A DNA stretch of 64,000 nucleotides, from contig NZ_VLLI01000013.1 in assembly GCF_007830615.1 (NCBI RefSeq), forward strand, positions 62,001 to 126,000. Direction: 5' to 3'. The DNA is from Mucilaginibacter frigoritolerans (GTDB lineage: Bacteria; Bacteroidota; Bacteroidia; Sphingobacteriales; Sphingobacteriaceae). The translations under genes and the position numbers were made by a program. The notes beneath the pieces were generated by a model. That model searched no databases. It saw only the letters and a list, made by a program, of their open reading frames with translations, and had not been told where the DNA came from. Position 1 is the stretch's first letter, and every line of letters begins with the position of its first letter. Positions 1-64,000 of the stretch are shown one piece after another.

Positions 1-1
1 G

Positions 2-376
2 GGCAAATGGAGCATTCACGAAAATATAGCACATTTGGCTAAGTATCAGCCTGTTTTTATCGATCGAATGCGCAAAATCCTTGCTATTGATAATCCTACA
101 TTTGAAGTTTATAAAGCAGAAAATGACGATGAATTTGAAATTTATTGTGCATTTACAACTTATGAGTTGCTAAAGAAAATATCGGCAGACAGGGAAGTTA
201 TTTACCACCTTATTAATAGTTTACCTAAAGATAAACTGGAGCGTATAGGTATCCACCCGAAATTTGGGAAATTAACTATAATGGAATGGCTGGAGTTTTT
301 TCTGCTTCATGAATCACATCACCTTTATACAATTTTTCAATTAGCTCATTCTGGCGGGAATAAGTTGAAACAATAG
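2..376 (+). CDS. DinB-like family protein, 3' part (5' end outside window)
   Basis: The reading frame is open from base 2 and reads G-K-W-S-I-H-E-N-I-A-H-L before the first internal TTG codon at 35, so the gene starts upstream of the window. The W-S-x-x-E-x-x-x-H-L segment near the start and the H-E-S-H-H motif near the C-terminus fit the DinB/YfiT-like four-helix bundle superfamily, in which three histidines bind a metal. Members are usually 150-175 residues, so roughly the last two thirds is visible. The substrate is unknown; some relatives are thiol-dependent transferases. The family call is from motif recognition only. Confidence 0.75.
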   Translation, partial: GKWSIHENIAHLAKYQPVFIDRMRKILAIDNPTFEVYKAENDDEFEIYCAFTTYELLKKISADREVIYHLINSLPKDKLERIGIHPKFGKLTIMEWLEFFLLHESHHLYTIFQLAHSGGNKLKQ

Positions 377-504
377 CAATAGCTTTGGGAAAAGCATATT
401 AAACTGTTTAATTCATAAAATTTTTCTATTGCTCATTCGTCAACATAATTAAATAACATTGTTTGTTATTTTTACTGCCTCTTAAATCTAAATAAAATAT
501 AATA

Positions 505-2262
505 ATGAAGCCAACCGATAACAAATCTAAACCACCCGGTATTTTTAGCCTGTTGAAGCCTTATTCGGGTTTGGTTACCCTGCTTATATTGTTTGCGCTC
601 TTTAGCAATACAGTTACCTTATGGCTTCCAAAAATTATTTCGCATGGAATTGATGATTATATCCATAGTTTGTTTACGCACTCAAAGTATAATGTAAACC
701 CAATATTGGTTAAATTCACCCTAGCTGTCTTATTTATTTTTGTATTTGCTTACTTGCAAACCATTATACAAACCTATACATCAGAAAAAGTAGCCCGCGA
801 TCTGCGCACCCAACTTTCTGATAAAATTTCGAGACAAAGCGGTGTTTTTATTGAGCAGGTCACACCTTCAAAATTGCTCACCAATCTTACGGCCGACGTT
901 GATTCAATAAAGCTTTTTGTTTCACAGGCTTTAGTCTCTATCGTATCATCAGTATTTATAATTGTGGGAGCCAGTATATTGCTGCTTACTATTAATTGGA
1001 GATTAGGCCTTTGTATTATTGCTATAATCCCTATTATTGGTGGAACTTTTTTTTATGTACTGAAAAAAGTCAGGGCATTGTTTATTAAAAGCCGTGGGGT
1101 TATTGACTGGTTGAATAAAGTAATTAACGAAAGTATTTTAGGCTCAGCACTAATACGTGTTATCAATTCACAGCAATTGGAGTTTGATAAATTTTTAAAA
1201 GCCAATTCGGAGGCAAGAGACATCGGTCTATCTATTTTAAGACTTTTTGCGGGCCTTATACCTATAATTACTTTTACAGCAAACTTGGCTTCTTTGAGCA
1301 TTCTGGCTTTAGGTGGCCACTTTGTGATAAATGACACTATGACATTGGGTGATTTTGCTGCATTTAACAGCTACCTGGCTCAATTGATATTCCCGATTTT
1401 GGTTATTGGCTTTATGAGCAATATAATTGCTCAGGCAACAGCTTCATTTCAGCGTATTAATGTTGTTTTGGATGCTGCTGATACTTCTGAAAAAGGGGAA
1501 CTAACTGCGACTTTAAACGGTGATATTGAACTGAAAGATGTTTCTGTTTCTTATGGACAGAAACCGGCACTGAAACAAATTTCATTTAAGGTTAAGGCAG
1601 GGTCTAAAATTGCTGTTATAGGCCCAACCGCTGCGGGCAAGTCACAGTTGTTATACCTGCTTACAGGTTTAATAAAACCAAGTACGGGAGAGGTTCTTTT
1701 TGATGATAAAAGTATTGATGTTTATAACAGCGAATCGTTCCACAGCCAGGTGGGTTTTGTTTTTCAGGATAGTATTATTTTTAATATGAGTATCCGCGAA
1801 AACATTGCCTTTAGTGATACAGTTACAGATGAATCATTACAAAAGGCTATTGATACAGCAGAGTTAGGTGAGTTTATCAGTTCATTACCAGAGAAGTTAA
1901 GCACTATTGTCTCTGAACGAGGCTCGAGTCTTTCAGGTGGCCAAAAACAACGTATAATGTTAGCAAGGGCATTGGCCATTAATCCTAAAGTTTTATTACT
2001 TGATGATTTTACAGCTCGCGTTGATAATAATACCGAAACAAAAATTCTTGCCAATGTGCAGAAAAATTATCCTGGTTTAACACTGATTTCGGTAACACAA
2101 AAAATTGCATCTGTTGAACATTATGACCAAATCATTCTGTTAATGCAGGGTGAAATCATTGCTACCGGTAAACATAATGAACTGATGAAAAGCAGCCCGG
2201 AATATGTACAAATTTTAAACTCGCAACAAAGCACCAGTAATTATGAATTACAATCTAAATGA
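505..2262 (+). CDS. Heterodimeric ABC exporter, subunit 1 (degenerate catalytic site)
   Basis: A fused exporter half-transporter of 585 residues: six membrane helices (about 20-310) and a C-terminal nucleotide-binding domain. Walker A GPTAAGKS lies at 373-380 and the signature LSGGQ at 476-480. Walker B ends in LLLDD, with Asp501 where the catalytic Glu is expected, and the H-loop reads V-T-Q-K-I, with Gln532 in place of His. Loss of both catalytic residues is typical of the inactive-site subunit of heterodimeric exporters such as TM287/288, BmrCD and LmrCD. The next gene overlaps it by 20 nt and supplies the complementary subunit. Substrate (drug, lipid or peptide) cannot be inferred; there is no peptidase domain. 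Confidence 0.9.
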   Translation: MKPTDNKSKPPGIFSLLKPYSGLVTLLILFALFSNTVTLWLPKIISHGIDDYIHSLFTHSKYNVNPILVKFTLAVLFIFVFAYLQTIIQTYTSEKVARDLRTQLSDKISRQSGVFIEQVTPSKLLTNLTADVDSIKLFVSQALVSIVSSVFIIVGASILLLTINWRLGLCIIAIIPIIGGTFFYVLKKVRALFIKSRGVIDWLNKVINESILGSALIRVINSQQLEFDKFLKANSEARDIGLSILRLFAGLIPIITFTANLASLSILALGGHFVINDTMTLGDFAAFNSYLAQLIFPILVIGFMSNIIAQATASFQRINVVLDAADTSEKGELTATLNGDIELKDVSVSYGQKPALKQISFKVKAGSKIAVIGPTAAGKSQLLYLLTGLIKPSTGEVLFDDKSIDVYNSESFHSQVGFVFQDSIIFNMSIRENIAFSDTVTDESLQKAIDTAELGEFISSLPEKLSTIVSERGSSLSGGQKQRIMLARALAINPKVLLLDDFTARVDNNTETKILANVQKNYPGLTLISVTQKIASVEHYDQIILLMQGEIIATGKHNELMKSSPEYVQILNSQQSTSNYELQSK

Positions 2263-4009
2263 TCTGCAGGCTAAGGCGCCCAAATCATCCACATGGTCTT
2301 CGCTGGGAAAGTTGTTGCAACTCATCTCACACGAAAGAAAGAATTTAATAATGGCATTAACTGCCATTTTGGTTAACTCTACTTTAAACTTATTCGGCCC
2401 ACTAATTATTGGGCATACCATTGATCAGTACATTTTTGTACCACATAAAAATTATCATGGTGTATTGGTGAATTGTGCCATACTACTGGGTATGTATCTG
2501 GTGGCATTGCTATCAAGTTATCTGCAAACCATATTGATGGGTGGGGTTGGTCAACGTATGCTGTTTACGCTTCGTAATGCGATATTTAATAAGCTGCAAT
2601 TGTTGCCAGTTGGGTTTTTTAATCAAAATAAGGCTGGAGATTTGATATCGCGAATCAATAATGATACAGATAAGCTGAACCAGTTTTTTTCACAATCGTT
2701 AATGCAGTTTATTGGTAGCATAGCCACCATGCTAGGGGCAGGAATATTTTTATTGTCGATAAATATTCAGCTTGGATCAGCTACACTTATTCCTGCAATT
2801 GTTATCCTCATTTTTACTGCTTTAACATCCCCATGGGTGAAAAGAAAAAATGCCAAAAACCTGAAAAGTGTAGGTGGAATGAGCGGCGAGATACAAGAAA
2901 GCCTGAATAATTTTAAAGTGATCATTGCTTTTAACCGCCGTGATTATTTTCGCAAACGTTTTGATGAAGCAAACCAGGAAAACTACAATACGGCAATAGG
3001 AGCAGGTATAGCCAATAATAGTTATGTGCCGGTATATGGTTTGTTTTCGAGTATTGCACAGTTAATTGTTTTGGCCTATGGTATTTACCTGATTTCTGAA
3101 GGCCAGTTTGCTATTGGATTGTTGGTAAGCTATTTATCATATGCTAATCAATTTTATAATCCCTTAAGGCAATTGGCGGCATTGTGGACAAACTTTCAAA
3201 CTGCAATGGCTGGCTGGGACAGGATATCCCATATATTAACCTTAGAAACTGATCTGGTAACGATAGATAATGTGGTTGCTGATCCTTCTGCTTCATTACT
3301 GGAATTCAGGAATGTGCATTTTAGCTATGATGAAAGCAGGGAAATATTGCATAATATCAATTTTAAGCTGGAGCGTGGAAAAACCTATGCACTTGTTGGC
3401 CCAACAGGTGGTGGTAAAACTACAACGGCTTCATTAATAGCTCGCTTATATGATGCAACCAAAGGAACTGTTTTACTTGATGGAAAAGATATAAGGGGTT
3501 ATGAGCCGATTGACAGAACCAAAAAGATAGGCTTTATTTTGCAGGAACCATTTTTGTTTACTGGAACGGTACGTGATAATATCTTGTATGGTAATGAGCT
3601 ATATGTAAATTATACGAATGAGCTATTGGAAAAGGTTATTGTAGAGGCTAATTTAGGTAGCTTGCTTGCAATTTTTGAAAGTGGATTGGACACAAATGTA
3701 CTTTCAAGTGGTGATAGTATAAGTTTGGGTCAAAAGCAATTGATAGCATTCATGCGCGCAGTATTACGCAATCCTGATTTACTTATTTTGGATGAGGCAA
3801 CTGCCAATATTGACACCATTACAGAAAAACTACTTAGCGATATTTTAAGTAAATTACCGGATACCACGACACGAGTAATTATAGCACATCGTTTAAATAC
3901 TATAGAAAATGCCGATGAAATATTTTTTGTCAACTCAGGCGAAGTAATCCGTGCAGGTTCATTTGATCACGCTATGGATATGCTGCTACACGGTAAAAGG
4001 GTGAGCTGA
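2243..4009 (+). CDS. Heterodimeric ABC exporter, subunit 2 (catalytically competent)
   Basis: A 588-residue half-transporter with an N-terminal six-helix membrane domain and a C-terminal ATPase. Walker A GPTGGGKT (386-393), Walker B LLILDE with Glu518, and H-loop His549 in I-I-A-H-R-L are intact. The signature is I-S-L-G-Q (493-497) instead of LSGGQ. Paired with subunit 1, this gives one consensus ATP site (this subunit's Walker motifs plus the LSGGQ of subunit 1) and one degenerate site. The ATG lies 20 nt inside the upstream gene, which suggests translational coupling and fixed stoichiometry. A non-specific lipid or drug exporter role is inferred from the family. Confidence 0.92.
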   Translation: MNYNLNDLQAKAPKSSTWSSLGKLLQLISHERKNLIMALTAILVNSTLNLFGPLIIGHTIDQYIFVPHKNYHGVLVNCAILLGMYLVALLSSYLQTILMGGVGQRMLFTLRNAIFNKLQLLPVGFFNQNKAGDLISRINNDTDKLNQFFSQSLMQFIGSIATMLGAGIFLLSINIQLGSATLIPAIVILIFTALTSPWVKRKNAKNLKSVGGMSGEIQESLNNFKVIIAFNRRDYFRKRFDEANQENYNTAIGAGIANNSYVPVYGLFSSIAQLIVLAYGIYLISEGQFAIGLLVSYLSYANQFYNPLRQLAALWTNFQTAMAGWDRISHILTLETDLVTIDNVVADPSASLLEFRNVHFSYDESREILHNINFKLERGKTYALVGPTGGGKTTTASLIARLYDATKGTVLLDGKDIRGYEPIDRTKKIGFILQEPFLFTGTVRDNILYGNELYVNYTNELLEKVIVEANLGSLLAIFESGLDTNVLSSGDSISLGQKQLIAFMRAVLRNPDLLILDEATANIDTITEKLLSDILSKLPDTTTRVIIAHRLNTIENADEIFFVNSGEVIRAGSFDHAMDMLLHGKRVS

Positions 4010-4124
4010 TATATGAATAGGAAGAGTTACAAGTAAAGAATAATGAATTTAAATAACTTTCTTTGGAACTTAACTGGCTTTTCCTATTTTCGGACATAAC
4101 CATTTCCACATCTCCATAATTATT

Positions 4125-4138
4125 TTTACACTTGTAAA
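4125..4138. promoter_or_regulatory. Palindrome upstream of the Nudix-like regulator, candidate operator
   Basis: TTTACA-CT-TGTAAA is a perfect 6-bp inverted repeat with a 2-bp centre, ending 18 nt before the ATG at 4157. NrtR-type regulators commonly bind palindromes in their own promoter region, so autoregulation is a reasonable inference. A short AT-rich palindrome can also occur by chance. Confidence 0.35.
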
Positions 4139-4156
4139 TAAACTATAAACCTGATT

Positions 4157-4861
4157 ATGCAGAGATATACTGGTCAAAAACGAATATTGGTCGCTACAGA
4201 CTGTATTATTTTCGGATTTGACGGATGGAATTTAAAATTGTTGCTGGTTCAGCGTAACATTGAGCCTGAAAAAAACAAGTGGAGCCTTATGGGAGGCTTC
4301 ATACAACCTTCAGAAACACCTGATGACGCTGCCAATCGTGTTCTGGAACTTAGAACCGGCTTAAAAAACGTTTACATGGAGCAATTTCAAGTATTCGGAA
4401 AGCCTGATCGCGACCCGGTGGAAAGAACATTATCTGTGGCTTATTTTGCTTTAATTGATATCCATCAATACGAAAAACAGATAAGTGATGAGTATCATGC
4501 TGAATGGTTTTTGTTAAACGAAATGCCGGAGTTGATATTTGATCATAGTGAAATGGTGAAGCTTGCAAAAAGACAATTGCGTTATAAAGCAGCACTGCAT
4601 CCAATATTGTTTCAATTATTACCAGAAAAGTTTACTATACCGCAGTTACAAGCCCTTTACGAGGGGGTTTATAATACTGAGTTTGATGATCGTAATTTTA
4701 GCCGCAAACTACTATCAACCAATTTATTGGTAAAACTGCCTGAAAAAGATAAGGTGTCATCCAAAAAAGGTGCATTTTATTACAAGCTGGATCAGTCGCA
4801 CTATACTGAGAATTTTGAGAAGTTTTTAAACCTGGTGCCTAACCCGGATAAGTTCTTTTAA
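4157..4861 (+). CDS. NrtR/AraR-like transcriptional regulator with degenerate Nudix domain
   Basis: The N-terminal half (about 8-140) is a Nudix fold and the C-terminal half (about 150-225) resembles the winged-helix domain of NrtR-type regulators. The Nudix box begins normally (Gly47, Glu53, Arg61), but the catalytic core R-E-U-x-E-E reads R-V-L-E-L-R, so Glu62, Glu65 and Glu66 of the consensus are missing. Hydrolysis is therefore unlikely. In this family a dead Nudix domain serves as an effector sensor, for example for ADP-ribose in NrtR or arabinose in the AraR of Bacteroides. No sugar or NAD gene is adjacent, so the regulon is unknown; a palindrome sits just upstream. Confidence 0.82.
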   Translation: MQRYTGQKRILVATDCIIFGFDGWNLKLLLVQRNIEPEKNKWSLMGGFIQPSETPDDAANRVLELRTGLKNVYMEQFQVFGKPDRDPVERTLSVAYFALIDIHQYEKQISDEYHAEWFLLNEMPELIFDHSEMVKLAKRQLRYKAALHPILFQLLPEKFTIPQLQALYEGVYNTEFDDRNFSRKLLSTNLLVKLPEKDKVSSKKGAFYYKLDQSHYTENFEKFLNLVPNPDKFF

Positions 4862-5311
4862 GAACAAAGAAGGGATGCAATATTTGGCATTCATCTGAAT
4901 GTTTGTATTTTTTACTACAAATTGGTTCTTTATAGACTATTTTTCACTAATCAGCGTTTTCATTCGAGACTTTACATATTTTAATTTTTTATTGCTGTTT
5001 ATTTAATTATAACCGGCGATATCAGTCTTAATTAAAATTATAGTCGTAACAATTGCTAAACTTAATACGTTTACGCCTGAAAGGTTCTATTGCCATTTTT
5101 ATTGAATAAAAAAATTAATTCTAATTTAAATTGTGCAATTACAACATACAATGGATTTATAGAAAATGTATATTCGTCAATTGGTTATAAATACCAATAG
5201 ATGACATTTGAATCAGTAAACAGTATAAAAATAAGTACCTGTTCGTTCATTGTTCAAATTTAAAAACGGCACTGAAATTTTATCAGGACCTATACCATTA
5301 TCTGATAATTA
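4862..5311. other. 450-nt intergenic region
   Basis: Very AT-rich spacer between the regulator and the PorP-like gene. At 4888-4901 there is a small hairpin (CATTCA-TC-TGAATG) followed by a T-rich run, which may be a weak terminator for the upstream gene. The rest presumably holds the promoter of the downstream gene, but I find no good TAnnTTTG match. No credible small gene or structured RNA is seen. Confidence 0.5.
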
Positions 5312-6328
5312 ATGAAAAAAAAATTACTTCTGCTATTTATTTGGGTTCTCAGTGTGAAAGTGTTATGGGCGCAGCAAAAGCCTCAATATACTCAATATGT
5401 ATTTAATAACTTGTTATTAAATCCTGCAGTAAGTGGTATCGAAAATTATACTGATGTTAAAGCAGGGTACCGCAGCCAGTGGACCGGTTTACAGGGAGCA
5501 CCCGTTACCAGTTACTTAACATTTTCTGCACCTATAGGCGATAATTTTTTACAAGGTGATGCTACTGCTTTCCCTGCAGAGGGCGGTATAAATCCATCAA
5601 GCAGACTATATACACAAAACTATATGGCTGCAGAGCCGCATCATGGTATTGGCTTTATGCTGGTTTCGGATCAGGCTGGGCCTATTACCACTACTAATAT
5701 TGATTTCACTTACGCGTATCACCTTGGCATAACAGAAAGGATGAATTTGGCCGTGGGTGTTCAGGGTGGTGTTGATCACGTTAATTTAAATACAAGTGAA
5801 ATAACACTAGAAAATCCACTCGACCCGGCTATTGCCAATGGAAATAACAGTCAATGGAAACCTGATTTGGGCGCTGGTATATGGCTTTATGCTTCCGATT
5901 ATTATTTTGGTGCTTCAGTTCAGCAATTGCTGCCTGAAAATCTTTATTTCAGTAGCAACAACGCCTACAATCAAAGCAAAACGGTTCCGCAATACTTTAT
6001 TACCAGTGGAGTTAAGTTGTTTTTAACGGATGATATTACCCTTTTACCATCATTTCTGATAAAAGTGATTAACCCAACCCCTATAACTTTTGATATCAAT
6101 GCAAAAGTATCGTTTCAGGATAAGTTTTGGATAGGAGGTTCCTATCGCCGTGATGATTCTTTTGGAGTGCTTGCAGGGGTAAATATCAGCTCATTTATCA
6201 ATGTAGGATATTCATATGATATCACTACTTCAGCTTTAAATACAGTTAGCAACGGAACCCACGAAATTGTTATAGGCATTTTACTCAACAACCGATATAA
6301 AGTGACCTGTCCACAGCATACTTTTTAA
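5312..6328 (+). CDS. PorP/SprF family outer-membrane protein
   Basis: A 338-residue exported protein: signal peptide at 1-20 ending in A-Q-Q, then the family hallmark Q-Y-T-Q-Y-x-F-N-N-x-L-L-N-P-A at the start of the mature chain. The rest alternates beta-strand-like segments rich in Gly, Tyr and Phe, as in an outer-membrane barrel. In the family, PorP and SprF work with type IX secretion, often paired with large secreted adhesins or gliding proteins. Here the gene stands alone, with no T9SS component or adhesin next to it, so its partner is unknown. Length is typical (300-350 residues). Confidence 0.9.
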   Translation: MKKKLLLLFIWVLSVKVLWAQQKPQYTQYVFNNLLLNPAVSGIENYTDVKAGYRSQWTGLQGAPVTSYLTFSAPIGDNFLQGDATAFPAEGGINPSSRLYTQNYMAAEPHHGIGFMLVSDQAGPITTTNIDFTYAYHLGITERMNLAVGVQGGVDHVNLNTSEITLENPLDPAIANGNNSQWKPDLGAGIWLYASDYYFGASVQQLLPENLYFSSNNAYNQSKTVPQYFITSGVKLFLTDDITLLPSFLIKVINPTPITFDINAKVSFQDKFWIGGSYRRDDSFGVLAGVNISSFINVGYSYDITTSALNTVSNGTHEIVIGILLNNRYKVTCPQHTF

Positions 6329-6430
6329 TTTGCTTTTTTCAAAAAGCGGTTAATCAATTTATTAACCATATAAAATAAAAAAGAATTGCCTCTTTGTTAT
6401 ATTTTATTGTCTACTGCAAACTGCTTACTT

Positions 6431-7906
6431 CTAAAGTTCCTTCCTTAAACGGGCAACAGGAATGTTCATTTGTTCGCGATATTTGGCTACTGTACGGCGT
6501 GCAATATTGTAACCGGCATCTTTTAAAATTTCAGTTAATTTTTCATCAGCAAGAGGATGCTTTTTATCTTCAGCACCAATATGCTCTTCCAGTATTTTTT
6601 TAACCTCTTTATTTGAAACTTCTTCCCCGCTTTCAGTTTGGATGGCTTCGGAAAAGAAGGATTTTAATAAGAATGTGCCGAATTCTGTTTGAACATATTT
6701 TGAATTGGCAACCCTTGATACGGTCGAAATGTCCATATTAATCCTGTCAGCAATATCCTTCAGGATCATCGGTTTTAAGTTTTTATCGTCCCCCGTTAGG
6801 AAAAACTCATACTGATATTGCATTATGGCATTCATGGTTTTTAAAAGTGTTTGCTGGCGCTGTTTAATAGCATCAATAAACCATTTTGCCGAATCAAGCT
6901 TTTGCTTTACAAATTGAACGGCTTCCTTTAGTTTTTTATCTTTTTGAGACGCTTTATCATAATGCTCAAACATTTCCTGGTAAGAGCGGCTAACCCGGAG
7001 TTCAGGCGCATTTTTTGAGTTTAGGGTAAGTATCAGAACGCCATCATTATTAGTAATGTGGAAGTCTGGTATTACCTGTAATTGTTTAGTGTTTATCTCG
7101 TTTGAATCGCCAGGTTTAGGGTTAAGCTTTAGGATTTCGTTAACTACGCCTCTTAATTCAATAGAAGACATGTTGAGCGACTTCTCCAGCTTATCATAGT
7201 GTTTGCGCGTAAATTCGTCCAGATAATGCTCAACAACCAGTATTGCCTTTTTTATAATTGGATCATTGGCATCTTTTTTACGAAGTTGTATTAAAAGACA
7301 CTCCTGTAAACTACGTGCACCAACTCCAGCAGGGTCAAAGGTTTGGATCACTTTAAGCATATCCTCCACTTCATCATCCGTAGCAAAAACGTTTTGAGAA
7401 AATGCCAGGTCGTCTGTGAGCGACATTATAGGGCGGCGTAAATAGCCGTCATCGTCCAAACTGCCAATTATTTGTTTCCCTATTCTGAAATCTTTATCTG
7501 ATACTGGCAAAAGGTCAAGTTGTTGTTGTAAACTTTCAAAAAATGAGCTTTGTACGGCAATTGGGATTTCTTTCCGCTCATCATCATCATCGCCATTTTG
7601 ATCATAGCGCGACCCATAATCATTTACATTATCCTCCTGCAGGTAGTCATCAATGTTAAACTCATCAGCTTCTCCTTTTTCCTCATCGCCATTGTAATTA
7701 TCTTCCTCCGGGTCTCTGTCCGGGTATTGTTCTTCAGGTTCGTTTAAATTAGTTAAACTCAAATCTTCCAAGGCAGGGTTTTCTTCCAGTTCTTCTTTAA
7801 TACGGGTATCTAAAGAAACAGTAGGCACCTGTAACAATTTTATAAATTGTATTTGCTGAGGGGAGAGCTTTTGTAATAGTTTTTGTTGAAGATTCTGTTT
7901 AAGCAT
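6431..7906 (-). CDS. rpoN: RNA polymerase sigma-54 factor
   Basis: Sigma-54 directs RNA polymerase to -24/-12 promoters and needs an AAA+ activator. Read from the ATG at 7906 the protein has about 491 residues: a Gln/Leu-rich activator-interacting region I (LKQNLQQKLLQKLSPQQ), a very acidic linker (about 40-115), the core-binding domain, and the diagnostic RpoN box A-R-R-T-V-A-K-Y-R-E near the C-terminus. I prefer the start at 7906 over an ATG 24 nt upstream because the family begins with L-K-Q-x-L, and a TAnnTTTG box lies at 7917-7924, overlapping the longer version. It is convergent with the PorP-like gene. No activator gene is adjacent. Confidence 0.96.
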   Translation of the reverse strand: MLKQNLQQKLLQKLSPQQIQFIKLLQVPTVSLDTRIKEELEENPALEDLSLTNLNEPEEQYPDRDPEEDNYNGDEEKGEADEFNIDDYLQEDNVNDYGSRYDQNGDDDDERKEIPIAVQSSFFESLQQQLDLLPVSDKDFRIGKQIIGSLDDDGYLRRPIMSLTDDLAFSQNVFATDDEVEDMLKVIQTFDPAGVGARSLQECLLIQLRKKDANDPIIKKAILVVEHYLDEFTRKHYDKLEKSLNMSSIELRGVVNEILKLNPKPGDSNEINTKQLQVIPDFHITNNDGVLILTLNSKNAPELRVSRSYQEMFEHYDKASQKDKKLKEAVQFVKQKLDSAKWFIDAIKQRQQTLLKTMNAIMQYQYEFFLTGDDKNLKPMILKDIADRINMDISTVSRVANSKYVQTEFGTFLLKSFFSEAIQTESGEEVSNKEVKKILEEHIGAEDKKHPLADEKLTEILKDAGYNIARRTVAKYREQMNIPVARLRKEL

Positions 7907-7916
7907 AAGATAGGGG

Positions 7917-7924
7917 CAAAAATA
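7917..7924 (-). promoter_or_regulatory. -7 promoter box of rpoN
   Basis: On the minus strand this reads TATTTTTG, a match to the Bacteroidota -7 consensus TAnnTTTG, 10 nt before the chosen ATG. No clear TTTG -33 element is seen. The predicted leader would be only a few nucleotides. Confidence 0.45.
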
Positions 7925-8048
7925 CATCAATTACCTTTAACTTTAAAATAAGTTAAGGTAATAAGCCAATGTTGTAAAATGCAATAGAGTTTAAATTGTT
8001 TGTTTAGTTTATTAATTTTATAACTTTAATCAAACTAAATGATAAATT

Positions 8049-8459
8049 ATGGCGATTGTAAAAGAGTTTAAGGAATTTGCAATGCGTGGCAACGTTGTTG
8101 ACCTTGCGGTGGGTGTGGTTATCGGAGCCGCATTCGGAAAAATTGTTACCTCACTGGTTGCAGATGTTATAATGCCCCCCATTGGTTATATAACTGGGGG
8201 GGTGGATTTTTCAGATAAGAAGATTATTCTTAAACAAGCTGATCCTGTGCATAAGGTGTTAGAAACAGCTCTTCATTATGGCAATTTTATTAATGCAATA
8301 ATTCAGTTTCTAATAATAGCATTTTGTATATTTATGGTAGTTAAAGCAATAAATTCTTTAAAAAAGCAAGAAGAGGTGCCTGTGCCGGTGGATCCGGTTC
8401 CAACAAAGGAAGAGATTTTGCTTACTGAAATACGTGACCTACTAGCCAAAAAGGCATAA
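8049..8459 (+). CDS. mscL: Large-conductance mechanosensitive channel
   Basis: MscL forms a pentameric pore that opens under membrane tension and releases solutes on hypo-osmotic shock. The 136-residue protein has the conserved N-terminus [17 protein letters not shown], the Gly/Ala-rich pore-lining TM1 (about 15-45), a periplasmic loop, TM2 (about 75-100) and a charged C-terminal helix. Length and motif order are normal. It is divergent from rpoN; the spacer contains TTGTTTG and TAACTTTA, close to a housekeeping promoter. Confidence 0.97.
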
Positions 8460-8524
8460 TATTAGTTTCTTGGCCGCTTGTTTGTTGATAAAAGTCAATG
8501 AGCAAGTGGCCTAAAAGTTACTTG

Positions 8525-9403
8525 CTAAAATGTTTTTGGTAATTTAGGGTCAGTTAAAATAATATAATCGCCGTTTTTACTCAGCTTAATCCAGTCTGGA
8601 TTTTCAAATGATTCATCCGAATAAACGGCAATGTTTAATATTCGCACATTATGTGCATACCTTTTTAACTGGGCAACTGCGCCAAGCTTTTCTTCACTAT
8701 GAAAACCTCCGTTGAGTTGAAGTATCTTATAACCTTTATGTGTTTCAATGAATTTGGCAATTGACCAGCCCATTGTTGCATCCCATAAATTTTGTGCCTG
8801 GTACATTTGCATGCCCGGCGTGGAAGCATGTCCGCCCATTATTTGAGTGAATTTTTCATAATAAGTGCCAGTGGCTGTGTCAATAGGTAGAGGGGGGAGA
8901 TATGACTTTCCAATGGTGCTCAATTGTTGCAAGCTATTTAATCCAAGCCGGTTAACCATATTTGTGTAACGCGATGGGGCATTTGCCGCAATAACGGGCA
9001 TGTGATTTGTTTTAGCAAACTCAATTAACAGACTATAGTCTTTATAATTTGGCCATACCCGGGTATCTGTTCTGAAGTTTTTTTCACGAATTAAGCCATA
9101 GAGGTACTCATTTAATACATTTTGACAATCCGTTTCAAACATCTCCATTGATAAGGCAACCTTGTTGGGATATTTATCTTCAAGTTTTTTTAGTAACTTA
9201 TATTCCAGATAATGCCCGGTTGAATCATCATGTTCTTCACCAAAAAATAAAACATCAGACTTTGACATGTCATTTATAATGTCATCGACTGTAACGATCT
9301 TTTGTTTTGAAGTGTTATAAATTTTATAATGATTAGCCAATGAATCCTGACTAAAAGAAATAATAGGTAGAAGAATAAATAATATAATACCAAATATTTT
9401 CAT
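8525..9403 (-). CDS. ChaN-like haem-binding-uptake family protein
   Basis: A 292-residue exported protein with an N-terminal signal peptide (about 1-18, ending S-F-S-Q). The motif G-E-E-H-D-D-S-T-G-H near residue 55, together with A-A-N-A-P-S-R-Y and Q-L-N-G-G-F-H-S further on, matches the ChaN/haem-binding uptake, Tiki-related fold (PF04187). Campylobacter ChaN binds stacked haems, and the wider superfamily includes metal-dependent peptidases. No lipobox Cys is seen here, so it may be soluble in the periplasm. There is no iron-uptake gene next to it and the function is uncertain. Confidence 0.8.
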   Translation of the reverse strand: MKIFGIILFILLPIISFSQDSLANHYKIYNTSKQKIVTVDDIINDMSKSDVLFFGEEHDDSTGHYLEYKLLKKLEDKYPNKVALSMEMFETDCQNVLNEYLYGLIREKNFRTDTRVWPNYKDYSLLIEFAKTNHMPVIAANAPSRYTNMVNRLGLNSLQQLSTIGKSYLPPLPIDTATGTYYEKFTQIMGGHASTPGMQMYQAQNLWDATMGWSIAKFIETHKGYKILQLNGGFHSEEKLGAVAQLKRYAHNVRILNIAVYSDESFENPDWIKLSKNGDYIILTDPKLPKTF

Positions 9404-9530
9404 GTTTTATTTACTGTTGATTATGAGATTATTAAGCAGGTTTTAAAGGTGATTATTGGGTGGACTAGTTTAATTCACCTGCGCAACTTAATGATTTTAA
9501 ATTTAGGTAGATTAAAGTAATTAACTATTG

Positions 9531-9561
9531 TTTGAAAAAATAAAAAAAAAGACTACATTTG
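9531..9561 (+). promoter_or_regulatory. Consensus Bacteroidota promoter for rpmH-rnpA-yidD
   Basis: TTTG at 9531-9534 and TACATTTG at 9554-9561 are separated by 19 nt, matching the primary sigma consensus TTTG-N19-TAnnTTTG. The leader to the rpmH ATG is about 35 nt. Confidence 0.7.
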
Positions 9562-9601
9562 CGCTCTTGTTTTTAAAACGAACGAATAGAATAAAATAGC
9601 C

Positions 9602-9760
9602 ATGAAAAGAACGTTTCAGCCCTCACAAAGGAAAAGAAGAAATAAACACGGTTTCCGTGAGCGCATGTCAACTGCTAACGGCAGAAGAATATTAGCTGCA
9701 AGAAGAGCTAAAGGAAGAAAAAGATTGTCAGTATCTGACGAGCGCAGTCACAAGGCATAA
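9602..9760 (+). CDS. rpmH: 50S ribosomal protein bL34
   Basis: A 52-residue, strongly basic protein starting M-K-R-T-F-Q-P-S and containing the family core [13 protein letters not shown] and [10 protein letters not shown]. bL34 sits in the 23S rRNA core of the large subunit. It is short but unambiguous. As in most bacteria it is followed by rnpA and yidD. The bacterial chromosome origin is often near this cluster, but no dnaA or dnaN is present here. Confidence 0.97.
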
Positions 9761-9829
9761 AGCTGGTTGCTTTCTCCATTGAGGGGCTTGAGCCGGTTTA
9801 TTTTTAATTTCGGTTCATATTCAGCAACA

Positions 9830-10213
9830 ATGTATACTTTTAAAAAAGAAGAACGATTATGTAATAAAAAGCTTATTGATGAGCTTTTTCATAACGGTTC
9901 TTCTTTTTTATGTTATCCCTTTAAAGTATCTTGGATGCTTGTGGGCGATGCGCAGCAGTTCCCTGTACAAATTGTACTTGCCGTTTCAAAAAAACGCTTT
10001 AAGAGCGCTGTTGATCGTAACTTGATAAAAAGACGCATGCGCGAAGCATACAGGCTTCACAAACAGCAATATTTGTATGATCAGCTAAATATTGCTGATA
10101 AAAAAATTGTATTATCGTTGGGTTATATTGGTAAAGAAATAACACCTTCTGATTTCACACACAAAAAAATGCTTAAACTTTTAACACAACTTTCTGTCGA
10201 AGTTGCTAAATGA
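9830..10213 (+). CDS. rnpA: Ribonuclease P protein component
   Basis: RnpA binds the RNase P RNA and helps it cut the 5' leader from tRNA precursors. The protein (127 residues from the ATG at 9830) has the RNR signature [22 protein letters not shown] in the middle. A longer reading from a TTG at 9767 would add 21 residues unlike the family, so the ATG start is chosen. It lies 69 nt after rpmH and overlaps yidD by 4 nt (ATGA), giving an rpmH-rnpA-yidD operon. Confidence 0.95.
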
Positions 10214-10452
10214 AAGCTATTGTTAATATATTAAAGCTGATAATAGGCAGTATATTCATTATGCTGATAAAAATATATCAGTATTTTATCTCTCCCTTAA
10301 CCGCCGCCGCCTGCCGTTACACACCGACCTGTTCACAATATGGAGTAGAAGCCATAAAAAAATATGGCGCTTTTAAAGGTGGATGGCTAACAATAAAACG
10401 TATTGCCAGCTGCAATCCCTGGGGTGGACATGGTCATGACCCAGTTCCTTAA
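10210..10452 (+). CDS. yidD: Membrane protein insertion efficiency factor YidD
   Basis: An 80-residue protein with an amphipathic/hydrophobic N-terminus (about 5-30), then the family motif [10 protein letters not shown] and H-D-P-V-P at the C-terminus. YidD assists YidC in inserting inner-membrane proteins. Its ATG overlaps the rnpA stop codon (ATGA), so translation is probably coupled. yidC itself is not downstream in this window. Confidence 0.95.
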
Positions 10453-10541
10453 ATTAGAATTTACATTTATTTTAATAAGTCACAAGTTTGTTTGTCACAG
10501 GTTTGGAGGCTTAGGATATTAATAAATTAAGATTAAACACA

Positions 10542-11228
10542 ATGGCTCTTATTTTACAAATAGAAACTGCTACAACGTCCTGCTCTGTTGCGATTGCGAA
10601 GGATGGAATTATTTTAGCTTATAAAGAGGCTAATGAGCGTAACACTCATGCGGAGGTTATTACGCGTTTTGTTGAACATGTAATTAATGAGGCGGGTGTA
10701 ACTTATCAGCAGCTTGATGCTATTGCTGTTAGCTGTGGCCCCGGATCTTATACCGGCCTAAGGATAGGTATTTCGACAGTAAAAGGGTTATGCTATGCGC
10801 TTGATAAGCCGCTTATTGCTATAGAAACACTTGCTGCAATGAGTGATGGTGCAAAAAGAAACCGGGAGTATAATGATGATATGCTTCTTTGTCCGATGAT
10901 TGACGCACGCCGTATGGAGGTTTTTACTGCTGTTTTTAATTCGGATGGAGAAAAGGTAGAGGCTACATCAGCATTAATTATTGATGAAAATAGCTTCAGT
11001 AATTTGCTTGTAGATAAGAAAGTGTTGTTTTTTGGTGATGGAGCAGAAAAATGTCAATCTGTTTTAAGCTCAAACTCTAATGCCATATTTTTGAATGGGT
11101 TTATTAACTCAGCTGTCCATCTTTCTGAAAGAACTCTTGAAAAATTTGTCAATAGAGAGTTTGAAGATGTTGCTTATTTTGAGCCTTACTATTTGAAGGA
11201 GTTTATTGCCGGGAAAAAGGCTTTATAA
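10542..11228 (+). CDS. tsaB: tRNA threonylcarbamoyladenosine synthesis protein TsaB
   Basis: TsaB is the ASKHA-fold partner of TsaD, making t6A at position 37 of ANN-decoding tRNAs. Signs: N-terminal I-L-Q-I-E-T-A-T-T-S-C-S-V-A, then S-C-G-P-G-S-Y-T-G-L-R-I-G (about 65-80), both strongly conserved in TsaB. Length 228 residues is normal. It is transcribed in the same direction as the yidD cluster but 89 nt away, and is convergent with the DUF5723-like gene. An imperfect GC-rich inverted repeat (11208-11247) overlaps its stop codon and may act as a terminator. Confidence 0.94.
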   Translation: MALILQIETATTSCSVAIAKDGIILAYKEANERNTHAEVITRFVEHVINEAGVTYQQLDAIAVSCGPGSYTGLRIGISTVKGLCYALDKPLIAIETLAAMSDGAKRNREYNDDMLLCPMIDARRMEVFTAVFNSDGEKVEATSALIIDENSFSNLLVDKKVLFFGDGAEKCQSVLSSNSNAIFLNGFINSAVHLSERTLEKFVNREFEDVAYFEPYYLKEFIAGKKAL

Positions 11229-11256
11229 ATCAGCCTTTTCCCCGGGCGAATATTTG

Positions 11257-12690
11257 TTAATTATCTGTTTTAAATAGTCTACCCCAAAGGCGTCCTAAAA
11301 AGCCTTTGTCACCGTTAGGTATGGTGCTGGCGTTCATTGGATGTTCTATTATCGGGCCAAATTTAACAGCAAAGCCAAACGATACACTTGCACCAGTGTA
11401 AGCCGGATTGGCAGTTATGTCGGATGCGCTTTTATTAGCTGCATCATAAGCAAAATGACCTGTTTGGACTAATTTGTCACTGCCTATAAAAATTTCGAAG
11501 TTTGGAGTTTTATACATGAACTGGCCACCAACGTTAAATGTTTTCAAATCATCATAACTTGCAGTTAGTGTAAGTACATAATTACCGTATTGAAATGGGT
11601 TAACAAATGCACCGACAAAGCCTGTGTAAAATAATTCTTTAGATGCAATAAGTGTAGGTGAATATTTAAATCGGTTATCTTGATCTAACCAGTAACTTTT
11701 CATTACGCTTAATTCAGCATGTCCATCAATAGGGCTGGTAAAAGAACCTTGGCTGCCATTGGTATGTACTATTTTATAAATTTGATTGTAAATGCTGTCT
11801 TCCCTGGCCGGTGTTGATAAGCCTTTTATAGTTTCAGTACCATTAAAGTTATAAATACCAGAGTATTGGCTCCAATGAATAAAGCCTAAGTCTTTTACAT
11901 TTGCCTGGATTGTAAAACCATCATCTGTTTTGTACATAGTTCCTACTGATATAGATGCACCAGGATTTCGGAAAGTAGGCAAATAATCACGTGCTACTAA
12001 AGGCCCAGCAGTATATCCTGAGTTGTAAGTCCCTTGCATAGAAACTGTTGCAGCGTCGTTTGCTTTGTCAAAAGTTATATTTGAGCTATTAACATCAAGC
12101 TTTTGATATTCAATACCAAGCAAGGCACTTAACTTAAAGCCTACTGAAAAGTTTTTAGTTACAGTTTCGCGATACGATAAACCAATTTGGTTGTAGGCTT
12201 GATAATAATAATTATTGTTTAAAATATTTGAATAGGTATTATTGGGGAAACTACCAGGTCCGTTAAGTGCTGCTATTGTTTCATCTGTAAATAGCCCACG
12301 TCCTTCAAATTTGGTTTGCGCAGAAAGACCTATTTCAACATTTCCATTAAGACTTGAAAACATTCTCAACATCAAAAAATAGGCATTGGCGTTAGCATTT
12401 ACCAGGTTAGTTTTCCCCTGGCCTATTTGCAAAGCCTCATTGTAATAGGAATTTTTAAAAACACGACTTTTTAATGTAGCCTGAGCATCTCCACTAAGAA
12501 AAAAGTTTCCACCAAAGTTAGGGATAAACAAATTTGAAGCAAATAGCCTGCTTGTGTCCGGAATAAAGGCTGCTTGTGCAGGATTTTCAAAAGAATCGTA
12601 TAATGTACCTGTATTGTATTGTGAAAATTGCTGTGCAAAAAGTGGTGCCGTAAAAATCAAGAAGTAAAAAACAAGTAAAATTTTTTTCAT
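11257..12690 (-). CDS. DUF5723-like outer-membrane protein
   Basis: A 477-residue protein with a clear signal peptide (about 1-19, ending L-F-A-Q). The mature start S-Q-Y-N-T-G-T-L-Y-D-S-F-E-N-P-A resembles Bacteroidota outer-membrane barrel families (DUF5723, near PorV/FadL-type proteins). Alternating hydrophobic and polar residues with many Tyr, Phe, Asn and Gly fit a beta-barrel. No enzymatic motif is visible. It lies downstream of the 12819-14408 gene on the same strand with a 128-nt gap, so the two may be co-expressed. Function unknown. Confidence 0.7.
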   Translation of the reverse strand: MKKILLVFYFLIFTAPLFAQQFSQYNTGTLYDSFENPAQAAFIPDTSRLFASNLFIPNFGGNFFLSGDAQATLKSRVFKNSYYNEALQIGQGKTNLVNANANAYFLMLRMFSSLNGNVEIGLSAQTKFEGRGLFTDETIAALNGPGSFPNNTYSNILNNNYYYQAYNQIGLSYRETVTKNFSVGFKLSALLGIEYQKLDVNSSNITFDKANDAATVSMQGTYNSGYTAGPLVARDYLPTFRNPGASISVGTMYKTDDGFTIQANVKDLGFIHWSQYSGIYNFNGTETIKGLSTPAREDSIYNQIYKIVHTNGSQGSFTSPIDGHAELSVMKSYWLDQDNRFKYSPTLIASKELFYTGFVGAFVNPFQYGNYVLTLTASYDDLKTFNVGGQFMYKTPNFEIFIGSDKLVQTGHFAYDAANKSASDITANPAYTGASVSFGFAVKFGPIIEHPMNASTIPNGDKGFLGRLWGRLFKTDN

Positions 12691-12818
12691 ATATTATAAT
12701 ATTCCTAAACTGATGTTATTTTTAAAGATAAAATTCCAAAACGATAATTGAAATAAGTGTAAAAAAATTACTTATTTAAACGCAAAAAAGCAATTTTTAG
12801 TTGTGGTTGAGTGATTAT

Positions 12819-14408
12819 TTATTTTTTTCTGTCTGTTGTATCTGTATTTAGTTTTAAACATAAGTTGGTATAAAAATTTTTATCTGCGGAGGTTAACTGA
12901 ATGGATAAAGCATAGAAATCTTTTAGGCCCGGTTCATTATTTTTAATATCCTCAGAAATATCGGTATTCATATCCCTGTCAAGTATAGGCTGTGTGTTTT
13001 TTAAGTTTACGCTGTATGATATGTTGCTCCGTTCGGTAAGCAGGTTTTCGAATTGATTAAATTGGTCACTCTTATTTAAAAACTTACGATTAACATAGAT
13101 TTCATTATAGCTTTTTAGCTCGTTCATACTGTTCGCCAAAATCAAATAGTTATCAATAACAATAAAATATGGCCTTTTAAAAATATTAAGAGGATTACCC
13201 AATAAAAAAAATGGAAGTTTATCATAGTTGAGTTGCCCTGAGTTTTCATCACTCATGGTACTAATGGTACCTAATAATGATTTAATTTTTGTGCCATCTT
13301 TTACTCCAATAATGGCAAATTTTTCAAAATAACGGGTAGTAACTACTGCAAACTCGTTGGCTAACAGTTTGTTGAAGTCTTTTTTGAAATTGGTTCCAGT
13401 TTTAGCTTTTATTCTGTTTAACAACTCGTCTTTTTCTTTGTTAAAACCGTTTTTACTAAACCAGTCTGATAGATCGCTGCTAAATTTTATTGGATCAGAT
13501 AAACCAAAGTTTACGCTGTAAGCTGTTGTTGATGGAAATATATCTTTTAAATGGTTTTCTACAGGTTGCTGGTTAATAAACAAGCTTAGATACCCTTGGG
13601 CTTCGTCCTGATTTATAATGGTTGATCCGTTAAACATTAATGCCTCATTCCTATAATTCAAGCTTAAAGTCGCCAGACCAGATAATTGTCTTAGTGTTTT
13701 AAAAATATCATTATTCTTATTTTGAAACAGGTGATCAAATAGTAATGATACTTGATTATAGTTGACATACAAATTTGCCAGGGAATTTGCGTTCTGTTGC
13801 TCAGAAAGTAGCTCGAAAGTTTTTTTATCTTGTGAGCTTTTATAGTTTAAACTATTATCTATAAGTTCTTTCGAGAAACTTCCGGAAAAAATATTGTCTT
13901 CCTTGTTTAGTACATAAAAACGTTTTTTTAATGAATTAATATAAATATTATATCCCTGCTTACCGGTAACTTTAATAGGTGTAACTACAAAGCCGCTATT
14001 GGGAGTTTTTGCCAAATCTTCTAATACTGAAGCGTCAAAACCATTAGATGAAGAGGTGGTTAAAATGATATCGAGGTTATTTGCCTGAGTAGGATGTACG
14101 GAAATAAACAGATTTTGACCGGCAAAGTATTTCTCCAAAGACGGGTTTTGAATAATCAGGTGTTTTAATGTATCTAACTCATCAAGTTTTTGTTTCCCTA
14201 TAATCGAACCAAATAATGGGTTGTCATTAAAAATACTGTAGAAACCTTTATCATTATTAAATTCAAATATTAGTGAAGCATTATCAGGAATGGCTTGCAT
14301 AATCTGACTAGTACGCATGCCAGGCGGGTTTAAGTTTTTAAAATAAACAACCGTAACATACGCAGTAGCTAATATTAAAATTAGGGTAATAATAATTTGC
14401 TTTTTCAT
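12819..14408 (-). CDS. Membrane-anchored envelope protein of unknown function
   Basis: A 529-residue protein with a single N-terminal membrane segment (about 4-22, K-K-Q-I-I-I-T-L-I-L-I-L) followed by a long extracytoplasmic domain. The start of that domain (I-P-D-N-A-S-L-I-F-E-F) resembles DUF3352-type proteins, but I am not certain. There are no cysteines forming a lipobox and no recognisable catalytic motif. Many Asn, Lys and Ser residues and alternating strand-like segments suggest a repeated beta-rich fold. It lies upstream of the DUF5723-like gene on the same strand. Confidence 0.6.
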   Translation of the reverse strand: MKKQIIITLILILATAYVTVVYFKNLNPPGMRTSQIMQAIPDNASLIFEFNNDKGFYSIFNDNPLFGSIIGKQKLDELDTLKHLIIQNPSLEKYFAGQNLFISVHPTQANNLDIILTTSSSNGFDASVLEDLAKTPNSGFVVTPIKVTGKQGYNIYINSLKKRFYVLNKEDNIFSGSFSKELIDNSLNYKSSQDKKTFELLSEQQNANSLANLYVNYNQVSLLFDHLFQNKNNDIFKTLRQLSGLATLSLNYRNEALMFNGSTIINQDEAQGYLSLFINQQPVENHLKDIFPSTTAYSVNFGLSDPIKFSSDLSDWFSKNGFNKEKDELLNRIKAKTGTNFKKDFNKLLANEFAVVTTRYFEKFAIIGVKDGTKIKSLLGTISTMSDENSGQLNYDKLPFFLLGNPLNIFKRPYFIVIDNYLILANSMNELKSYNEIYVNRKFLNKSDQFNQFENLLTERSNISYSVNLKNTQPILDRDMNTDISEDIKNNEPGLKDFYALSIQLTSADKNFYTNLCLKLNTDTTDRKK

Positions 14409-14512
14409 TGATGTCTGCCTTACAAAGATAATTTATTTCATGGTTCGTTAATTGAATGTGATTAACTTAACTTATTCCACATTCTGCATAATCAGCTCAT
14501 AAACGTTCCCGC

Positions 14513-14520
14513 TATATTTG
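14513..14520 (+). promoter_or_regulatory. -7 promoter box of the DUF423 gene
   Basis: TATATTTG matches TAnnTTTG and ends 23 nt before the ATG at 14544. No obvious -33 TTTG is seen at the right distance. Confidence 0.5.
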
Positions 14521-14543
14521 GTAACTTAGCCGCAGTATACTTT

Positions 14544-14936
14544 ATGAAGAGAAAAATTATTATTACCGCTGCCATCTTTGGTGCATTAGCCGTTATTGCA
14601 GGTGCTTTTGGTGCACACGGATTACAAGGTTTATTAACCCCCAAATATCTTGATGTATGGCATACTGCTGTACAATATCAGTTTTATCATGTTTTTGCTT
14701 TGTTGTTTCTGGCAATAATTGTTAAGGAGAACAATAAAGCGGTAAATGCTTGCTACTGTCTTTTTACGCTGGGTATTATATTCTTTTCGGGCTCATTATA
14801 CCTGCTTAGTTGCATTAAATTATTGGGTTGGGACTGGTTAATATTTATGGGACCAATAACCCCGATTGGCGGATTATTATTTATTGCCGGATGGATAGTA
14901 TTGGCGATAACTGCATTCAGAAATAAAATAAATTAA
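14544..14936 (+). CDS. DUF423 family inner-membrane protein
   Basis: A 130-residue protein with four predicted membrane helices and the family motif G-A-F-G-A-H-G-L near residue 22, followed by W-H-T-A-V-Q-Y-Q-F-Y-H, as in E. coli YgdD. The family is broadly conserved but has no established biochemical role. Its stop codon overlaps the priA start (TAATG), so the two are probably translated from one mRNA. Whether it helps PriA is doubtful, since one is a membrane protein and the other a replication helicase. Confidence 0.9.
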   Translation: MKRKIIITAAIFGALAVIAGAFGAHGLQGLLTPKYLDVWHTAVQYQFYHVFALLFLAIIVKENNKAVNACYCLFTLGIIFFSGSLYLLSCIKLLGWDWLIFMGPITPIGGLLFIAGWIVLAITAFRNKIN

Positions 14937-17422
14937 TGCTGGAGTTTACTCAATCACCGCATAACGACCGCGAAACACTTTTTGTTGAGGTAATCCTGCC
15001 TTTGGCAATAGCCAAAAACTATACCTATCGTGTGCCATATGAGATGAATGCTTCCGTTATGGTAGGTAAGCGGGTAGTAGTGCAATTTGGCAAAAGTAAA
15101 TTATATACAGCCATAGTGGCTTCGATTGGTAAGCTTGCGCCAGAGAAGTACGAAGCAAAATATATTATTGAAGTGCTGGATGATCGCCCGGCCGTAACAC
15201 ATGAACAGTTGCATTTTTGGCAATGGCTTGCTGAATATTACATGTGTAACGTAGGCGAAGTGATGAATGCCGCACTTCCTTCAGCCTTAAAATTGGCCAG
15301 TGAAACAAAGATAGAGTTAAATAAAGGTTTTGATTTCGATAAATCAGCTTTGCATGATAAGGAATACTTGATTGTAGAGGCATTGGATATTCAGCCTGAG
15401 CTTACTGTGAGTGATATTACAAAGTTACTTGGGCAAAAAACGGTAATGCCTATACTTAAAGGCTTGTTTGAAAAAAATATCATTCATATTTCTGAAGAGG
15501 TAAGTGAACGTTACAAACCACGTACCCGTACATTTATTACGTTAAACCCGGTTTATAACAATCAGGAAAGTTTAAGGGAGCTGTTTACTATACTTGAAAA
15601 GAGAGCACCCAAGCAGGCCGATGCTGTTTTGGCTTATATTAAATTATCCCGTCATCAAAAAAGCATTTCCAAAACAGAACTGATTGAAGAAAGTGGCGCA
15701 GGCGCGGCCAGTATAAAATCGCTCGAGGAAAAAGAGATTTTTATTGCTGAGGAAAAAAATGTTAGTCGTCTATTTTATGAAGATGATGAGATTTATGAGT
15801 CGTTTGAACTGAGCGAGCATCAGCAAAGCGCATTGTTCCAGGTTAAAAAAGAATTTGATGATAAAGATGTGGCGCTGCTACATGGTGTAACTTCATCAGG
15901 TAAAACACAAATTTATATTCGGTTAATTGAAGAAATGATCAGTACTGGCAGGCAAGTACTTTATCTGTTACCTGAAATTGCACTGACCACCCATATTATA
16001 GAACGATTGCGCGTGTATTTTGGAGCAAATATTGGTATTTATCATTCCCGGTTTAATGATGGTGAAAGGGTTGAAGTTTGGCAAAAAGTACTGAATAATG
16101 AATACAAAGTTATTTTGGGTGCACGCTCATCGGTGTTTTTGCCTTTTAATGATTTGGGTTTAATAATAGTAGATGAAGAGCATGAAACATCTTACAAACA
16201 ATATGACCCGGCCCCGCGCTATAATGCGCGTGATGCAGCAATATTTTTGGCCAATATGCACCAGGGAAAGGTATTACTTGGATCAGCGACTCCATCATTT
16301 GAAAGCTATTATAATGCCCGTATTCATAAATATGGCTTTGCAGAACTTACAGAACGTTATGGTGGAGTTAAACTACCTGAAATTGAAGTTGTAAGCATCA
16401 GTGAAGAAACAAAAAAGAAAACTATTCAATCGCATTTTACAAGTGTGCTGATGGGGGATATTAATCAGGCCATCAGCAATAAAGAACAGGTTATACTATT
16501 TCAAAACCGTAGAGGATATGCCCCTATATTAATGTGCAAAATATGTGCTTATACACCAAAGTGCATTAATTGCGATGTTAGCTTAACCTATCATAAAAGT
16601 AGCGGCAAATTGCACTGTCATTATTGCGGATACAAAGAAGATACGCCACAAATATGTCCGGCTTGTGGATCAACCCACCTGGAATATAAAGGTTTTGGAA
16701 CAGAAAAGATAGAGGATGAGCTATCTATACTTTTACCCGATGCCAGGATTGCGCGGATGGATTTGGATACGACCAGGTCTCGTAATTCACTTCAAGCTAT
16801 ATTAAATGACCTGGAAGAGAAGAAAATTGATATACTGGTGGGGACCCAGATGGTTGCGAAAGGACTTGACTTTGCCGACGTTACCGTTATCGGGATTATT
16901 AATGCAGATAGTTTATTGAAGTTCCCTGATTACCGTGCAAATGAACGTAGCTACCAAATGCTATCGCAGGTTAGTGGCAGGGCAGGCAGAAGGGGGAAAC
17001 AAGGAAAAGTAGTAATCCAAACCTATGATCCAGGCCACAGGGTAATTAAACAGGTTATTGAAAATGACTATGTTGACTTGTACCTTACAGAAATGGAGGA
17101 GCGCAGGAGTTTTAGATATCCACCATTTTATCGTATTATAAAGCTTGATATTAAACACAAGGATCCTGAAATTGTTCAACATCAGTCTAATTACCTTGCA
17201 AAAGAACTTCAGAAACAATTTGGTGAAAGAGTAATCGGTCCCGAACCTCCTTTAATTAACAGAATAAGGAACTATTATATTCAAAGTATCATGCTGAAAT
17301 TTGAAAAAGACAGCATTTCTATAAGTAAAGCCAAAGCCATCATTCGTGATATAATAACTCAGTTTCAAACTACTAAACTGAGTAAAGGAAGTATTATTCA
17401 ACCGGATGTAGACCCATATTAA
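14936..17422 (+). CDS. priA: Primosomal replication restart helicase PriA
   Basis: PriA recognises stalled forks and reloads the replicative helicase. The 828-residue protein has the N-terminal 3'-DNA-binding domain (about 15-110), helicase Walker A G-V-T-S-S-G-K-T (317-324), the DEEH box (413-416), and eight zinc-binding cysteines (534, 537, 543, 546, 561, 564, 574, 577) between the helicase lobes. The C-terminal lobe contains G-T-Q-M-V-A-K-G-L-D-F and S-Q-V-S-G-R-A-G-R. All key residues are present. It overlaps the DUF423 gene by one base. Confidence 0.96.
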   Translation: MLEFTQSPHNDRETLFVEVILPLAIAKNYTYRVPYEMNASVMVGKRVVVQFGKSKLYTAIVASIGKLAPEKYEAKYIIEVLDDRPAVTHEQLHFWQWLAEYYMCNVGEVMNAALPSALKLASETKIELNKGFDFDKSALHDKEYLIVEALDIQPELTVSDITKLLGQKTVMPILKGLFEKNIIHISEEVSERYKPRTRTFITLNPVYNNQESLRELFTILEKRAPKQADAVLAYIKLSRHQKSISKTELIEESGAGAASIKSLEEKEIFIAEEKNVSRLFYEDDEIYESFELSEHQQSALFQVKKEFDDKDVALLHGVTSSGKTQIYIRLIEEMISTGRQVLYLLPEIALTTHIIERLRVYFGANIGIYHSRFNDGERVEVWQKVLNNEYKVILGARSSVFLPFNDLGLIIVDEEHETSYKQYDPAPRYNARDAAIFLANMHQGKVLLGSATPSFESYYNARIHKYGFAELTERYGGVKLPEIEVVSISEETKKKTIQSHFTSVLMGDINQAISNKEQVILFQNRRGYAPILMCKICAYTPKCINCDVSLTYHKSSGKLHCHYCGYKEDTPQICPACGSTHLEYKGFGTEKIEDELSILLPDARIARMDLDTTRSRNSLQAILNDLEEKKIDILVGTQMVAKGLDFADVTVIGIINADSLLKFPDYRANERSYQMLSQVSGRAGRRGKQGKVVIQTYDPGHRVIKQVIENDYVDLYLTEMEERRSFRYPPFYRIIKLDIKHKDPEIVQHQSNYLAKELQKQFGERVIGPEPPLINRIRNYYIQSIMLKFEKDSISISKAKAIIRDIITQFQTTKLSKGSIIQPDVDPY

Positions 17423-17488
17423 CACTATTTCGGATTAGGAAATAGAGGTGTGTTCAAAAGTATCAGGGGTAGATAACAAAAATCATAT

Positions 17489-17496
17489 TAGTTTTG
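17489..17496 (+). promoter_or_regulatory. -7 promoter box of pcm
   Basis: TAGTTTTG fits TAnnTTTG and ends only 7 nt before the ATG at 17504, predicting an almost leaderless mRNA. A -33 TTTG is not evident. Confidence 0.45.
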
Positions 17497-17503
17497 TGGC
17501 GTA

Positions 17504-18160
17504 ATGGCTTATAAGTATATTGATAACTATCGCGAACAAGGGGCACGGAAAAAGCTGGTTGAAGAGTTAAGAAAAAAAGGAATAGAAGATGAAAGGGTGT
17601 TATTGGCAATTGGAAAAGTACCCCGCCATTTCTTTTTTGATGAAACATTCTGGAACCAGGCATATAAAGATATTGCCTTTCCGATAGGAGAAGATCAAAC
17701 CATATCACAACCTTATACTGTGGCTTATCAAAGCCAACTACTCCATATTAATTTAGGCGACAAAGTGTTAGAGATAGGTACAGGCAGTGGTTACCAGGCT
17801 TGTATATTAGTAGAACTTGGGGCTAAGGTTTATACCATTGAGCGCCAGGAAAAACTCTACGAACGCACCAGTAAAGTATTGCCTTATATGGGCTATAAGC
17901 CTAAGTTTTTTTTAGGCGATGGTTCCCGTGGAATTGCTAAACATGCTCCCTACGATAAGATTATAGTAACCGCAGGCGCGCCAACCGTGCCGGATGAATT
18001 GCTAAAACAGCTAAAAGTAGGCGGTATTCTTGTTATCCCGGTAGGTGATCAGCAATCTCAAAAAATGGTTACCGTACTTAAAGTTGGCGAAAATGATTAC
18101 GAAAAAATAGTATTGGATACTTTTAGATTTGTGCCTTTAGTAGGTGATAAAGCCTGGTAG
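17504..18160 (+). CDS. pcm: Protein-L-isoaspartate O-methyltransferase
   Basis: Pcm methylates L-isoaspartyl residues with S-adenosylmethionine to start repair of aged proteins. The 218-residue protein carries V-P-R-H-x-F-F (about 37-44), the substrate segment I-G-E-D-Q-T-I-S-Q-P-Y near 65, the SAM-binding G-x-G-x-G loop E-I-G-T-G-S-G-Y-Q-A, and V-T-A-G-A-P further on. Length is typical. It is convergent with smpB, whose stop lies only 7 nt beyond. Confidence 0.95.
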   Translation: MAYKYIDNYREQGARKKLVEELRKKGIEDERVLLAIGKVPRHFFFDETFWNQAYKDIAFPIGEDQTISQPYTVAYQSQLLHINLGDKVLEIGTGSGYQACILVELGAKVYTIERQEKLYERTSKVLPYMGYKPKFFLGDGSRGIAKHAPYDKIIVTAGAPTVPDELLKQLKVGGILVIPVGDQQSQKMVTVLKVGENDYEKIVLDTFRFVPLVGDKAW

Positions 18161-18166
18161 ATTAAA

Positions 18167-18619
18167 TTATTGTTTCATCACCCGGCTTAGTTCAATCTTA
18201 GTATCCCGTTCTTTCATTGTTTCACGCTTGTCGTATGTCTTTTTACCTTGGGCAAGACCAATTTCTAATTTGGCGAAGCCACGTTCGCTAATAAATAGGG
18301 CAAGCGGTACAATAGTTAATCCTTTTTCTTCTCCACGTGTTTGCAGCTTCTTTAGTTCTTTTTTATTGAGCAGTAAAATACGGTCGCGTTTGGCTTCATG
18401 GTTATAAAATGAACCAAAGCTGTATTCAGATATATGCAAATTACGAACGTATAGCTGTTCATTTATAAAAGTGCAGAAAGCATCATTGATATTCGCTTTT
18501 CCCTGCCTGATGGATTTTATTTCAGTACCCAATAATTGTATTCCTGCTACGTATTTATCCAGAATATGGTATTCGAAATAAGCTTTTTTGTTTTTGATAT
18601 ATATATTCTGATCCATCAC
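18167..18619 (-). CDS. smpB: SsrA-binding protein SmpB
   Basis: SmpB binds tmRNA and brings it to stalled ribosomes for trans-translation. The 150-residue protein has I-K-N-K-K-A-Y-F-E-Y near the N-terminus, G-T-E-I-K-S-I-R-Q-G-K-A-N-I-N-D-A-F and a basic tail (K-K-T-Y-D-K-R-E-T-M-K-E-R-D), all family hallmarks. The tmRNA gene itself is not seen in this window. It sits 26 nt downstream of the position where the mntH gene ends, but on the other side of it in transcription: mntH (minus) reads towards it. Confidence 0.96.
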   Translation of the reverse strand: MMDQNIYIKNKKAYFEYHILDKYVAGIQLLGTEIKSIRQGKANINDAFCTFINEQLYVRNLHISEYSFGSFYNHEAKRDRILLLNKKELKKLQTRGEEKGLTIVPLALFISERGFAKLEIGLAQGKKTYDKRETMKERDTKIELSRVMKQ

Positions 18620-18645
18620 TGCCTCTTTTGCTGCAAATATGCAAA

Positions 18646-20532
18646 TTATTTTTCTAGTGGCTTAACCACTAAAACAGGTACATTAACCATATGTCTTACA
18701 GAATTTACCGTTGTTCCAAAGATAAGATCTTTAATAGCCTTATGTCCATGCGACCCCATCACTATAAAGTCAATTTTTTCCTCATTAACAATTTTGGCAA
18801 TAGAACTTGCTGCTGTTCCAAAGCCTATTTGCGCTTTTGCGTTATATCCAAGCTTAACTAAGGTATTGACATATGTATCTAAATTATCAGCATCGCTTTG
18901 AGTTTCGTGATCCAATACTTCTGTGCCATAATAACGGGCTCCTGCAGTTTCAACCACGTGGATTAAAGTGTAAGCTGCATTTTTTCCTCCCTGCATTATG
19001 GCGTTACGGATGCAATCGGTATCATTTTTTGAAAAATCAATAGTAACACCAATGTTATTGTAAATAATGGGGGTAAGATCTTCAATGGTTGTTGCCAAAC
19101 CGTGAGGTACGCTTGCTGGCGTATCATAATGTTTAAAAAGCAATGGCCTTAAAAATACATAAATCAATAATAAGCCAATTCCTATTATTAGCGGTATTAC
19201 CAAGGTATATATCCATACCGAAGAAGCAGGGAATTGTTTTATCCAATCGGCTAGCTGTTCAACTACTAATTTGGCGTTTAAGTAAACTATTAAAACCGCA
19301 CAGGCCCATGCCAATATTTTAACCTTTAAACTAATAGCAAATTTCCCCATTCGTTTACGGTTAGAGGTGAAGTGTATAAGTGGTATAACCGCGAAGCCCA
19401 ATTGTAAACTTAATACTACCTGGCTTAATATAATCAAACTACCAAGGCCAGTTTCGCCAAAATATATAATGGTGAAAACAGCGGGAACTATTGCCAGTAC
19501 GCGTGTTAGCAAACGACGTAGCCATGGTTCAATACGAAGGTTGATATGGCCCTCCATTATAATTTGCCCGGCAAGTGTACCTGTTATAGTTGAACTTTGT
19601 CCCGATGCGATTAGGGCTATAGCAAATAATGTGGGTGCAAGTTTACCAAAAATATGCTCAAGCAACTTATAAGCATCCTGTATTTCAGCTACCTGAAAAA
19701 AACCATTCTTGAAAAATGCAGAGGCAGCTAATATTAAAATAGCTGCATTTACAACAAATGCCAGATTTAGCGCAATAACGGTATCAAACAGATTAAACTT
19801 AATCGCCGCTTTTATTCCTTTTTCGGTACGGGTTATTTGTCGGGTTTGCACCAGTGACGAATGCAAGTATAAATTGTGCGGCATTACTGTTGCACCGATA
19901 ATACCGATAGCTATGTATAAAGCACTTCCCGATAAATTTCCAGGTATAAATCCTTTAACAATACCCGCTCCATCAGGACTTACAATAAACATTTCTATAA
20001 GGAAGGATAAGCCAACAATAAAAATCATTGACATGATAAAAACTTCCAGCTTGCGCATGCCTTTGTTCATCAAAAAAAGCATTAATACAGTATCGGTTAT
20101 AGTGAGGGATACTCCCCAGATTAACGGGAGATGGAAAAGTAATTGCAAACCTATAGCCATACCTATAATTTCGGCCAGGTCGCATGCTATGATAGCAATT
20201 TGTGCTAGTAGGTATAAACAAAAGTTCACAAAACGAGGGTATGCATTTTTTGAAGCTTGAGCTAAATCTAATCCGCGCACTATGCCTAATCGGGCACTTA
20301 ATGATTGCAATAAAAGTGCAATGAGATTAGATGCAAATAGTATCCATATTAAACGATAACCGAAAGCACTACCACCGGCAATGTCCGTGGCCCAGTTTCC
20401 AGGATCCATATAACCAACACTTACCAGGTAGGCAGGCCCCAAAAAAGCTAATATTTTTTTCCAGCCAACTTTATGCTCTGTTTTTATTGAATTATGAACT
20501 TTCCCTAATGATTGATTAGTAGCGTTACTCAT
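18646..20532 (-). CDS. mntH: Nramp-type Mn2+/divalent metal transporter fused to a UspA domain
   Basis: The first ~450 residues are an Nramp (MntH) proton-coupled divalent metal transporter with about 11 helices; TM1 has the metal-binding D-P-G-N-W motif (preceded by G-Y-M) and TM6 carries M-P-H-N-L-Y-L-H. The last ~140 residues (about 490-628) are a universal stress protein domain with the nucleotide-binding pattern G-S-H-G-x9-G-T near the C-terminus. Total 628 residues, against about 410-450 for stand-alone MntH. The fusion could let ATP binding in the cytoplasm modulate uptake, which is inference. It overlaps mntR by 4 nt (ATGA), so regulator and transporter are one operon. Confidence 0.93.
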   Translation of the reverse strand: MSNATNQSLGKVHNSIKTEHKVGWKKILAFLGPAYLVSVGYMDPGNWATDIAGGSAFGYRLIWILFASNLIALLLQSLSARLGIVRGLDLAQASKNAYPRFVNFCLYLLAQIAIIACDLAEIIGMAIGLQLLFHLPLIWGVSLTITDTVLMLFLMNKGMRKLEVFIMSMIFIVGLSFLIEMFIVSPDGAGIVKGFIPGNLSGSALYIAIGIIGATVMPHNLYLHSSLVQTRQITRTEKGIKAAIKFNLFDTVIALNLAFVVNAAILILAASAFFKNGFFQVAEIQDAYKLLEHIFGKLAPTLFAIALIASGQSSTITGTLAGQIIMEGHINLRIEPWLRRLLTRVLAIVPAVFTIIYFGETGLGSLIILSQVVLSLQLGFAVIPLIHFTSNRKRMGKFAISLKVKILAWACAVLIVYLNAKLVVEQLADWIKQFPASSVWIYTLVIPLIIGIGLLLIYVFLRPLLFKHYDTPASVPHGLATTIEDLTPIIYNNIGVTIDFSKNDTDCIRNAIMQGGKNAAYTLIHVVETAGARYYGTEVLDHETQSDADNLDTYVNTLVKLGYNAKAQIGFGTAASSIAKIVNEEKIDFIVMGSHGHKAIKDLIFGTTVNSVRHMVNVPVLVVKPLEK

Positions 20533-21179
20533 ATAGATACCAGTAGATTATTAGCCACTTCGCGGCTTATTTGTACTTTTTTGTTTTCCACTAATAAAAT
20601 CACCGAATGGTCAAATTCAATGATATCAGTAATGGTTATATTTTTGCCTATCGTGAGGCCTTGCTTATCCAAGTACTGCAAAAAGGCGGTTGAATGATCT
20701 CTCACACCACAAATAACACCGCCATCGTTTATACCAAAAGATGAAACGGTTTTAAGATTATGGGCTTTAAATAACCCATTACAATCAGGTATAGGGTCGC
20801 CATGCGGATCGTATTTGGGATAGCCCATAAATTTGTCCAAACGATCTATCAGCTCATTGCTAGAGATATGTTCCATTTCTTCGGCCATTTCATGTACTTC
20901 GTCCCATTTGAAATTTAATTTCTCCACTAAAAAATATTCCCACAATCGGTGCTTGCGTATAATATTTATCGCAATTTTTTCTCCACTCGTCGTAAGACTT
21001 ACGCCCTGATATGGGGTATAATTAATCAGCTCCTTGTCTGCCAGTTTTTTAAGCATATCAGTTACTGACGAAGCTTTGGTATTTAGCTGGGCGGCCAACT
21101 GATTAGTACTTGCAATAGCACCATTTAACGAAAGGTGATAAATAGATTTGAGATAATTTTCTTCAGCTAAAGTGTTCAT
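20529..21179 (-). CDS. mntR: Iron/manganese-dependent DtxR/MntR-family repressor
   Basis: A 216-residue metalloregulator: N-terminal winged helix (about 1-65, with Q-L-A-A-Q-L-N-T-K-A-S-S-V-T-D-M as recognition region), dimerisation/metal domain (H-R-L-W-E-Y-F-L, E-M-A-E-E-M-E-H-I-S) and a C-terminal FeoA/SH3-like part. In such proteins bound Mn2+ or Fe2+ promotes DNA binding. It is the first gene of an operon with the Nramp transporter, and a matching palindrome lies just upstream. The call as MntR rather than an iron sensor is based on that neighbour. Confidence 0.88.
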   Translation of the reverse strand: MNTLAEENYLKSIYHLSLNGAIASTNQLAAQLNTKASSVTDMLKKLADKELINYTPYQGVSLTTSGEKIAINIIRKHRLWEYFLVEKLNFKWDEVHEMAEEMEHISSNELIDRLDKFMGYPKYDPHGDPIPDCNGLFKAHNLKTVSSFGINDGGVICGVRDHSTAFLQYLDKQGLTIGKNITITDIIEFDHSVILLVENKKVQISREVANNLLVSI

Positions 21180-21199
21180 TTAAGTAAATCTAATAATAA

Positions 21200-21217
21200 A
21201 TTTAGACTTATCTAAAT
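21200..21217 (-). promoter_or_regulatory. Probable MntR operator
   Basis: ATTTAGA-CTTA-TCTAAAT is a perfect 7-bp inverted repeat with a 4-bp centre, 20 nt upstream of the mntR start codon. Its TTTAG/CTAAA arms resemble DtxR/MntR-family boxes. Position and symmetry suggest that MntR represses its own mntR-mntH operon. A second half-site-like sequence lies closer to the start codon. Confidence 0.65.
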
Positions 21218-21269
21218 ATTATTATTGAAAAATTTATTTCGGTTAAAGTAGTTTTTCGAAAAATTTTAT

Positions 21270-21298
21270 TTTGCTGATTAACTAAAAGGCTATATTTG
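21270..21298 (+). promoter_or_regulatory. Promoter of the Lrp-type gene
   Basis: TTTG (21270-21273), a 17-nt spacer and TATATTTG (21291-21298). The box ends 8 nt before the ATG at 21307, again predicting a very short leader. Confidence 0.55.
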
Positions 21299-21306
21299 CC
21301 TGTAAT

Positions 21307-21777
21307 ATGGCTACCGAATTAGATAAAATAGATTTGCAGATATTAAAGATATTGCAAGAGAATGGGAGGATAACAAATCTTCAACTTTCTAACGAAATAG
21401 GGCTTTCGCCGGCTCCAACCCTTGAGCGTGTTCGTAAATTAGAAAATGCTGAATATATTAAGAGTTATCATGCCCTGGTTGATGAAGAGAAATTAGGATT
21501 GGGTATAAAAACTTTTATTCAGATATCGCTAGATTTTCATCAAAAAAACACCATCCAAACTTTTTTGGATGAAATACAAAATATTAAGGAGGTTACTGAA
21601 TGTCACCATGTAACTGGTCAGTGTGATTTTTTGTTGAAAGTTTATGTTCGCGATATTAAATCGTATGAGCAGTTGATAATGGAAAAAATTAGTCGGATCA
21701 CCGTGGTTAAAACTTTCCAAACTATGATGATAATGTCAACCAGTAAAAAAGAGCCGATAGTCCCTTTGGAGTATTAA
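21307..21777 (+). CDS. Lrp/AsnC family transcriptional regulator
   Basis: A 156-residue regulator: N-terminal helix-turn-helix (about 5-55; L-D-K-I-D-L-Q-I-L-K-I-L-Q-E-N-G-R and N-E-I-G-L-S-P-A-P) and a C-terminal RAM ligand-binding domain (about 65-150, with V-T-G-Q-C-D-F-L-L-K-V). These proteins form octamers and respond to amino acids or metabolites. The target genes cannot be told from context; it is divergent from mntR and convergent with ung. Confidence 0.94.
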   Translation: MATELDKIDLQILKILQENGRITNLQLSNEIGLSPAPTLERVRKLENAEYIKSYHALVDEEKLGLGIKTFIQISLDFHQKNTIQTFLDEIQNIKEVTECHHVTGQCDFLLKVYVRDIKSYEQLIMEKISRITVVKTFQTMMIMSTSKKEPIVPLEY

Positions 21778-21789
21778 GTTAATTATGCA

Positions 21790-21831
21790 GATGTGCAAAT
21801 AATGATCTTTTGATCAACTTATTTGCACATC
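21790..21831. terminator. Bidirectional hairpin between the Lrp gene and ung
   Basis: Arms GATGTGCAAATAA (21790-21802) and TTATTTGCACATC (21819-21831) are perfectly complementary around a 16-nt loop. It separates two convergent genes. There is no long T-tract, so the terminator call rests on position. Confidence 0.55.
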
Positions 21832-21846
21832 AGGCATTAGTATATG

Positions 21847-22527
21847 CTAATGTATTTGCCAGTTAATTGGCGTTTTCCCTTCTTTTTCCAGATAAGTATT
21901 TGCTTTTGAAAATGGTTTTGAACCATAAAATCCGCCCCGGTTTACTGACAGGGGAGAAGGATGGATAGATTTTATAATAAGATGTTTCTTTTCGTCAATC
22001 AAAACACTTTTTGATTGTGCATAGCTTCCCCACAAAATAAAAACAACACCGCTTTTTAGTTCAGATATTTTTTGGATCACAGTATCGGTAAATTGTTCCC
22101 ACCCTTTTTTTTGATGCGAACCCGCCATGGAGGCTCTTACAGTTAAAGTTGCGTTTAATAATAAAACACCTTGCTCAGCCCATTCACTTAAATCACCGCT
22201 TTTGGGTATTTTAAAGTCGGAAATATCTGTAGCCAGTTCTTTATAAATATTTTGCAGAGATGGGGGAGTCGGGATACCTTTTTGAACAGAAAAAGATAAA
22301 CCATGTGCCTGATTAGGTCCGTGATATGGATCCTGACCCAGGATAACTACTTTTACTTTATTAAAAGGTGTTTTATTGAATGCATTAAATATATCGCTGC
22401 CTTTTGGATAAATTTTATATCCTGCATCTTTTTCGTCTTTTAAAAATTTCTTTAGCGATACCATGTATGGTTTGCTAAATTCATCTTCTAAAACTTCCAG
22501 CCACGATGGCTCTAATTCAATTGACAT
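21847..22527 (-). CDS. ung: Uracil-DNA glycosylase, family 1
   Basis: Ung removes uracil from DNA. The 226-residue protein contains the water-activating motif [17 protein letters not shown], the G-W-E-x-F segment, and the minor-groove intercalation loop H-P-S-P-L-S near the C-terminus. Length matches family 1. It is divergent from the membrane/TPR-like gene at 22600. Confidence 0.97.
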
Positions 22528-22599
22528 AAATCTTTATTATAATGTTGATTAAGCGTACAAATAAACGGATATTTGTATACTAATTTAGTATTACATAAG

Positions 22600-23151
22600 A
22601 TGTCAAATTTAATAAGGTTAATTATTGCCTGTGTTGTGTTAGGTGCCGCAGTTGCACTTTGTGCTTTCGGCTTTTGGGGATGGGGGATTTTAGTGTTGTT
22701 TTTAGGCGGAATTGTGCTGTTAAGCTATTTCTTTAATGAAAACATGATTATTGCCCAATGGTTTTTGCGCAAAGAACAATCTGAAAAAGCTGAACTTTGG
22801 TTATTGAAAATAACCGATTATGAGAAACAATTAAATAAAGGTCAGCATGGTTATTATAACTTGTTGATCGGTTTGATTGAGTCACGTAAATCACCATTAA
22901 AATCAGAAAAATATTTTAAGAAATCACTTTCTTTAGGGATGAAAATGTCACATAATATTGCATTGGCTAAAATAAGTCTTGCAGGTATTGCTATGGCAAA
23001 ACGTAACAAGCGCGAAGCGCAGATGTATTTGCAGGAAGCTACTAAAGATGATAAAAATAAGTTGCTTACCGATCAGATTAAAATGATGAAAGCGCAGATG
23101 GCGCAAATGGATAAACAACAGGTAGTTAGGGGCGGATATCGCCAGTTTTAA
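22600..23151 (+). CDS. Small membrane protein with a TPR-like C-terminal region
   Basis: From the ATG at 22600 the protein has 183 residues: two hydrophobic segments near the N-terminus (about 5-45, Gly-rich G-F-W-G-W-G-I-L) and a helical hydrophilic remainder with alternating Ala, Leu and Lys, resembling tetratricopeptide helices. A TTG 27 nt upstream could also start the frame but is less likely. I do not recognise a specific family. It is convergent with the small gene at 23194. Confidence 0.6.
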   Translation: MSNLIRLIIACVVLGAAVALCAFGFWGWGILVLFLGGIVLLSYFFNENMIIAQWFLRKEQSEKAELWLLKITDYEKQLNKGQHGYYNLLIGLIESRKSPLKSEKYFKKSLSLGMKMSHNIALAKISLAGIAMAKRNKREAQMYLQEATKDDKNKLLTDQIKMMKAQMAQMDKQQVVRGGYRQF

Positions 23152-23163
23152 TATAAAAAGCAG

Positions 23164-23190
23164 GGGCGCAATATAAAATTTATTGCGCCC
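23164..23190. terminator. Bidirectional terminator hairpin
   Basis: GGGCGCAATA (23164-23173) and TATTGCGCCC (23181-23190) form a perfect 10-bp stem with a 7-nt loop between convergent genes ending at 23151 and 23194. Confidence 0.75.
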
Positions 23191-23193
23191 ATA

Positions 23194-23406
23194 CTATTTC
23201 TCTTCCAGCGAACTGTAATAATCTGGTTCTGAAGAATGGTTTTGATTAGGTGCAATATGTCTTTCAGTGATAAAAGAACTTTCATCTGATGGGTTTGCAA
23301 CCTCCACCATTTTTAATAAACTTCTGATAAATGATAAGTTAAAATTACTTCTGTTCAATTTTATCAGGTATTCGTTTTCCGTTATTTCAAGAATTGAATT
23401 TGTCAT
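23194..23406 (-). CDS. Small conserved-looking protein of unknown function
   Basis: A 70-residue acidic protein. The first half (I-L-E-I-T-E-N-E-Y-L-I-K-L-N-R) looks like a folded beta-alpha element; the second half is hydrophilic (Ser, Asn, Glu, His). It has its own terminator on one side and a 185-nt spacer to lysS on the other, which supports it as a real gene. No family recognised. Confidence 0.5.
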   Translation of the reverse strand: MTNSILEITENEYLIKLNRSNFNLSFIRSLLKMVEVANPSDESSFITERHIAPNQNHSSEPDYYSSLEEK

Positions 23407-23543
23407 GGCCCTACTTATAAGTGTTTATTACAATTATAAGTAACATATTTAATAATAAAGTTTCAGCAGTTTTATCCTTTCGTTAATAAATTGTTATTGA
23501 AAGGCAGATTATTAGCCAATTATTATTTATTAAAAGGAAAAAT

Positions 23544-23578
23544 ATTTATAGGCGCAATAGAACATTACGCCTATAAAT
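23544..23578 (-). terminator. Terminator of lysS
   Basis: ATTTATAGGCG (23544-23554) pairs perfectly with CGCCTATAAAT (23568-23578), 14 nt beyond the lysS stop. On the minus strand it is followed by a T-rich run (TATTTTTCC). Confidence 0.7.
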
Positions 23579-23591
23579 GAGATAAACTTAA

Positions 23592-25313
23592 TTATTCAAA
23601 CCAAGCCATTACCACTTCTTTAACCGGCATAGTAATATCCAGTTTTAATTTTTTGCGCATTCCACCAAGGTCATTGAATACTTTATTCGGGTTTGCTGCT
23701 TTCAATTCTTCAATGGTATTAAATCCCATTTTATTTAATACAGGCACCCATTCTGCAGGTACACCTATATGTATAAAATCTTCAGCAGTAACTACTTTTG
23801 CTTTTTTCTCAGGGCGCATCTGCGGGAAGAATAACACTTCCTGTATAGTGCTTTGATTGGTCATCAGCATCACCAAACGGTCAATACCAATACCTAAACC
23901 AGATGTAGGTGGCATGCCATATTCCAGAGCGCGTAAAAAGTCGTCATCCATTGCCATGGCCTCATCATCACCACGTCCGGCCAGTATCAATTGTTCTTCC
24001 AAACGCTCACGCTGATCAATCGGGTCGTTTAATTCTGAATAGGCATTAGCTATTTCTTTACCATTTACAAATAACTCAAAGCGTTCAACCAAACCTTCTT
24101 TGGTACGATGCTTTTTAGCAAGCGGAGTCATTTCAATCGGATAATCGGTAATATAAGTAGGTTGTATAAGATTAGCTTCTACTTTGGCACCAAATATCTC
24201 ATCGATCAGTTTACCCTTGCCCATAGTAGGGTTTACTTCTATACCCAGTTCTTTACAGGTTTCACGTAAACCAACTTCGTCCATTGCTGAAACATCAATA
24301 CCTGTATATTTCAAGATAGAATCATACATGGAAAGCTTTTCATAAGGGCCCGCAAAATTGATTTCGTTGCCACCGACCTGTACAACCGGAATGCCATGTA
24401 CGGCACGGGTTACGGTTTCCAGGCACTCTTCAACCATAGCCATCATCCATTTATAGTCTTTATAGGCTACATAAATTTCCATGCTGGTAAACTCCGGGTT
24501 ATGGGTACGGTCCATCCCTTCGTTACGGAACATTTTACCAAACTCATATACGCCATCAAAACCTGCAACAATTAACCGTTTTAAATATAATTCATTGGCT
24601 ATGCGTAAAAATAAAGGCATATCCAATGTGTTATGATGGGTTGCAAACGGACGGGCAGCTGCGCCACCATGCACAGGTTGCAATATTGGTGTTTCTACCT
24701 CTAACCAGCCTTGTTTATTAAAGTAATCACGCATGCTGCTGATCACTTTTGTCCGTTTGATGAATATCTGTTTAAATTCGGGGTTTACAGTAAGGTCGAC
24801 ATAACGCTGACGATAACGTAATTCAGGGTCAGTAAATGCATCATGAATAGTGCCGTCTTCTTCACGTTTTACTACTGGAAGTGGCTTTAGTGATTTAGAA
24901 AGGACGGTCATTTCTTGTACATGTACCGAAATTTCGCCTGTTTGAGTTATGAAAGCATAACCCTTAACGCCTATGTAATCGCCTATATCCAGTAGTTTTT
25001 TAAATACAGTATTATATAAAGTTTTATCTTCATCAGGACAAATATCGTCCCGCTTAATATAAATTTGAATACGACCGGTTGAGTCTTGTAATTCAGCAAA
25101 GGATGCACTTCCCATAATACGGCGGGTCATGATACGGCCGGCAAGGGTAACCTGTTTATAATTATCCGGAAATTTTTCAAAGTTATCGTTAATGTCCTGC
25201 GCAAAGGCAGTAACCTTATATTCTTCTGCCGGATAAGGGTTTATCCCTAAAGCACGCAGTTGCTGTAATGATTCGCGGCGTAAAATTTCCTGTTCGGATA
25301 GTGCAATACTCAT
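23592..25313 (-). CDS. lysS: Lysyl-tRNA synthetase, class II
   Basis: LysS charges tRNA-Lys. The protein has 573 residues: an OB-fold anticodon-binding domain (about 50-150), motif 2 around [18 protein letters not shown], and motif 3 [11 protein letters not shown] near 480. The C-terminus carries about 60-70 extra residues ([20 protein letters not shown]...) that look like a small helix-hairpin-helix element and are common in Bacteroidota LysS. A TATTTTTG box lies at 25331-25338 on the minus strand. Confidence 0.97.
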
Positions 25314-25436
25314 ATTTCTAAATAAAGGTGCAAAAATAGTGATTAGTGACTACAGATTAGAGATTAGTTTTTAAAAAAGTAAGGATGATCGCAACAGCAA
25401 AAAGGAGAAAGTGTTCAGAATCCGCAATTCTATTAA

Positions 25437-25468
25437 TTTGTCAAATCATAACAGGTATTATATCTTTG
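25437..25468 (+). promoter_or_regulatory. Promoter of the HAD hydrolase gene
   Basis: TTTG (25437-25440), 20-nt spacer, TATCTTTG (25461-25468). Only 4 nt separate the -7 box from the ATG at 25473, so the transcript should be leaderless or nearly so. Confidence 0.65.
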
Positions 25469-25472
25469 AATA

Positions 25473-26156
25473 ATGAATTTGAAAGTTATTGCATTTGATG
25501 CTGATGATACTTTGTGGGTGAATGAGCCCTATTTCAGGCAAACAGAGGAACGATTTTATGAATTACTTGGTGAATATTCCTCTCAACATGAATTGGAGCG
25601 TGAGCTGCTTAAAATTGAAATAGCAAATTTATCCTTATATGGTTACGGTATTAAAGGTTTTATACTTTCAATGATAGAAACCGCTTTAACGGTAACCGAT
25701 AACAATATCAGCACAGATGTTGTAGGGCAGATCATCGACTTAGGCAAGCAAATGCTTAACCAGCCTATTGAATTGCTTGATGGAGTTGAGGATGTACTGA
25801 AATCGCTTAAAGAGAAGTACCGTTTGGTAGTTGCAACAAAAGGAGATTTGCTTGATCAGGAGCGTAAGTTAAAGAAATCGGGGCTAAGTCATTATTTTCA
25901 CCATATTGAGATTATGTCAGAAAAAGATGATGCCAATTATCTTAAATTGATAAAACACCTTGATATACAACGCTGCGAGTTAATGATGGTTGGAAACTCA
26001 CTAAAGAGCGATATTCTGCCTGTTTTAAATATAGGTGGCTTTGCCATACATGTACCTTATCATATTACCTGGGCACATGAGCACATTGAAGATAGCATTG
26101 ATAACGAAAGATTTAAAAGTGTTGATTGTATTAAGAGTGTACTTGAACTTTTATAA
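25473..26156 (+). CDS. HAD-superfamily hydrolase
   Basis: A 227-residue cytoplasmic phosphatase-like protein. Motif I is F-D-A-D-D-T-L-W (residues about 8-15; the nucleophile Asp and the +2 Asp are present), followed by a helical cap, V-V-A-T-K-G-D as motif II (Thr) with the motif III Lys supplied further on, and V-G-N-S-L-K-S-D as motif IV. The N-terminal D-D-T-L-W-V-N-E resembles YjjG-like nucleotidases. The substrate is not predictable. Confidence 0.88.
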   Translation: MNLKVIAFDADDTLWVNEPYFRQTEERFYELLGEYSSQHELERELLKIEIANLSLYGYGIKGFILSMIETALTVTDNNISTDVVGQIIDLGKQMLNQPIELLDGVEDVLKSLKEKYRLVVATKGDLLDQERKLKKSGLSHYFHHIEIMSEKDDANYLKLIKHLDIQRCELMMVGNSLKSDILPVLNIGGFAIHVPYHITWAHEHIEDSIDNERFKSVDCIKSVLELL

Positions 26157-26163
26157 AAAAAAC

Positions 26164-26182
26164 AGCCATTACATGAACGGCT
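26164..26182 (-). terminator. Terminator of the acyl-CoA ligase gene
   Basis: AGCCATT (26164-26170) and AACGGCT (26176-26182) form a 7-bp stem with one mismatch. On the minus strand the hairpin is followed by a run of eight T, about 44 nt after the ligase stop. Confidence 0.55.
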
Positions 26183-26225
26183 ACTGTACATTTTTAAGTA
26201 ATAAAAAATAAATCCGAAATCAAAG

Positions 26226-28139
26226 TTAATCAGCCTCTGCTTCCTGCAAATACATTTCATCAATCTGGTCGGCGTATTTCTTTTCAATAACCTTGCGTTT
26301 CGCTTTTAAAGTAGGAGTGATTTCGCCTTCTTCCATGCTGAAAGGATTACGTTTTACTTTAAAGTTTTTGATGCGCTCAAATTTTGCCAGTTCGTTAGAT
26401 TGTCTTTTTATATCCTGATTTATCCAGTCTACAATTTCTTTGTCTTCAATAAACAGGTCTGGTTTTTCGAAGTACTCATTAGATAAATTAAAGGTTTCCT
26501 GTAGTGTCTCTCTTGATGGCACTACAATAGCAGTAATGTATTCGCGTTTATCGCCTACTAAAAATATCTGTTCAATTTTAGGGCTTTTTAAATAGGTGTT
26601 TTCCACAGGAGTCGGGTAAATGTTTTTACCATAGGCATTTACCAGCATGTTTTTTAAACGATCAGTAATTTGCAGGTTGCCTCTGTAAAAACGGCCTATA
26701 TCACCTGTATGGAACCAGCCATCCTTATCAATAACTGATGCTGTTTCTTCTGGTTTATTCCAGTAGCCTTTCATTACACAATGTCCCCGAACAATGATTT
26801 CACCTTCTTCAGATTCAAAGTCTTGTTTAAAGCTTTCGTGTGTTTGAATGGTATAAATCTTTAACGTGTCGTAATTCTGTATGGCTACTTCAATGCCCGG
26901 AATAATACGGCCCACTGTTCCGTAAATTATCCTGTCAGTTTCGGTTACTGACATTACAGGTGACGTTTCGGTTAACCCGAAGCCCTCTAACACTTTTATG
27001 CCTAAATCGCCAAAAAACTCACCAATGTTTTTAGGCAGGGCACCACCGCCTGATAACATGATTTTTAGGCGGCCACCGGTTTTTTCTTTAATTTTGCTGA
27101 ATACCAATTTCTCAGCTATTTTATGCTGATTATTTAGTACGAGCCCAGGTTTTTTACCCTGCTCTTTCACCTCACGGTATTGTTTGCCAATTTTTAACGA
27201 CCATGAAAATATTTTTGACTTTACACCACCGGCATCTGTTCCATTCTTCATAGCCTTATCATGAATCCGTTCAAGTAAACGCGGAACACAATTCATTACC
27301 GTTGGACATACTTCACCCATATTTTTAGCTAACAGATCTAAACTTTGTGCAAAGGCTATTTTGCAGCCTGTAAACAAGCATACGTGGTATGTTGCTGTAC
27401 GTTCAAACACATGCGAAAGCGGCAGAAACGAAAGAAAAACATCATCCTTGTCAATAATCGGGATCTGTATTAAACAAACCCGCGCATTCTCTGTAAGGTT
27501 ATGATGAGTAAGCATAACACCTTTTGGAGTTCCGGTAGTACCTGAAGTATAAATAAGGCATGATATATCTGAAGGAAGAATAGCCTCGCGTGCGCTATTG
27601 ATGGCTGAAGTATATTTACTAACCATACTTAAGCCTTCTTCAATAACTTGCTTAAAGCCTACAACACCAGCGTTTAAACTCAACTTATCGGTCAGTTTTT
27701 CAAAGTCTTCAAATGCCGGGATTATACGGATAAGTGCCGGACAATTATTCGCTATTTTAACAACTTTCCGTAATAAAAAAGGATTTCCTACTAAAATGGT
27801 TTTAGCGGCCGAATCATTTAATATGTATTCAATTTCGGTTTCAGAAAGGGTTGGGTATATAGAAGTATTTACCGCACCTAATTGTTGTAATGCCTGATCA
27901 TAATAAACATAGTCAGGACCGTTTTCAATAATCAGTGCCAGGTGGTCATCTTTTTTTATGCCAATTTCAAGAAACCAGGCCGAAATAGCATCGATTTTTT
28001 CAAGTGCCTGTTTGTAACTGATTTCAACCCAAACATTATTTACCTTATGGGTCATAAAAGTATGGGTATCCGGATGGATGTTTTTTACAACATTCCGTAT
28101 TAGTGCCGGAACGGTTGATCTGTCAGTTGCAGTACTCAT
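26226..28139 (-). CDS. Long-chain fatty-acid-CoA ligase (AMP-forming)
   Basis: A 637-residue ANL-superfamily enzyme that activates fatty acids to acyl-CoA through an acyl-adenylate. The P-loop-like motif Y-T-S-G-T-T-G-T-P-K-G-V lies near 200; G-F-G-L-T-E-T-S-P-V near 400; W-F-H-T-G-D-I-G and the C-terminal domain N-A-Y-G-K-N-I-Y-P-T-P-V-E with the catalytic lysine region follow. Length fits FadD15/ACSL-type ligases. A TAGCTTTG box at 28171-28178 (minus strand) is its likely promoter. Confidence 0.93.
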   Translation of the reverse strand: MSTATDRSTVPALIRNVVKNIHPDTHTFMTHKVNNVWVEISYKQALEKIDAISAWFLEIGIKKDDHLALIIENGPDYVYYDQALQQLGAVNTSIYPTLSETEIEYILNDSAAKTILVGNPFLLRKVVKIANNCPALIRIIPAFEDFEKLTDKLSLNAGVVGFKQVIEEGLSMVSKYTSAINSAREAILPSDISCLIYTSGTTGTPKGVMLTHHNLTENARVCLIQIPIIDKDDVFLSFLPLSHVFERTATYHVCLFTGCKIAFAQSLDLLAKNMGEVCPTVMNCVPRLLERIHDKAMKNGTDAGGVKSKIFSWSLKIGKQYREVKEQGKKPGLVLNNQHKIAEKLVFSKIKEKTGGRLKIMLSGGGALPKNIGEFFGDLGIKVLEGFGLTETSPVMSVTETDRIIYGTVGRIIPGIEVAIQNYDTLKIYTIQTHESFKQDFESEEGEIIVRGHCVMKGYWNKPEETASVIDKDGWFHTGDIGRFYRGNLQITDRLKNMLVNAYGKNIYPTPVENTYLKSPKIEQIFLVGDKREYITAIVVPSRETLQETFNLSNEYFEKPDLFIEDKEIVDWINQDIKRQSNELAKFERIKNFKVKRNPFSMEEGEITPTLKAKRKVIEKKYADQIDEMYLQEAEAD

Positions 28140-28509
28140 TAAAGTTTAATCAGGTTTTTATATTAGCCAACAAAGCTAAGTCTATTTTTTAAAAATTGAA
28201 AGTGTTATCCGCATGGTAAATTTATTATAGCATAGGTTTTTAAGGGCCATATCATAACACGAAAATGACTGAATGATTTATTTGCTTTTATGGCTTTTTA
28301 TTACTTAAATTTAAAGCATAATTACTTTCACTACATATACAAAAAGGATTACTAAAAATCCGACCTGTTAAACAGGTTTATTGAATGCTGATTTCTTAAT
28401 CGGTTAAATTGTAGTATTGCCCGTTTTCTGGGTATCTAATCAAATAAATTATTTAACAAATAGAATCTATGGGGTCAAATATGCCTTGTTCTATCAATTT
28501 GCATAAAAA
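28140..28509. other. 370-nt intergenic region
   Basis: Divergent spacer between the acyl-CoA ligase and the SnoaL-like gene. It holds a -7-like box for the ligase (28171-28178, minus strand), an inverted repeat GGATT-N6-AATCC (28346-28361) and a perfect palindrome ACCTGTT-A-AACAGGT (28363-28377) about 130 nt before the SnoaL gene. The last could be an operator. No gene or structured RNA is seen. Confidence 0.5.
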
Positions 28510-29247
28510 ATGGAAACTAAATCCAACAAAACAATAGTACTTGAATGTTATAGGAAAATAATCCGCGACCTAGATTTATCATTAGTGGATGAATATATCA
28601 GGGAAGACTATATTCAACATAGTCCTACTGTAAAAGATGGGAAGGCAGGGATATTAGAAATGCTTCATTTCTTAAAGAGTCTTCCGCAGCCAAAAGAGCA
28701 TGGGCCATCACCAATTATCAGAACTATTGCTGAAGGTAACATGGTTGCCGTTCACCTCGACGTACAGTTTATGGGCAAAAGAGTGGCGGTGGTTGATCTG
28801 TTTCGCTTGCAAGAGGGCAAGATAGCCGAACATTGGGATGCAAGTATGATGCAGCCTGAAAAACAAGATGGTTTAATTATTATAACTAATGGAACGGCTG
28901 AAATAGATCAAAAGATAGATCCATCGGTGAGCAAAAAGTTAGTGAACGAATTTTATCAAATTGCATTTGGAAAAGGTGATCCAATTTTAGCTGATAGATA
29001 TGTCGCTAAAAACTATTTGGATCATGATCCTGATGGTCGATTGCTCAAAGGATTGGACTATCTTGTTAAAATTCATCGCTTAATTGCTGAAGGCGATTTT
29101 GTTGTAGCACAATGTGAACTTATAAGTGCAACGGGTAGATATGCCAGTTATGATATATTCAGAATAGCCGGAGACAAAATTGTAGAGCACTGGTGTGTTG
29201 AGCAGGAAGTGCCGCAAACAATGGCTCATAACAACGGCATGTTTTAG
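28510..29247 (+). CDS. Tandem SnoaL-like protein
   Basis: A 245-residue protein made of two SnoaL/NTF2-like alpha+beta barrels. Each half begins with a helix (V-L-E-C-Y-R-K-I-I; L-V-N-E-F-Y-Q-I-A), then Y-I-x-x-x-Y-I/L-x-H-x-P/D, and ends with I-x-E-H-W (residues about 109-113 and 229-233). SnoaL relatives include polyketide cyclases and ester cyclases, but most bacterial copies are uncharacterised. The two copies share layout more than sequence, indicating an old duplication. No biosynthetic cluster surrounds it. Confidence 0.82.
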   Translation: METKSNKTIVLECYRKIIRDLDLSLVDEYIREDYIQHSPTVKDGKAGILEMLHFLKSLPQPKEHGPSPIIRTIAEGNMVAVHLDVQFMGKRVAVVDLFRLQEGKIAEHWDASMMQPEKQDGLIIITNGTAEIDQKIDPSVSKKLVNEFYQIAFGKGDPILADRYVAKNYLDHDPDGRLLKGLDYLVKIHRLIAEGDFVVAQCELISATGRYASYDIFRIAGDKIVEHWCVEQEVPQTMAHNNGMF

Positions 29248-29256
29248 AATGGAAAA

Positions 29257-29288
29257 GGCTGCCTGGAATGGCTATATTTCAGGCAGCC
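29257..29288. terminator. Bidirectional terminator hairpin
   Basis: GGCTGCCTG (29257-29265) and CAGGCAGCC (29280-29288) form a perfect 9-bp stem between the convergent SnoaL-like and Cys-rich peptide genes. Confidence 0.75.
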
Positions 29289-29310
29289 ATAAAATAATCT
29301 GAAGTGAATT

Positions 29311-29532
29311 TTATCCATTCCAGTTACCACAAAGTTCTAGCCAGCCTTCCAAAGGAGAACATAGGGTAGTATGGCTGCTAACACAGCTTTCAAAAGTAGC
29401 ATAGGAAGTGCTGAAATGGCCACAATTAGGATCACAGGACTCCCAAACGGTGGTGCAATCAACGTTGGTACTTCCGGCTTTAATTTTTGCCAGTTCATCA
29501 CGGGTTAATGAAGATAAATTCAAATTTTTCAT
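29311..29532 (-). CDS. Cys-rich peptide with a bacteriocin/RiPP-type leader
   Basis: A 73-residue peptide. The first 20 residues (M-K-N-L-N-L-S-S-L-T-R-D-E-L-A-K-I-K-A-G) resemble leader sequences of Bacteroidota natural-product/bacteriocin-like precursors: basic start, L-S/T-x-x-E-L-x-x-I and a small-residue end (A-G here, not G-G). The remaining 53 residues have six Cys (26, 33, 37, 50, 58, 68) and many Ser/Thr and aromatic residues. No modification enzyme, peptidase or peptidase-containing ABC transporter is adjacent. It has hairpins on both sides, supporting an independent transcript. Precursor status is inference; a small disulfide-bonded secreted protein is the alternative. Confidence 0.6.
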   Translation of the reverse strand: MKNLNLSSLTRDELAKIKAGSTNVDCTTVWESCDPNCGHFSTSYATFESCVSSHTTLCSPLEGWLELCGNWNG

Positions 29533-29670
29533 AACTGTTGAGGTTTGGTTAATTGTTACTTAATAATAAACTTATAGTTTATCTTGATAAAAAACAATAA
29601 GAACTATGAAAAACTTTTGAGATAATGCTTAGGCTCAGCTTATCAGCCTCATATCGATCGACAGAAATGA

Positions 29671-29719
29671 TATAAAAAGAAAAAGAGGTGTTAACGTAAC
29701 ACCTCTTTTTCTTTTTATA
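29671..29719 (-). terminator. Strong terminator of the isc cluster
   Basis: A perfect 23-bp inverted repeat (arms 29671-29693 and 29697-29719) around a 3-nt loop, with GAGGTGTTA/TAACACCTC at its core and A/T tracts on both sides. It starts 19 nt after the iscA stop codon on the minus strand. Confidence 0.9.
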
Positions 29720-29738
29720 GTAATTACTTAATAGCTCT

Positions 29739-30065
29739 TTATACAGAGAAACTTTCTCCGCAGCCACAAGTGCGGCTTGCGTTAGGATTATGGAAGTTAA
29801 ATCCTTTACCATTTAAACCATCAGAGAAATCAAGTTCTGTACCGGCAAGATACAGGAACGATTTCATGTCAAGCGCTATACGAACGCCCTGGTCTTCAAA
29901 AAACTGATCGCCCTTCTTTATTTCGTTATCGAAATCAAGGTTATATGATAAACCAGAACAACCACCTCCCTGAACAGATACACGCAGAAAATAAGAAGCA
30001 TCAAGCTCCGAATCCTGCATCAGGTGTTCTATTTTATTTTTCGCTTTATCAGTTACTGTTACCAT
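29739..30065 (-). CDS. iscA: Iron-sulfur cluster carrier, A-type (IscA/ErpA)
   Basis: A-type carriers receive Fe-S clusters from IscU and pass them on. The 108-residue protein has the three cluster-binding cysteines: one in G-G-G-C-S-G-L near residue 36 and two in the C-terminal T-C-G-C-G-E-S-F. Third gene of iscS-iscU-iscA on the minus strand. The ATG is preceded directly by five copies of a heptanucleotide repeat. The frame could equally be called erpA or sufA; the neighbour iscU favours iscA. Confidence 0.93.
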   Translation of the reverse strand: MVTVTDKAKNKIEHLMQDSELDASYFLRVSVQGGGCSGLSYNLDFDNEIKKGDQFFEDQGVRIALDMKSFLYLAGTELDFSDGLNGKGFNFHNPNASRTCGCGESFSV

Positions 30066-30066
30066 G

Positions 30067-30104
30067 TTTGAGATTTGAGATTTGAGATTTGAGATTTGAG
30101 ATTT
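30067..30104. repeat. Five tandem TTTGAGA heptamers in the iscA leader
   Basis: TTTGAGA is repeated at 30067, 30074, 30081, 30088 and 30095, followed by TTT. On the minus strand it is (TCTCAAA)5 ending 1 nt before the iscA ATG. The unit is not a multiple of three but lies outside the coding frame, so slippage would alter leader length only. Confidence 0.9.
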
Positions 30105-30196
30105 TTACTTTCTCAAACAGCCAATTTCAAATCGGTTAATAAATAAATTGTTGGATGTAAGTGTCTCAATACTCATATCTAACATCTCGCATCTAA

Positions 30197-30610
30197 TTAA
30201 TGATGTACTTTTTCGCTTTCAATTGGCGCTAAGCCATTTTTTACGCGGAAATCATTAATAGCTGCTTTAATAGCATCTTCTGCTAATACTGAGCAATGGA
30301 TTTTTACAGGAGGAAGAGCTAATTCTTCAACAATATCCATATTATCAATTTTCATTGCATCGTCAATGCTTTTGCCTTTAAGCCACTCTGTAGCTAATGA
30401 TGATGATGCAATTGCTGATCCGCAACCAAATGTTTTAAACTTAGCGTCAGTAATCACGTTGTTATCATCAACCTGAATCTGTAGGCGCATAACGTCGCCG
30501 CATTCAGGTGCACCAACTAAACCAGTACCTACTTTGTGGCTGCTTTTATCTAAAGTGCCAACATTGCGGGGGTTAGTATAGTGATCGATTACTTTATCTG
30601 AATATGCCAT
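30197..30610 (-). CDS. iscU: Iron-sulfur cluster scaffold IscU
   Basis: IscU assembles [2Fe-2S] clusters from iron and the persulfide sulfur of IscS. The 137-residue protein has the three ligand cysteines in A-P-E-C-G-D-V, F-G-C-G-S-A and K-I-H-C-S, plus L-P-P-V-K-I-H-C (the HscA-binding motif L-P-P-V-K). hscA and hscB are not in this window although the chaperone motif is kept. Between iscS and iscA on the minus strand. Confidence 0.96.
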   Translation of the reverse strand: MAYSDKVIDHYTNPRNVGTLDKSSHKVGTGLVGAPECGDVMRLQIQVDDNNVITDAKFKTFGCGSAIASSSLATEWLKGKSIDDAMKIDNMDIVEELALPPVKIHCSVLAEDAIKAAINDFRVKNGLAPIESEKVHH

Positions 30611-30663
30611 TTTATTGTGTTTTTAATAGTCTGTTATAATTTTTAATAAATATCTAAACCCGA

Positions 30664-30679
30664 TCCGCCTTTTGGCGGA
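30664..30679. repeat. Compact GC hairpin between iscS and iscU
   Basis: TCCGCC-TTTT-GGCGGA: a 6-bp stem with a tetraloop, GC-rich against an AT-rich background, in the 80-nt gap between iscS and iscU. Similar small palindromes may be dispersed repeats, or this one may set the processing or ratio of the two cistrons. No second copy was noticed in this window. Confidence 0.6.
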
Positions 30680-30690
30680 CTGAAGTTAAA

Positions 30691-31902
30691 TTAATGTTCT
30701 GCCCACTCAATCGAGTTAAGGTCAATGCCTTCCTTAAACATTTCCCAAAGTGGTGAAAGTTCGCGCAGATGAGTTACTGATTTTTTAGTTACTTCAATAG
30801 CGTAATCAACTTCCTCATCTGTAGTAAATCTTCCTAAACCAAAACGGATAGATGAATGTGCCAGGTCATCACTCAAGCCCAAGCTTTTTAATACATATGA
30901 AGGCTCCAGAGAAGCAGATGTACAGGCTGAACCTGATGATACTGCTAAATCTTTCATCGCCATCATTAAGCCTTCTCCTTCTACGTATTTAAATGAGATA
31001 TTAGCCACATGTGGTAAGCGGTGCTCAACGTTTCCGTTAACATAGCTTTCTTCTAGCACAGTTAAAGCCGTTTGTAATCTATCGCGCATTGCTGATAAAC
31101 GTTTTGCTTCGCTTTCCATTTCCTGTCCGCACAGTTCACAGGCCTTACCTAAGCCAACAATACCAGGTACGTTTAAGGTGCCAGAACGCATGCCACGTTC
31201 GTGACCACCACCGTCCATTTGTGCAGTGACTTTAACTCTTGGACCTTTACGGCGAACATACAATGCGCCTACACCCTTAGGGCCGTATATTTTATGTGCT
31301 GACAAAGCAAGTAAGTCAATGCCGTCTTTATTAACATCAACAGGTATTTTGCCTACTGCTTGTACTGCATCAGTCATAAATAAAGCACCATATTTATGTG
31401 CTATGGCTGATATTTCTTTTATTGGCTGAATTACGCCTATTTCATTGTTACCATACATTACCGAAACCAAAATAGTATCATTGGTCATAGCTTTTTCAAG
31501 TACTTCCAGATCAAGTATACCATCTTCTTTAACAGGTAGATAGGTGACTTTTCCTCCTAATTTTTCAACATGTTTGCAGGCATCTAATACGGCTTTATGT
31601 TCAGTAACCGTGGTTATAATGTGGTTGCCTTTTTCTTTGTACATTTCAAATACACCCTTAATAGCAAGGTTATCTGATTCTGTAGCTCCTGAGGTAAAAA
31701 TAATTTCTTTTTCACTGGCACCGATCAATTTGGCTACCTGCTCACGTGCGTAATCAACGCCTTCTTCGGCCACCCATCCGAAAGGATGGTTACGGCTCGC
31801 TGCATTACCAAATTTTTCGTTAAAATAAGGTAACATTGCTTCAAGCACGCGCGGATCCATTGGCGTTGTAGCATTGTTGTCTAAATATATTGGAAGCTTC
31901 AT
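30691..31902 (-). CDS. iscS: Cysteine desulfurase IscS
   Basis: PLP enzyme that extracts sulfur from cysteine for Fe-S cluster and thio-nucleoside synthesis. From the ATG at 31902 it has 403 residues: Y-L-D-N-N-A-T-T-P at the start, T-S-G-A-T-E-S-D-N, the PLP lysine in [11 protein letters not shown], and the catalytic loop cysteine in S-S-G-S-A-C-T-S. An ATG six codons earlier is possible, but the chosen one fits the family start. A TATCTTTG box lies at 31923-31930 on the minus strand. First gene of iscS-iscU-iscA. Confidence 0.97.
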
Positions 31903-32006
31903 AGTCGTAATTATTAACAAAGCAAAGATAAGTAAAGTTTTTATTTAAAATCATTCAAAACAAGCTAAAAATACCTTATGATGATAAGAATTTACAATAT
32001 TTGGAC

Positions 32007-32408
32007 ATGAACAAGATAGAACATATCGGTATAGCTGTAAATGACCTTAAAAAGGCTGTAATTACCTATGAAAAGCTATTAAATTCGCCTGTTTATAAAA
32101 CCGAAGAAGTGGCTTCTGAAAATGTTATTACCGCCTTTTTACAATGCGGACCTAATAAGATCGAATTACTGGAGGCCACTGCCATTGATAGCCCGATAGC
32201 TCAATTTATTGCCAAAAAAGGGGAGGGGATTCACCATATTGCTTTTGAGGTTGACGATATTGTGGCCGAAATGGCACGCCTTAAAAAAGAAGGCTTTGTT
32301 TTATTGAATGATATCCCTAAACATGGAGCTGATAATAAATGGGTTTGCTTTGTTCATCCTAAAAGCTCGAATGGGGTTTTGGTGGAATTATGCCAAGAGA
32401 TAAAGTAA
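32007..32408 (+). CDS. mce: Methylmalonyl-CoA epimerase
   Basis: VOC-fold enzyme that interconverts (2R)- and (2S)-methylmalonyl-CoA in the propionyl-CoA/succinyl-CoA route. The 133-residue protein has I-E-H-I-G-I-A-V at the N-terminus (first metal ligand His), G-E-G-I-H-H-I-A-F-E-V in the middle (second His) and L-V-E-L-C-Q at the end (Glu ligand). The ATG at 32007 is chosen over a TTG two codons earlier. The mutase genes are not in this window. Confidence 0.92.
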   Translation: MNKIEHIGIAVNDLKKAVITYEKLLNSPVYKTEEVASENVITAFLQCGPNKIELLEATAIDSPIAQFIAKKGEGIHHIAFEVDDIVAEMARLKKEGFVLLNDIPKHGADNKWVCFVHPKSSNGVLVELCQEIK

Positions 32409-32430
32409 TTAAATATAATGGCAATAGAAT

Positions 32431-33516
32431 CTATTGTTTTATTACAATTTTCCTGATTACATTATTTCCAAAATCACTGATATACAAATTGTTTGATCCG
32501 TCAGTAATTAGCCCGAATGGCTCGTCGAATGCTACCGTAGTTCCTGTGCCGTTAACAAACCCAACGGAGCCGCTGCCAGCAAAAGTAGTGACTGTATCAT
32601 TGAGGGTAATTTTTCTGATCATATTATTTCCTACATCCGCAATGTACATATTACCTTTAGAATCCAATGTTGAGGCATAGGGCTCGTTAAAACTAGCTTT
32701 TAATATAGTGCCATTTTCAGACCCGACATAGCCACTTCCTGCGAAAGTGCCTGCTATACCTGAAGTGCTTACTTCCCTGATAAGATGATTTCCTTCATCT
32801 GCAACGTATAAATTACCTGCAGCATCAAATGTAAGGCCTTGCGGGGTGTTAAAACTTGCTGCCGTTCCTGTGCCATTTGCAATCGCGGCAAAACCACTTC
32901 CGGCCAATGTGCTCACTACACCTGTAGTAGAGATCATTCTGATTGAATTGTTTCCAGTATCGTTTACATAAACATTCCCTGCAAAATCTACTGCAATACC
33001 GTTGGGGTTATTGAAGGTTGCAGCTGTAGCGGTGCCATTTGTAGCACCAACAGCACCACTTCCAGCAAGTGTTGTTACCAAACCCGCTGTTGTTATTTTT
33101 CTGATCATGTTGTTTCCGCTATCTGCCACGTATAAATTGCCTGAGGCGTCAATAGCCAAACCTAAAGGATTCGCAAAACTTGCAGCTATTCCTGTCCCGT
33201 TTGCCGATCCTTTATTAATGTTTCCTGCAATGGTGCTTACCACGCCATAAGGGGTGATTTCTCTGATTTCATTATTCCCGCTGTCTGCTACATATAAATT
33301 GCCTGCTGCATCCATAATAATGCCCGCAGGGCCGTTAAAGCTTGCCATTAGGCCGATACTATCAGCCGATCCTGCATATCCGCTGCCAGCAAAAGTGGTG
33401 GTTAAGCCGTATTGAGAAGCTTTTGGCGGAATACTCTTTTTTGTACAACTGCTTGCAATTAATATTGGAAACGAGATAGCTGATATTGATATAAAGTGAG
33501 TAAAAGTAAATTTCAT
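32431..33516 (-). CDS. Lipoprotein with six NHL repeats (beta-propeller)
   Basis: A 361-residue lipoprotein: signal sequence with lipobox A-S-S-C (Cys24), then six NHL repeats, each with G-N-L-Y-V-A-D-x-G-N-N-x-I-R. The repeats start at residues 72, 126, 180, 234, 288 and 342, an exact 54-residue period, which predicts a regular six-bladed propeller. NHL propellers mostly bind proteins or sugars; no catalytic motif is seen. It is convergent with mce. Its partner is unknown. Confidence 0.9.
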   Translation of the reverse strand: MKFTFTHFISISAISFPILIASSCTKKSIPPKASQYGLTTTFAGSGYAGSADSIGLMASFNGPAGIIMDAAGNLYVADSGNNEIREITPYGVVSTIAGNINKGSANGTGIAASFANPLGLAIDASGNLYVADSGNNMIRKITTAGLVTTLAGSGAVGATNGTATAATFNNPNGIAVDFAGNVYVNDTGNNSIRMISTTGVVSTLAGSGFAAIANGTGTAASFNTPQGLTFDAAGNLYVADEGNHLIREVSTSGIAGTFAGSGYVGSENGTILKASFNEPYASTLDSKGNMYIADVGNNMIRKITLNDTVTTFAGSGSVGFVNGTGTTVAFDEPFGLITDGSNNLYISDFGNNVIRKIVIKQ

Positions 33517-33854
33517 ATTATTGAATATTTTAACAGGGGTAATTAATATAAAAAGGATAATGACTTAAGAATAGAAATGCCTGATCTATGCGTAAAGCAC
33601 ATTCTCTTATATTTTTCATGTATATTATTTAACGAAGCCCGGTGTTTTAAAATATATGGGCAAATGCAAAATGTTTGTTACCGATTGATAGTATTTTATG
33701 TATCGCAGGAAATGCCTTAAAGTAATTGTCTGATCGATTAGATGAGTCGGTCAGTTGCTAATCTGTAGGTAAAATTGCATTTTTTGTTTTTGTATTTTTA
33801 CTTTTGGATTTTATTACTACATTTGCACCTCTTTTATAGGAAAGTTATAACGCA
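33517..33854. other. 338-nt divergent intergenic region
   Basis: Lies between the NHL lipoprotein and rpmE. TACATTTG at 33818-33825 is a consensus -7 box for rpmE, 29 nt before its ATG; upstream TTTG runs exist, but at non-ideal spacing. The rest is AT-rich with no clear gene, operator or RNA structure. Confidence 0.5.
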
Positions 33855-34103
33855 ATGAAAAAAGACCTGCATCCATCAAATTATAGATTAGTTGTTTTTA
33901 AAGACATGTCAAACGACTATGCTTTTTTAACTAAATCATGCATCGATACCCGTGAAACAGTTAAATGGGAAGATGGTAACGAATATCCGTTGATTAAATT
34001 AGAAATTTCTCACACTTCACACCCGTTCTATACTGGTAAAATGAAGCTTGTGGATACTGCCGGACGTATTGATAAGTTCCGTACCCGTTACAACAAAAAA
34101 TAA
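33855..34103 (+). CDS. rpmE2: 50S ribosomal protein bL31, type B
   Basis: An 82-residue protein with the bL31 pattern H-P[10 protein letters not shown], S-H-P-F-Y-T-G and R-x-D-K-F-x-x-R-Y. It lacks the C-x-x-C zinc cysteines (one Cys only), so it is the zinc-free B type with the usual insertion. In many bacteria type B replaces the zinc form when zinc is scarce; here it may be the only copy. It is followed by a terminator. Confidence 0.95.
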
Positions 34104-34127
34104 TCATCTTGTTTATAAAATATTTAC

Positions 34128-34158
34128 AAGTCTCCCGGTACATCGGGGGACTTTTTTT
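34128..34158 (+). terminator. Terminator of rpmE
   Basis: AAGTCTCCCG (34128-34137) pairs with CGGGGGACTT (34144-34153) with one G-T pair, followed by a T-tract to 34158. Confidence 0.8.
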
Positions 34159-34169
34159 ATTTTTGCGCC

Positions 34170-35354
34170 ATGGCAATTATCCTGTTTGACGATAACGCAC
34201 ACCAAACGCTTCTACCTCTTACATTTACACGTCCCGTTGCTGACTTGCGTATTGGTATACTTACTATTGCTGAAAAGTGGAGTAAGTATCTGAAACTCGA
34301 CCATTCTTTTTATACTCAAAGCTGGCTTCAAGGTAAATTTCAATTAAATGTTGAAGACGAAAATATTTTCATTAATGGCGCTGTTTGTCCTGACGAACTT
34401 TTAATTGAGGCAATTGGCCGGTTAAAAATAGGTGAGGCTTTGAAGGTTGGTGGTTATTTAATAGCTATTAAGCTGGGTAAACAGGAAGCTACCAATTTTG
34501 ATCCATATACTGAGTTTAAGAATATAATTGATTTTGAGCATACACCCGTAGTGATCAAATACCCAGAGGATATTTTCAGGAAGAATGATATAGAATTGAG
34601 AAAAGATTTTACGCTGATTACCAAGGGTCGCAAAAGCGCTGCTATTAGTTCAACCAATGTAATTATTGGTGAAGATTTTTTTGCTGAAGAAGGTGCCATC
34701 GCAGAGTGCTCCACTTTTAATACAACAAACGGTCCCATTTATCTGGCTGCCAATACTGAAGTATGGGAAGGCACAAATATCCGTGGTGCATTTGCCATTT
34801 GCGAACATTCGCAGGTTAAAATGGGCGCTAAAATATATGGTGCTACAACTGTAGGGCCGTATTCAAGGGTTGGAGGCGAATTAAATAACGCCGTTATCTG
34901 GGGGTATTCGTCAAAGGGGCACGAAGGATATTTAGGTAATTCTGTATTGGGTGAATGGTGTAACATCGGTGCCGATTCCAACAATTCTAACCTTAAAAAT
35001 AACTATGAGGAAGTGAAATTGTGGGATTATACCACACAGCGTTTTCGTAAAACAGGCTTACAGTTTTGCGGTCTTATTATGGCTGATCATGCCAAATGTG
35101 CTATTAATACCATGTTTAATACGGGTACAGTAGTGGGTGTAAGTGCCAATATTTTTGGTGCAGGTTTTCCTCGTAATTTTGTGCCCGATTTTGCATGGGG
35201 TGGAGCACAAGGTTTTGAAGTTTATTCTATCAAAAAGATGTTTGACACCGCAAGTAAAGTATTTGCCCGCCGCGATCATCGTACATTTGATGAAAATGAA
35301 CAGGAAATATTAAAGAAAGTATTTGAATTAACAGAAGAATATAGACGATTTTAA
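34170..35354 (+). CDS. GlmU-like sugar nucleotidyltransferase/acetyltransferase family protein
   Basis: A 394-residue protein of the Bacteroidota GlmU-like family (putative UDP-GlcNAc diphosphorylase/glucosamine-1-P acetyltransferase). The N-terminal part (about 1-190; L-T-F-T-R-P-V-A-D-L-R-I-G-I-L-T-I-A-E-K-W) is a divergent nucleotidyltransferase; the C-terminal part (about 195-370) shows hexapeptide-repeat spacing of a left-handed beta-helix (I-R-G-A-F-A-I, V-K-M-G-A-K-I-Y-G, T-V-G-P-Y-S). The usual G-x-G-T-R-M of true GlmU is absent, so the substrate is uncertain. It is upstream of tpiA on the same strand. Confidence 0.8.
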   Translation: MAIILFDDNAHQTLLPLTFTRPVADLRIGILTIAEKWSKYLKLDHSFYTQSWLQGKFQLNVEDENIFINGAVCPDELLIEAIGRLKIGEALKVGGYLIAIKLGKQEATNFDPYTEFKNIIDFEHTPVVIKYPEDIFRKNDIELRKDFTLITKGRKSAAISSTNVIIGEDFFAEEGAIAECSTFNTTNGPIYLAANTEVWEGTNIRGAFAICEHSQVKMGAKIYGATTVGPYSRVGGELNNAVIWGYSSKGHEGYLGNSVLGEWCNIGADSNNSNLKNNYEEVKLWDYTTQRFRKTGLQFCGLIMADHAKCAINTMFNTGTVVGVSANIFGAGFPRNFVPDFAWGGAQGFEVYSIKKMFDTASKVFARRDHRTFDENEQEILKKVFELTEEYRRF

Positions 35355-35440
35355 GAGGAGTGAAAAGCAATTTTAAAGCCCAGGCTAGCTTAATATAAGT
35401 CAAAAAGCTTAATCTAACACAATCAACTAAAATAAAAATC

Positions 35441-36205
35441 ATGAGAAAAAAAATTGTTGCCGGAAACTGGAAAATGAACCTTGATTATAATGAAGGGTTA
35501 AGTTTGTTTTCTGAAATGATCAATATGATCAATGACGAAGTAACCGGCAAGCAGGAAGCTGTTATCTGCAGCCCGTTTATTCATTTGCATAGTCTGGCTC
35601 AATTGGCTAAAGGTTATCCTAAAGTTTCATTGGGTGCTCAAAATGCTCACCAGGCCGAATCTGGTGCTTATACAGGTGAAATATCTGCAAAGATGATTAA
35701 ATCTGTAGGAGCGGAATATGTTATTTTAGGTCACTCCGAGCGCCGTCAGTATTTTGGTGAAGGTAATGAACTATTGGCTAAAAAAACGGATACTGTTTTG
35801 AGTAATGGCTTAAAACCTATTTTTTGTATTGGTGAAACTTTAGAAGAGCGTGAGGCTAATAAACATTTTGAAATTATAAAAAGCCAGTTAGAAGAAGGTG
35901 TTTTTCATTTAGATGAAGAACAATTTGGAAACCTGGTTATTGCATACGAACCTGTTTGGGCAATTGGTACCGGTAAAACTGCTTCTGCTGCACAAGCACA
36001 AGAAATACATGCTTTTATAAGGATTGAAATTGCTGCTAAATACAACCAGGAGCTTGCCAACAGCACTACAATTTTATACGGTGGTAGCTGCAACCCTAAA
36101 AATGCTCCTGAACTTTTTGCTCAGCCTGATATTGATGGTGGTTTGATTGGTGGGGCGTCTTTAAAATCACGTGATTTTTTAGATATTGTGAAGGTGTTTA
36201 ATTAA
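35441..36205 (+). CDS. tpiA: Triosephosphate isomerase
   Basis: Glycolytic enzyme that interconverts dihydroxyacetone phosphate and glyceraldehyde 3-phosphate. The 254-residue TIM barrel has the catalytic Lys in A-G-N-W-K-M-N, the catalytic His in I-L-G-H-S-E-R-R, the catalytic Glu in A-Y-E-P-V-W-A-I-G-T-G-K-T and the phosphate loops Y-G-G-S and G-G-L-I-G-G-A-S-L. Complete and of normal length. A strong terminator follows. Confidence 0.98.
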   Translation: MRKKIVAGNWKMNLDYNEGLSLFSEMINMINDEVTGKQEAVICSPFIHLHSLAQLAKGYPKVSLGAQNAHQAESGAYTGEISAKMIKSVGAEYVILGHSERRQYFGEGNELLAKKTDTVLSNGLKPIFCIGETLEEREANKHFEIIKSQLEEGVFHLDEEQFGNLVIAYEPVWAIGTGKTASAAQAQEIHAFIRIEIAAKYNQELANSTTILYGGSCNPKNAPELFAQPDIDGGLIGGASLKSRDFLDIVKVFN

Positions 36206-36269
36206 GATTGGCAATTTAAGGGCTTTAGGTAGTCCAGAAGTTCCAAAAGACGAAGATGTTGAAAATTAG

Positions 36270-36304
36270 ACTTACGATGTTTTTAAAACATCGTAAGTTT
36301 TTTA
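36270..36304 (+). terminator. Terminator of tpiA
   Basis: ACTTACGATGTTTT (36270-36283) pairs perfectly with AAAACATCGTAAGT (36285-36298) around a single unpaired base, followed by TTTTT. Confidence 0.85.
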
Positions 36305-36355
36305 ATGTTAATCTCCCAAGCCAATTTCTGGCCTTTATCGCCTCAAACAAATTTC

Positions 36356-36778
36356 ATGAAAAAGCTGCTAAAGATATTATTGCCACCATTTGCAGGGTTT
36401 AGCCTTTATTTTATTGGAGTACGATATAACCCTGAATACTTTGATTTAAGTATTGGTGAAATTGGGACAGGCTCTTTAGCTGGATTTATGGCTTTTTATA
36501 AATTTACGCTCCCTTTATTATTTACTGTTGCAGTTTTAACCCAATTGCTCATAGTAATACCTGTTTGGAATAACTTATTAACTAAATCAAAAACAAGAAA
36601 ATGGTGGGCATTTATATCTTTTGTGCTAATCTGTTTACTATTTGCGGCAGGTATTGGCTATTTAATATGGGATTATGCTACAGGTGTTCATCACTTAATT
36701 GTTGTTTGCTTATTTATGTGGGCCGTTCAGCTGGTTTACTGGCTGATTGACTTGTTTGTTTTATTTTTACTGGAGTAA
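36356..36778 (+). CDS. Small multi-pass membrane protein, unknown function
   Basis: From the ATG at 36356 (M-K-K-L-L-K-I-L-L-P-P) the protein has 140 residues with about four hydrophobic segments (near 5-22, 42-66, 80-102, 108-138). An ATG 51 nt upstream lies close to the tpiA terminator and adds an unusual N-terminus, so the later start is preferred. It sits between tpiA and prmA on the same strand. No family recognised. Confidence 0.55.
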   Translation: MKKLLKILLPPFAGFSLYFIGVRYNPEYFDLSIGEIGTGSLAGFMAFYKFTLPLLFTVAVLTQLLIVIPVWNNLLTKSKTRKWWAFISFVLICLLFAAGIGYLIWDYATGVHHLIVVCLFMWAVQLVYWLIDLFVLFLLE

Positions 36779-36819
36779 AGACCTTTCTTTTTTTCTCCAA
36801 TTTCAAATCATTATCCAAA

Positions 36820-37659
36820 ATGAATTATTACGAATTACTTTTTACAACTATTACTGAAGAAGATTATCAACAGGATCTGTTGATAAATGCTTTGGGCGAA
36901 ATTGGTTTTGACACGTTTGAGGAACTTGATTTTGGATTTAAAGCATACATACCCGCTATTGATTTTAACCAGGAAAGACTGAATGCAGTATTGGCCCTAT
37001 ATAAAGATATGTTCAGTTTTAGTTATGAAATATTACTAATACCTCAAAAAAATTGGAATGAAGTATGGGAAAGCAACTTTGAACCAATTGAAATAAAAGA
37101 CCAGGTTTTTGTGAGGGCGACATTTCACGAGCCAAGACTTGAGTTTCCTTATGAAATTGTGATTGATCCTAAAATGGCATTTGGTACAGGCCACCATCAA
37201 ACAACCTCTATGATGCTGGAACTTATTCTTGAAAATGATTTCGAAAATAAAGAAGTGTTAGATATGGGCTGTGGCACAGGTATTTTGGCTATTATGGCTT
37301 CAAAGCTTGGTGCCGCAAACATTACAGCAATTGATTATGATCCGGTTTGTTATGAAAGCACTATTGAGAACGCACAACTAAATGAGATAAATAATATAGT
37401 TGCATTGTGCGGCTCGAAAGAGGTAGTACCTGAAACTCAATTTGATATTATCCTGGCCAATATAAACCGCAATATATTGCTTGATCAAATGGCGCGTTAT
37501 AGTGAAGTTTTGAAAGATAATGGGGAGATCTATTTCAGCGGTTTTTATGAAATACCTGACCTTGCAATAATTACAGAAGAAGCTGGTAAATACGGGTTTA
37601 AATATATCGGCCATAAAAAGAATAAAGATTGGGTTGCTTCAAAGTTTTTAAAGCAATAA
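36820..37659 (+). CDS. prmA: Ribosomal protein L11 methyltransferase
   Basis: PrmA trimethylates lysines of ribosomal protein uL11 with SAM. The 279-residue protein has the N-terminal substrate-recognition domain (about 1-90) and a Rossmann methyltransferase domain with M-A-F-G-T-G-H-H-Q-T-T (about 121-131), V-L-D-M-G-C-G-T-G-I-L and I-L-A-N-I-N-R-N-I-L. Length and motifs are typical for Bacteroidota PrmA. It is followed by a terminator. Confidence 0.95.
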   Translation: MNYYELLFTTITEEDYQQDLLINALGEIGFDTFEELDFGFKAYIPAIDFNQERLNAVLALYKDMFSFSYEILLIPQKNWNEVWESNFEPIEIKDQVFVRATFHEPRLEFPYEIVIDPKMAFGTGHHQTTSMMLELILENDFENKEVLDMGCGTGILAIMASKLGAANITAIDYDPVCYESTIENAQLNEINNIVALCGSKEVVPETQFDIILANINRNILLDQMARYSEVLKDNGEIYFSGFYEIPDLAIITEEAGKYGFKYIGHKKNKDWVASKFLKQ

Positions 37660-37690
37660 TTAAAAACTTTTCGGGATGTGTTTCACCAAG

Positions 37691-37727
37691 AAATGGCTTG
37701 AATTGAAGTTCAAGTCATTTTGTTTTT
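37691..37727 (+). terminator. Terminator of prmA
   Basis: AAATGGCTTGAA (37691-37702) pairs with TTCAAGTCATTT (37709-37720) with one G-T pair and a 6-nt loop, followed by a T-rich run. Confidence 0.75.
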
Positions 37728-37941
37728 TGCTTTTGAGGAAATAAATTTTTAATTTAATTTTATTTAAATACCTCATTTAATGGCTTATTAACTCATTTTT
37801 CGCACATTGTAGTTTTAAGATAAAAAAATTAACTGGTCTAAAAATAAAATATTGTTGAAAATAGTTGATAATTAGATAGATAATAAATAATATTGTAACT
37901 TTATTAACTTACGGGAAACCTATATCCTTAGTTAAAACAAT

Positions 37942-38283
37942 ATGAAAACACTTGGAAAAAAAATCAGGCTATTGCGTCATCAAAAGGCGTGGAGCCAGGA
38001 AGACGTTGCAAAAAGATTGGATATTTCCATTCCCGCTTTTTCAAAAATTGAAACCGGTATCACCGATATCAATTTGTCAAGGCTTGAACAGATAGCTAAT
38101 TTGTTTGAAATGACGGTAGTTCAATTACTTACGTTTACTGATGCAGAGCACGATCAGAAAATTGTGAACGAACTGGAAACCATGAACAAAAAATTAATGG
38201 ACCGGGAGACGGAAGTCATTGATCTGCAAAAAAAAGTTATTGAACTTTTTGAAGAGCTAAGACATAGCAGGATAACTGCATAG
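37942..38283 (+). CDS. XRE-family DNA-binding protein with coiled-coil tail
   Basis: A 113-residue protein: helix-turn-helix of the Cro/CI type at about 5-60 (L-G-K-K-I-R-L-L-R-H-Q-K-A-W-S-Q-E-D-V-A; L-D-I-S-I-P-A-F-S-K-I-E), then a helical tail (about 75-110) with heptad-like spacing, probably for dimerisation. No toxin partner is adjacent, so it is more likely a small repressor than an antitoxin. Targets unknown; no palindrome stands out upstream. Confidence 0.88.
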   Translation: MKTLGKKIRLLRHQKAWSQEDVAKRLDISIPAFSKIETGITDINLSRLEQIANLFEMTVVQLLTFTDAEHDQKIVNELETMNKKLMDRETEVIDLQKKVIELFEELRHSRITA

Positions 38284-38300
38284 TTTTCAGTTGGATTTGC

Positions 38301-39419
38301 CTAAAAAATGCATCGCATTGTTAAATGCTTTTTACCAAATGCTACGCCCATTGCGTGATGCATAGCTAGCATTTTGTCGTTAAAATCGCCAACCCATGAT
38401 AACTCAAGCTCTTTATATTGATTTAACGGTAATACATATTCACCAAGAGTGATAAATAACCCCGATTCAAGTCCGTGATTTTGAAACTTTTGTTTTGTCC
38501 CCATTACAATTGCCCGCATTCTTGATACGCCTTTCCACTTTTTGTACAAGAATTTTAATTTACCTATCAAATTAAGTTTTCCTTTTAATGGTTTAATCAT
38601 TTGGTTGGCGTCAGGTAATATAATCATAAAAGATGCTGGCTCATCGTTTATATAGGCAAACCAAATTAAATTTTCATCCATTAATGGCTTCATTTTTTTA
38701 AAGCTTTCAGCTATGGTAGCATGAGTAATGGGTACAAAGTTTTCAAAATCTCTCCAGGCATCATTATAAATCTCCATAAAATCAGCTGCAAATTTTTCAA
38801 TTTCTTTTGCTTTCAGATGCTTGAATTCATACCCTGGTTTTTTGGTAACCCATTTTGCTATTTTATAAAATCGCTCTGGAAAAGGCTTTAATACATCTAA
38901 ATGATTGGTTATCTGTGCGTATGATGTTTTAAATCCATAGTGCTCAAAAAAAGCATGGTAATAAGGCGGGTTATAGTTCATACCATATGAGGGCTGTGTA
39001 AAGCCTTCAACAAGTAACCCCCAAAAATTATCGTTTTCGCCAAAGTTTATCGGGCCATCCATGGCTTGCATCCCATTTGCCTGGAGCCATTTTTTAGCAG
39101 TATCAAATAATAAAAAGGCAGCTTCTTCATTGTTTATGCACTCAAAAAAACCAATTCCGCCGGTGGGCTGCTCATAATTATAAGCCTTTTTGTTATTGAT
39201 AAACGCAGCTACCCGCCCAATCAATTTTCCGCTTTCATCTCTAAGTACCCACCTGGTACATTTACCATGCTGGTGAAAATTATTTTTTGCCGGGTCAAAA
39301 ACCGCTTCAATATCATTATCAAGGGGGCAAACCCAAATGTTATCGTTTTTATAAAGGATACGGGCTACATCCAAAAATGCTTTTCTAGTTTTTTTATCCT
39401 TAACTTCTGTTATTAGCAT
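38301..39419 (-). CDS. GNAT-like acyltransferase family protein, unknown substrate
   Basis: A 372-residue cytoplasmic protein resembling Bacteroidota GNAT-fold proteins. Segments W-V-L-R-D-E-S-G-K-L-I-G-R-V-A-A-F and G-I-G-F-F-E-C fit a GNAT beta-hairpin; a second, related domain follows (E-L-S-W-V-G-D-F-N near the end). The ATG at 39419 is chosen because the longer version, starting at 39464, begins inside the loop of the upstream gene's terminator hairpin (39448-39478). No pathway neighbours are informative. Confidence 0.65.
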   Translation of the reverse strand: MLITEVKDKKTRKAFLDVARILYKNDNIWVCPLDNDIEAVFDPAKNNFHQHGKCTRWVLRDESGKLIGRVAAFINNKKAYNYEQPTGGIGFFECINNEEAAFLLFDTAKKWLQANGMQAMDGPINFGENDNFWGLLVEGFTQPSYGMNYNPPYYHAFFEHYGFKTSYAQITNHLDVLKPFPERFYKIAKWVTKKPGYEFKHLKAKEIEKFAADFMEIYNDAWRDFENFVPITHATIAESFKKMKPLMDENLIWFAYINDEPASFMIILPDANQMIKPLKGKLNLIGKLKFLYKKWKGVSRMRAIVMGTKQKFQNHGLESGLFITLGEYVLPLNQYKELELSWVGDFNDKMLAMHHAMGVAFGKKHLTMRCIF

Positions 39420-39443
39420 GCTTGTATCGGGTGACTTATTTAT

Positions 39444-39478
39444 AAAAAAAGCATTCAGAGGCATAGTCTGAATGCTTT
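39444..39478 (-). terminator. Terminator of the small acidic protein gene
   Basis: AAAGCATTCAGA (39448-39459) pairs perfectly with TCTGAATGCTTT (39467-39478) around a 7-nt loop. On the minus strand it is followed by a run of T (39444-39450). Confidence 0.8.
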
Positions 39479-39504
39479 AAAAGTAGATTTATATTTTTAT
39501 ATGA

Positions 39505-39702
39505 TTAATAATCGTCGTCTTCGTCGTCGTCATAACTTTCGAACCCGATATCATCTAAGGGGCCGTCGAAATCGTCATCATCATCAACTACCTTTTTCTT
39601 TGAAGGCTGATCAAGTGTGCTATCATCATCTTCTTCATCCTCGCCCGTGTTTTTAGAATCAACTTTCTTGTTTACAGGTTTTTTTGGAGTTCCCATTGCC
39701 AT
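39505..39702 (-). CDS. Small, highly acidic protein
   Basis: A 65-residue protein with a basic first third (T-P-K-K-P-V-N-K-K) and a very acidic remainder with runs of Asp and Glu (D-E-E-D-D-D, D-D-D-D-D, D-D-D-E-D-D-D). Such proteins are likely disordered and may bind cations or basic proteins. An independent terminator supports expression. A second Met two codons in could be the start. No family function known. Confidence 0.6.
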   Translation of the reverse strand: MAMGTPKKPVNKKVDSKNTGEDEEDDDSTLDQPSKKKVVDDDDDFDGPLDDIGFESYDDDEDDDY

Positions 39703-39861
39703 GAATTTTTTAGTAAAACTTTTTTCAATAATAACTTAAATGTAAGTAAAAGCAAATTTTCTTTTTCAATTAAATACATTCCCATCGTATTTGATAGTAA
39801 AAATAATCAAAATCATTTTCAATAAAAACAAGATTTTTAAATTATTTTAAATCTTAAAAAA

Positions 39862-40422
39862 TCACTCTGTTTGCTCACCGATGGATACTGAACTGTCTGT
39901 AAAATCCTTTATTTGAGGGAGTTCATTTATGTTGTTTATACCAAAATAATCCATAAAAACACCACTTGTACCGTATAGTATAGGTTTTCCAATGGAATCT
40001 GACTTGCCAACGATGGCAATTAATTCTTTTTCCAGCAATTTTTGGATAGAATAGTCACAATTTACGCCCCGGATTTGTTCAATGTCGGGTTTTGTAACAG
40101 GTTGCTTGTAGGCAATGATGGCCAACGTTTCTAATGCAGCCTGGCTTAGTTTCTTTTTTGAACGTTGCATCTGCAACAGACTGATAACCTGGTGATAGGC
40201 CTTTTTCGTTAAAAATTGATAGCCATTGTTTGTTTTAACCAATTCAATGGCGAAATTTTTATCCTGGTATCTTTCGGTAATGCTTTTTAAATAACTATTT
40301 ATTTCATCCTCTGTGAAGTCACGGTTGAAAGCCGCCTGCAAGCAATAGATAATTTCTTCTGTGCGGATGCTTTGTTCTGATACAAATACCAGCGCCTGTA
40401 TGTATTGTTCGATATCTTCCAT
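39862..40422 (-). CDS. scpB: Segregation and condensation protein B
   Basis: ScpB dimers bind ScpA and so regulate the SMC condensin. The 186-residue protein has two winged helices; family features are I-E-Q-Y-I-Q-A-L-V-F-V-S-E near the start, L-S-Q-A-A-L-E-T-L-A-I-I-A-Y-K-Q-P-V-T and I-E-Q-I-R-G-V-N-C-D. The acidic C-terminal tail is normal. scpA is not adjacent. It lies 21 nt downstream of mqnC on the same strand. Confidence 0.94.
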   Translation of the reverse strand: MEDIEQYIQALVFVSEQSIRTEEIIYCLQAAFNRDFTEDEINSYLKSITERYQDKNFAIELVKTNNGYQFLTKKAYHQVISLLQMQRSKKKLSQAALETLAIIAYKQPVTKPDIEQIRGVNCDYSIQKLLEKELIAIVGKSDSIGKPILYGTSGVFMDYFGINNINELPQIKDFTDSSVSIGEQTE

Positions 40423-40443
40423 ATGAATACAAGAACCTGAAGA

Positions 40444-41568
40444 CTAATAATTAATTACTTGTTCTTCAATTTGAATAGGTATTTGGCGCCATTCGTATTT
40501 TTGGGTGCGAAGCTGAGGTTCAAAACCAGCTTCTTTTATAGATTCCTGAATACCTTTTGCCGTAAAGCGATGTGGGGCACCTGCAGCAGAAACTACGTTT
40601 TCTTCAATCATGATGGATCCGAAATCATTTGCTCCTGCATGGAGGCAAATCTGTGCTACCGGTTTGCCAACAGTTAACCATGATGCTTGTATGTTTTTAA
40701 TATTAGGGAGCATAATGCGACTTAACGCAATCATACGGATATATTCATCACCGGTAACATTATTGGTTATGCCTCTTACTTTACGTAAAAGTGTGCCATC
40801 ATCCTGAAAGGGCCATGGAATAAATGCAATAAAACCATAAGCCCCTTCGGGTTTTTCGGATTGTACTTCACGAATCCAAACCAAATGCTCAAACCGTTCT
40901 TCAATCGTTTCAATATGGCCAAACATCATTGTTGCAGAGCTTGGTAAATTTAATTGATGTGCCGCTCGCATTACGTCAAGCCATTCTTTACCACCACACT
41001 TACCTTTACTAATTAGCCTGCGTACACGATCATTTAAGATCTCGGCACCTGCGCCTGGAAGTGAATCTAATCCAGCCGCTTTTAATTCACGTAATACATC
41101 TATATGGCTCATCCCTTCCAGTTTTGCAACGTGTGCGATCTCTGGCGGTCCTAATGAATGCAATTTAAGAGTAGGGTATAGCTCTTTTAATTGCCTGAAA
41201 GTATCGGCATAGAATTTTAAGCCTAGGTCAGGATGATGACCACCTTGTAATAACAGTTGATCGCCTCCGTAACGGAAGGTTTCTTCAATTTTTTGTTTAT
41301 AGGTTTCTATATCAGTAATATAACTGTCTTCATGACCGGGCCGACGAAAGAAATTACAGAATTTACAATTAGCAATACAAACATTGGTAGTGTTTACATT
41401 ACGATCTATCTGCCAGGTTACTTTACCATGCGGAACCTGTATTTTACGTAGTTCGTTGGCGGTGTACATCAAATCGGCAGTAGAAGCATTATGATAAAGG
41501 TAAACACCTTCATCCTGGCTTAAAAACTCAAACCGCAAAGCGCGTTGCAACAGATCGGCTGTATTCAT
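40444..41568 (-). CDS. mqnC: Cyclic dehypoxanthinyl futalosine synthase (menaquinone synthesis)
   Basis: Radical SAM enzyme that makes cyclic dehypoxanthinylfutalosine in the futalosine route to menaquinone. The 374-residue protein has the cluster motif C-I-A-N-C-K-F-C (CxxxCxxC), preceded by I-D-R-N-V-N-T-T-N-V, then L-L-Q-G-G-H-H-P-D-L, and A-T-M-M-F-G-H-I-E-T. These distinguish MqnC from MqnE. It shows that this organism uses futalosine rather than the classic Men pathway, as far as one gene can tell. A TATATTTG box at 41573-41580 (minus strand) ends 4 nt from the ATG. Confidence 0.92.
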   Translation of the reverse strand: MNTADLLQRALRFEFLSQDEGVYLYHNASTADLMYTANELRKIQVPHGKVTWQIDRNVNTTNVCIANCKFCNFFRRPGHEDSYITDIETYKQKIEETFRYGGDQLLLQGGHHPDLGLKFYADTFRQLKELYPTLKLHSLGPPEIAHVAKLEGMSHIDVLRELKAAGLDSLPGAGAEILNDRVRRLISKGKCGGKEWLDVMRAAHQLNLPSSATMMFGHIETIEERFEHLVWIREVQSEKPEGAYGFIAFIPWPFQDDGTLLRKVRGITNNVTGDEYIRMIALSRIMLPNIKNIQASWLTVGKPVAQICLHAGANDFGSIMIEENVVSAAGAPHRFTAKGIQESIKEAGFEPQLRTQKYEWRQIPIQIEEQVINY

Positions 41569-41572
41569 GTTT

Positions 41573-41580
41573 CAAATATA
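41573..41580 (-). promoter_or_regulatory. -7 promoter box of mqnC
   Basis: Minus-strand TATATTTG matches TAnnTTTG with only 4 nt between it and the ATG at 41568, predicting a leaderless transcript. No strong -33 element. Confidence 0.45.
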
Positions 41581-41624
41581 CGAAGTGGAAGGTTAAAGCA
41601 GAAAGGTATTAATACTTTGACAAT

Positions 41625-43130
41625 TTAATTAACAACCCGGCCCTTATCCAACCTCAAAACCTTCGTTACGCTGTCTGGAATTTCGTTTTGGTAATGTGTT
41701 ACATAAATCAGCGTTACATTACTTATTCTGCAAATGGTATTCACCAGGTTTTTAAAATGCTGTTGCTGATGGGCGTCTAGTCCCTGGCAAGGTTCATCAA
41801 AAATCAGAAGATCCGGATTTTTAATTAATGCACGGGCCAACAGGCACAAACGTTGCGCACTCGCCGGTATGTTTTTCAATAATACCCTGGCGAATTTTTC
41901 TATTTCGAGTGCCTTCATCCAGCGGAAAGCGATATCTGCTTTGTTTTTTTGAGATGGCCTAAATAGACCTAAAGTATCATAATAGCCGGATTCAATTACC
42001 TGTAAACAGCTGTTATCAGTAGGGAAGTACTGATGCAATTCGGGCGACATAAAGCCGATTTTGCTTTTTATATCCCAGATACTTTCACCGGTGCCGCGTT
42101 TTTTATCGAACAATACAATATTATTGGCATAAGCCTGCGGGTTATCGCCATTTATCAAACTCAATAAGGTTGATTTTCCTGCACCATTTGGACCGAGAAG
42201 AGCCCACCTTTCACCAGGAATAATCTGCCAGTTTACTTTGTTAAGAATGATCTTGTCTCCATATTTTATGAAAGCATCGTTCATTTTTACAATGAATTCA
42301 TACGCCTTTTTAGATGGATCGTTGTTCAAAAGCGCTTTAAGTTCTCCGCTATCCATATAGTCTTTTTCTTCTTTTAAAAATGATTGCGGATCAAACGCGT
42401 CTTTGGGCGCTGATTGTATAATACTTCTATTTTCCAATACAGCAACGTGCGTAATAGCATCAGGAATTTCGAAAGGTGAGGTGGCCATTAGTACGCTGAT
42501 TCCGGAAGACGTTATTTCTTTAATAATGGAGGTAAATAATGTCCGTGTTTCAACATCAAGGCCGGTAAGTGGACTATCTAATAATAATATAGCCGGGTTT
42601 TTTAGTAATGCCGAAGCTATCATCAAGCGCTTTGTTTCGCCATTTGATAATTTTATAATTTGCTTGGTAAGTAGCGGATTTAGATTTAACAACATAATTA
42701 CTTTATCCATGTCCCAATAATTACTGAAATGGGGGAGGATAGTAATGGATTGCAAGTATTGATTAACGGTTAATGCATCTTCAGAATCAGAAGAATTATA
42801 GCGTTGTTGATAATAAAAATCAGAAGTATTTGAAAGATTACGGAAATGATGCCTGGGTTCAACAATTGAAATTAACTTATGATGAGTTAAATGATGTTGA
42901 TTTCCGCCTGCCTGGTTTAAAAAATCTTCAAAAAAATGATAGGTAATATCGCCACCTGTTATATTGAACCTGCCGGCAATAGTTTGTAGTAACGCGCTTT
43001 TGCCTGATCCGCTATTACCTATTAAAGCCCAATTTTCGCCTTTATTTATGGTGAAATTTAAATTGGTAAAAAGTGTATTGTTTAAGAACCTTACTGTAGC
43101 ATGGTTTATAGAAAGTATAGGTTGATGCAT
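41625..43130 (-). CDS. Double-ABC ATPase, ModF/PhrA-like
   Basis: A 501-residue soluble protein with two ABC domains and no membrane segments, like ModF. Domain 1: Walker A G-N-S-G-S-G-K-S (38-45), signature LSNGE (160-164), but Walker B ends L-L-L-D-S with Ser185 for the catalytic Glu, and the H-loop His is missing (A-T-S-P). Domain 2: Walker A G-P-N-G-A-G-K-S (312-319), Walker B L-L-I-F-D-E with Glu445 and His in V-T-H, but the signature is I-P-A-S-A-Q (420-425). So one composite ATP site is consensus and one is dead. No permease or molybdate gene is adjacent; role unknown. Confidence 0.82.
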   Translation of the reverse strand: MHQPILSINHATVRFLNNTLFTNLNFTINKGENWALIGNSGSGKSALLQTIAGRFNITGGDITYHFFEDFLNQAGGNQHHLTHHKLISIVEPRHHFRNLSNTSDFYYQQRYNSSDSEDALTVNQYLQSITILPHFSNYWDMDKVIMLLNLNPLLTKQIIKLSNGETKRLMIASALLKNPAILLLDSPLTGLDVETRTLFTSIIKEITSSGISVLMATSPFEIPDAITHVAVLENRSIIQSAPKDAFDPQSFLKEEKDYMDSGELKALLNNDPSKKAYEFIVKMNDAFIKYGDKIILNKVNWQIIPGERWALLGPNGAGKSTLLSLINGDNPQAYANNIVLFDKKRGTGESIWDIKSKIGFMSPELHQYFPTDNSCLQVIESGYYDTLGLFRPSQKNKADIAFRWMKALEIEKFARVLLKNIPASAQRLCLLARALIKNPDLLIFDEPCQGLDAHQQQHFKNLVNTICRISNVTLIYVTHYQNEIPDSVTKVLRLDKGRVVN

Positions 43131-43217
43131 AACCGGATGTTTGCCAGCAAAATTAATTATCTGGACGTATTAGCCTAAATAAATTTCAATTATCTGTATT
43201 GATAACGTGAATGGTAC

Positions 43218-43263
43218 AAAAACAAAAATGCCCAGGATATTTATCCTGGGCATTTTTGTTTTT
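43218..43263 (-). terminator. Strong terminator after lipoprotein gene A
   Basis: A 22-bp perfect inverted repeat (arms about 43218-43239 and 43242-43263) around TT, with ATGCCCAGGATA/TATCCTGGGCAT at its core and A/T tracts at the ends. It lies 16-60 nt beyond the stop of the gene at 43279. Confidence 0.88.
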
Positions 43264-43278
43264 TCTGATAATGAAAAA

Positions 43279-43503
43279 TTACATTTTTTTCATTTTAGCA
43301 GTATCAGTAGCTTTTTTAGAAGTATCAGCCTTTTTTGTAGTGTCAACTGTTTTCTTGGTAGTATCAGTCATTTTAGCTGAGTCCATTTTAGCTGAATCTG
43401 CTTTTGCTGAATCTGCGCTACCTGAAGCACCTTTACCTTTGCAAGCTGCGAAAGAAACCGCGATAACTAGAGCTAAAGCGCCCATTTTGAATGAATTTTT
43501 CAT
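43279..43503 (-). CDS. Small lipoprotein A with D-[S/T]-x-K repeats
   Basis: A 74-residue lipoprotein: signal peptide and lipobox (F-A-A-C, Cys21), then a low-complexity tail built of four-residue units D-S-A-K, D-T-T-K, D-T-S-K and D-T-A-K with near-balanced charge. The first 22 residues are identical to those of gene B at 43637, and the DNA coding them differs at one of about 63 positions. The tail is presumably extended and periplasmic. Its promoter matches that of the ECF sigma gene at 44540. No known family; a cell-envelope stress role is inferred. Confidence 0.75.
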   Translation of the reverse strand: MKNSFKMGALALVIAVSFAACKGKGASGSADSAKADSAKMDSAKMTDTTKKTVDTTKKADTSKKATDTAKMKKM

Positions 43504-43538
43504 GTTAATTTTCTTTTAAGTGATTAAATAATTTCCAT

Positions 43539-43567
43539 TTAATACCATAAAAAGCAAAAGGTAACCC
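43539..43567 (-). promoter_or_regulatory. Putative ECF promoter of lipoprotein gene A
   Basis: On the minus strand: GGGTTAC (43567-43561), 15 nt, GTATTAA (43545-43539), then 35 nt to the ATG. Identical blocks and spacing occur upstream of gene B and of the ECF sigma gene. Confidence 0.72.
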
Positions 43568-43601
43568 ATAATTTTTTAATAAAATTAAGATGTTACCTTT
43601 T
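43556..43601 (-). terminator. Long-loop hairpin after lipoprotein gene B, overlapping the gene A promoter
   Basis: AAAAGGTAAC (43556-43565) and GTTACCTTTT (43592-43601) form a perfect 10-bp stem with a 26-nt AT-rich loop. On the minus strand it is followed by GCTTTTT. One arm contains most of the -35-like block of gene A. It could terminate gene B, but the loop is long. Confidence 0.4.
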
Positions 43602-43636
43602 GTAAGTTAAAAACTAAATTAACAGAAAGACTAAGA

Positions 43637-43840
43637 TTATTTTTTCTTAGTAGTGTCTTTTTTAGTAGTGTCTTTTTTAGTTGAATCAACTTTAACAGTA
43701 GTATCTTTCTTTACAGAATCAACTTTAACTGAATCAGTTTTAACTGAATCTGTACCAGAAGTAGCTGATTTGCTTTTGCAAGCTGCGAAAGAAACTGCGA
43801 TAACTAGAGCTAAAGCGCCCATTTTGAATGAATTTTTCAT
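43637..43840 (-). CDS. Small lipoprotein B with D-[S/T]-x-K repeats
   Basis: A 67-residue paralogue of gene A: same signal peptide and lipobox (F-A-A-C), then repeats D-S-V-K, D-S-V-K, D-S-V-K-K, D-T-T-V-K, D-S-T-K-K and D-T-T-K-K to the end. The near-identity of the 5' part against a diverged tail suggests recent duplication with repeat turnover, or gene conversion. It has its own GGGTTAC-N15-GTATTAA promoter. Mature protein about 46 residues, probably unfolded and surface or periplasm located. Confidence 0.75.
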   Translation of the reverse strand: MKNSFKMGALALVIAVSFAACKSKSATSGTDSVKTDSVKVDSVKKDTTVKVDSTKKDTTKKDTTKKK

Positions 43841-43873
43841 TTTTATTCTTTTTAAGTTGTGAATGTTTAGTCT

Positions 43874-43902
43874 TTAATACTATAAAGTAAAAAAGGTAAC
43901 CC
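43874..43902 (-). promoter_or_regulatory. Putative ECF promoter of lipoprotein gene B
   Basis: On the minus strand: GGGTTAC (43902-43896), 15 nt, GTATTAA (43880-43874), then 33 nt to the ATG at 43840. Same layout as at gene A and at the sigma gene. Confidence 0.72.
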
Positions 43903-44014
43903 ATTGAATTGAAAAAAAAATATAAAATTTATTCTTTTGATGAAATTATAACAAAAATGCCTGGTAATCAGCAACTAAAATTCTACTAAAAGTCCACTAA
44001 AAATTCAAACTTTG

Positions 44015-44281
44015 TTATTTAGGTTCTTTTTTTACTGCTGATTTTTTAACATCTGTAGCTTTAGTTACTGTTTTGCTAACGGTATCGACTTTTGCTTTTG
44101 AAGTATCTGTAGCTGGTTTAACCGTATCGACCTTTACTGTGGTATCAGATTTTGTAACACTTGATGAGGATGAATCAACTTTTGCAGAATCGGCCGCCCC
44201 GCCTGATTTATTGCCTTTACAGGCCATAACAGATAGAGAAATGGCTAAGGCTAACAAGGGTAATTTAAATGCATTTTTCAT
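44015..44281 (-). CDS. Small lipoprotein C with D-[S/T]-x-K-type tail
   Basis: An 88-residue, more distant member of the same group: signal M-K-N-A-F-K-L-P-L-L-A-L with lipobox V-M-A-C (Cys21), a Ser-rich stretch, then D-T-T-V-K, D-T-V-K, D-T-S-K and D-V-K-K units. It is divergent from the ECF sigma gene. I do not find GGGTTAC-N15-GTATTAA upstream, so it may be controlled differently, possibly through the palindrome at 44339-44361. Confidence 0.72.
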   Translation of the reverse strand: MKNAFKLPLLALAISLSVMACKGNKSGGAADSAKVDSSSSSVTKSDTTVKVDTVKPATDTSKAKVDTVSKTVTKATDVKKSAVKKEPK

Positions 44282-44338
44282 AATATTATTTTTTTAAGAT
44301 GTTGATTATTAACAATTTTTACGGTGTTTGGTTTTTTG

Positions 44339-44361
44339 AAAACTATTCTATGAATAGTTTT
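44339..44361. promoter_or_regulatory. Palindrome between lipoprotein C and the ECF sigma gene
   Basis: AAAACTATTC (44339-44348), TAT, GAATAGTTTT (44352-44361): a perfect 10-bp inverted repeat in the divergent spacer, 57 nt upstream of gene C and 180 nt from the sigma gene. It could be an operator or a cruciform; no T-tract or stop codon suggests a terminator. Confidence 0.45.
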
Positions 44362-44507
44362 AATTAGGAACGGAATGTTTTATTTATAATATTTATGCAG
44401 AATATTATTTAACCCCGACAGATTAATTGAATTAAGCGGATGTATCAACCATCTAAAAGCCAGCATTCTAAAATTTATTTTGGTTTTAATTTTTTTTTAT
44501 GAAGAAT

Positions 44508-44536
44508 GGGTTACATTTTCGCATAAATTGTATTAA
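44508..44536 (+). promoter_or_regulatory. Putative autoregulated ECF promoter of the sigma gene
   Basis: GGGTTAC (44508-44514), 15 nt, GTATTAA (44530-44536). The sequence ATGGGTTAC-[A/C]-TTTT is shared with both lipoprotein promoters. The -10-like block ends 3 nt before the GTG start and contains the in-frame stop TAA at 44534-44536, so no longer protein is possible. Confidence 0.72.
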
Positions 44537-44539
44537 GTA

Positions 44540-45109
44540 GTGAGTAAAGAGCTAAGTAGTGGAATACCAACAGATAATGAAGTTATCCTTGGTATACTAA
44601 ATAATTCGGATAGCGTATTAAAGCGATTGTATGTTGCTTATTTTCCGATGGTATTACAACTAATTATTAATAATAACGGCAGTGCTGATGATGCTAAAGA
44701 TATTTATCAGGAAGCCATAATTGTTCTTTATAATAAGGTTAAGACCGGCGATTTTGAGTTAAGCAGCAAACTGAAAACATATATTTATTCTGTTTGCCGG
44801 AGGCTTTGGCTTAAAAGGCTTGCACAAATGAACCGCTATGGGGGCGATATTAAAGATTTTCAGGAGTATTTATCAGTAGATGATGAAACTGAAAAGAATA
44901 ATGAAAGGGATATTCAATTTAATAAAATGGGAAGCGCCCTTCAGTTATTAGGCGAACCTTGTAAAACTATTATTGAAGATTTTTATATAAACAACAGATC
45001 AATGCAGCAGATCTGTGAAGATTTTGGTTATACCAATGCGGATAATGCCAAAACTCAAAAATACAAATGCCTGCAAAGACTGAAAAAATTATTTTTTCAG
45101 CAAAATTGA
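44540..45109 (+). CDS. ECF-type RNA polymerase sigma factor
   Basis: A 189-residue sigma-70-family factor with only regions 2 and 4. Region 2 (about 25-100) has D-D-A-K-D-I-Y-Q-E-A-I-I-V-L-Y and L-K-T-Y-I-Y-S-V-C-R-R-L-W; region 4 (about 135-185) ends M-Q-Q-I-C-E-D-F-G-Y-T-N-A-D-N-A-K-T-Q-K-Y-K-C. The start is GTG at 44540: an in-frame stop lies 4 nt before it and no other start codon precedes conserved region 2. The next gene, 13 nt on, encodes the likely anti-sigma protein. The promoter matches those of two nearby lipoprotein genes, suggesting autoregulation. Confidence 0.9.
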   Translation: MSKELSSGIPTDNEVILGILNNSDSVLKRLYVAYFPMVLQLIINNNGSADDAKDIYQEAIIVLYNKVKTGDFELSSKLKTYIYSVCRRLWLKRLAQMNRYGGDIKDFQEYLSVDDETEKNNERDIQFNKMGSALQLLGEPCKTIIEDFYINNRSMQQICEDFGYTNADNAKTQKYKCLQRLKKLFFQQN

Positions 45110-45122
45110 GGAGATAAAAGCG

Positions 45123-46217
45123 ATGAGTGATAATCAACTTTTGGAACAAATTGAAAGGTATCTTAATGGCGAGATGACTAAGGACGAGCGTGCCCGTTTT
45201 GAAATTCTGCGCAATGAAGACACTAACCTTAACAAAAAGGTAGCAGAACACAGACATTTTGTTAACCTTATAAAGCAATATGGCGAGCGTTTAGAACTGG
45301 AAAAACGTTTAAATGCTTTGCATAGTGAAATTGATGTCCATTCCCTTGAAGAAGAGTTAATAATTCATCCATCATGGATCGTGAGCATGTGGCGCAATCA
45401 CCATTCTAAGATATCTGTAGCTGCTTCAATTGCTATTTTTGCGGTTTTGTGTACTTTGTTTTTCACAGGTTATTTAAATAACAAAGAACTAAATTATGCT
45501 CAACTGAAAGGCGACATTGCTAACACTAAGAAATCAATTAATGCATTACAATCTAAGGTTAACGGTCTTAACCATGCAGGCAAAGGAAGTGTTAATCCTG
45601 GTAATTTTAGGGGTACCGGTTTTGCTATTTCATCAAATGGATATATTGTTACAGATTATCATGTTGTAAAGGATGCTGATTCTGTTTACGTTCAAAGCTT
45701 TGATGGCAAATCATATCGTACTAAAGTAATATATTCTGAACCAGGCGATGATATAGCAGTATTACAAATAACCGATCCTTCATTTAAAACATTTGGTGCA
45801 ATTCCGTATGCCTTTAAAAAGGCCGATACAGACATTGGAGAAAATGTATTCACTATTGGATATCCGCGTGATGTAATAGTTTTGGGTCCGGGCTTTTTAA
45901 CTGCCAGTACTGGTTTCAGAGGCGACACTACCCAATATCAGGTATCAACCCCTGTTGATTTTGGAAACAGCGGTGGTCCATTATTAGATAGCAAGGGTAA
46001 TGTAATTGGTATAATAAATGCTAAAGAAACTCATGTTGAAGGTGCTGCTTTTGCAGTAAAATCAAGCTACTTATTAAAGACTATACAGGATATACCGGAT
46101 TCACTTAAGAGTGATCTGAATATCAATTCAAAAAATGTTTTGGCGGGATTAAATCGTGTTCAGCAAATTAAGAAAATGCAGAACTATGTATTTATGGTGA
46201 AAGTTTACAATCAGTAA
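45123..46217 (+). CDS. Membrane anti-sigma-like/trypsin-type (DegP-like) protease fusion
   Basis: A 364-residue protein in three parts. Residues 1-95 are cytoplasmic and helical (I-E-R-Y-L-N-G-E-M-T-K-D-E-R-A-R-F-E), like anti-sigma N-termini in Bacteroidota, without zinc cysteines. A single membrane helix spans about 97-117, followed by a short coiled coil (about 121-150). Residues 160-320 are an S1C trypsin fold with a complete triad: His180 in D-Y-H-V-V, Asp210 in G-D-D-I-A-V-L and Ser283 in G-N-S-G-G-P-L. No PDZ domain. Co-transcribed with the ECF sigma gene. The anti-sigma role is inferred from position and architecture. Confidence 0.85.
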   Translation: MSDNQLLEQIERYLNGEMTKDERARFEILRNEDTNLNKKVAEHRHFVNLIKQYGERLELEKRLNALHSEIDVHSLEEELIIHPSWIVSMWRNHHSKISVAASIAIFAVLCTLFFTGYLNNKELNYAQLKGDIANTKKSINALQSKVNGLNHAGKGSVNPGNFRGTGFAISSNGYIVTDYHVVKDADSVYVQSFDGKSYRTKVIYSEPGDDIAVLQITDPSFKTFGAIPYAFKKADTDIGENVFTIGYPRDVIVLGPGFLTASTGFRGDTTQYQVSTPVDFGNSGGPLLDSKGNVIGIINAKETHVEGAAFAVKSSYLLKTIQDIPDSLKSDLNINSKNVLAGLNRVQQIKKMQNYVFMVKVYNQ

Positions 46218-46246
46218 TACCCAAAAAACAAATACATACAATTGAG

Positions 46247-46275
46247 AAAGGCGAACCGTTTGGATCGCCTTTTTT
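46247..46275 (+). terminator. Terminator of the sigma/protease operon
   Basis: AAAGGCGA (46247-46254) pairs with TCGCCTTT (46265-46272), followed by TTTTT, 30 nt after the protease stop; it also faces the end of nuoD. Confidence 0.75.
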
Positions 46276-46279
46276 TATA

Positions 46280-47482
46280 TTATCTATCTACCTCACCCAA
46301 TACAAAGTCGATAGAGCCTACAATGGCTATAAGATCTGCTATCATTACGCCTTTAGCAATTTCGGGCAGAACAGATAAGTTGTTAAAACTTGGTGCCCTA
46401 GCCTTTACACGGGTTGGAATTTCTGATTTTCCGTCAGTCATAAAATAAAAGCCCAATTCTCCTTTGGCGCCTTCGCAACGCACATAATAATCCTGTGCTT
46501 TTGGTATAGTTTTACGAGGTAGTTTGGCCCTAGGATCAAAGTCAGGAGTACGTTTTAGCTCATTTTGAAGCCTGTCAAGGCATTGTTCAATCATTTTAAG
46601 GGATTGTTCTATCTCATCAACCCTAACCTTATAACGATCCCAGCAATCACCCATCGTGCCCATTTCTCCTTTTCCTACCGGGATATCGAATTCCAGTTCG
46701 GGGTAAACGGAATAATTATCAATTCGCCTTAAATCCCATTTGAGGCCCGATCCTCTCAACATTGGGCCCGAACAGCCATAATTAATGGCAACATCCAGTG
46801 GCAATACGCCAATGTTTGCGGTACGGTTAATAAATACCTGATTGTCGGTTAAAAGCTGGTTTAATTCAACCATTTTAGGCTTAAAGTAATCCACAAACTC
46901 GCGGCATCGTTCTTCAAAACCCACCGGCAGATCATAAAATAAACCACCAACCCAAATGTAATTGTATAACATTCTTGAGCCAGATGCCCATTCAAGCATT
47001 CCCATAATGTGCTCTCTATCGCGGAAGCACCACAGAAAAGGAGTGAAGGCACCAATATCAATACCATAAGTTCCTATTGCGATTAAATGCGATCCTATGC
47101 GGTTTAATTCACATACCAGTACACGGATATACTCTACACGTTTAGGAATATCCTTATCAATACCCAGCATGCGTTCAACCCCCATTACAAAGGCATGGCT
47201 GTTATTCATTGACGCCAGGTAATCTAATCTGTCGGTAAAAGGAATGGTTTGCTGATACGTTAATGACTCAGCGTGTTTTTCAAAGCAACGGTGAAGGTAA
47301 CCTATATGCGGAATTACTTCTTTTACAATTTCACCATCAGTTATCAATTCGAGCCGTAATACACCGTGTGTTGAAGGGTGTTGGGGGCCCATATTGAGCA
47401 CCATATCCTCGGTAGCAGCAAAAGCAATTTTTTGGTGATAATTGTTAAGAGCAGCGCTGTATTTACTATCTGTTATGTTCAA
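46280..47482 (-). CDS. nuoD: NADH-quinone oxidoreductase subunit D
   Basis: The 49-kDa quinone-site subunit of complex I. The 400-residue protein has [13 protein letters not shown] (about 31-43), [16 protein letters not shown] and the conserved D-P-R-A-K-L/R-x-P and [11 protein letters not shown] segments. The reading frame begins at a TTG (47482); the first ATG is 26 codons in, just before the conserved core, so the exact start is uncertain. Complex I genes nuoA, B and C are elsewhere in the window, and nuoE-N are not adjacent. Confidence 0.94.
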
Positions 47483-47545
47483 TTTCAGACTTATTTTTGA
47501 ATTTCAAATTTATCGAATTCAAATCCAATTTTAATAAAATAAAAA

Positions 47546-47574
47546 AGCCTGCAGTAATTATTATACTGCAAGCT
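47546..47574 (-). terminator. Terminator of the JmjC-like gene
   Basis: AGCCTGCAGTA (47546-47556) pairs with TACTGCAAGCT (47564-47574) except for two bases. On the minus strand it is followed by a T-rich run, and lies 31 nt beyond the stop of the gene at 47605. It separates that gene from nuoD. Confidence 0.65.
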
Positions 47575-47604
47575 ACATTATATATATTGATTAATTAGGC
47601 GAAT

Positions 47605-48459
47605 TTAAAAAGCTCTGCCTTCAAAGCTTTCACTTATTTTACTGCTTTGTGTAGCCAGCCATGCATAACTATACATAGCCACAGCCTTTGCTCTACTTTG
47701 ACGACTTTTAAAAGTCCATACGTCTTTCATAAATTCCTTATGATTTTTGCTGTTTAGTGTATCAAAGGCAACAGAAATAGTAGGGGTTAAAGAATACGCG
47801 GTATGCCATGTACCAAAAGGGATAAACAAGGTTTCACCAGGCCCAACAACAAAGTTTATGGGGGTAGCATCTTTATACTTAGGGAATTTTTCGAAATCGG
47901 GTTCAAAAATATTTAATTCTGAGCGCCATGGGTCATTAGGGCAGGGATAAAGTAGTTCTTCTTGTCCGCGCGGAAAAACAGTAAATTGTTTTTCACCATA
48001 TAACTGGGTGATCCATGCATTTAAATGGTAATAATCCAAGTGTAAATACGGGAATTTACCCCCCGGCCCTCCTATAAACAATTCGGTAGCGCCTCCCCAT
48101 TTGCCAATGCTAAACATTTTATTTTTAAGCCAGTTAGGTGATGCATAATTCAGATCAAGTGGCTGTATCAAGGGTATTAGTTCTGGCAATTGCTCTGGAA
48201 TATTAAATATAAAAGGATAGGGAGCAGGATTTTTTTCAGTACTGGTTTCAACCAGATCCATTATTTCCTGCATTTTGTACGATTTACCCTGGCAAGCAGT
48301 TATACGATCAGGATAATTTTCTTTAAACCATTGAGGGGTAAAAAGACCGTTGGCTTTCCATACCTTTGCCGCATTTTTTAAGACTATGGGAATACCGGGC
48401 TTATAATGCTCCTCGATAAACTCTTCGTAAGAAATGTTATCTCTTCTAATGATATCCAT
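47605..48459 (-). CDS. JmjC/cupin-like Fe(II)/2-oxoglutarate-dependent hydroxylase
   Basis: A 284-residue protein of the cupin-like/JmjC fold. Iron ligands: His140 and Asp142 in Y-L-H-L-D-Y-Y-H and His219 in G-T-W-H-T-A; Lys157 in G-E-K-Q-F-T is a likely 2-oxoglutarate contact. The start P-G-I-P-I-V-L-K-N-A and W-x-F-T-P-Q-W-F fit the FIH/JMJD group, whose members hydroxylate proteins, including ribosomal proteins. It lies between nuoC and nuoD on the same strand. The substrate is unknown. Confidence 0.85.
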   Translation of the reverse strand: MDIIRRDNISYEEFIEEHYKPGIPIVLKNAAKVWKANGLFTPQWFKENYPDRITACQGKSYKMQEIMDLVETSTEKNPAPYPFIFNIPEQLPELIPLIQPLDLNYASPNWLKNKMFSIGKWGGATELFIGGPGGKFPYLHLDYYHLNAWITQLYGEKQFTVFPRGQEELLYPCPNDPWRSELNIFEPDFEKFPKYKDATPINFVVGPGETLFIPFGTWHTAYSLTPTISVAFDTLNSKNHKEFMKDVWTFKSRQSRAKAVAMYSYAWLATQSSKISESFEGRAF

Positions 48460-48627
48460 AGGTTGAAAAAAGATAATGGATATATAGTTTATCCATTATT
48501 CAATGTTTGGCTATTTATACGAAATTATTGCTTTAAAGGTTTTTGCTTTTTAATGCAAAAGGTGGGAAATGAGTAAAGACCTAAAGATTATTTGCGTTTT
48601 GGTTTATAGACGATGGTTAACAAATGG

Positions 48628-49125
48628 TTAATCGATTTTAATGCCTTTATAATATTCAGCATTTTTATAATCTTTGCGGAGTGGGTAGCCCTCCCAATCG
48701 TCAGGTAATAGAATCCTGCGAAGATCGGGGTGGCCTTCAAAAAATATCCCGGTAAGATCATAGGCTTCGCGTTCGTGCCAGTTGGCAGTGCCATAAACAG
48801 CTGTTATGCTGGGGAACGAAGGAAGTTCATTTAAACAGCGATTGTTTTCCTTACTGATTTTTAACGTTAATTGTGTTTGGAAGGGTATTGATGCCAGGTG
48901 ATAAACCACACCAAAGCGATTAATTTCTGTACCATAATCAACACCAGTTATAGAACTAAGGAAATCGAAATAGGTATTGGTATTATTGCGAAGTTCCAAG
49001 CAAACTTGCCCAATCATATCAGGCTCAATTAAAAGAGCGTGCTGTAAGCCACTTGTTTCTTCACCAGTAATTACATTAGCGCCAAATTTTTCAACCAATA
49101 ATAATTTAACTTCCTCAAAATTCAT
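48628..49125 (-). CDS. nuoC: NADH-quinone oxidoreductase subunit C
   Basis: The 30-kDa peripheral-arm subunit of complex I. The 165-residue protein has F-D-F-L-S-S-I-T-G-V-D-Y and the hallmark W-H-E-R-E-A-Y-D-L-T-G-I-F-F-E-G-H-P-D-L-R-R-I-L-L-P-D-D-W-E-G-Y-P-L-R-K-D-Y (written here as motif order, about 115-150). Its start overlaps the pdxH stop by 4 nt (ATGA), an unusual partner for a complex I gene. It is separated from nuoD by the JmjC-like gene. Confidence 0.95.
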   Translation of the reverse strand: MNFEEVKLLLVEKFGANVITGEETSGLQHALLIEPDMIGQVCLELRNNTNTYFDFLSSITGVDYGTEINRFGVVYHLASIPFQTQLTLKISKENNRCLNELPSFPSITAVYGTANWHEREAYDLTGIFFEGHPDLRRILLPDDWEGYPLRKDYKNAEYYKGIKID

Positions 49126-49769
49126 GGTGCCAAACGAACTTTTTTCCAGGTTTTATTATCGATTTTTTTATACAGGATCCTGTCATGCAGGCGACTTGGA
49201 CGGCCTTGCCAAAATTCAATTAATCGTGGTTTTAAAATATAACCACCCCAAAAAGATGGTTTAGGGACTTCTTTATCTTCATATTCAGTTGCCAGTTCGT
49301 TCCACTTGTGTTCAATCGTTTCCCGGCTTTCTATTTCCTGGCTTTGCGGAGATACTACTGCACCAATCTGACTGTTTTTAGGACGCGAGTGAAAGTATTT
49401 CTCTGACTCTTCTTTACTTATTTTTTCTATATTACCCTCAATGCGTATTTGTCTTTCCATGGCCGCCCAAAAGAAAGTTATAGCACCGTTAGGATTTTTA
49501 TTGATCTCTTTTCCTTTGCGGCTCAGGTAATTGGTGAAAAATATGAATCCGTTGTCTGAAAATCCTTTCAATAAAACAATTCTTGAAGATGGTCTGCCAT
49601 CATTTGTTGACGTAGCCAGGTTCATGGCGCTGCGTTCAGGAACGTTTGCTTCCTGTGCCTCATCAAACCATAATTCAAACTGCTTCATCGGATTGGCTTT
49701 GGTAGAAGCTTCTGATAATGCCGCAGCGTTATATTCTTCTCGTATATTTTGTAATTCTTCCTGATTCAT
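49122..49769 (-). CDS. pdxH: Pyridoxine/pyridoxamine 5'-phosphate oxidase
   Basis: FMN enzyme that makes pyridoxal 5'-phosphate. The 215-residue protein has R-E-E-Y near the start, M-N-L-A-T-S-T-N-D-G-R-P-S-S-R-I-V-L-L-K-G, F-T-N-Y-L-S-R-K-G and the C-terminal F-W-Q-G-R-P-S-R-L-H-D-R-I-L-Y. All are family motifs. It overlaps nuoC by 4 nt, so the two are translationally coupled. Confidence 0.96.
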   Translation of the reverse strand: MNQEELQNIREEYNAAALSEASTKANPMKQFELWFDEAQEANVPERSAMNLATSTNDGRPSSRIVLLKGFSDNGFIFFTNYLSRKGKEINKNPNGAITFFWAAMERQIRIEGNIEKISKEESEKYFHSRPKNSQIGAVVSPQSQEIESRETIEHKWNELATEYEDKEVPKPSFWGGYILKPRLIEFWQGRPSRLHDRILYKKIDNKTWKKVRLAP

Positions 49770-50018
49770 CGGTACAAACTTACAAATTAATTATCCCGTA
49801 TATAAAAGTAAAATGATAGTGAAAGAGAGAAACTGGAAATAAAGCTTCAGAAATTAAGGAAAGATGACACTTTAGGGAAATGAAAAATAAAATAATTATA
49901 AATTTTCCTTTAGTTTCTGAATTTTGACTCTTGATTCTTTCTTAAATTATTTATTTCAATTTTCGTAAAACGGAACATATTTTTACAAAACTTGTTATAT
50001 TGACAAAAATTTACGCCT

Positions 50019-50582
50019 ATGCTAAGTTCTATTTCAGCAGCCGCAGGGCGCTTGTTGATTTCGGAGCCTTTTATGATGGATCCGAATTTTAAAAGATCTG
50101 TTATTTTACTAACAGAATATTCAGAAGCAGGGGCGATGGGATTTATTTTAAATCACGCGAGTGAATTTTTATTGGGTGATATCTTGCCTGATTTATCCTA
50201 TTCAGAAATTCCGGTTTTTGTTGGAGGGCCGGTGGCTGCAAATACTTTGCATTTTATCCACCGGTGTCCTGAAAAAATTGCTGATGGTATTGAAATATCA
50301 GAAGGGATTTTTTGGGGAGGTGATTTTGAAACAGTAAGGGAATTGATTACCAGTTATCAATTGCAAAGTGATGAAATAAGGTTTTTTACAGGATACAGTG
50401 GCTGGACACCAAGACAGTTAGATGACGAAATAAATGAGGATAGTTGGATAGTTGCCAGTAGTGTAGACCCAGATACGATATTTACGGGAACTGAAGAAAA
50501 TTTATGGCGTAAGGCAGTAATTGGATTGGGACAGCGGTATGCCCATATTGCCAATTTTCCTGAAAACCCAGCATTGAATTGA
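50019..50582 (+). CDS. YqgE/AlgH family protein
   Basis: A 187-residue DUF179 protein: G-R-L-L-I-S-E-P-F-M-M-D-P-N-F-K-R-S-V-I-L-L at the start, F-I-L-N-H, F-V-G-G-P-V and Y-S-G-W are family landmarks. The fold is known from structures, but the biochemical role is not; AlgH affects alginate regulation in Pseudomonas. It is divergent from pdxH and convergent with purE. Confidence 0.92.
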   Translation: MLSSISAAAGRLLISEPFMMDPNFKRSVILLTEYSEAGAMGFILNHASEFLLGDILPDLSYSEIPVFVGGPVAANTLHFIHRCPEKIADGIEISEGIFWGGDFETVRELITSYQLQSDEIRFFTGYSGWTPRQLDDEINEDSWIVASSVDPDTIFTGTEENLWRKAVIGLGQRYAHIANFPENPALN

Positions 50583-50598
50583 TTTCTTAATAAAAAAG

Positions 50599-50632
50599 AA
50601 AAGCTTACTGAGTTTTAAACCAGTAAGCTTTT
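50599..50632. terminator. Bidirectional terminator between yqgE and purE
   Basis: AAAAGCTTACTG (50599-50610) and CAGTAAGCTTTT (50621-50632) form a perfect 12-bp stem with a 10-nt loop and A/T tracts on the two sides; it serves the convergent pair. Confidence 0.85.
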
Positions 50633-50654
50633 ATATGATTTTGTTGATCTTTAA

Positions 50655-51155
50655 TTACAAACTCCCCATTTCTAAAGCAGATCCTTCTACTTTTTTCTTA
50701 AGTTCTTCTTTATATGCAATCAGGTTTTTAGTAATTTGATCGTCGGCTGTTGATAGTATTTGTGCGGCCAATATGCCAGCATTTTTTGCGGCATTAAGCG
50801 CTACAGTAGCCACAGGAATCCCATTTGGCATTTGGAGTATAGACAAGATGGAATCCCAACCGTCAATGGAATTGCTTGATTTTACTGGAACGCCGATAAC
50901 CGGTAAGTGGGTTAATGAGGCAACCATACCGGGTAAGTGAGCTGCGCCACCTGCGCCTGCAATAATAACCTTTAAACCACGGCCTGCAGCTTCACGGGCA
51001 TAAGTGAACATACGATCTGGTGTACGGTGGGCCGATACTACAGTAATCTCATAATCAACACCAAGTTCTTTTAAAATATCGGCAGCATCCTGCATAATAT
51101 TAAGGTCAGACTTGCTACCCATTATAATTCCAACCTTTACTTGCTTCTGGTTCAT
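50655..51155 (-). CDS. purE: N5-carboxyaminoimidazole ribonucleotide mutase
   Basis: Class I PurE, which converts N5-CAIR to CAIR in purine synthesis. The 166-residue protein has [35 protein letters not shown] and G-V-P-V-K-S. It lies 5 nt downstream of purK, which supplies its substrate, forming a purK-purE operon on the minus strand. Confidence 0.97.
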
Positions 51156-51160
51156 TCTTT

Positions 51161-52300
51161 TTAGCTGATTACTTTTAAAGTTTCTTGAACAAATCGTGCT
51201 TTTTCAATTGCTTTTTCCCTGTCGGCATCAACAATGGTTACATGCCCCATTTTTCGGAAGGGTTTTGTTAATGCCTTGCCATATAAATGTACATAAACTC
51301 CGGGGCACTTCAATATTTTCTCGATGCCCTTATAAACTGCAGGTCCTTCGTATCCGGCTTCGCCTAAAATATTTACCATAATGGCATTATTAAGGCAAGC
51401 AGTATCGCCTAATGGCTGGTTAAATATGGCTCTCAAATGCTGTTCAAATTGTGAAACTACGTTCCCTTCAATACTTTGATGGCCACTATTATGCGGACGC
51501 GGAGCCAGTTCATTAACCAGTATCTTACCATGTTTGTCCAAAAACATTTCAACAGCCAGTAAGCCTACAATTTTTAAATCTTCTGCTATTTTGGTCGCTA
51601 TTTGGGCGGCTTCCTGATGAACTTCAAATGGAAGAGTAGATGGCGAAATTAAGAATTCAACCAGGTTGGCCTGTGGGTTAAACTCCATTTCTACCAATGG
51701 GAAGGTTTTTACTTCGCCACTTTCATTCCGGGCTACAATAACACCTATTTCTTTTTCAAAATCAATCCAACGCTCAATTAAACATGGTGCTGTAAAAGCA
51801 TTTTTAAGATAGCTTTCATCAATAACTTTATACACTCCTTTACCATCATAACCATCACGGCGCAGTTTCTGGATATATGGGAAAGGAATATGACTTTCCT
51901 TTAATTGCTGGGCGGATGATATTACCTGGAACTCAGCGGTTGGTATGTTGTTTTCTTTAAAGAATTGTTTTTGCAGGCCCTTATCCTGTATCAGCCTGAT
52001 TATGCGGGGCTGCGGATAAACTAAAACACCCTCTTTTTCCAATTGTTCCAGTGCATCAACATTAACTTTCTCAATTTCTATAGTTAACAGATCTACCTTT
52101 TTGCCGAAATTATAAACAGTTTCATAATCACTCAATGAGCCAACTACAAATTCGTCGCATAGTTTACGGCAAGGGGCTTCACGGTCAGGATCGAGGATTT
52201 TAACCGTTACATTGTAATTGATGGCTTGTTGTATCAGCATGCGCCCTAATTGACCGCCGCCTAAAATTCCGAGTTTAAGGTCTCCGTAAAATGCTTTCAT
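51161..52300 (-). CDS. purK: N5-carboxyaminoimidazole ribonucleotide synthase
   Basis: ATP-grasp enzyme that carboxylates AIR to N5-CAIR. The 379-residue protein starts with [11 protein letters not shown] and has [13 protein letters not shown] (ATP-grasp loop), E-M-F-L-D and [12 protein letters not shown]. First gene of the purK-purE pair. Confidence 0.97.
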
Positions 52301-52361
52301 TATGTAAATGCAAGTTTAGCCTAAATCTTTTAAAAAGTATATAAATATGATAAAACGGATT

Positions 52362-52751
52362 TTACTTAGCCCGTAATCTGGTTGCCCTGTAATAAAAAAA
52401 TGTGTGTACCAACAGAAATATGCCGCCGTTAAGCAAATAAACTTCCTTGTCGTGCTGACTTACATGTTCAAATAATGCTGCAATGATAAAAAATATGGAA
52501 CCTGAAAAATATAGTGCCAAACGGAATGGTTTATTGTTCCATAATTCGGGAGTTGAAAGAAAAATTACTGGTAAAGACATAATCAGCAAAATGCAATTCA
52601 ACAAAAATACACCTGAGGCGATTTTTTGAACAACGTGGCTGTAATCGCCAGTTTTTAGTAAAACCGCGTAAAAAATACAGGTTGCGGCAGTTGAGATCAG
52701 TGTGGAAATGATAAATGTTGTAAAAAGTGAACGTAGCAGTTTCTTAACCAT
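52362..52751 (-). CDS. Small membrane protein, unknown function
   Basis: A 129-residue protein with four hydrophobic segments (about 10-32, 44-66, 76-93, 103-122) separated by short charged loops. It lies 61 nt upstream of purK on the same strand. No family recognised; likely an inner-membrane protein. Confidence 0.55.
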   Translation of the reverse strand: MVKKLLRSLFTTFIISTLISTAATCIFYAVLLKTGDYSHVVQKIASGVFLLNCILLIMSLPVIFLSTPELWNNKPFRLALYFSGSIFFIIAALFEHVSQHDKEVYLLNGGIFLLVHTFFYYRATRLRAK

Positions 52752-52899
52752 TGCTTGATAAAATAAATAGCAAAGTTGAGCATTTTGGCCGGAGATAACG
52801 CATTTGTAATGTAAAAATTTGAGTATTTAAAAGACTTATTGATATTGTAACAATTGGCTCATATTGCCAGTATACATGTAAAATGGCCTTGAAAACCAC

Positions 52900-52907
52900 T
52901 ATCTTTG
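52900..52907 (+). promoter_or_regulatory. -7 promoter box of icd
   Basis: TATCTTTG matches TAnnTTTG and ends 32 nt before the ATG at 52940. It lies inside a possible longer reading from an ATG at 52883, which argues against that earlier start. Confidence 0.5.
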
Positions 52908-52939
52908 CGGCAAATTTACCAAAGCAGGTTCTTTATATT

Positions 52940-54403
52940 ATGAATACAAAAATTGCAGTAGCCAAAGGGGACGGAATAGGTCCCGAAATAATGGAAGCCG
53001 TTTTAAGGATTTTTGCCGCTAATAACGTGCAACTGGAATATGAATTTGTAGAGATGGGAAAATCCTACTTCGATGCAGGTCACTCAACAGGAATGACTGC
53101 TGCCGCAAAAGATACTATTGAAAAACTGGGCATACTGTTTAAAGGCCCAATGGAAACTCCGAAAGGCAAAGGTGTTAAAAGTATTAACGTAACAGCCCGT
53201 AAGGTTTGGAACACATATGCTAATCAGCGTGACTTCAGAACGCTAAATGGTGTGGAAACTGTTTTTTCAAAAGCCGGTATTCCTATCAATCTAACTATTA
53301 TCCGTGAAAATATTGAAGATACTTATGGTGGTATTGAACACCTTTTAACGTATGACGTAGCCGTAGGTCGTCGTATTATTACACGTCCTGGTTCCGAACA
53401 GGTAATTCGTTATGCTTTTGAAATGGCCAGGCGTAAGGGCTATACCAAATTAGCCTGTGGCCACAAAGCTAATATTATGAAACTGACTGACGGACTTTTC
53501 CTGGAAGTTTTTCAAGAAGTTGCTAAGGAGTATCAGGATATTGAATCATCAGATATTATTGTTGATGATCTTTGTATGAAGCTGGTAACGCATCCGGAAA
53601 AATTTCAGGCTATCGTGTTAACTAACTTGCAGGGAGATATCGTATCTGATCTCTGTGCAGGTTTGGTAGGCGGATTGGGCTTCGCTCCATCAGCAAATAT
53701 CGGTGATAATATTTCCATATTTGAAGCAGTACATGGCACTGCACCCGATATTATGGGTAAAGGTATTGCCAACCCAACTGCTTTGTTGCTTTCGGGCATT
53801 TTAATGCTGCGCTATATGGGCTTTACTAAAAATGCAGCTACCATTGAAAATGCATTACTTTATACATTAGAGCAAGGTGTACATACTGGTGATTTCGGTG
53901 ATAAAGCAATCCCATCATCAGGAACACAGGCTTTTGCAGATGCTATCATTGCTAATTTAGGTAAAGTACCTGCTGATGGTGGTGTAATTGAGAAAGCCAA
54001 CCTAGATACCAGAGCTAATGCCGATCATCATATACTAACAAAAAATAAATTAACTGTTACCCGCGGGATAGAAGAAGAAATGGTTGGAGTAGATGTATTT
54101 GTGGAATCAAATGATCTGCAACCTGCTGAATTGGCGGAACTAGCTAAGAAAAGACTTACCGATAATTTTGATTTGGTGATGATCTCTAACCGCGGTACCC
54201 AAGTATGGCCAACCGGATCAATTTATACCGAACTGGTGAATGAGTACCGTGTACGTTTTGAGAAAAAACCAGGAGTTGCTGTTACTCAAAAGGAGCTATT
54301 ACATATAGCTGCTGATTTTTCACAAGATGTTAAAGTTTGTTCTGTTGAGTTTTTGATGAAATTTGGTGGAAAGATAGGGTATACCCTGGCTCAGGGACAA
54401 TAG
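52940..54403 (+). CDS. icd: Isocitrate dehydrogenase with C-terminal extension
   Basis: TCA-cycle enzyme that oxidises isocitrate to 2-oxoglutarate. From the ATG at 52940 the protein has 487 residues. The catalytic core (about 1-335) has V-A-K-G-D-G-I-G-P-E-I-M, R-E-N-I-E-D-T-Y-G-G-I, T-N-L-Q-G-D-I-V-S-D-L and the cofactor loop E-A-V-H-G-T-A-P-D. The extra ~145 residues at the C-terminus resemble the extended IDH known from Thermus thermophilus. NADP use is likely but not certain. It is transcribed alone and followed by a terminator. Confidence 0.92.
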   Translation: MNTKIAVAKGDGIGPEIMEAVLRIFAANNVQLEYEFVEMGKSYFDAGHSTGMTAAAKDTIEKLGILFKGPMETPKGKGVKSINVTARKVWNTYANQRDFRTLNGVETVFSKAGIPINLTIIRENIEDTYGGIEHLLTYDVAVGRRIITRPGSEQVIRYAFEMARRKGYTKLACGHKANIMKLTDGLFLEVFQEVAKEYQDIESSDIIVDDLCMKLVTHPEKFQAIVLTNLQGDIVSDLCAGLVGGLGFAPSANIGDNISIFEAVHGTAPDIMGKGIANPTALLLSGILMLRYMGFTKNAATIENALLYTLEQGVHTGDFGDKAIPSSGTQAFADAIIANLGKVPADGGVIEKANLDTRANADHHILTKNKLTVTRGIEEEMVGVDVFVESNDLQPAELAELAKKRLTDNFDLVMISNRGTQVWPTGSIYTELVNEYRVRFEKKPGVAVTQKELLHIAADFSQDVKVCSVEFLMKFGGKIGYTLAQGQ

Positions 54404-54428
54404 TTTTCTATTCGAAAAAACCATTATG

Positions 54429-54468
54429 AACCTCGTTGTTGCTTTATACAGGTAGGAACGAGGTTTTT
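54429..54468 (+). terminator. Terminator of icd
   Basis: AACCTCGTT (54429-54437) pairs with AACGAGGTT (54457-54465), then a T-tract. The loop is 19 nt. Confidence 0.7.
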
Positions 54469-54670
54469 ATTTTCGGATATTTTCGCCCTTTAATTTTGCA
54501 AACTCCTTATTGTAATGCGCTGTTAATGAGCTTTGCAGGATTATTTTTCATTTCTTTAAAACTATATCTACCATTAGAGGGTTAATTTAACTTAAATAAA
54601 TTAATTGCAACGAAATTTAAATGGTTGTTTTTAAATAATAAAAATTTACACATTAATAAATTAATTGAAA

Positions 54671-55249
54671 ATGAAAAAAACAGTTTTAATAGTAGCAGCA
54701 GCAATGTCTATCGGTTTATTATCAAATAATCTGTTTGCTCAAACAGCAACAAAGGATACCGTTAAGAAAACGACAGCAACTACCTCCACAACAACAGCGC
54801 AAGATTCGACAAAAGATATATTTGCCACTTTGGCTAATGTAGCTGAAGAAACAACGCTGGTTAATGCCATTAAAACCGCCGGGTTAGATGCAGATTTAAA
54901 AGGCGCCGGACCGTTTACTTTACTTGCACCAGGCAATGATGCATTTAGTGCATTGCCTGCTGGAAAACTAGATAGTTTACTGAAAAATCAGGCCAAGCTG
55001 GTTATATTCTTAAAGGCCCACATCATCAGTGGCAAATACGATAAAGCGGCGTTGATTAAGGAACTGGTAGCAGGCAAGGGTAAAGCAACGTTGAAAACCA
55101 TTGACGGACAGGAATTAACTTTATCTGTAAAGGATAAAAAGCTGGCCATTACTGATTCACAAGGCACAACTGTAGAGGTTACCTCGTTTGATACGCCTTG
55201 TTCAAATGGTATTATCGATGGTGTAAATGGTGTTTTAATGACGAAATAG
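54671..55249 (+). CDS. Secreted fasciclin-domain protein
   Basis: A 192-residue exported protein: signal peptide (about 1-23, ending L-F-A-Q), a Thr/Lys/Asp-rich linker (T-K-D-T-V-K-K-T-T-A-T-T-S-T-T-T) and one fasciclin (FAS1) domain at about 50-190 with T-L-V-N-A-I-K-T-A-G-L, F-T-L-L-A-P-G-N-D-A-F-S-A-L-P and G-I-I-D-G-V-N-G-V-L-M. FAS1 domains act in adhesion or as small stable scaffolds. The start is the ATG at 54671. The linker recalls the D-T-x-K tails of the lipoproteins at 43.3-44.3 kb. Confidence 0.92.
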   Translation: MKKTVLIVAAAMSIGLLSNNLFAQTATKDTVKKTTATTSTTTAQDSTKDIFATLANVAEETTLVNAIKTAGLDADLKGAGPFTLLAPGNDAFSALPAGKLDSLLKNQAKLVIFLKAHIISGKYDKAALIKELVAGKGKATLKTIDGQELTLSVKDKKLAITDSQGTTVEVTSFDTPCSNGIIDGVNGVLMTK

Positions 55250-55310
55250 TCTTACTTCAATCTTCTCAAAAAACGAGAGGCTTTGAAGCGAGGAATTAAA
55301 TTTATACCGG

Positions 55311-55337
55311 CCCGGCTTTTATAAAAGCCGGGTTTTT
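55311..55337 (+). terminator. Terminator of the fasciclin gene
   Basis: CCCGGCTTTTA and TAAAAGCCGGG (55311-55332) form a perfect 11-bp palindrome followed by TTTTT. Confidence 0.85.
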
Positions 55338-55415
55338 ATGCGCTTTTAAATGTCTTGAAATTAGCATAGCAAACAATTTGTTGTTTATTGGCTTGATAAT
55401 TGAAAGTAAACAAAA

Positions 55416-55892
55416 ATGAGTACATCGGTCAATGAAAATATTTCTGGATTTGAAAAGGTAAGCAATACCATTACCACTTATAGTGGGAGTTCTCCGGTGT
55501 TTATTGCGGCTGTAGCGTTAATTTTAATATGGGGAATATCAGGACCTATTTTTCATTACTCCAATACGTGGTTGTTAATTGTTAATACTGGCACTTCGAT
55601 AATTACTTTTTTAATGGTTTTTCTGATTCAGAAATCACAAAACAAAGAATCAATTGCTGTTCAGCTTAAATTAAATGAATTAATTGCGGCTAATAATAAT
55701 GCGAGTAACCGTTTGTTAAACATTCAGGATTTGAGCGAAGAACAATTAAATACGCTGTATGAACATTATCGCACATTAGTTGAACTAACACAAAAAGCCA
55801 AATCAAATACGCAAAGCCATTCAGTTGAAGATGCTATTGAATCGACAGAGGAGGCAATGAAGGATGATTTGTTGAAACACGATAAAAATTAA
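55416..55892 (+). CDS. Low-affinity iron permease family protein
   Basis: A 158-residue protein with the pattern of PF04120: N-terminal F-E-K-V-S-N-T-I-T-T-Y-S-G-S, two membrane segments (about 26-45 and 52-70) and L-M-V-F-L-I-Q-K-S-Q-N-K-E-S, then a long helical cytoplasmic tail ending in acidic repeats. Named after yeast Fet4 similarity, but bacterial members are short and their transport activity is unproven. It is followed 6 nt later by a small membrane protein gene. Confidence 0.8.
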   Translation: MSTSVNENISGFEKVSNTITTYSGSSPVFIAAVALILIWGISGPIFHYSNTWLLIVNTGTSIITFLMVFLIQKSQNKESIAVQLKLNELIAANNNASNRLLNIQDLSEEQLNTLYEHYRTLVELTQKAKSNTQSHSVEDAIESTEEAMKDDLLKHDKN

Positions 55893-55898
55893 TAATAA

Positions 55899-56315
55899 AT
55901 GAATTTATATTATAAAATTTGGGTTGATGCAATTTTTTCTATCAGAAAAAAAAAGGTAGAGGCTACAAATTGGAAACTATACACCATTATACCTATTTCC
56001 TTGCTGATGGGTATAAACCTGTTTGCAATTTTTTACTGGATGAAGGTTATTGTAAATAAAAACCTGCCTTTATTTTTTGGGGTTGATATTTTTAATGCCA
56101 GGCCATTAAACGGATATATTTCTGTTATTATTACGTTTTTTGTGCCCTTTGTGATACTAAATTACCTGCTGATATTTAATAACGGCAGATACGAAGACCT
56201 TACAAAAAGATATGAAGCCAATAATGGCAAACTATATAAAAAGTATATTTTATATTCAATCGGTTTAATAATTATCCCAATAATTATTCAGAAAATGTTT
56301 TTCACCATTATCTGA
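55899..56315 (+). CDS. Small membrane protein, unknown function
   Basis: A 138-residue protein with three hydrophobic segments (about 28-50, 74-92, 115-137) and basic loops. It is 6 nt downstream of the iron-permease-like gene and probably co-translated. Its stop codon abuts the stop of the convergent esterase gene. No family recognised. Confidence 0.55.
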   Translation: MNLYYKIWVDAIFSIRKKKVEATNWKLYTIIPISLLMGINLFAIFYWMKVIVNKNLPLFFGVDIFNARPLNGYISVIITFFVPFVILNYLLIFNNGRYEDLTKRYEANNGKLYKKYILYSIGLIIIPIIIQKMFFTII

Positions 56316-57227
56316 TTATTTCATGTACTTATCCAGGAAATAGAAAATCCTTTTCCTGATAAATTCCGCATCAAACATAACTCCATAGTGCGGGGCATCC
56401 GGAACAATGATGAGTTCATTATCAACCCCCGCATTTTTTAAACGGAAACTAAGATTAATGGACTGATCAGGATTAACGGATTGATCTTTTTCGCCCTGTA
56501 CAATCAGGAAGGGTGGATCATTTTTATCAATATATGTAACAGGGCTTGCTTTTTTGGCAAGATCTGGTCTGTCAGTAACCATCGCGCCTAAAAGCAGCGT
56601 GATTGGATTTTTGGGGTCTTTGTCATCGTTGCCTTTAAGTGTAAGTAAGTCTGACGCCCCATAAAAATCAAGAACTAGATTCATTTTGAAGTGAGATTTG
56701 TTTCCATCAGCATAAAAACTCTTTACGTGATTATTATTGGATAATGCAAGCAACGAAGCAAGGTGTCCGCCTGCTGAAAAGCCAATCAGTGCAATTCTAT
56801 TAACATCTAAACTATATTTAGCTCCATTTTGATATAAATATTCAACTGCCTTGTTACAGTCCTGTATCTGTGCTGGAAATGGAGCGGTAGTGCTGTAACG
56901 ATAGTCAATGGAGGCAATTGCATATCCACTATCAATAAAAGCTTTTATGGTATTGGTCATGTAGCCCATATCAGCATACTTATCATTCAGCATCCATGCG
57001 CCGCCATGAATCCATACGATAAGCGGATAGCTTGATTTTTTTGCAGGAGGCAGGTAAATGTCTAATAGATGCTTCTTGAGGGTATCATTTGCATAGGGGA
57101 TATTTTCATAAAAAACAGTGCCTTGCGGGAAGATATCTTTTTTAGGGTTAGTGGGTTGAGCCTTTGTTTTTTGAATCAGCAGAATGGATACAAACAGCAG
57201 AATGAATGCTGAAAAAAGTCTTTTCAT
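56316..57227 (-). CDS. Secreted alpha/beta-hydrolase (BD-FAE-like esterase)
   Basis: A 303-residue exported serine hydrolase. From the ATG at 57227 there is a signal peptide (about 1-23), then P-L-I-V-W-I-H-G-G-A-W (oxyanion H-G-G), the nucleophile in G-F-S-A-G-G-H, Asp in G-E-K-D-Q-S-V-N, and His in A-P-H-Y-G. The arrangement matches the hormone-sensitive-lipase/BD-FAE group, some of which are feruloyl or acetyl-xylan esterases. No carbohydrate genes are adjacent. It lies downstream of nuoB on the same strand. Confidence 0.88.
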   Translation of the reverse strand: MKRLFSAFILLFVSILLIQKTKAQPTNPKKDIFPQGTVFYENIPYANDTLKKHLLDIYLPPAKKSSYPLIVWIHGGAWMLNDKYADMGYMTNTIKAFIDSGYAIASIDYRYSTTAPFPAQIQDCNKAVEYLYQNGAKYSLDVNRIALIGFSAGGHLASLLALSNNNHVKSFYADGNKSHFKMNLVLDFYGASDLLTLKGNDDKDPKNPITLLLGAMVTDRPDLAKKASPVTYIDKNDPPFLIVQGEKDQSVNPDQSINLSFRLKNAGVDNELIIVPDAPHYGVMFDAEFIRKRIFYFLDKYMK

Positions 57228-57279
57228 ATAAAGAATTATAACTAGGTTAACCAAATATAACCAATTATATCCTTTGATA

Positions 57280-57786
57280 TTAAGCTTGTTGAATTGCTGC
57301 TTTATTTGAACCGATTAACTTTTCGCCTTCAATCTTTTTCTGCAATTCCAAAATGGCACCAATCAGTGATTCGGGGCGTGGGGGACATCCTTGTACATAA
57401 ACATCAACAGGTATTACGCGATCAACACCTTTTACAACATGATAGCCATGCTGCCAGTAAGGGCCACCGCAATTGGAACATGACCCCATTGATATTACAT
57501 ATTTAGGCTCGGGCATTTGTTCATAAAGGCGTTTAATACGCTCGGCCATTTTGAATGTGACAGTTCCAGCTATAATGATTACATCCGCCTGGCGTGCAGA
57601 AGGTCGTGGGAAAACACCGTAGCGATCCAAATCATAGGTTGATGCAAATGCACCCATAAATTCAATAGCGCAGCAGGCAATACCAAAGCTTAAGGGCCAC
57701 AAGGAAGATAAACGTGCCCAATTAAGCAAGTCGTTCATTTTAGTGATAACCACACCACCGTTTTCACTTGTTATATCGTTACTCAT
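57280..57786 (-). CDS. nuoB: NADH-quinone oxidoreductase subunit B
   Basis: The subunit that holds cluster N2 in complex I. The 168-residue protein has [15 protein letters not shown] and Q-G-C-P-P-R-P-E, which provide the four cluster cysteines. Its start lies 8 nt inside the end of nuoA. Followed by an esterase instead of nuoC, so the usual nuoABCD order is interrupted. Confidence 0.97.
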
Positions 57787-58387
57787 TACCGGTTTTTTTA
57801 AAAGTTGGTTTAAACATAGGCTTTTTTACAGCAGTAGTTGTTTCGGGCGCGTCAATTGTGGTTGATGGTACACTTGGTACAGTATTAATTGAAAACTCTT
57901 TTATCTTATATACGCTTTGCTCTGCATTTAGTTTATCATATAGAGATTGCGGAATAACAGTATCAGTTACCGGAACAATTGGATTGGGTTTTATCCAATC
58001 CAGATCACCCTTAACCCAAACATAAACCAAACCTAATATCAGGATACCTAAAAAGACAAACACTTCTGTTAAAGTAAGCCATCCCCATCGGCCATCGGCA
58101 TTATTCATTTCATGACTCCCAAATACAATGGCCCAGGGGAAAACAAAAACCATTTCTACATCAAATAATAAAAAAATGAGTGCTATAACATAAAAACGGG
58201 AGTTAAAAGGAAGCCATGCAGAGCCTGTGGGTTCTTCGCCGCATTCGTATGAGCTTAGCTTTTCAGGATTAGGTTTATTGGGTGCTAAAACTTTATTTAT
58301 AAAAAAAGCAAAGCATACCATTATTATTCCTGTAATTAGAAAGATGAGTATCTTTCCAAATTCTGATATTTGCGAAACCCCGGTCAT
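57779..58387 (-). CDS. nuoA: NADH-quinone oxidoreductase subunit A, with long C-terminal tail
   Basis: Membrane subunit of complex I. From the ATG at 58387 the protein has 202 residues: three membrane helices and the conserved loop [11 protein letters not shown], and [15 protein letters not shown]. Usual NuoA is about 120-140 residues; here about 70 extra residues follow the last helix, rich in Pro, Thr and Lys. An earlier ATG (58558) would put 57 unrelated residues in front and is rejected. The start codon overlaps that of the divergent flavoprotein gene. Confidence 0.92.
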
Positions 58388-59600
58388 GACAGCAAATTTA
58401 ATAAAACAAACAGATTTTGACGCTATAATTATTGGCGGCGGCGCTTGCGGACTAATGTGTGCCGTGCAAGCCGGCTTTTTAGGTAAGCGTACGCTGATAT
58501 TAGAGAAAAATGATAAAGTAGGTGCCAAGATACTAATCAGCGGTGGTGGCCGATGCAATTATACCAACCTTTATACTACAGCCCAGCAGTTTATATCAGA
58601 GAATGAACACTTTTGTAAATCTACATTGAGCCAATGGACGGTTGAGGATACCATTAGGTTTTTCGAAACATATGGTATTGAGGGTAAGGAAAAAACATTG
58701 GGTCAGTTATTCCCGGTAAGTGACAAAGCAAAGGATGTAGTCAATGTTTTTACTAGTCTTTGTGTCGATTTAGGGCAGGAAATATGGTGTGATGCAGAGG
58801 TGAAAAGTATTGGAAAGCTTGATGGAAATTTTATTGTTTCGATAGAAAGATGTGGGAAAACGGAAAAACTATCGGTTCCGAAAGTTGTAATTGCTTCCGG
58901 CGGTTTACCTATCCCTAAAATGGGTGCTACAGATTTTGGGTTGCGGACAGCGCGAAACTTAGGCTTGGCAATTAATGACACTGCACCAGCACTGGTGCCA
59001 TTGACTATTACTGGAAAAGACCAGCCATGGTATGAGCAATTATCCGGCAATAGTATTTTTTGCAGGGTATGGAATGACAGGGTCAGCTTTGAAGAAAACA
59101 TTTTATTTACACACTGGGGCCTAAGCGGCCCGGCTATATTGCAAATATCTTCCTATTGGCGACCGGGTGAGTTTATATATATTGATTTGTTGCCCAATCA
59201 AAATATTGCTGAACTTATACAAGCGGAAAGAGAAGCTAATGGCAAAAAGATGTTACTGGCTTACCTGGCAGGCTTATTTACCCGTAAATTTGCCGAGGCA
59301 TTAAGTGATAAATTACCGGCTGATAAAAATTTGGCATCGTTAAGCAAAGCAGATATTGAAGACATCAGCAATTTAATACATGAATTTAAAGTAAAACCGG
59401 CGGGTGATAAGGGCTATGATAAAGCAGAAGTAATGCGCGGCGGATTATCGACAGATGAATTATCATCTAAAACACTAGAAGTGAAAAAAATACCCGGCTT
59501 ATATTTTGGCGGTGAATGTGTGGATGTTACCGGGTGGCTTGGTGGCTATAATTTTCAATGGGCCTGGGCCAGCGGGTTCGTCATTGCACAAAATTTGTAG
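58386..59600 (+). CDS. BaiN/HI0933-type FAD-dependent oxidoreductase
   Basis: A 404-residue flavoprotein. The start at 58386 ([12 protein letters not shown]) is followed directly by the FAD motif I-I-I-G-G-G-A-C-G-L-M-C-A; then G-A-K-I-L-I-S-G-G-G-R-C-N-Y-T-N, a family signature, and the C-terminal G-L-Y-F-G-G-E-C-V-D-V-T-G-W-L-G-G-Y-N-F-Q-W-A. The substrate in most bacteria is unknown. The ATG shares two bases with the nuoA start codon on the other strand. Confidence 0.9.
   Translation: MTANLIKQTDFDAIIIGGGACGLMCAVQAGFLGKRTLILEKNDKVGAKILISGGGRCNYTNLYTTAQQFISENEHFCKSTLSQWTVEDTIRFFETYGIEGKEKTLGQLFPVSDKAKDVVNVFTSLCVDLGQEIWCDAEVKSIGKLDGNFIVSIERCGKTEKLSVPKVVIASGGLPIPKMGATDFGLRTARNLGLAINDTAPALVPLTITGKDQPWYEQLSGNSIFCRVWNDRVSFEENILFTHWGLSGPAILQISSYWRPGEFIYIDLLPNQNIAELIQAEREANGKKMLLAYLAGLFTRKFAEALSDKLPADKNLASLSKADIEDISNLIHEFKVKPAGDKGYDKAEVMRGGLSTDELSSKTLEVKKIPGLYFGGECVDVTGWLGGYNFQWAWASGFVIAQNL
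58393..58400 (-). promoter_or_regulatory. -7 promoter box of nuoA inside the flavoprotein gene
   Basis: Minus-strand TAAATTTG fits TAnnTTTG, 5 nt before the nuoA ATG, within codons 3-5 of the divergent gene. No clear -33 element; operons with this layout usually give leaderless mRNA. Confidence 0.4.
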
Positions 59601-59648
59601 TTGATGCTTGATAGTTTATTTCAATAAACCATCAAGCATCAACTACAA
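59595..59648. terminator. Long bidirectional terminator hairpin
   Basis: Arms 59595-59620 and 59623-59648 are complementary over 26 bp with one mismatch, around a 2-nt loop. The left arm contains the stop codon of the flavoprotein gene; the right arm ends 5 nt from the end of the convergent gene at 59654. Confidence 0.8.
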
Positions 59649-59653
59649 GAAAG

Positions 59654-60376
59654 CTACTGATTTTGATTTCTACGCGCCGCTTGTACCTGTTTAAAGTAAG
59701 CTACTAAGCTATCCATATTTTGAAGCGTATATGCTTTTGCAACTATTTTATTAACTACGTCGGGTTCATCGCCCATAACGTCGGTCATTACATCTGCAAA
59801 GTTTTCATTAGTTATAATTTTCATTTCTGCAGTATTTTCGCCATAGTAATAAACCGGACCTCCATAATAACCACCTCTGCCAGCACCTGAACCACCCAGC
59901 GGAATTTCAACGCCACCACCTACACCTACGCCGAAACCACGTGTGCCGAAACCAGTGCCGCCGCCGATGCCAATAGAAAATCCTGAACCGCCACCGCCTG
60001 CGTAATGTTCTGCGCTATGCTCGCTGTAGGTTGCATATAGTTTAAGGTCATCATCCAGTACAATTTTTACAAAATCAAGTTCATACCGTGGCCAAAATTG
60101 GCCTTGAGGGGCATGTGTAACGACAAAGCTATCCCGGCCCATGACAAAAGATTGTAACCCGCTTGCGCTGATCTTAACTTCTTTTGCCTTTTTATCCTGC
60201 TTATATTCAATAAAGCCTTCATTTTTAACAGGTCCGCGGGCGGATTCATCAATCCGGATAAAGCCGGCAGATGTATTTCCTTTGCTATCTGTAAAATGGC
60301 CTAGCTGCCATTTCTGGGCCTGCGCCGATATGGCGATCAATACAAAACAAAAAATTAAAACGGGGTATTTATTCAT
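59654..60376 (-). CDS. Exported Gly-rich protein, unknown function
   Basis: A 240-residue protein with a signal peptide (about 1-20, ending A-Q-A-Q). After a hydrophilic first half, residues about 125-175 are extremely Gly-rich (G-G-G-G-S-G-F-S-I-G-I-G-G-G) with Tyr near the end, then a helical C-terminal part. The Gly-rich part resembles flexible or membrane-inserting segments of envelope proteins. No family recognised. Confidence 0.6.
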   Translation of the reverse strand: MNKYPVLIFCFVLIAISAQAQKWQLGHFTDSKGNTSAGFIRIDESARGPVKNEGFIEYKQDKKAKEVKISASGLQSFVMGRDSFVVTHAPQGQFWPRYELDFVKIVLDDDLKLYATYSEHSAEHYAGGGGSGFSIGIGGGTGFGTRGFGVGVGGGVEIPLGGSGAGRGGYYGGPVYYYGENTAEMKIITNENFADVMTDVMGDEPDVVNKIVAKAYTLQNMDSLVAYFKQVQAARRNQNQ

Positions 60377-60554
60377 AACTATGCAATAACTGGCATCTAT
60401 AATTTTTATTGTACAAGATTAGCATTTTTGTTTATGAAAACTGTTTAATGTGGATGTTGTTTTGTAAATTCCTGGATACATCAGCATCAAATTATATCCT
60501 TTTAAAATTAAAACAAATAAAATCATTAAAATTGAATTCAATATTTAAATAAAG

Positions 60555-61565
60555 ATGATTGTTGATTTACGTAGTGATACTGTTACTAAACCTACTCCCG
60601 GCATGTTGGAGGCCATGATGAATGCTAAAATTGGCGATGATGTTTTTGGTGAAGATGAAACTGTAAATGAACTGGAAGAAAAAAGCGCCAAATTATTTGG
60701 TATGGAAGCGGGTATATTTTGTCCATCAGGCACTATGACCAACCAGATAGCCATTAAATGCTTTACCCAGCCATTGGACGAACTAATTGCCGATCAAACA
60801 GCGCATATTTACCGTTATGAAGGTGGTGGTATTGCTTTTAATTCGGCCGTTTCCACAAGACTATTAGATGGCGAACGTGGAATTATTACCGCTGAAATGA
60901 TTGAGCCTGAAATTAATGCTGAAAATGTTCATTATCCGCACACCAGTTTAGTTGCCCTTGAAAATACGGTGAATAAAGGAGGTGGTGCATGCTACACGAT
61001 TGAACAGATAAAGCCAATAGCTGATTTATGCAAAACCAAAGGATTAAAGCTTCACCTTGATGGTGCGAGGATTTTTAATGCTTTAGTGAAAACAGGTGAC
61101 AAAGCCGAAGATTATGGTAAATATTTTGATGGTATTTCTGTTTGCCTTTCAAAGGGTTTAGGCGCGCCAGTTGGTTCTGTTTTTCTGGCAGATAAAGCGA
61201 CTATAAAATATGCCCGCCGTATTCGTAAAGTTTTTGGTGGTGGCATGCGCCAGGCTGGCTTTTTAGCTGCCGCAGGTATTTATGCGCTTGATCATCATGT
61301 AGAACGATTAAAGGTAGATCATTTTCATGCGCAGATCATTGCACGTGAATTGACGAAATATGCCTGGGTAAGCAATGTTTTACCTGTTGAAACCAACATT
61401 ATTTTATTTGATACTGTTGAGCCTGCTTCCATAGTTTTGGAAAAACTAGCAGCTCATGGAATAAAAGCATTACCTACTGATAAGAACCGCATCCGTTTTG
61501 TATTACATCTGGATGTTTTTCCTGAGCATGTGGAACATGTGGTAAAAGTATTGAGGGGTATTTAA
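60555..61565 (+). CDS. ltaE: Low-specificity L-threonine aldolase
   Basis: PLP enzyme that splits threonine or allo-threonine to glycine and acetaldehyde. The 336-residue protein starts V-D-L-R-S-D-T-V-T-K-P-T and has G-D-D-V-F-G-E-D-E-T, H-L-D-G-A-R-I-F-N-A and the PLP lysine in S-V-C-L-S-K-G-L-G-A-P-V-G-S. Complete and of normal length. An inverted repeat follows its stop. Confidence 0.94.
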   Translation: MIVDLRSDTVTKPTPGMLEAMMNAKIGDDVFGEDETVNELEEKSAKLFGMEAGIFCPSGTMTNQIAIKCFTQPLDELIADQTAHIYRYEGGGIAFNSAVSTRLLDGERGIITAEMIEPEINAENVHYPHTSLVALENTVNKGGGACYTIEQIKPIADLCKTKGLKLHLDGARIFNALVKTGDKAEDYGKYFDGISVCLSKGLGAPVGSVFLADKATIKYARRIRKVFGGGMRQAGFLAAAGIYALDHHVERLKVDHFHAQIIARELTKYAWVSNVLPVETNIILFDTVEPASIVLEKLAAHGIKALPTDKNRIRFVLHLDVFPEHVEHVVKVLRGI

Positions 61566-61574
61566 CTTAATGAA

Positions 61575-61616
61575 TAATGGATCATAGGTCATTTATCCAT
61601 GAACTATGATCCATTA
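61575..61616. terminator. Bidirectional terminator between ltaE and the aldo/keto reductase gene
   Basis: Arms 61575-61591 and 61600-61616 are complementary over 17 bp with one mismatch around an 8-nt loop; the core is AATGGATCATAG/CTATGATCCATT. No T-tract; the call rests on position between convergent genes. Confidence 0.6.
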
Positions 61617-61624
61617 ATGAACTA

Positions 61625-62647
61625 TTATTTCAAAGCCCTGTCGGCAGATTGACGTTCAACCATCCAGGCAGGATATTCTCTTGGTAAGGAACTTACTTCA
61701 TCTATTTTGGTCAGATCATCGGATGATATTGTTATCTCTATTGATTTGATGTTTGCATTCAGTTGGTCTACATTTTTTGCACCAATGATAGTACTGGTTA
61801 CCCCCTTTTGCTGACGTACCCAGGCCAATGCAACTTCAGCAACGGATACATTGTGTTGTTTACCAATTTCTGTAATTACATCAATAATATCGTAGGCTCT
61901 TTCCTTGTTAATAGGAGGGAAATCAAAAGTATCACGACGGGAATTACCTGTGTTTTCTAAATCGCGTTTGAATTTCCCAGACAGGAATCCGCCTGCTAAC
62001 GGGCTCCATGGCATTACTGCTATATTTTGATCAGCTGCCAATGGTAAAATTTCCCGTTCAATATCGCGTCCAGCTAAAGAGTAAAAATATTGTAACCCCA
62101 CAAATTTATTCCATCCATGTTTTTCAGCAATTCCGATGGCTTTCATCACCATCCATGCTGGCCAGTTACAAATGGCTATGTAGCGGACTTTCCCGGTTAA
62201 AACAATATCATTAAGGGCACGTACAGTCTCTTCAACGGATGTTTTGGGATCTACTCCGTGTACATATAAAATATCGATATGATCTAGTTGTAAACGTTTT
62301 AAGCTAGCATCTACTGATTGGAAAATATGGTAACGGGATAATCCCGTGTCATTTACGCCTTCGCCCATTCGTCCACGTACTTTGGTGGCAATAACTAACT
62401 CATTGCGGTTAAGTTCAAGGTCTTTTATGGATTGTCCCAGTAATTTTTCTGATTCACCAAAAGAATAAACATTAGCTGTATCAATGAAGTTGATGCCGGA
62501 GTCGACTACTACCTTCATCAGATCGTTAACTTCTTTTTGCTGAATTTTTCCAATTGCTTCCCAATATCCCTTTCCGCCAAAGGTCATGGTGCCAAAACAT
62601 AGTTCGGATACCACCAGGCCGGTGTTTCCTAAAAAATTGTATTTCAT
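61625..62647 (-). CDS. Aldo/keto reductase
   Basis: NAD(P)H-dependent (beta/alpha)8 oxidoreductase of 340 residues. From the ATG at 62647: M-K-Y-N-F-L-G-N-T-G-L-V-V-S-E-L-C-F-G-T-M as motif order of the family start, the catalytic set in F-I-D-T-A-N-V-Y (Asp, Tyr), V-I-A-T-K-V-R (Lys) and L-Y-V-H-G-V-D (His), and the cofactor segment G-A-K-N near the end. A 27-codon-longer reading is rejected because the family begins at this Met. Substrate unknown. Confidence 0.92.
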   Translation of the reverse strand: MKYNFLGNTGLVVSELCFGTMTFGGKGYWEAIGKIQQKEVNDLMKVVVDSGINFIDTANVYSFGESEKLLGQSIKDLELNRNELVIATKVRGRMGEGVNDTGLSRYHIFQSVDASLKRLQLDHIDILYVHGVDPKTSVEETVRALNDIVLTGKVRYIAICNWPAWMVMKAIGIAEKHGWNKFVGLQYFYSLAGRDIEREILPLAADQNIAVMPWSPLAGGFLSGKFKRDLENTGNSRRDTFDFPPINKERAYDIIDVITEIGKQHNVSVAEVALAWVRQQKGVTSTIIGAKNVDQLNANIKSIEITISSDDLTKIDEVSSLPREYPAWMVERQSADRALK

Positions 62648-62772
62648 AAGTTTTGATGATTTTGTTAAAGTAAAATTGAGCCTTTGATTTTTAACAAAAG
62701 TCAATTTAAGGTCAAAATCTGATATCAATATTGTGTCTTAAGACTAACAACATTGATCTGATTTAAGAAAAA

Positions 62773-63939
62773 TTATTTCTTTCGTTGTGCCTTTTCCCAA
62801 ATTGCACTTTGTGTAGTATTGAAATAACGGATTATACCCATTAAAACAGCATAGTTCATTATGCAAAAGTAGTAGGGTATAAATAATGCTTTGATGCGAA
62901 TTTGTCTTTTCTCCAAGATCAACCCTAGCAAGGCAAGCACATAAAATAAAATCTGGGCGAAGAAAAACAGCAAATAGAATTTTTCGTCAACCAGCAAGGC
63001 GTTCAAAAAGAAAACCAAAATAAGTAGGAATGGAGTAACCGTCCACCGTAAAACGCGATGGCTTATATATTGAAAAGACAGAACGGGATATTTAAACGGA
63101 TTGAATAAGCTTTTTAAGCGTAGTATGGATTGTATTCCACCGGCAGCAATTCTTATTTTTCGTTTTAGTTCTTCTGATACATTTTCTGAGGCTGTTTCCA
63201 TTGCATAAGCTTCTGGTTCGTAAATTATACGATAACCTTTCGCTGCAATAAGCATCGAGATCATAAAATCATCTAATACGGTATCCGCGGGCACGTCCTG
63301 ATAAAGTGATCTTCGCACGCTGAATAATTCTCCGGCTGCACCGACAACTGAATATAACTCTGAATCCCATTTTTTAAGGGCTGATTCATATTTCCAGTAA
63401 AAGCCTTCTCCGGCAGAACTAGCATCGGCATTTTCATCAATCTGAACTCTTTTTTCACCTGCTACAGCACCAACTGTTGAATCAGCATAATGCCTGCAAA
63501 TATTTATGATGGCATCTTTATTCAGGAAAGTATTGGCATCAGTAAATACTACTATCTCGGTATTGACAAACTTCATTGCACGGTGTACGGCTGCTATTTT
63601 ACCTCCTCGCTGCGACTGATGCAATAATGTTATTTGTGGAAATTCTCTAATTATGTCAGGAGTTTTATCCGTTGATCCGTCGGTTATGAAGATCAGCCTA
63701 AATTTTTCAGCAGGATAATTTAACTGTAGAGAGTTTTGAATTTTATCTTCAATAAATGATTCCTCATTATAAGCAGCTACTATAAGTGTGCATACAGGTA
63801 AGAATTCTATGTCAGAAGTGGGTAGGGCAGGTTTACTCTTAAATGCACGTTTTATTTTGATAAGCAGGTACAGGAAGATGCCATATCCTATAAAAGTATA
63901 AAAAACAATAAAAAGGCTGAGCCAAAAAATAGTTTTCAT
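62773..63939 (-). CDS. Membrane-bound family 2 glycosyltransferase
   Basis: A 388-residue processive-type GT2 enzyme. One N-terminal membrane helix (about 5-28), then V-A-A-Y-N-E-E (54-60), D-G-S-T-D (87-91) and the donor-binding D-A-N (134-136), V-L-D-D-F-M (acceptor Asp) and R-K-I-R-I-A-A-G-G, then three or four C-terminal helices (about 290-375). The usual Q-x-x-R-W is replaced by the R-x-R-x-A-x-G-G form. Likely makes a surface polysaccharide; no other sugar genes are in view at the window end. Confidence 0.88.
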   Translation of the reverse strand: MKTIFWLSLFIVFYTFIGYGIFLYLLIKIKRAFKSKPALPTSDIEFLPVCTLIVAAYNEESFIEDKIQNSLQLNYPAEKFRLIFITDGSTDKTPDIIREFPQITLLHQSQRGGKIAAVHRAMKFVNTEIVVFTDANTFLNKDAIINICRHYADSTVGAVAGEKRVQIDENADASSAGEGFYWKYESALKKWDSELYSVVGAAGELFSVRRSLYQDVPADTVLDDFMISMLIAAKGYRIIYEPEAYAMETASENVSEELKRKIRIAAGGIQSILRLKSLFNPFKYPVLSFQYISHRVLRWTVTPFLLILVFFLNALLVDEKFYLLFFFAQILFYVLALLGLILEKRQIRIKALFIPYYFCIMNYAVLMGIIRYFNTTQSAIWEKAQRKK

Positions 63940-64000
63940 TGAATGGTATTTATAGGGTATCCTAAGTTACTGCTATTTTTGCTATGTGTTAAATTCCACC

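Follow-up and report, generated by a model that had tools for sequence, protein, structure and literature searches.

The RpoE/RseA/DegS system of E. coli comprises an ECF sigma factor that controls its own operon, a membrane anti-sigma and a periplasmic S1C protease. In P. gingivalis the sigma factor SigH (PG1827) adjoins the lipoprotein PG1828. Elsewhere in the Bacteroidota, EcfO-Reo and Dma/Das (ECF21) of Bacteroides and Phocaeicola are described as operons of an ECF sigma factor and a membrane anti-sigma, with Reo and Dma extending across the periplasm into a beta-barrel of the outer membrane at their C-terminus; EcfO-Reo is tied to outer-membrane stress, and its reported regulon includes surface lipoproteins (NigD) (PMC13114119, PMC13088901, PMC9308784). 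A recognised class I anti-sigma is reported nearby for only 6% of Bacteroidetes ECF sigmas (survey, PMC7406223). Exported proteins of this phylum may carry the published O-glycosylation motif D-[S/T]-[LIVTASM] (PMC12871550, PMC8550257), and the function of the general O-glycosylation system is described as mostly unknown (PMC12871550).

The locus considered here lies in a 64-kb stretch of DNA from a soil-type bacterium, the whole of which stretch was analysed and is referred to as the window. It quite probably represents an autoregulated ECF sigma envelope circuit, built from a membrane anti-sigma/protease fusion and from sigma-driven, mucin-like lipoproteins that are probably O-glycosylated. 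Among the literature matches listed, from a coverage that mostly leaves subscription journals outside, none concerned the operon, its motif, an anti-sigma/S1C fusion or sigma-controlled glyco-lipoproteins.

The circuit is defined by a promoter motif. Three exact copies of GGGTTAC-N15-GTATTAA are found in the window, at 43539-43567 and 43874-43902 (both minus strand) and at 44508-44536 (plus strand), preceding two lipoprotein genes (A and B) and the ECF sigma gene, respectively. The motif, its identical N15 spacing and a flanking identity common to all three sites, ATGGGTTAC-[A/C]-TTTT, had been picked out in the original prediction, and all three copies are confirmed, far above chance. For lipoprotein A, the putative sigma-type promoter (GGGTTACC-TTTT..GTATTAA, N15) lies 35 nt before the ATG and is conserved in relatives; that of lipoprotein B (N15) lies 33 nt before its ATG, and the sigma gene's predicted self-promoter (GGGTTACATTTT..GTATTAA, N15) ends 3 nt before the GTG start. 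With spacers of N13-17 the window expectation is 0.03, and three copies were reached in none of 100 shuffles. Within the organism's own genome (5.66 Mb) the exact N15 form is restricted to the three window sites; an N14-16 scan found five exact sites, the two additional ones both N16, and a reversed-pattern control found none. Allowing one mismatch (N15 and N16) gave seven extra sites in the own genome, against seven in the controls. These seven relaxed sites are candidates only; three are intergenic, and one precedes a larger lipoprotein (L383).

Hardly any credence can be given to a chance or coding-driven origin of the motif, or to its being the operator of a repressor rather than a promoter. 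It does overlap the bases that immediately precede the sigma start codon, but a chance or coding origin is rejected by the window expectation and shuffles, by the empty reversed-pattern control in the own genome and by co-occurrence with the fusion gene across genomes (below). It also lies a median of 36 nt before lipoprotein ATGs (5-95% range 26-46) and within 0-3 nt of the sigma start, and the lipoprotein set has a distinct CCTTTT spacer. The two conserved boxes lie 15-16 nt apart, and ECF promoters consist of two boxes with this same spacing. An N14 spacing was rejected, as its 62 hits were no more than its control gave (74).

Conservation of the site was followed in related genomes. Orthologous sigma genes carry it at their start, with at most one mismatch, in 107 of 107 family loci and in 36 of 36 named loci. 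Other sites, pointing away from the sigma gene, have a lipoprotein ORF behind them in 80 of 82 cases, the remaining two being truncated where their stretches end. No exact lipoprotein site is present in the sigma-bearing stretch at 38 of 108 family loci, 26 of which were followed up genome-wide (the other 12 are outside the count). Eighteen of these 26 genomes have one lipoprotein-type site each, and an unlinked lipoprotein gene stands behind it in all 18; in the remaining eight a lipoprotein gene lies behind a site with one mismatch (seven) or behind one that is exact but differently spaced (one). Since unlinked lipoprotein genes carry the genome's lipoprotein-type site and orthologous sigma starts carry the site as well, these genes would form a conserved sigma regulon. 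The motif also follows the fusion gene: it occurs in 109 of 109 fusion-bearing genomes of the family sample versus 1 of 12 without the fusion (Fisher 9e-15), and in 18 of 21 fusion genomes of the phylum sample versus 4 of 275 others (Fisher 3e-22). Three fusion genomes of the phylum sample have no exact site (G126, G136 and G232); close to the sigma gene, a one-mismatch site occurs in G126 and G232, and in G136 there is just one, 127 nt upstream. Orthologues of the sigma (E <= 2.3e-45) are found in exactly 21 of the 296 phylum-sample genomes, the same 21 that encode the fusion, and no orthologue was found at E <= 1e-45 in this sample outside these genomes.

These distributions bear on whether the motif might belong to a more general sigma factor, of which this sigma would be merely one target. 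The gene of one sigma factor can be read by another, but such an arrangement is improbable here, as the motif is missing where the sigma/fusion pair is missing (11 of 12 genomes in the family sample, 271 of 275 in the phylum sample), and a general sigma would leave sites elsewhere, whereas the own genome has five exact N14-16 sites in all. Because the site precedes both the sigma operon and lipoprotein genes and co-occurs with the sigma in genomes, comparison shows GGGTTAC-N15/16-GTATTAA to be the predicted promoter of this sigma. The circuit, as read from sequence, is conserved in Sphingobacteriaceae, Chitinophagaceae, Hymenobacter, Pontibacter and relatives. The original prediction had proposed a search for the motif in related genomes, to see whether it tracks the sigma and lipoprotein genes, as it does (lipoprotein genes linked or not); one contrary outcome that it named, absence of the motif upstream of the orthologous genes, did not occur. 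Its grouping of sigma, anti-sigma/protease and lipoproteins in one promoter-defined unit likewise stands (107/107 and 36/36 sites), but its description of the circuit as possibly self-contained does not strictly hold, the site being found also before unlinked lipoprotein and membrane-protein genes.

The sigma gene (44540-45109, plus strand) encodes a protein of 189 aa with a GTG start. It scores 71.5 bits on the sigma70-ECF model TIGR02937 (cutoff 42.9) over residues 27-183; Sigma70_r2 was the sole sigma-domain match in the Pfam scan, which gave no separate region 4 model match. Membership in TIGR02985, the Bacteroides expansion sigma family, was rejected (42.4 bits, cutoff 126.4). When distinct promoter regions only are counted (106 of 107 in the family; 42 others), the sigma start codon lies 0-3 nt behind the -10 box in 102 of the 106 family regions, and the start codons in these 106 are GTG (94), TTG (11) and ATG (1). 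The sigma mRNA probably starts at or a few bases from the GTG or TTG start codon, making it leaderless or nearly so, and the message is perhaps weakly translated.

A gap of 13 nt, as first noted, separates the sigma gene from the gene for the fusion protein (45123-46217, plus strand, 364 aa), whose domains were assigned by Pfam and profile matches, alignment and structure comparison. The two genes adjoin in 107 of 108 loci; the remaining locus (L109) is cut by a contig end and is without the sigma, and another (L260) is cut at a contig start. The second gene is strongly indicated to encode a membrane anti-sigma with a cytoplasmic helical domain, one membrane helix and a catalytically intact, DegS-like periplasmic protease. 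The N-terminal anti-sigma-like domain (residues 1-69; 45123-45329) has helices at residues 3-14, 20-32 and 34-69. The window protein is not matched by Pfam zf-HC2 (E 0.23), and the domain was placed by way of anti-sigmas that adjoin sigma relatives without the fusion. Nine such loci (L327-L335) were considered, and next-gene proteins were scanned at seven of them, with those of L332, L333 and L335 above the zf-HC2 cutoff and those of L331 and L327-L329 below it. Aligned by hhalign with four anti-sigma-like neighbours of related sigmas, three of which are above the zf-HC2 cutoff, the fusion N-terminus gave a probability of 94.6. Foldseek matches to the domain are weak (E 4-9), with anti-sigma chains making up seven of eight, MucA, RsiW and RslA among them, and structural comparison with solved anti-sigmas gave Z scores of 5.3-6.1, each individually weak. 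The suggestion that this part is an anti-sigma is thus supported by profile alignment and, weakly, by fold.

A predicted membrane helix (residues 85-120; 45375-45482) with an invariant Ala100-Ala101 is followed by a periplasmic helix, possibly a coiled coil (residues 125-148; 45495-45566), and by a low-confidence linker (150-159). The S1C protease domain (45609-46088), also foreseen, is borne out by a Trypsin_2 match (6e-24), by a fold like that of DegS delta-PDZ, with the trypsin fold present, and by a triad of His180 (45660-45662), Asp210 (45750-45752) and Ser283 (45969-45971) that is kept in 121 of 121 aligned fusion proteins. No PDZ domain was found in Pfam scans of the fusion, which ends about 40 residues after the protease, and membership in DegS was rejected for want of this C-terminal domain. 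A sizeable minority of the probability falls on a reading in which the anti-sigma carries a protease that does not cut the fusion itself and acts instead in quality control or as a shape-changing sensor, the sigma being released by conformation or by other proteases. The conserved triad leaves the substrate unfixed by sequence, and without a PDZ domain, DegS-type activation by the C-termini of outer-membrane proteins would be unavailable. Against this reading stands the union of anti-sigma and protease in a single chain, which is kept in 120 of the 121 proteins aligned (the open frame of the other, L177, lacks the first ~35 residues) and is hard to explain unless cutting serves signalling. The linker that joins helix and protease is also low-confidence and little conserved, features that a cleavage region might show.

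Three small lipoprotein genes of one protein type lie on the minus strand: A (43279-43503, 74 aa), with similar proteins behind the site in relatives and a repetitive D-[S/T]-[AT] mature part; B (43637-43840, 67 aa); and the lipoprotein-like C (44015-44281, 88 aa), which is nearest to the sigma gene. The shared promoter first noted for two lipoprotein genes is present for A and B and not for C, upstream of which the best match has three mismatches and lies 104 nt away. Matches of the three proteins to NF050142 (PG1828_fam_lipo) fall below its cutoff of 50 (30.6, 31.7 and 21.1 bits), and membership in the PG1828 family was rejected. A set of 113 lipoproteins was compared, from which three of 98 ORFs had been dropped by eye, namely two spurious frames (L315, L202) and L060. 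The last encodes a lipoprotein that lacks the repeat and lies 7 nt behind a site. In the 113, the third residue at D-[S/T] sites is one of [LIVTASM] in 649 of 669 cases; in the 98-ORF set the motif occurs 547 times, versus 119 in shuffled sequences (maximum 145 in 1000 shuffles). The repeat unit initially proposed, D-[S/T]-x-K, fails across relatives, in which D-[S/T]-[LIVTASM] is conserved and lysine is not; a lysine-based repeat, an Lpp-like C-terminal lysine and a fixed charge were all rejected, since lysine, last residue and net charge vary. The surface export signal LES, defined as C-X-K-(D/E)2 or S-(D/E)2 after the Cys (PMC5080379), was found in none of the 113.

The lipoproteins are probably O-glycosylated, mucin-like arrays of about six O-glycosylation motifs. 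It is unlikely that the repeats are instead low-complexity acidic/basic spacers, acting electrostatically or as an Lpp-like tether between outer membrane and cell wall, with the motif match a by-product of composition. The repeats are indeed short and fast-changing, lineages differ in net charge and in C-terminal residues, lysine is frequent in the window lipoproteins, and D-S-P repeats, disallowed by the glycosylation motif, occur in one lineage (L256). Composition alone, however, yields the shuffled motif count and not the observed one, and lysine follows D-[S/T] in 1 of 669 cases, though it makes up ~11% of residues and follows S/T without a preceding D in 12%. With a net charge anywhere from -14 to +8, no constant electrostatic role is conserved, whereas the motif is. 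It is kept even without the sigma: at least five of 12 sigma-lacking family genomes (G007, G010, G024, G060 and G070) encode similar small lipoproteins with four to five D-S motifs that keep D-S-[LIVTASM]. The existence of the lipoproteins is therefore independent of this sigma. The lipoproteins of these five genomes have no site (best 4-6 mismatches), which argues that the site goes with the sigma and not with the lipoprotein type. In a profile search of 22 genomes, strong lipoprotein matches (E <= 5.5e-15) were confined to the 10 sigma-bearing ones.

At rest the fusion would keep the sigma tethered to the membrane. A signal from the envelope may then activate the protease, which would cut its own linker or that of a neighbouring subunit, as if RseA and DegS were joined in one chain, and a general site-2 protease would complete release. 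Freed sigma would transcribe its own gene and the lipoprotein genes, weak translation of the leaderless sigma mRNA would brake the positive loop, and densely glycosylated lipoproteins, once exported, might thicken or buffer the outer membrane or periplasm. The full version of this scheme, a one-component regulated intramembrane proteolysis with an anti-sigma/site-1 protease that cuts itself upon disturbance of the envelope, a leaderless-mRNA sigma and a mucin-like O-glycosylated lipoprotein layer as output, is tentative and on the doubtful side; if true, it would give an envelope stress response with a glycan brush as output and a regulated purpose for the phylum's O-glycosylation system. The circuit joins two questions about the phylum, namely what general O-glycosylation is for and by what means bacteria outside Bacteroides monitor the envelope. 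It offers a sigma group of wide phylogenetic reach whose likely cognate anti-sigma is unusually built, together with a short, exact and portable promoter, and its regulon is legible in the sequence.

Several described systems share parts of this arrangement. The window lipoproteins weakly resemble the family of PG1828, the neighbour of PG1827, through the NF050142 model (21-32 bits, cutoff 50). The O-glycosylation substrates described in the Bacteroidota have D-[S/T]-[LIVTASM] in exported proteins, as here, whereas in the present lipoproteins an array of about six motifs makes up most of the mature protein and would be under its own sigma (PMC12871550, PMC8550257). EcfO-Reo and Dma/Das, as described, likewise pair a Bacteroidota ECF sigma with a membrane anti-sigma in an operon; they differ in having a beta-barrel where the fusion has a protease of ~160-200 residues, and in their lipoproteins, and membership of the fusion among the Dma/Reo dual-membrane anti-sigmas was rejected, its C-terminal part being a protease and not a beta-barrel. 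RpoE/RseA/DegS is alike in its self-operon ECF sigma, membrane anti-sigma and DegS-type periplasmic S1C protease; here, in contrast, anti-sigma and protease form one polypeptide without a PDZ domain, and the predicted output is a set of repetitive lipoproteins.

The sigma gene (44540-45109, plus strand), which starts with GTG, is followed by the gene for a 364-aa membrane protein (45123-46217, plus strand) combining an anti-sigma-like part with an S1C protease, here called the fusion; the 13-nt spacing is as originally claimed. Beside the sigma gene lie three minus-strand genes for small lipoproteins of the same type, A (43279-43503), B (43637-43840), and C (44015-44281), the last being closest to it. 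The motif GGGTTAC-N15-GTATTAA does stand before A, B, and the sigma gene, as the original prediction had it, with three copies found in the window against 0.03 expected, and a search of the whole 5.66 Mb genome, in which the window spans G000:C13:62001-126000, returned this exact N15 form nowhere else. Upstream of gene C there is no site, the best match having 3 mismatches and lying 104 nt upstream. Two N16 copies occur elsewhere in the genome, 19-21 nt upstream of two small membrane protein genes.

Across related genomes the motif follows the fusion closely. In a family sample of 121 genomes, taken as Sphingobacteriaceae, the fusion gene is present in 109 (one copy interrupted by a contig end); the motif was found in all 109 of these vs. 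1 of the 12 genomes without the fusion (p = 9e-15), the lone exception carrying a single site with N14 spacing. In a phylum sample of 296 genomes the fusion is found in 21, with the motif in 18 of these vs. 4 of the 275 others (p = 3e-22), and after removal of the eight genomes of the same family in 10 of 13 vs. 4 of 275 (p = 3e-13). Orthologues of the sigma factor (E <= 2.3e-45) are confined to exactly the same 21 of 296 genomes, the next match reaching 2.7e-36. A fusion protein, at 34% identity, is also encoded on a contig (locus L260) that carries a Bifidobacterium breve MAG label and probably stems from a mislabelled or contaminated bin.

The expectation that the motif would recur before orthologous sigma genes was borne out. 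Of the 109 family loci, 108 (L066-L095 and L096-L173) were compared. In 107 of them a sigma gene directly precedes the fusion, while a contig end interrupts the last; a site with at most one mismatch lies at the sigma gene start in 107/107. The same holds for 36/36 sigma genes in 37 separately named loci from Mucilaginibacter, Pedobacter, Sphingobacterium, Daejeonella, Albibacterium, Hymenobacter, Pontibacter, Chitinophagaceae, and others, which overlap in part with the sampled genomes; the stretch covered for one named locus does not include the sigma gene. Thirteen loci of the phylum sample lie outside this family. Nine of them have an exact site near the sigma gene and three (L178, L185, and L187) one with a single mismatch, while in the other (L186) the sole site, with one mismatch, lies 127 nt upstream.

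Promoters of the two gene types have their own consensus sequences. That of the lipoprotein promoters is GGGTTACCTTTTtnnntttnngGTATTAA, with the gene start a median of 36 nt downstream, and that of the sigma promoters is GGGTTACnATTtnnnnnaaAnnGTATTAA. Across 106 distinct family promoters the sigma start codon is GTG in 94, TTG in 11, and ATG in 1; it lies 0-3 nt after the promoter in 102 of them, and 2-16 nt behind it in 39 of 42 more from the phylum sample and named loci. If transcription starts a few bases past the -10 element, the sigma mRNA would have no leader or almost none; leaderless genes were found in 1 of 37 Bacteroidetes/Chlorobi genomes in one survey (PMC3160421). We infer that the positive loop of the sigma factor would be weakly translated. 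Five loci of one genus (g14; L127, L130, L149, L155, and L158) carry two sites in tandem, the additional one having an N16 spacer and lying about 100 nt upstream of the sigma start, and so may make a leadered sigma mRNA as well.

The 108 family loci contain 91 additional exact sites, 9 on the sigma strand and 82 facing away. A lipoprotein ORF follows 80 of the latter, spread over 70 loci, and the other 2 are truncated by the end of the locus; within the stretch examined, 38 of the 108 loci showed no exact away-facing lipoprotein site. Twenty-six of these 38, the entire sample of genera g16, g4, and g15, were searched genome-wide for GGGTTACCTTT-N11/12-GTATTAA, the form of the site typical of lipoprotein genes. 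Exactly one such site is present in each of eighteen genomes, and in 18/18 it precedes, by 43-49 nt, a gene for a lipoprotein with D-[S/T]-[LIVTASM] repeats that lies either over 80 kb away from the sigma operon or on a different contig. In the other eight, the repeat lipoprotein gene lies behind a site with one mismatch (seven) or with a different spacer (one); in g15 it is linked to sigma. One genome (G037) also has a second repeat lipoprotein gene, which lacks a site. The best argument for the motif as a promoter recognized by this sigma factor is that the site stays with a lipoprotein gene even when the gene has been relocated away from sigma. The proposal that lipoprotein genes share the sigma promoter stood for the linked and unlinked genes of relatives; gene C of the window lacks the site. 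Comparison among genomes shows a predicted regulon of the operon plus the lipoprotein genes.

Genomes lacking the sigma factor serve as a control. Among 22 genomes searched, a lipoprotein profile (A3) gave E <= 5.5e-15 in 10/10 sigma-bearing genomes and no better than 2e-5 in 12/12 sigma-lacking ones. The weak matches inspected in five of the latter (L386-L390, in G070, G060, G010, G007, and G024) proved in every case to be small lipoproteins carrying 4-5 D-S motifs, and no site lies upstream of any of the five (best 4-6 mismatches). The lipoprotein type is therefore older or wider than the circuit, and it is the site that tracks sigma.

The lipoproteins, 113 distinct sequences comprising 95 from a 98-protein set (minus three) and the 18 unlinked ones, contain 669 D-[S/T] pairs with a next residue, which is one of LIVTASM in 649. 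The median is six D-[S/T]-[LIVTASM] motifs per protein within about 47 mature residues, and the 98-protein set holds 547, vs. a mean of 119 (maximum 145) in 1000 shuffles of the mature parts. Lysine directly follows D-[S/T] once, though it is common elsewhere in the same proteins; one exceptional lipoprotein (L256) has D-S-P repeats. D-[S/T]-[LIVTASM] has been published as the Bacteroidota O-glycosylation motif and is said to be generally almost fully substituted (PMC12871550; PMC8550257). Net charge spans -14 to +8, and the known surface export signal is absent from all 113.

The fusion protein, whose closest named match is from a Mucilaginibacter MAG (77% identity), was modeled with AlphaFold2 from a 39-sequence alignment (pLDDT 83, pTM 0.56). 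The model places three helices in the cytoplasm, one (85-120) in the membrane, and one (125-148) in the periplasm, the last joined by a low-confidence linker to a trypsin fold. The protease domain is closest to HtrA and to DegS minus its PDZ domain, and because His180, Asp210, and Ser283 are invariant in 121/121 fusions, its activity is under selection. Relatives of the sigma factor without a fusion were found at nine loci, and the next-gene proteins of seven were scanned with Pfam; three (L332, L333, and L335) exceed the cutoff for the zf-HC2 anti-sigma zinc finger. A profile built from these three and L331 aligns with the fusion N-terminus over 57 columns (hhalign 94.6%, pairwise E 7e-8). 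The N-terminus lacks the zinc ligands, which are likewise missing in about 44% of the domains classed as class I anti-sigma (PMC7406223). Folded alone, the N-terminus matched 8 PDB chains, every one weakly, 7 of them being MucA, RsiW, or RslA. It is strongly indicated that the fusion is the anti-sigma factor of the adjacent sigma.

Sigma relatives at 36-38% identity (L327-L329) are followed by a membrane protein with a similar N-terminus, in which a Pfam scan found no protease match. Proteins of other Bacteroidota (L190-L194) have a C-terminal S1C domain 36-39% identical to the protease of the fusion and signal-peptide- or lipoprotein-like N-terminal starts, with no sigma match nearby within the stretches examined; the protease domain may derive from proteins of this type.

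Other genes also lie behind sigma-type sites. Within the genus these encode related membrane proteins of 102-109 aa, two in the own genome (L001, G000:C6:25196; L002, G000:C11:9571) and one in G051 (L210), none with a Pfam domain above cutoff; the two own-genome proteins behind N16 sites share 29% identity (pairwise E 2e-17). All three are likely further sigma targets. Three loci of genus g21 have DUF4294-type proteins behind the site, assigned with Pfam for L225 and from resemblance for L047 and L055. A 96-aa AMPK1_CBM (glycogen-binding-like) protein follows it in two genomes of a family (f2) that is probably Chitinophagaceae, assigned with Pfam for L200 and from resemblance for L204. Single-case candidates include a glyA-like gene, named by eye (L064). 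In the own genome, an N16 site with one mismatch lies 26 nt before the gene for a 297-aa lipoprotein (L383, G000:C6:332651).

In the proposed mechanism, the fusion would hold sigma at rest, and envelope disturbance may switch on the tethered protease, which would free sigma through self-cleavage of the linker. Freed sigma would transcribe its own operon and the lipoprotein genes, closing the regulatory loop because the operon includes its inhibitor; the products would be lipidated and probably O-glycosylated. No description of the circuit was found among the literature matches listed, whose coverage excludes key ECF classification papers, and an ECF group number for this sigma may already exist. 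Functionally, the circuit resembles RseA plus DegS as well as EcfO-Reo/Dma, but on the features examined the fusion belongs to neither, as it differs from DegS in having no PDZ domain and from Reo/Dma in having no beta-barrel.
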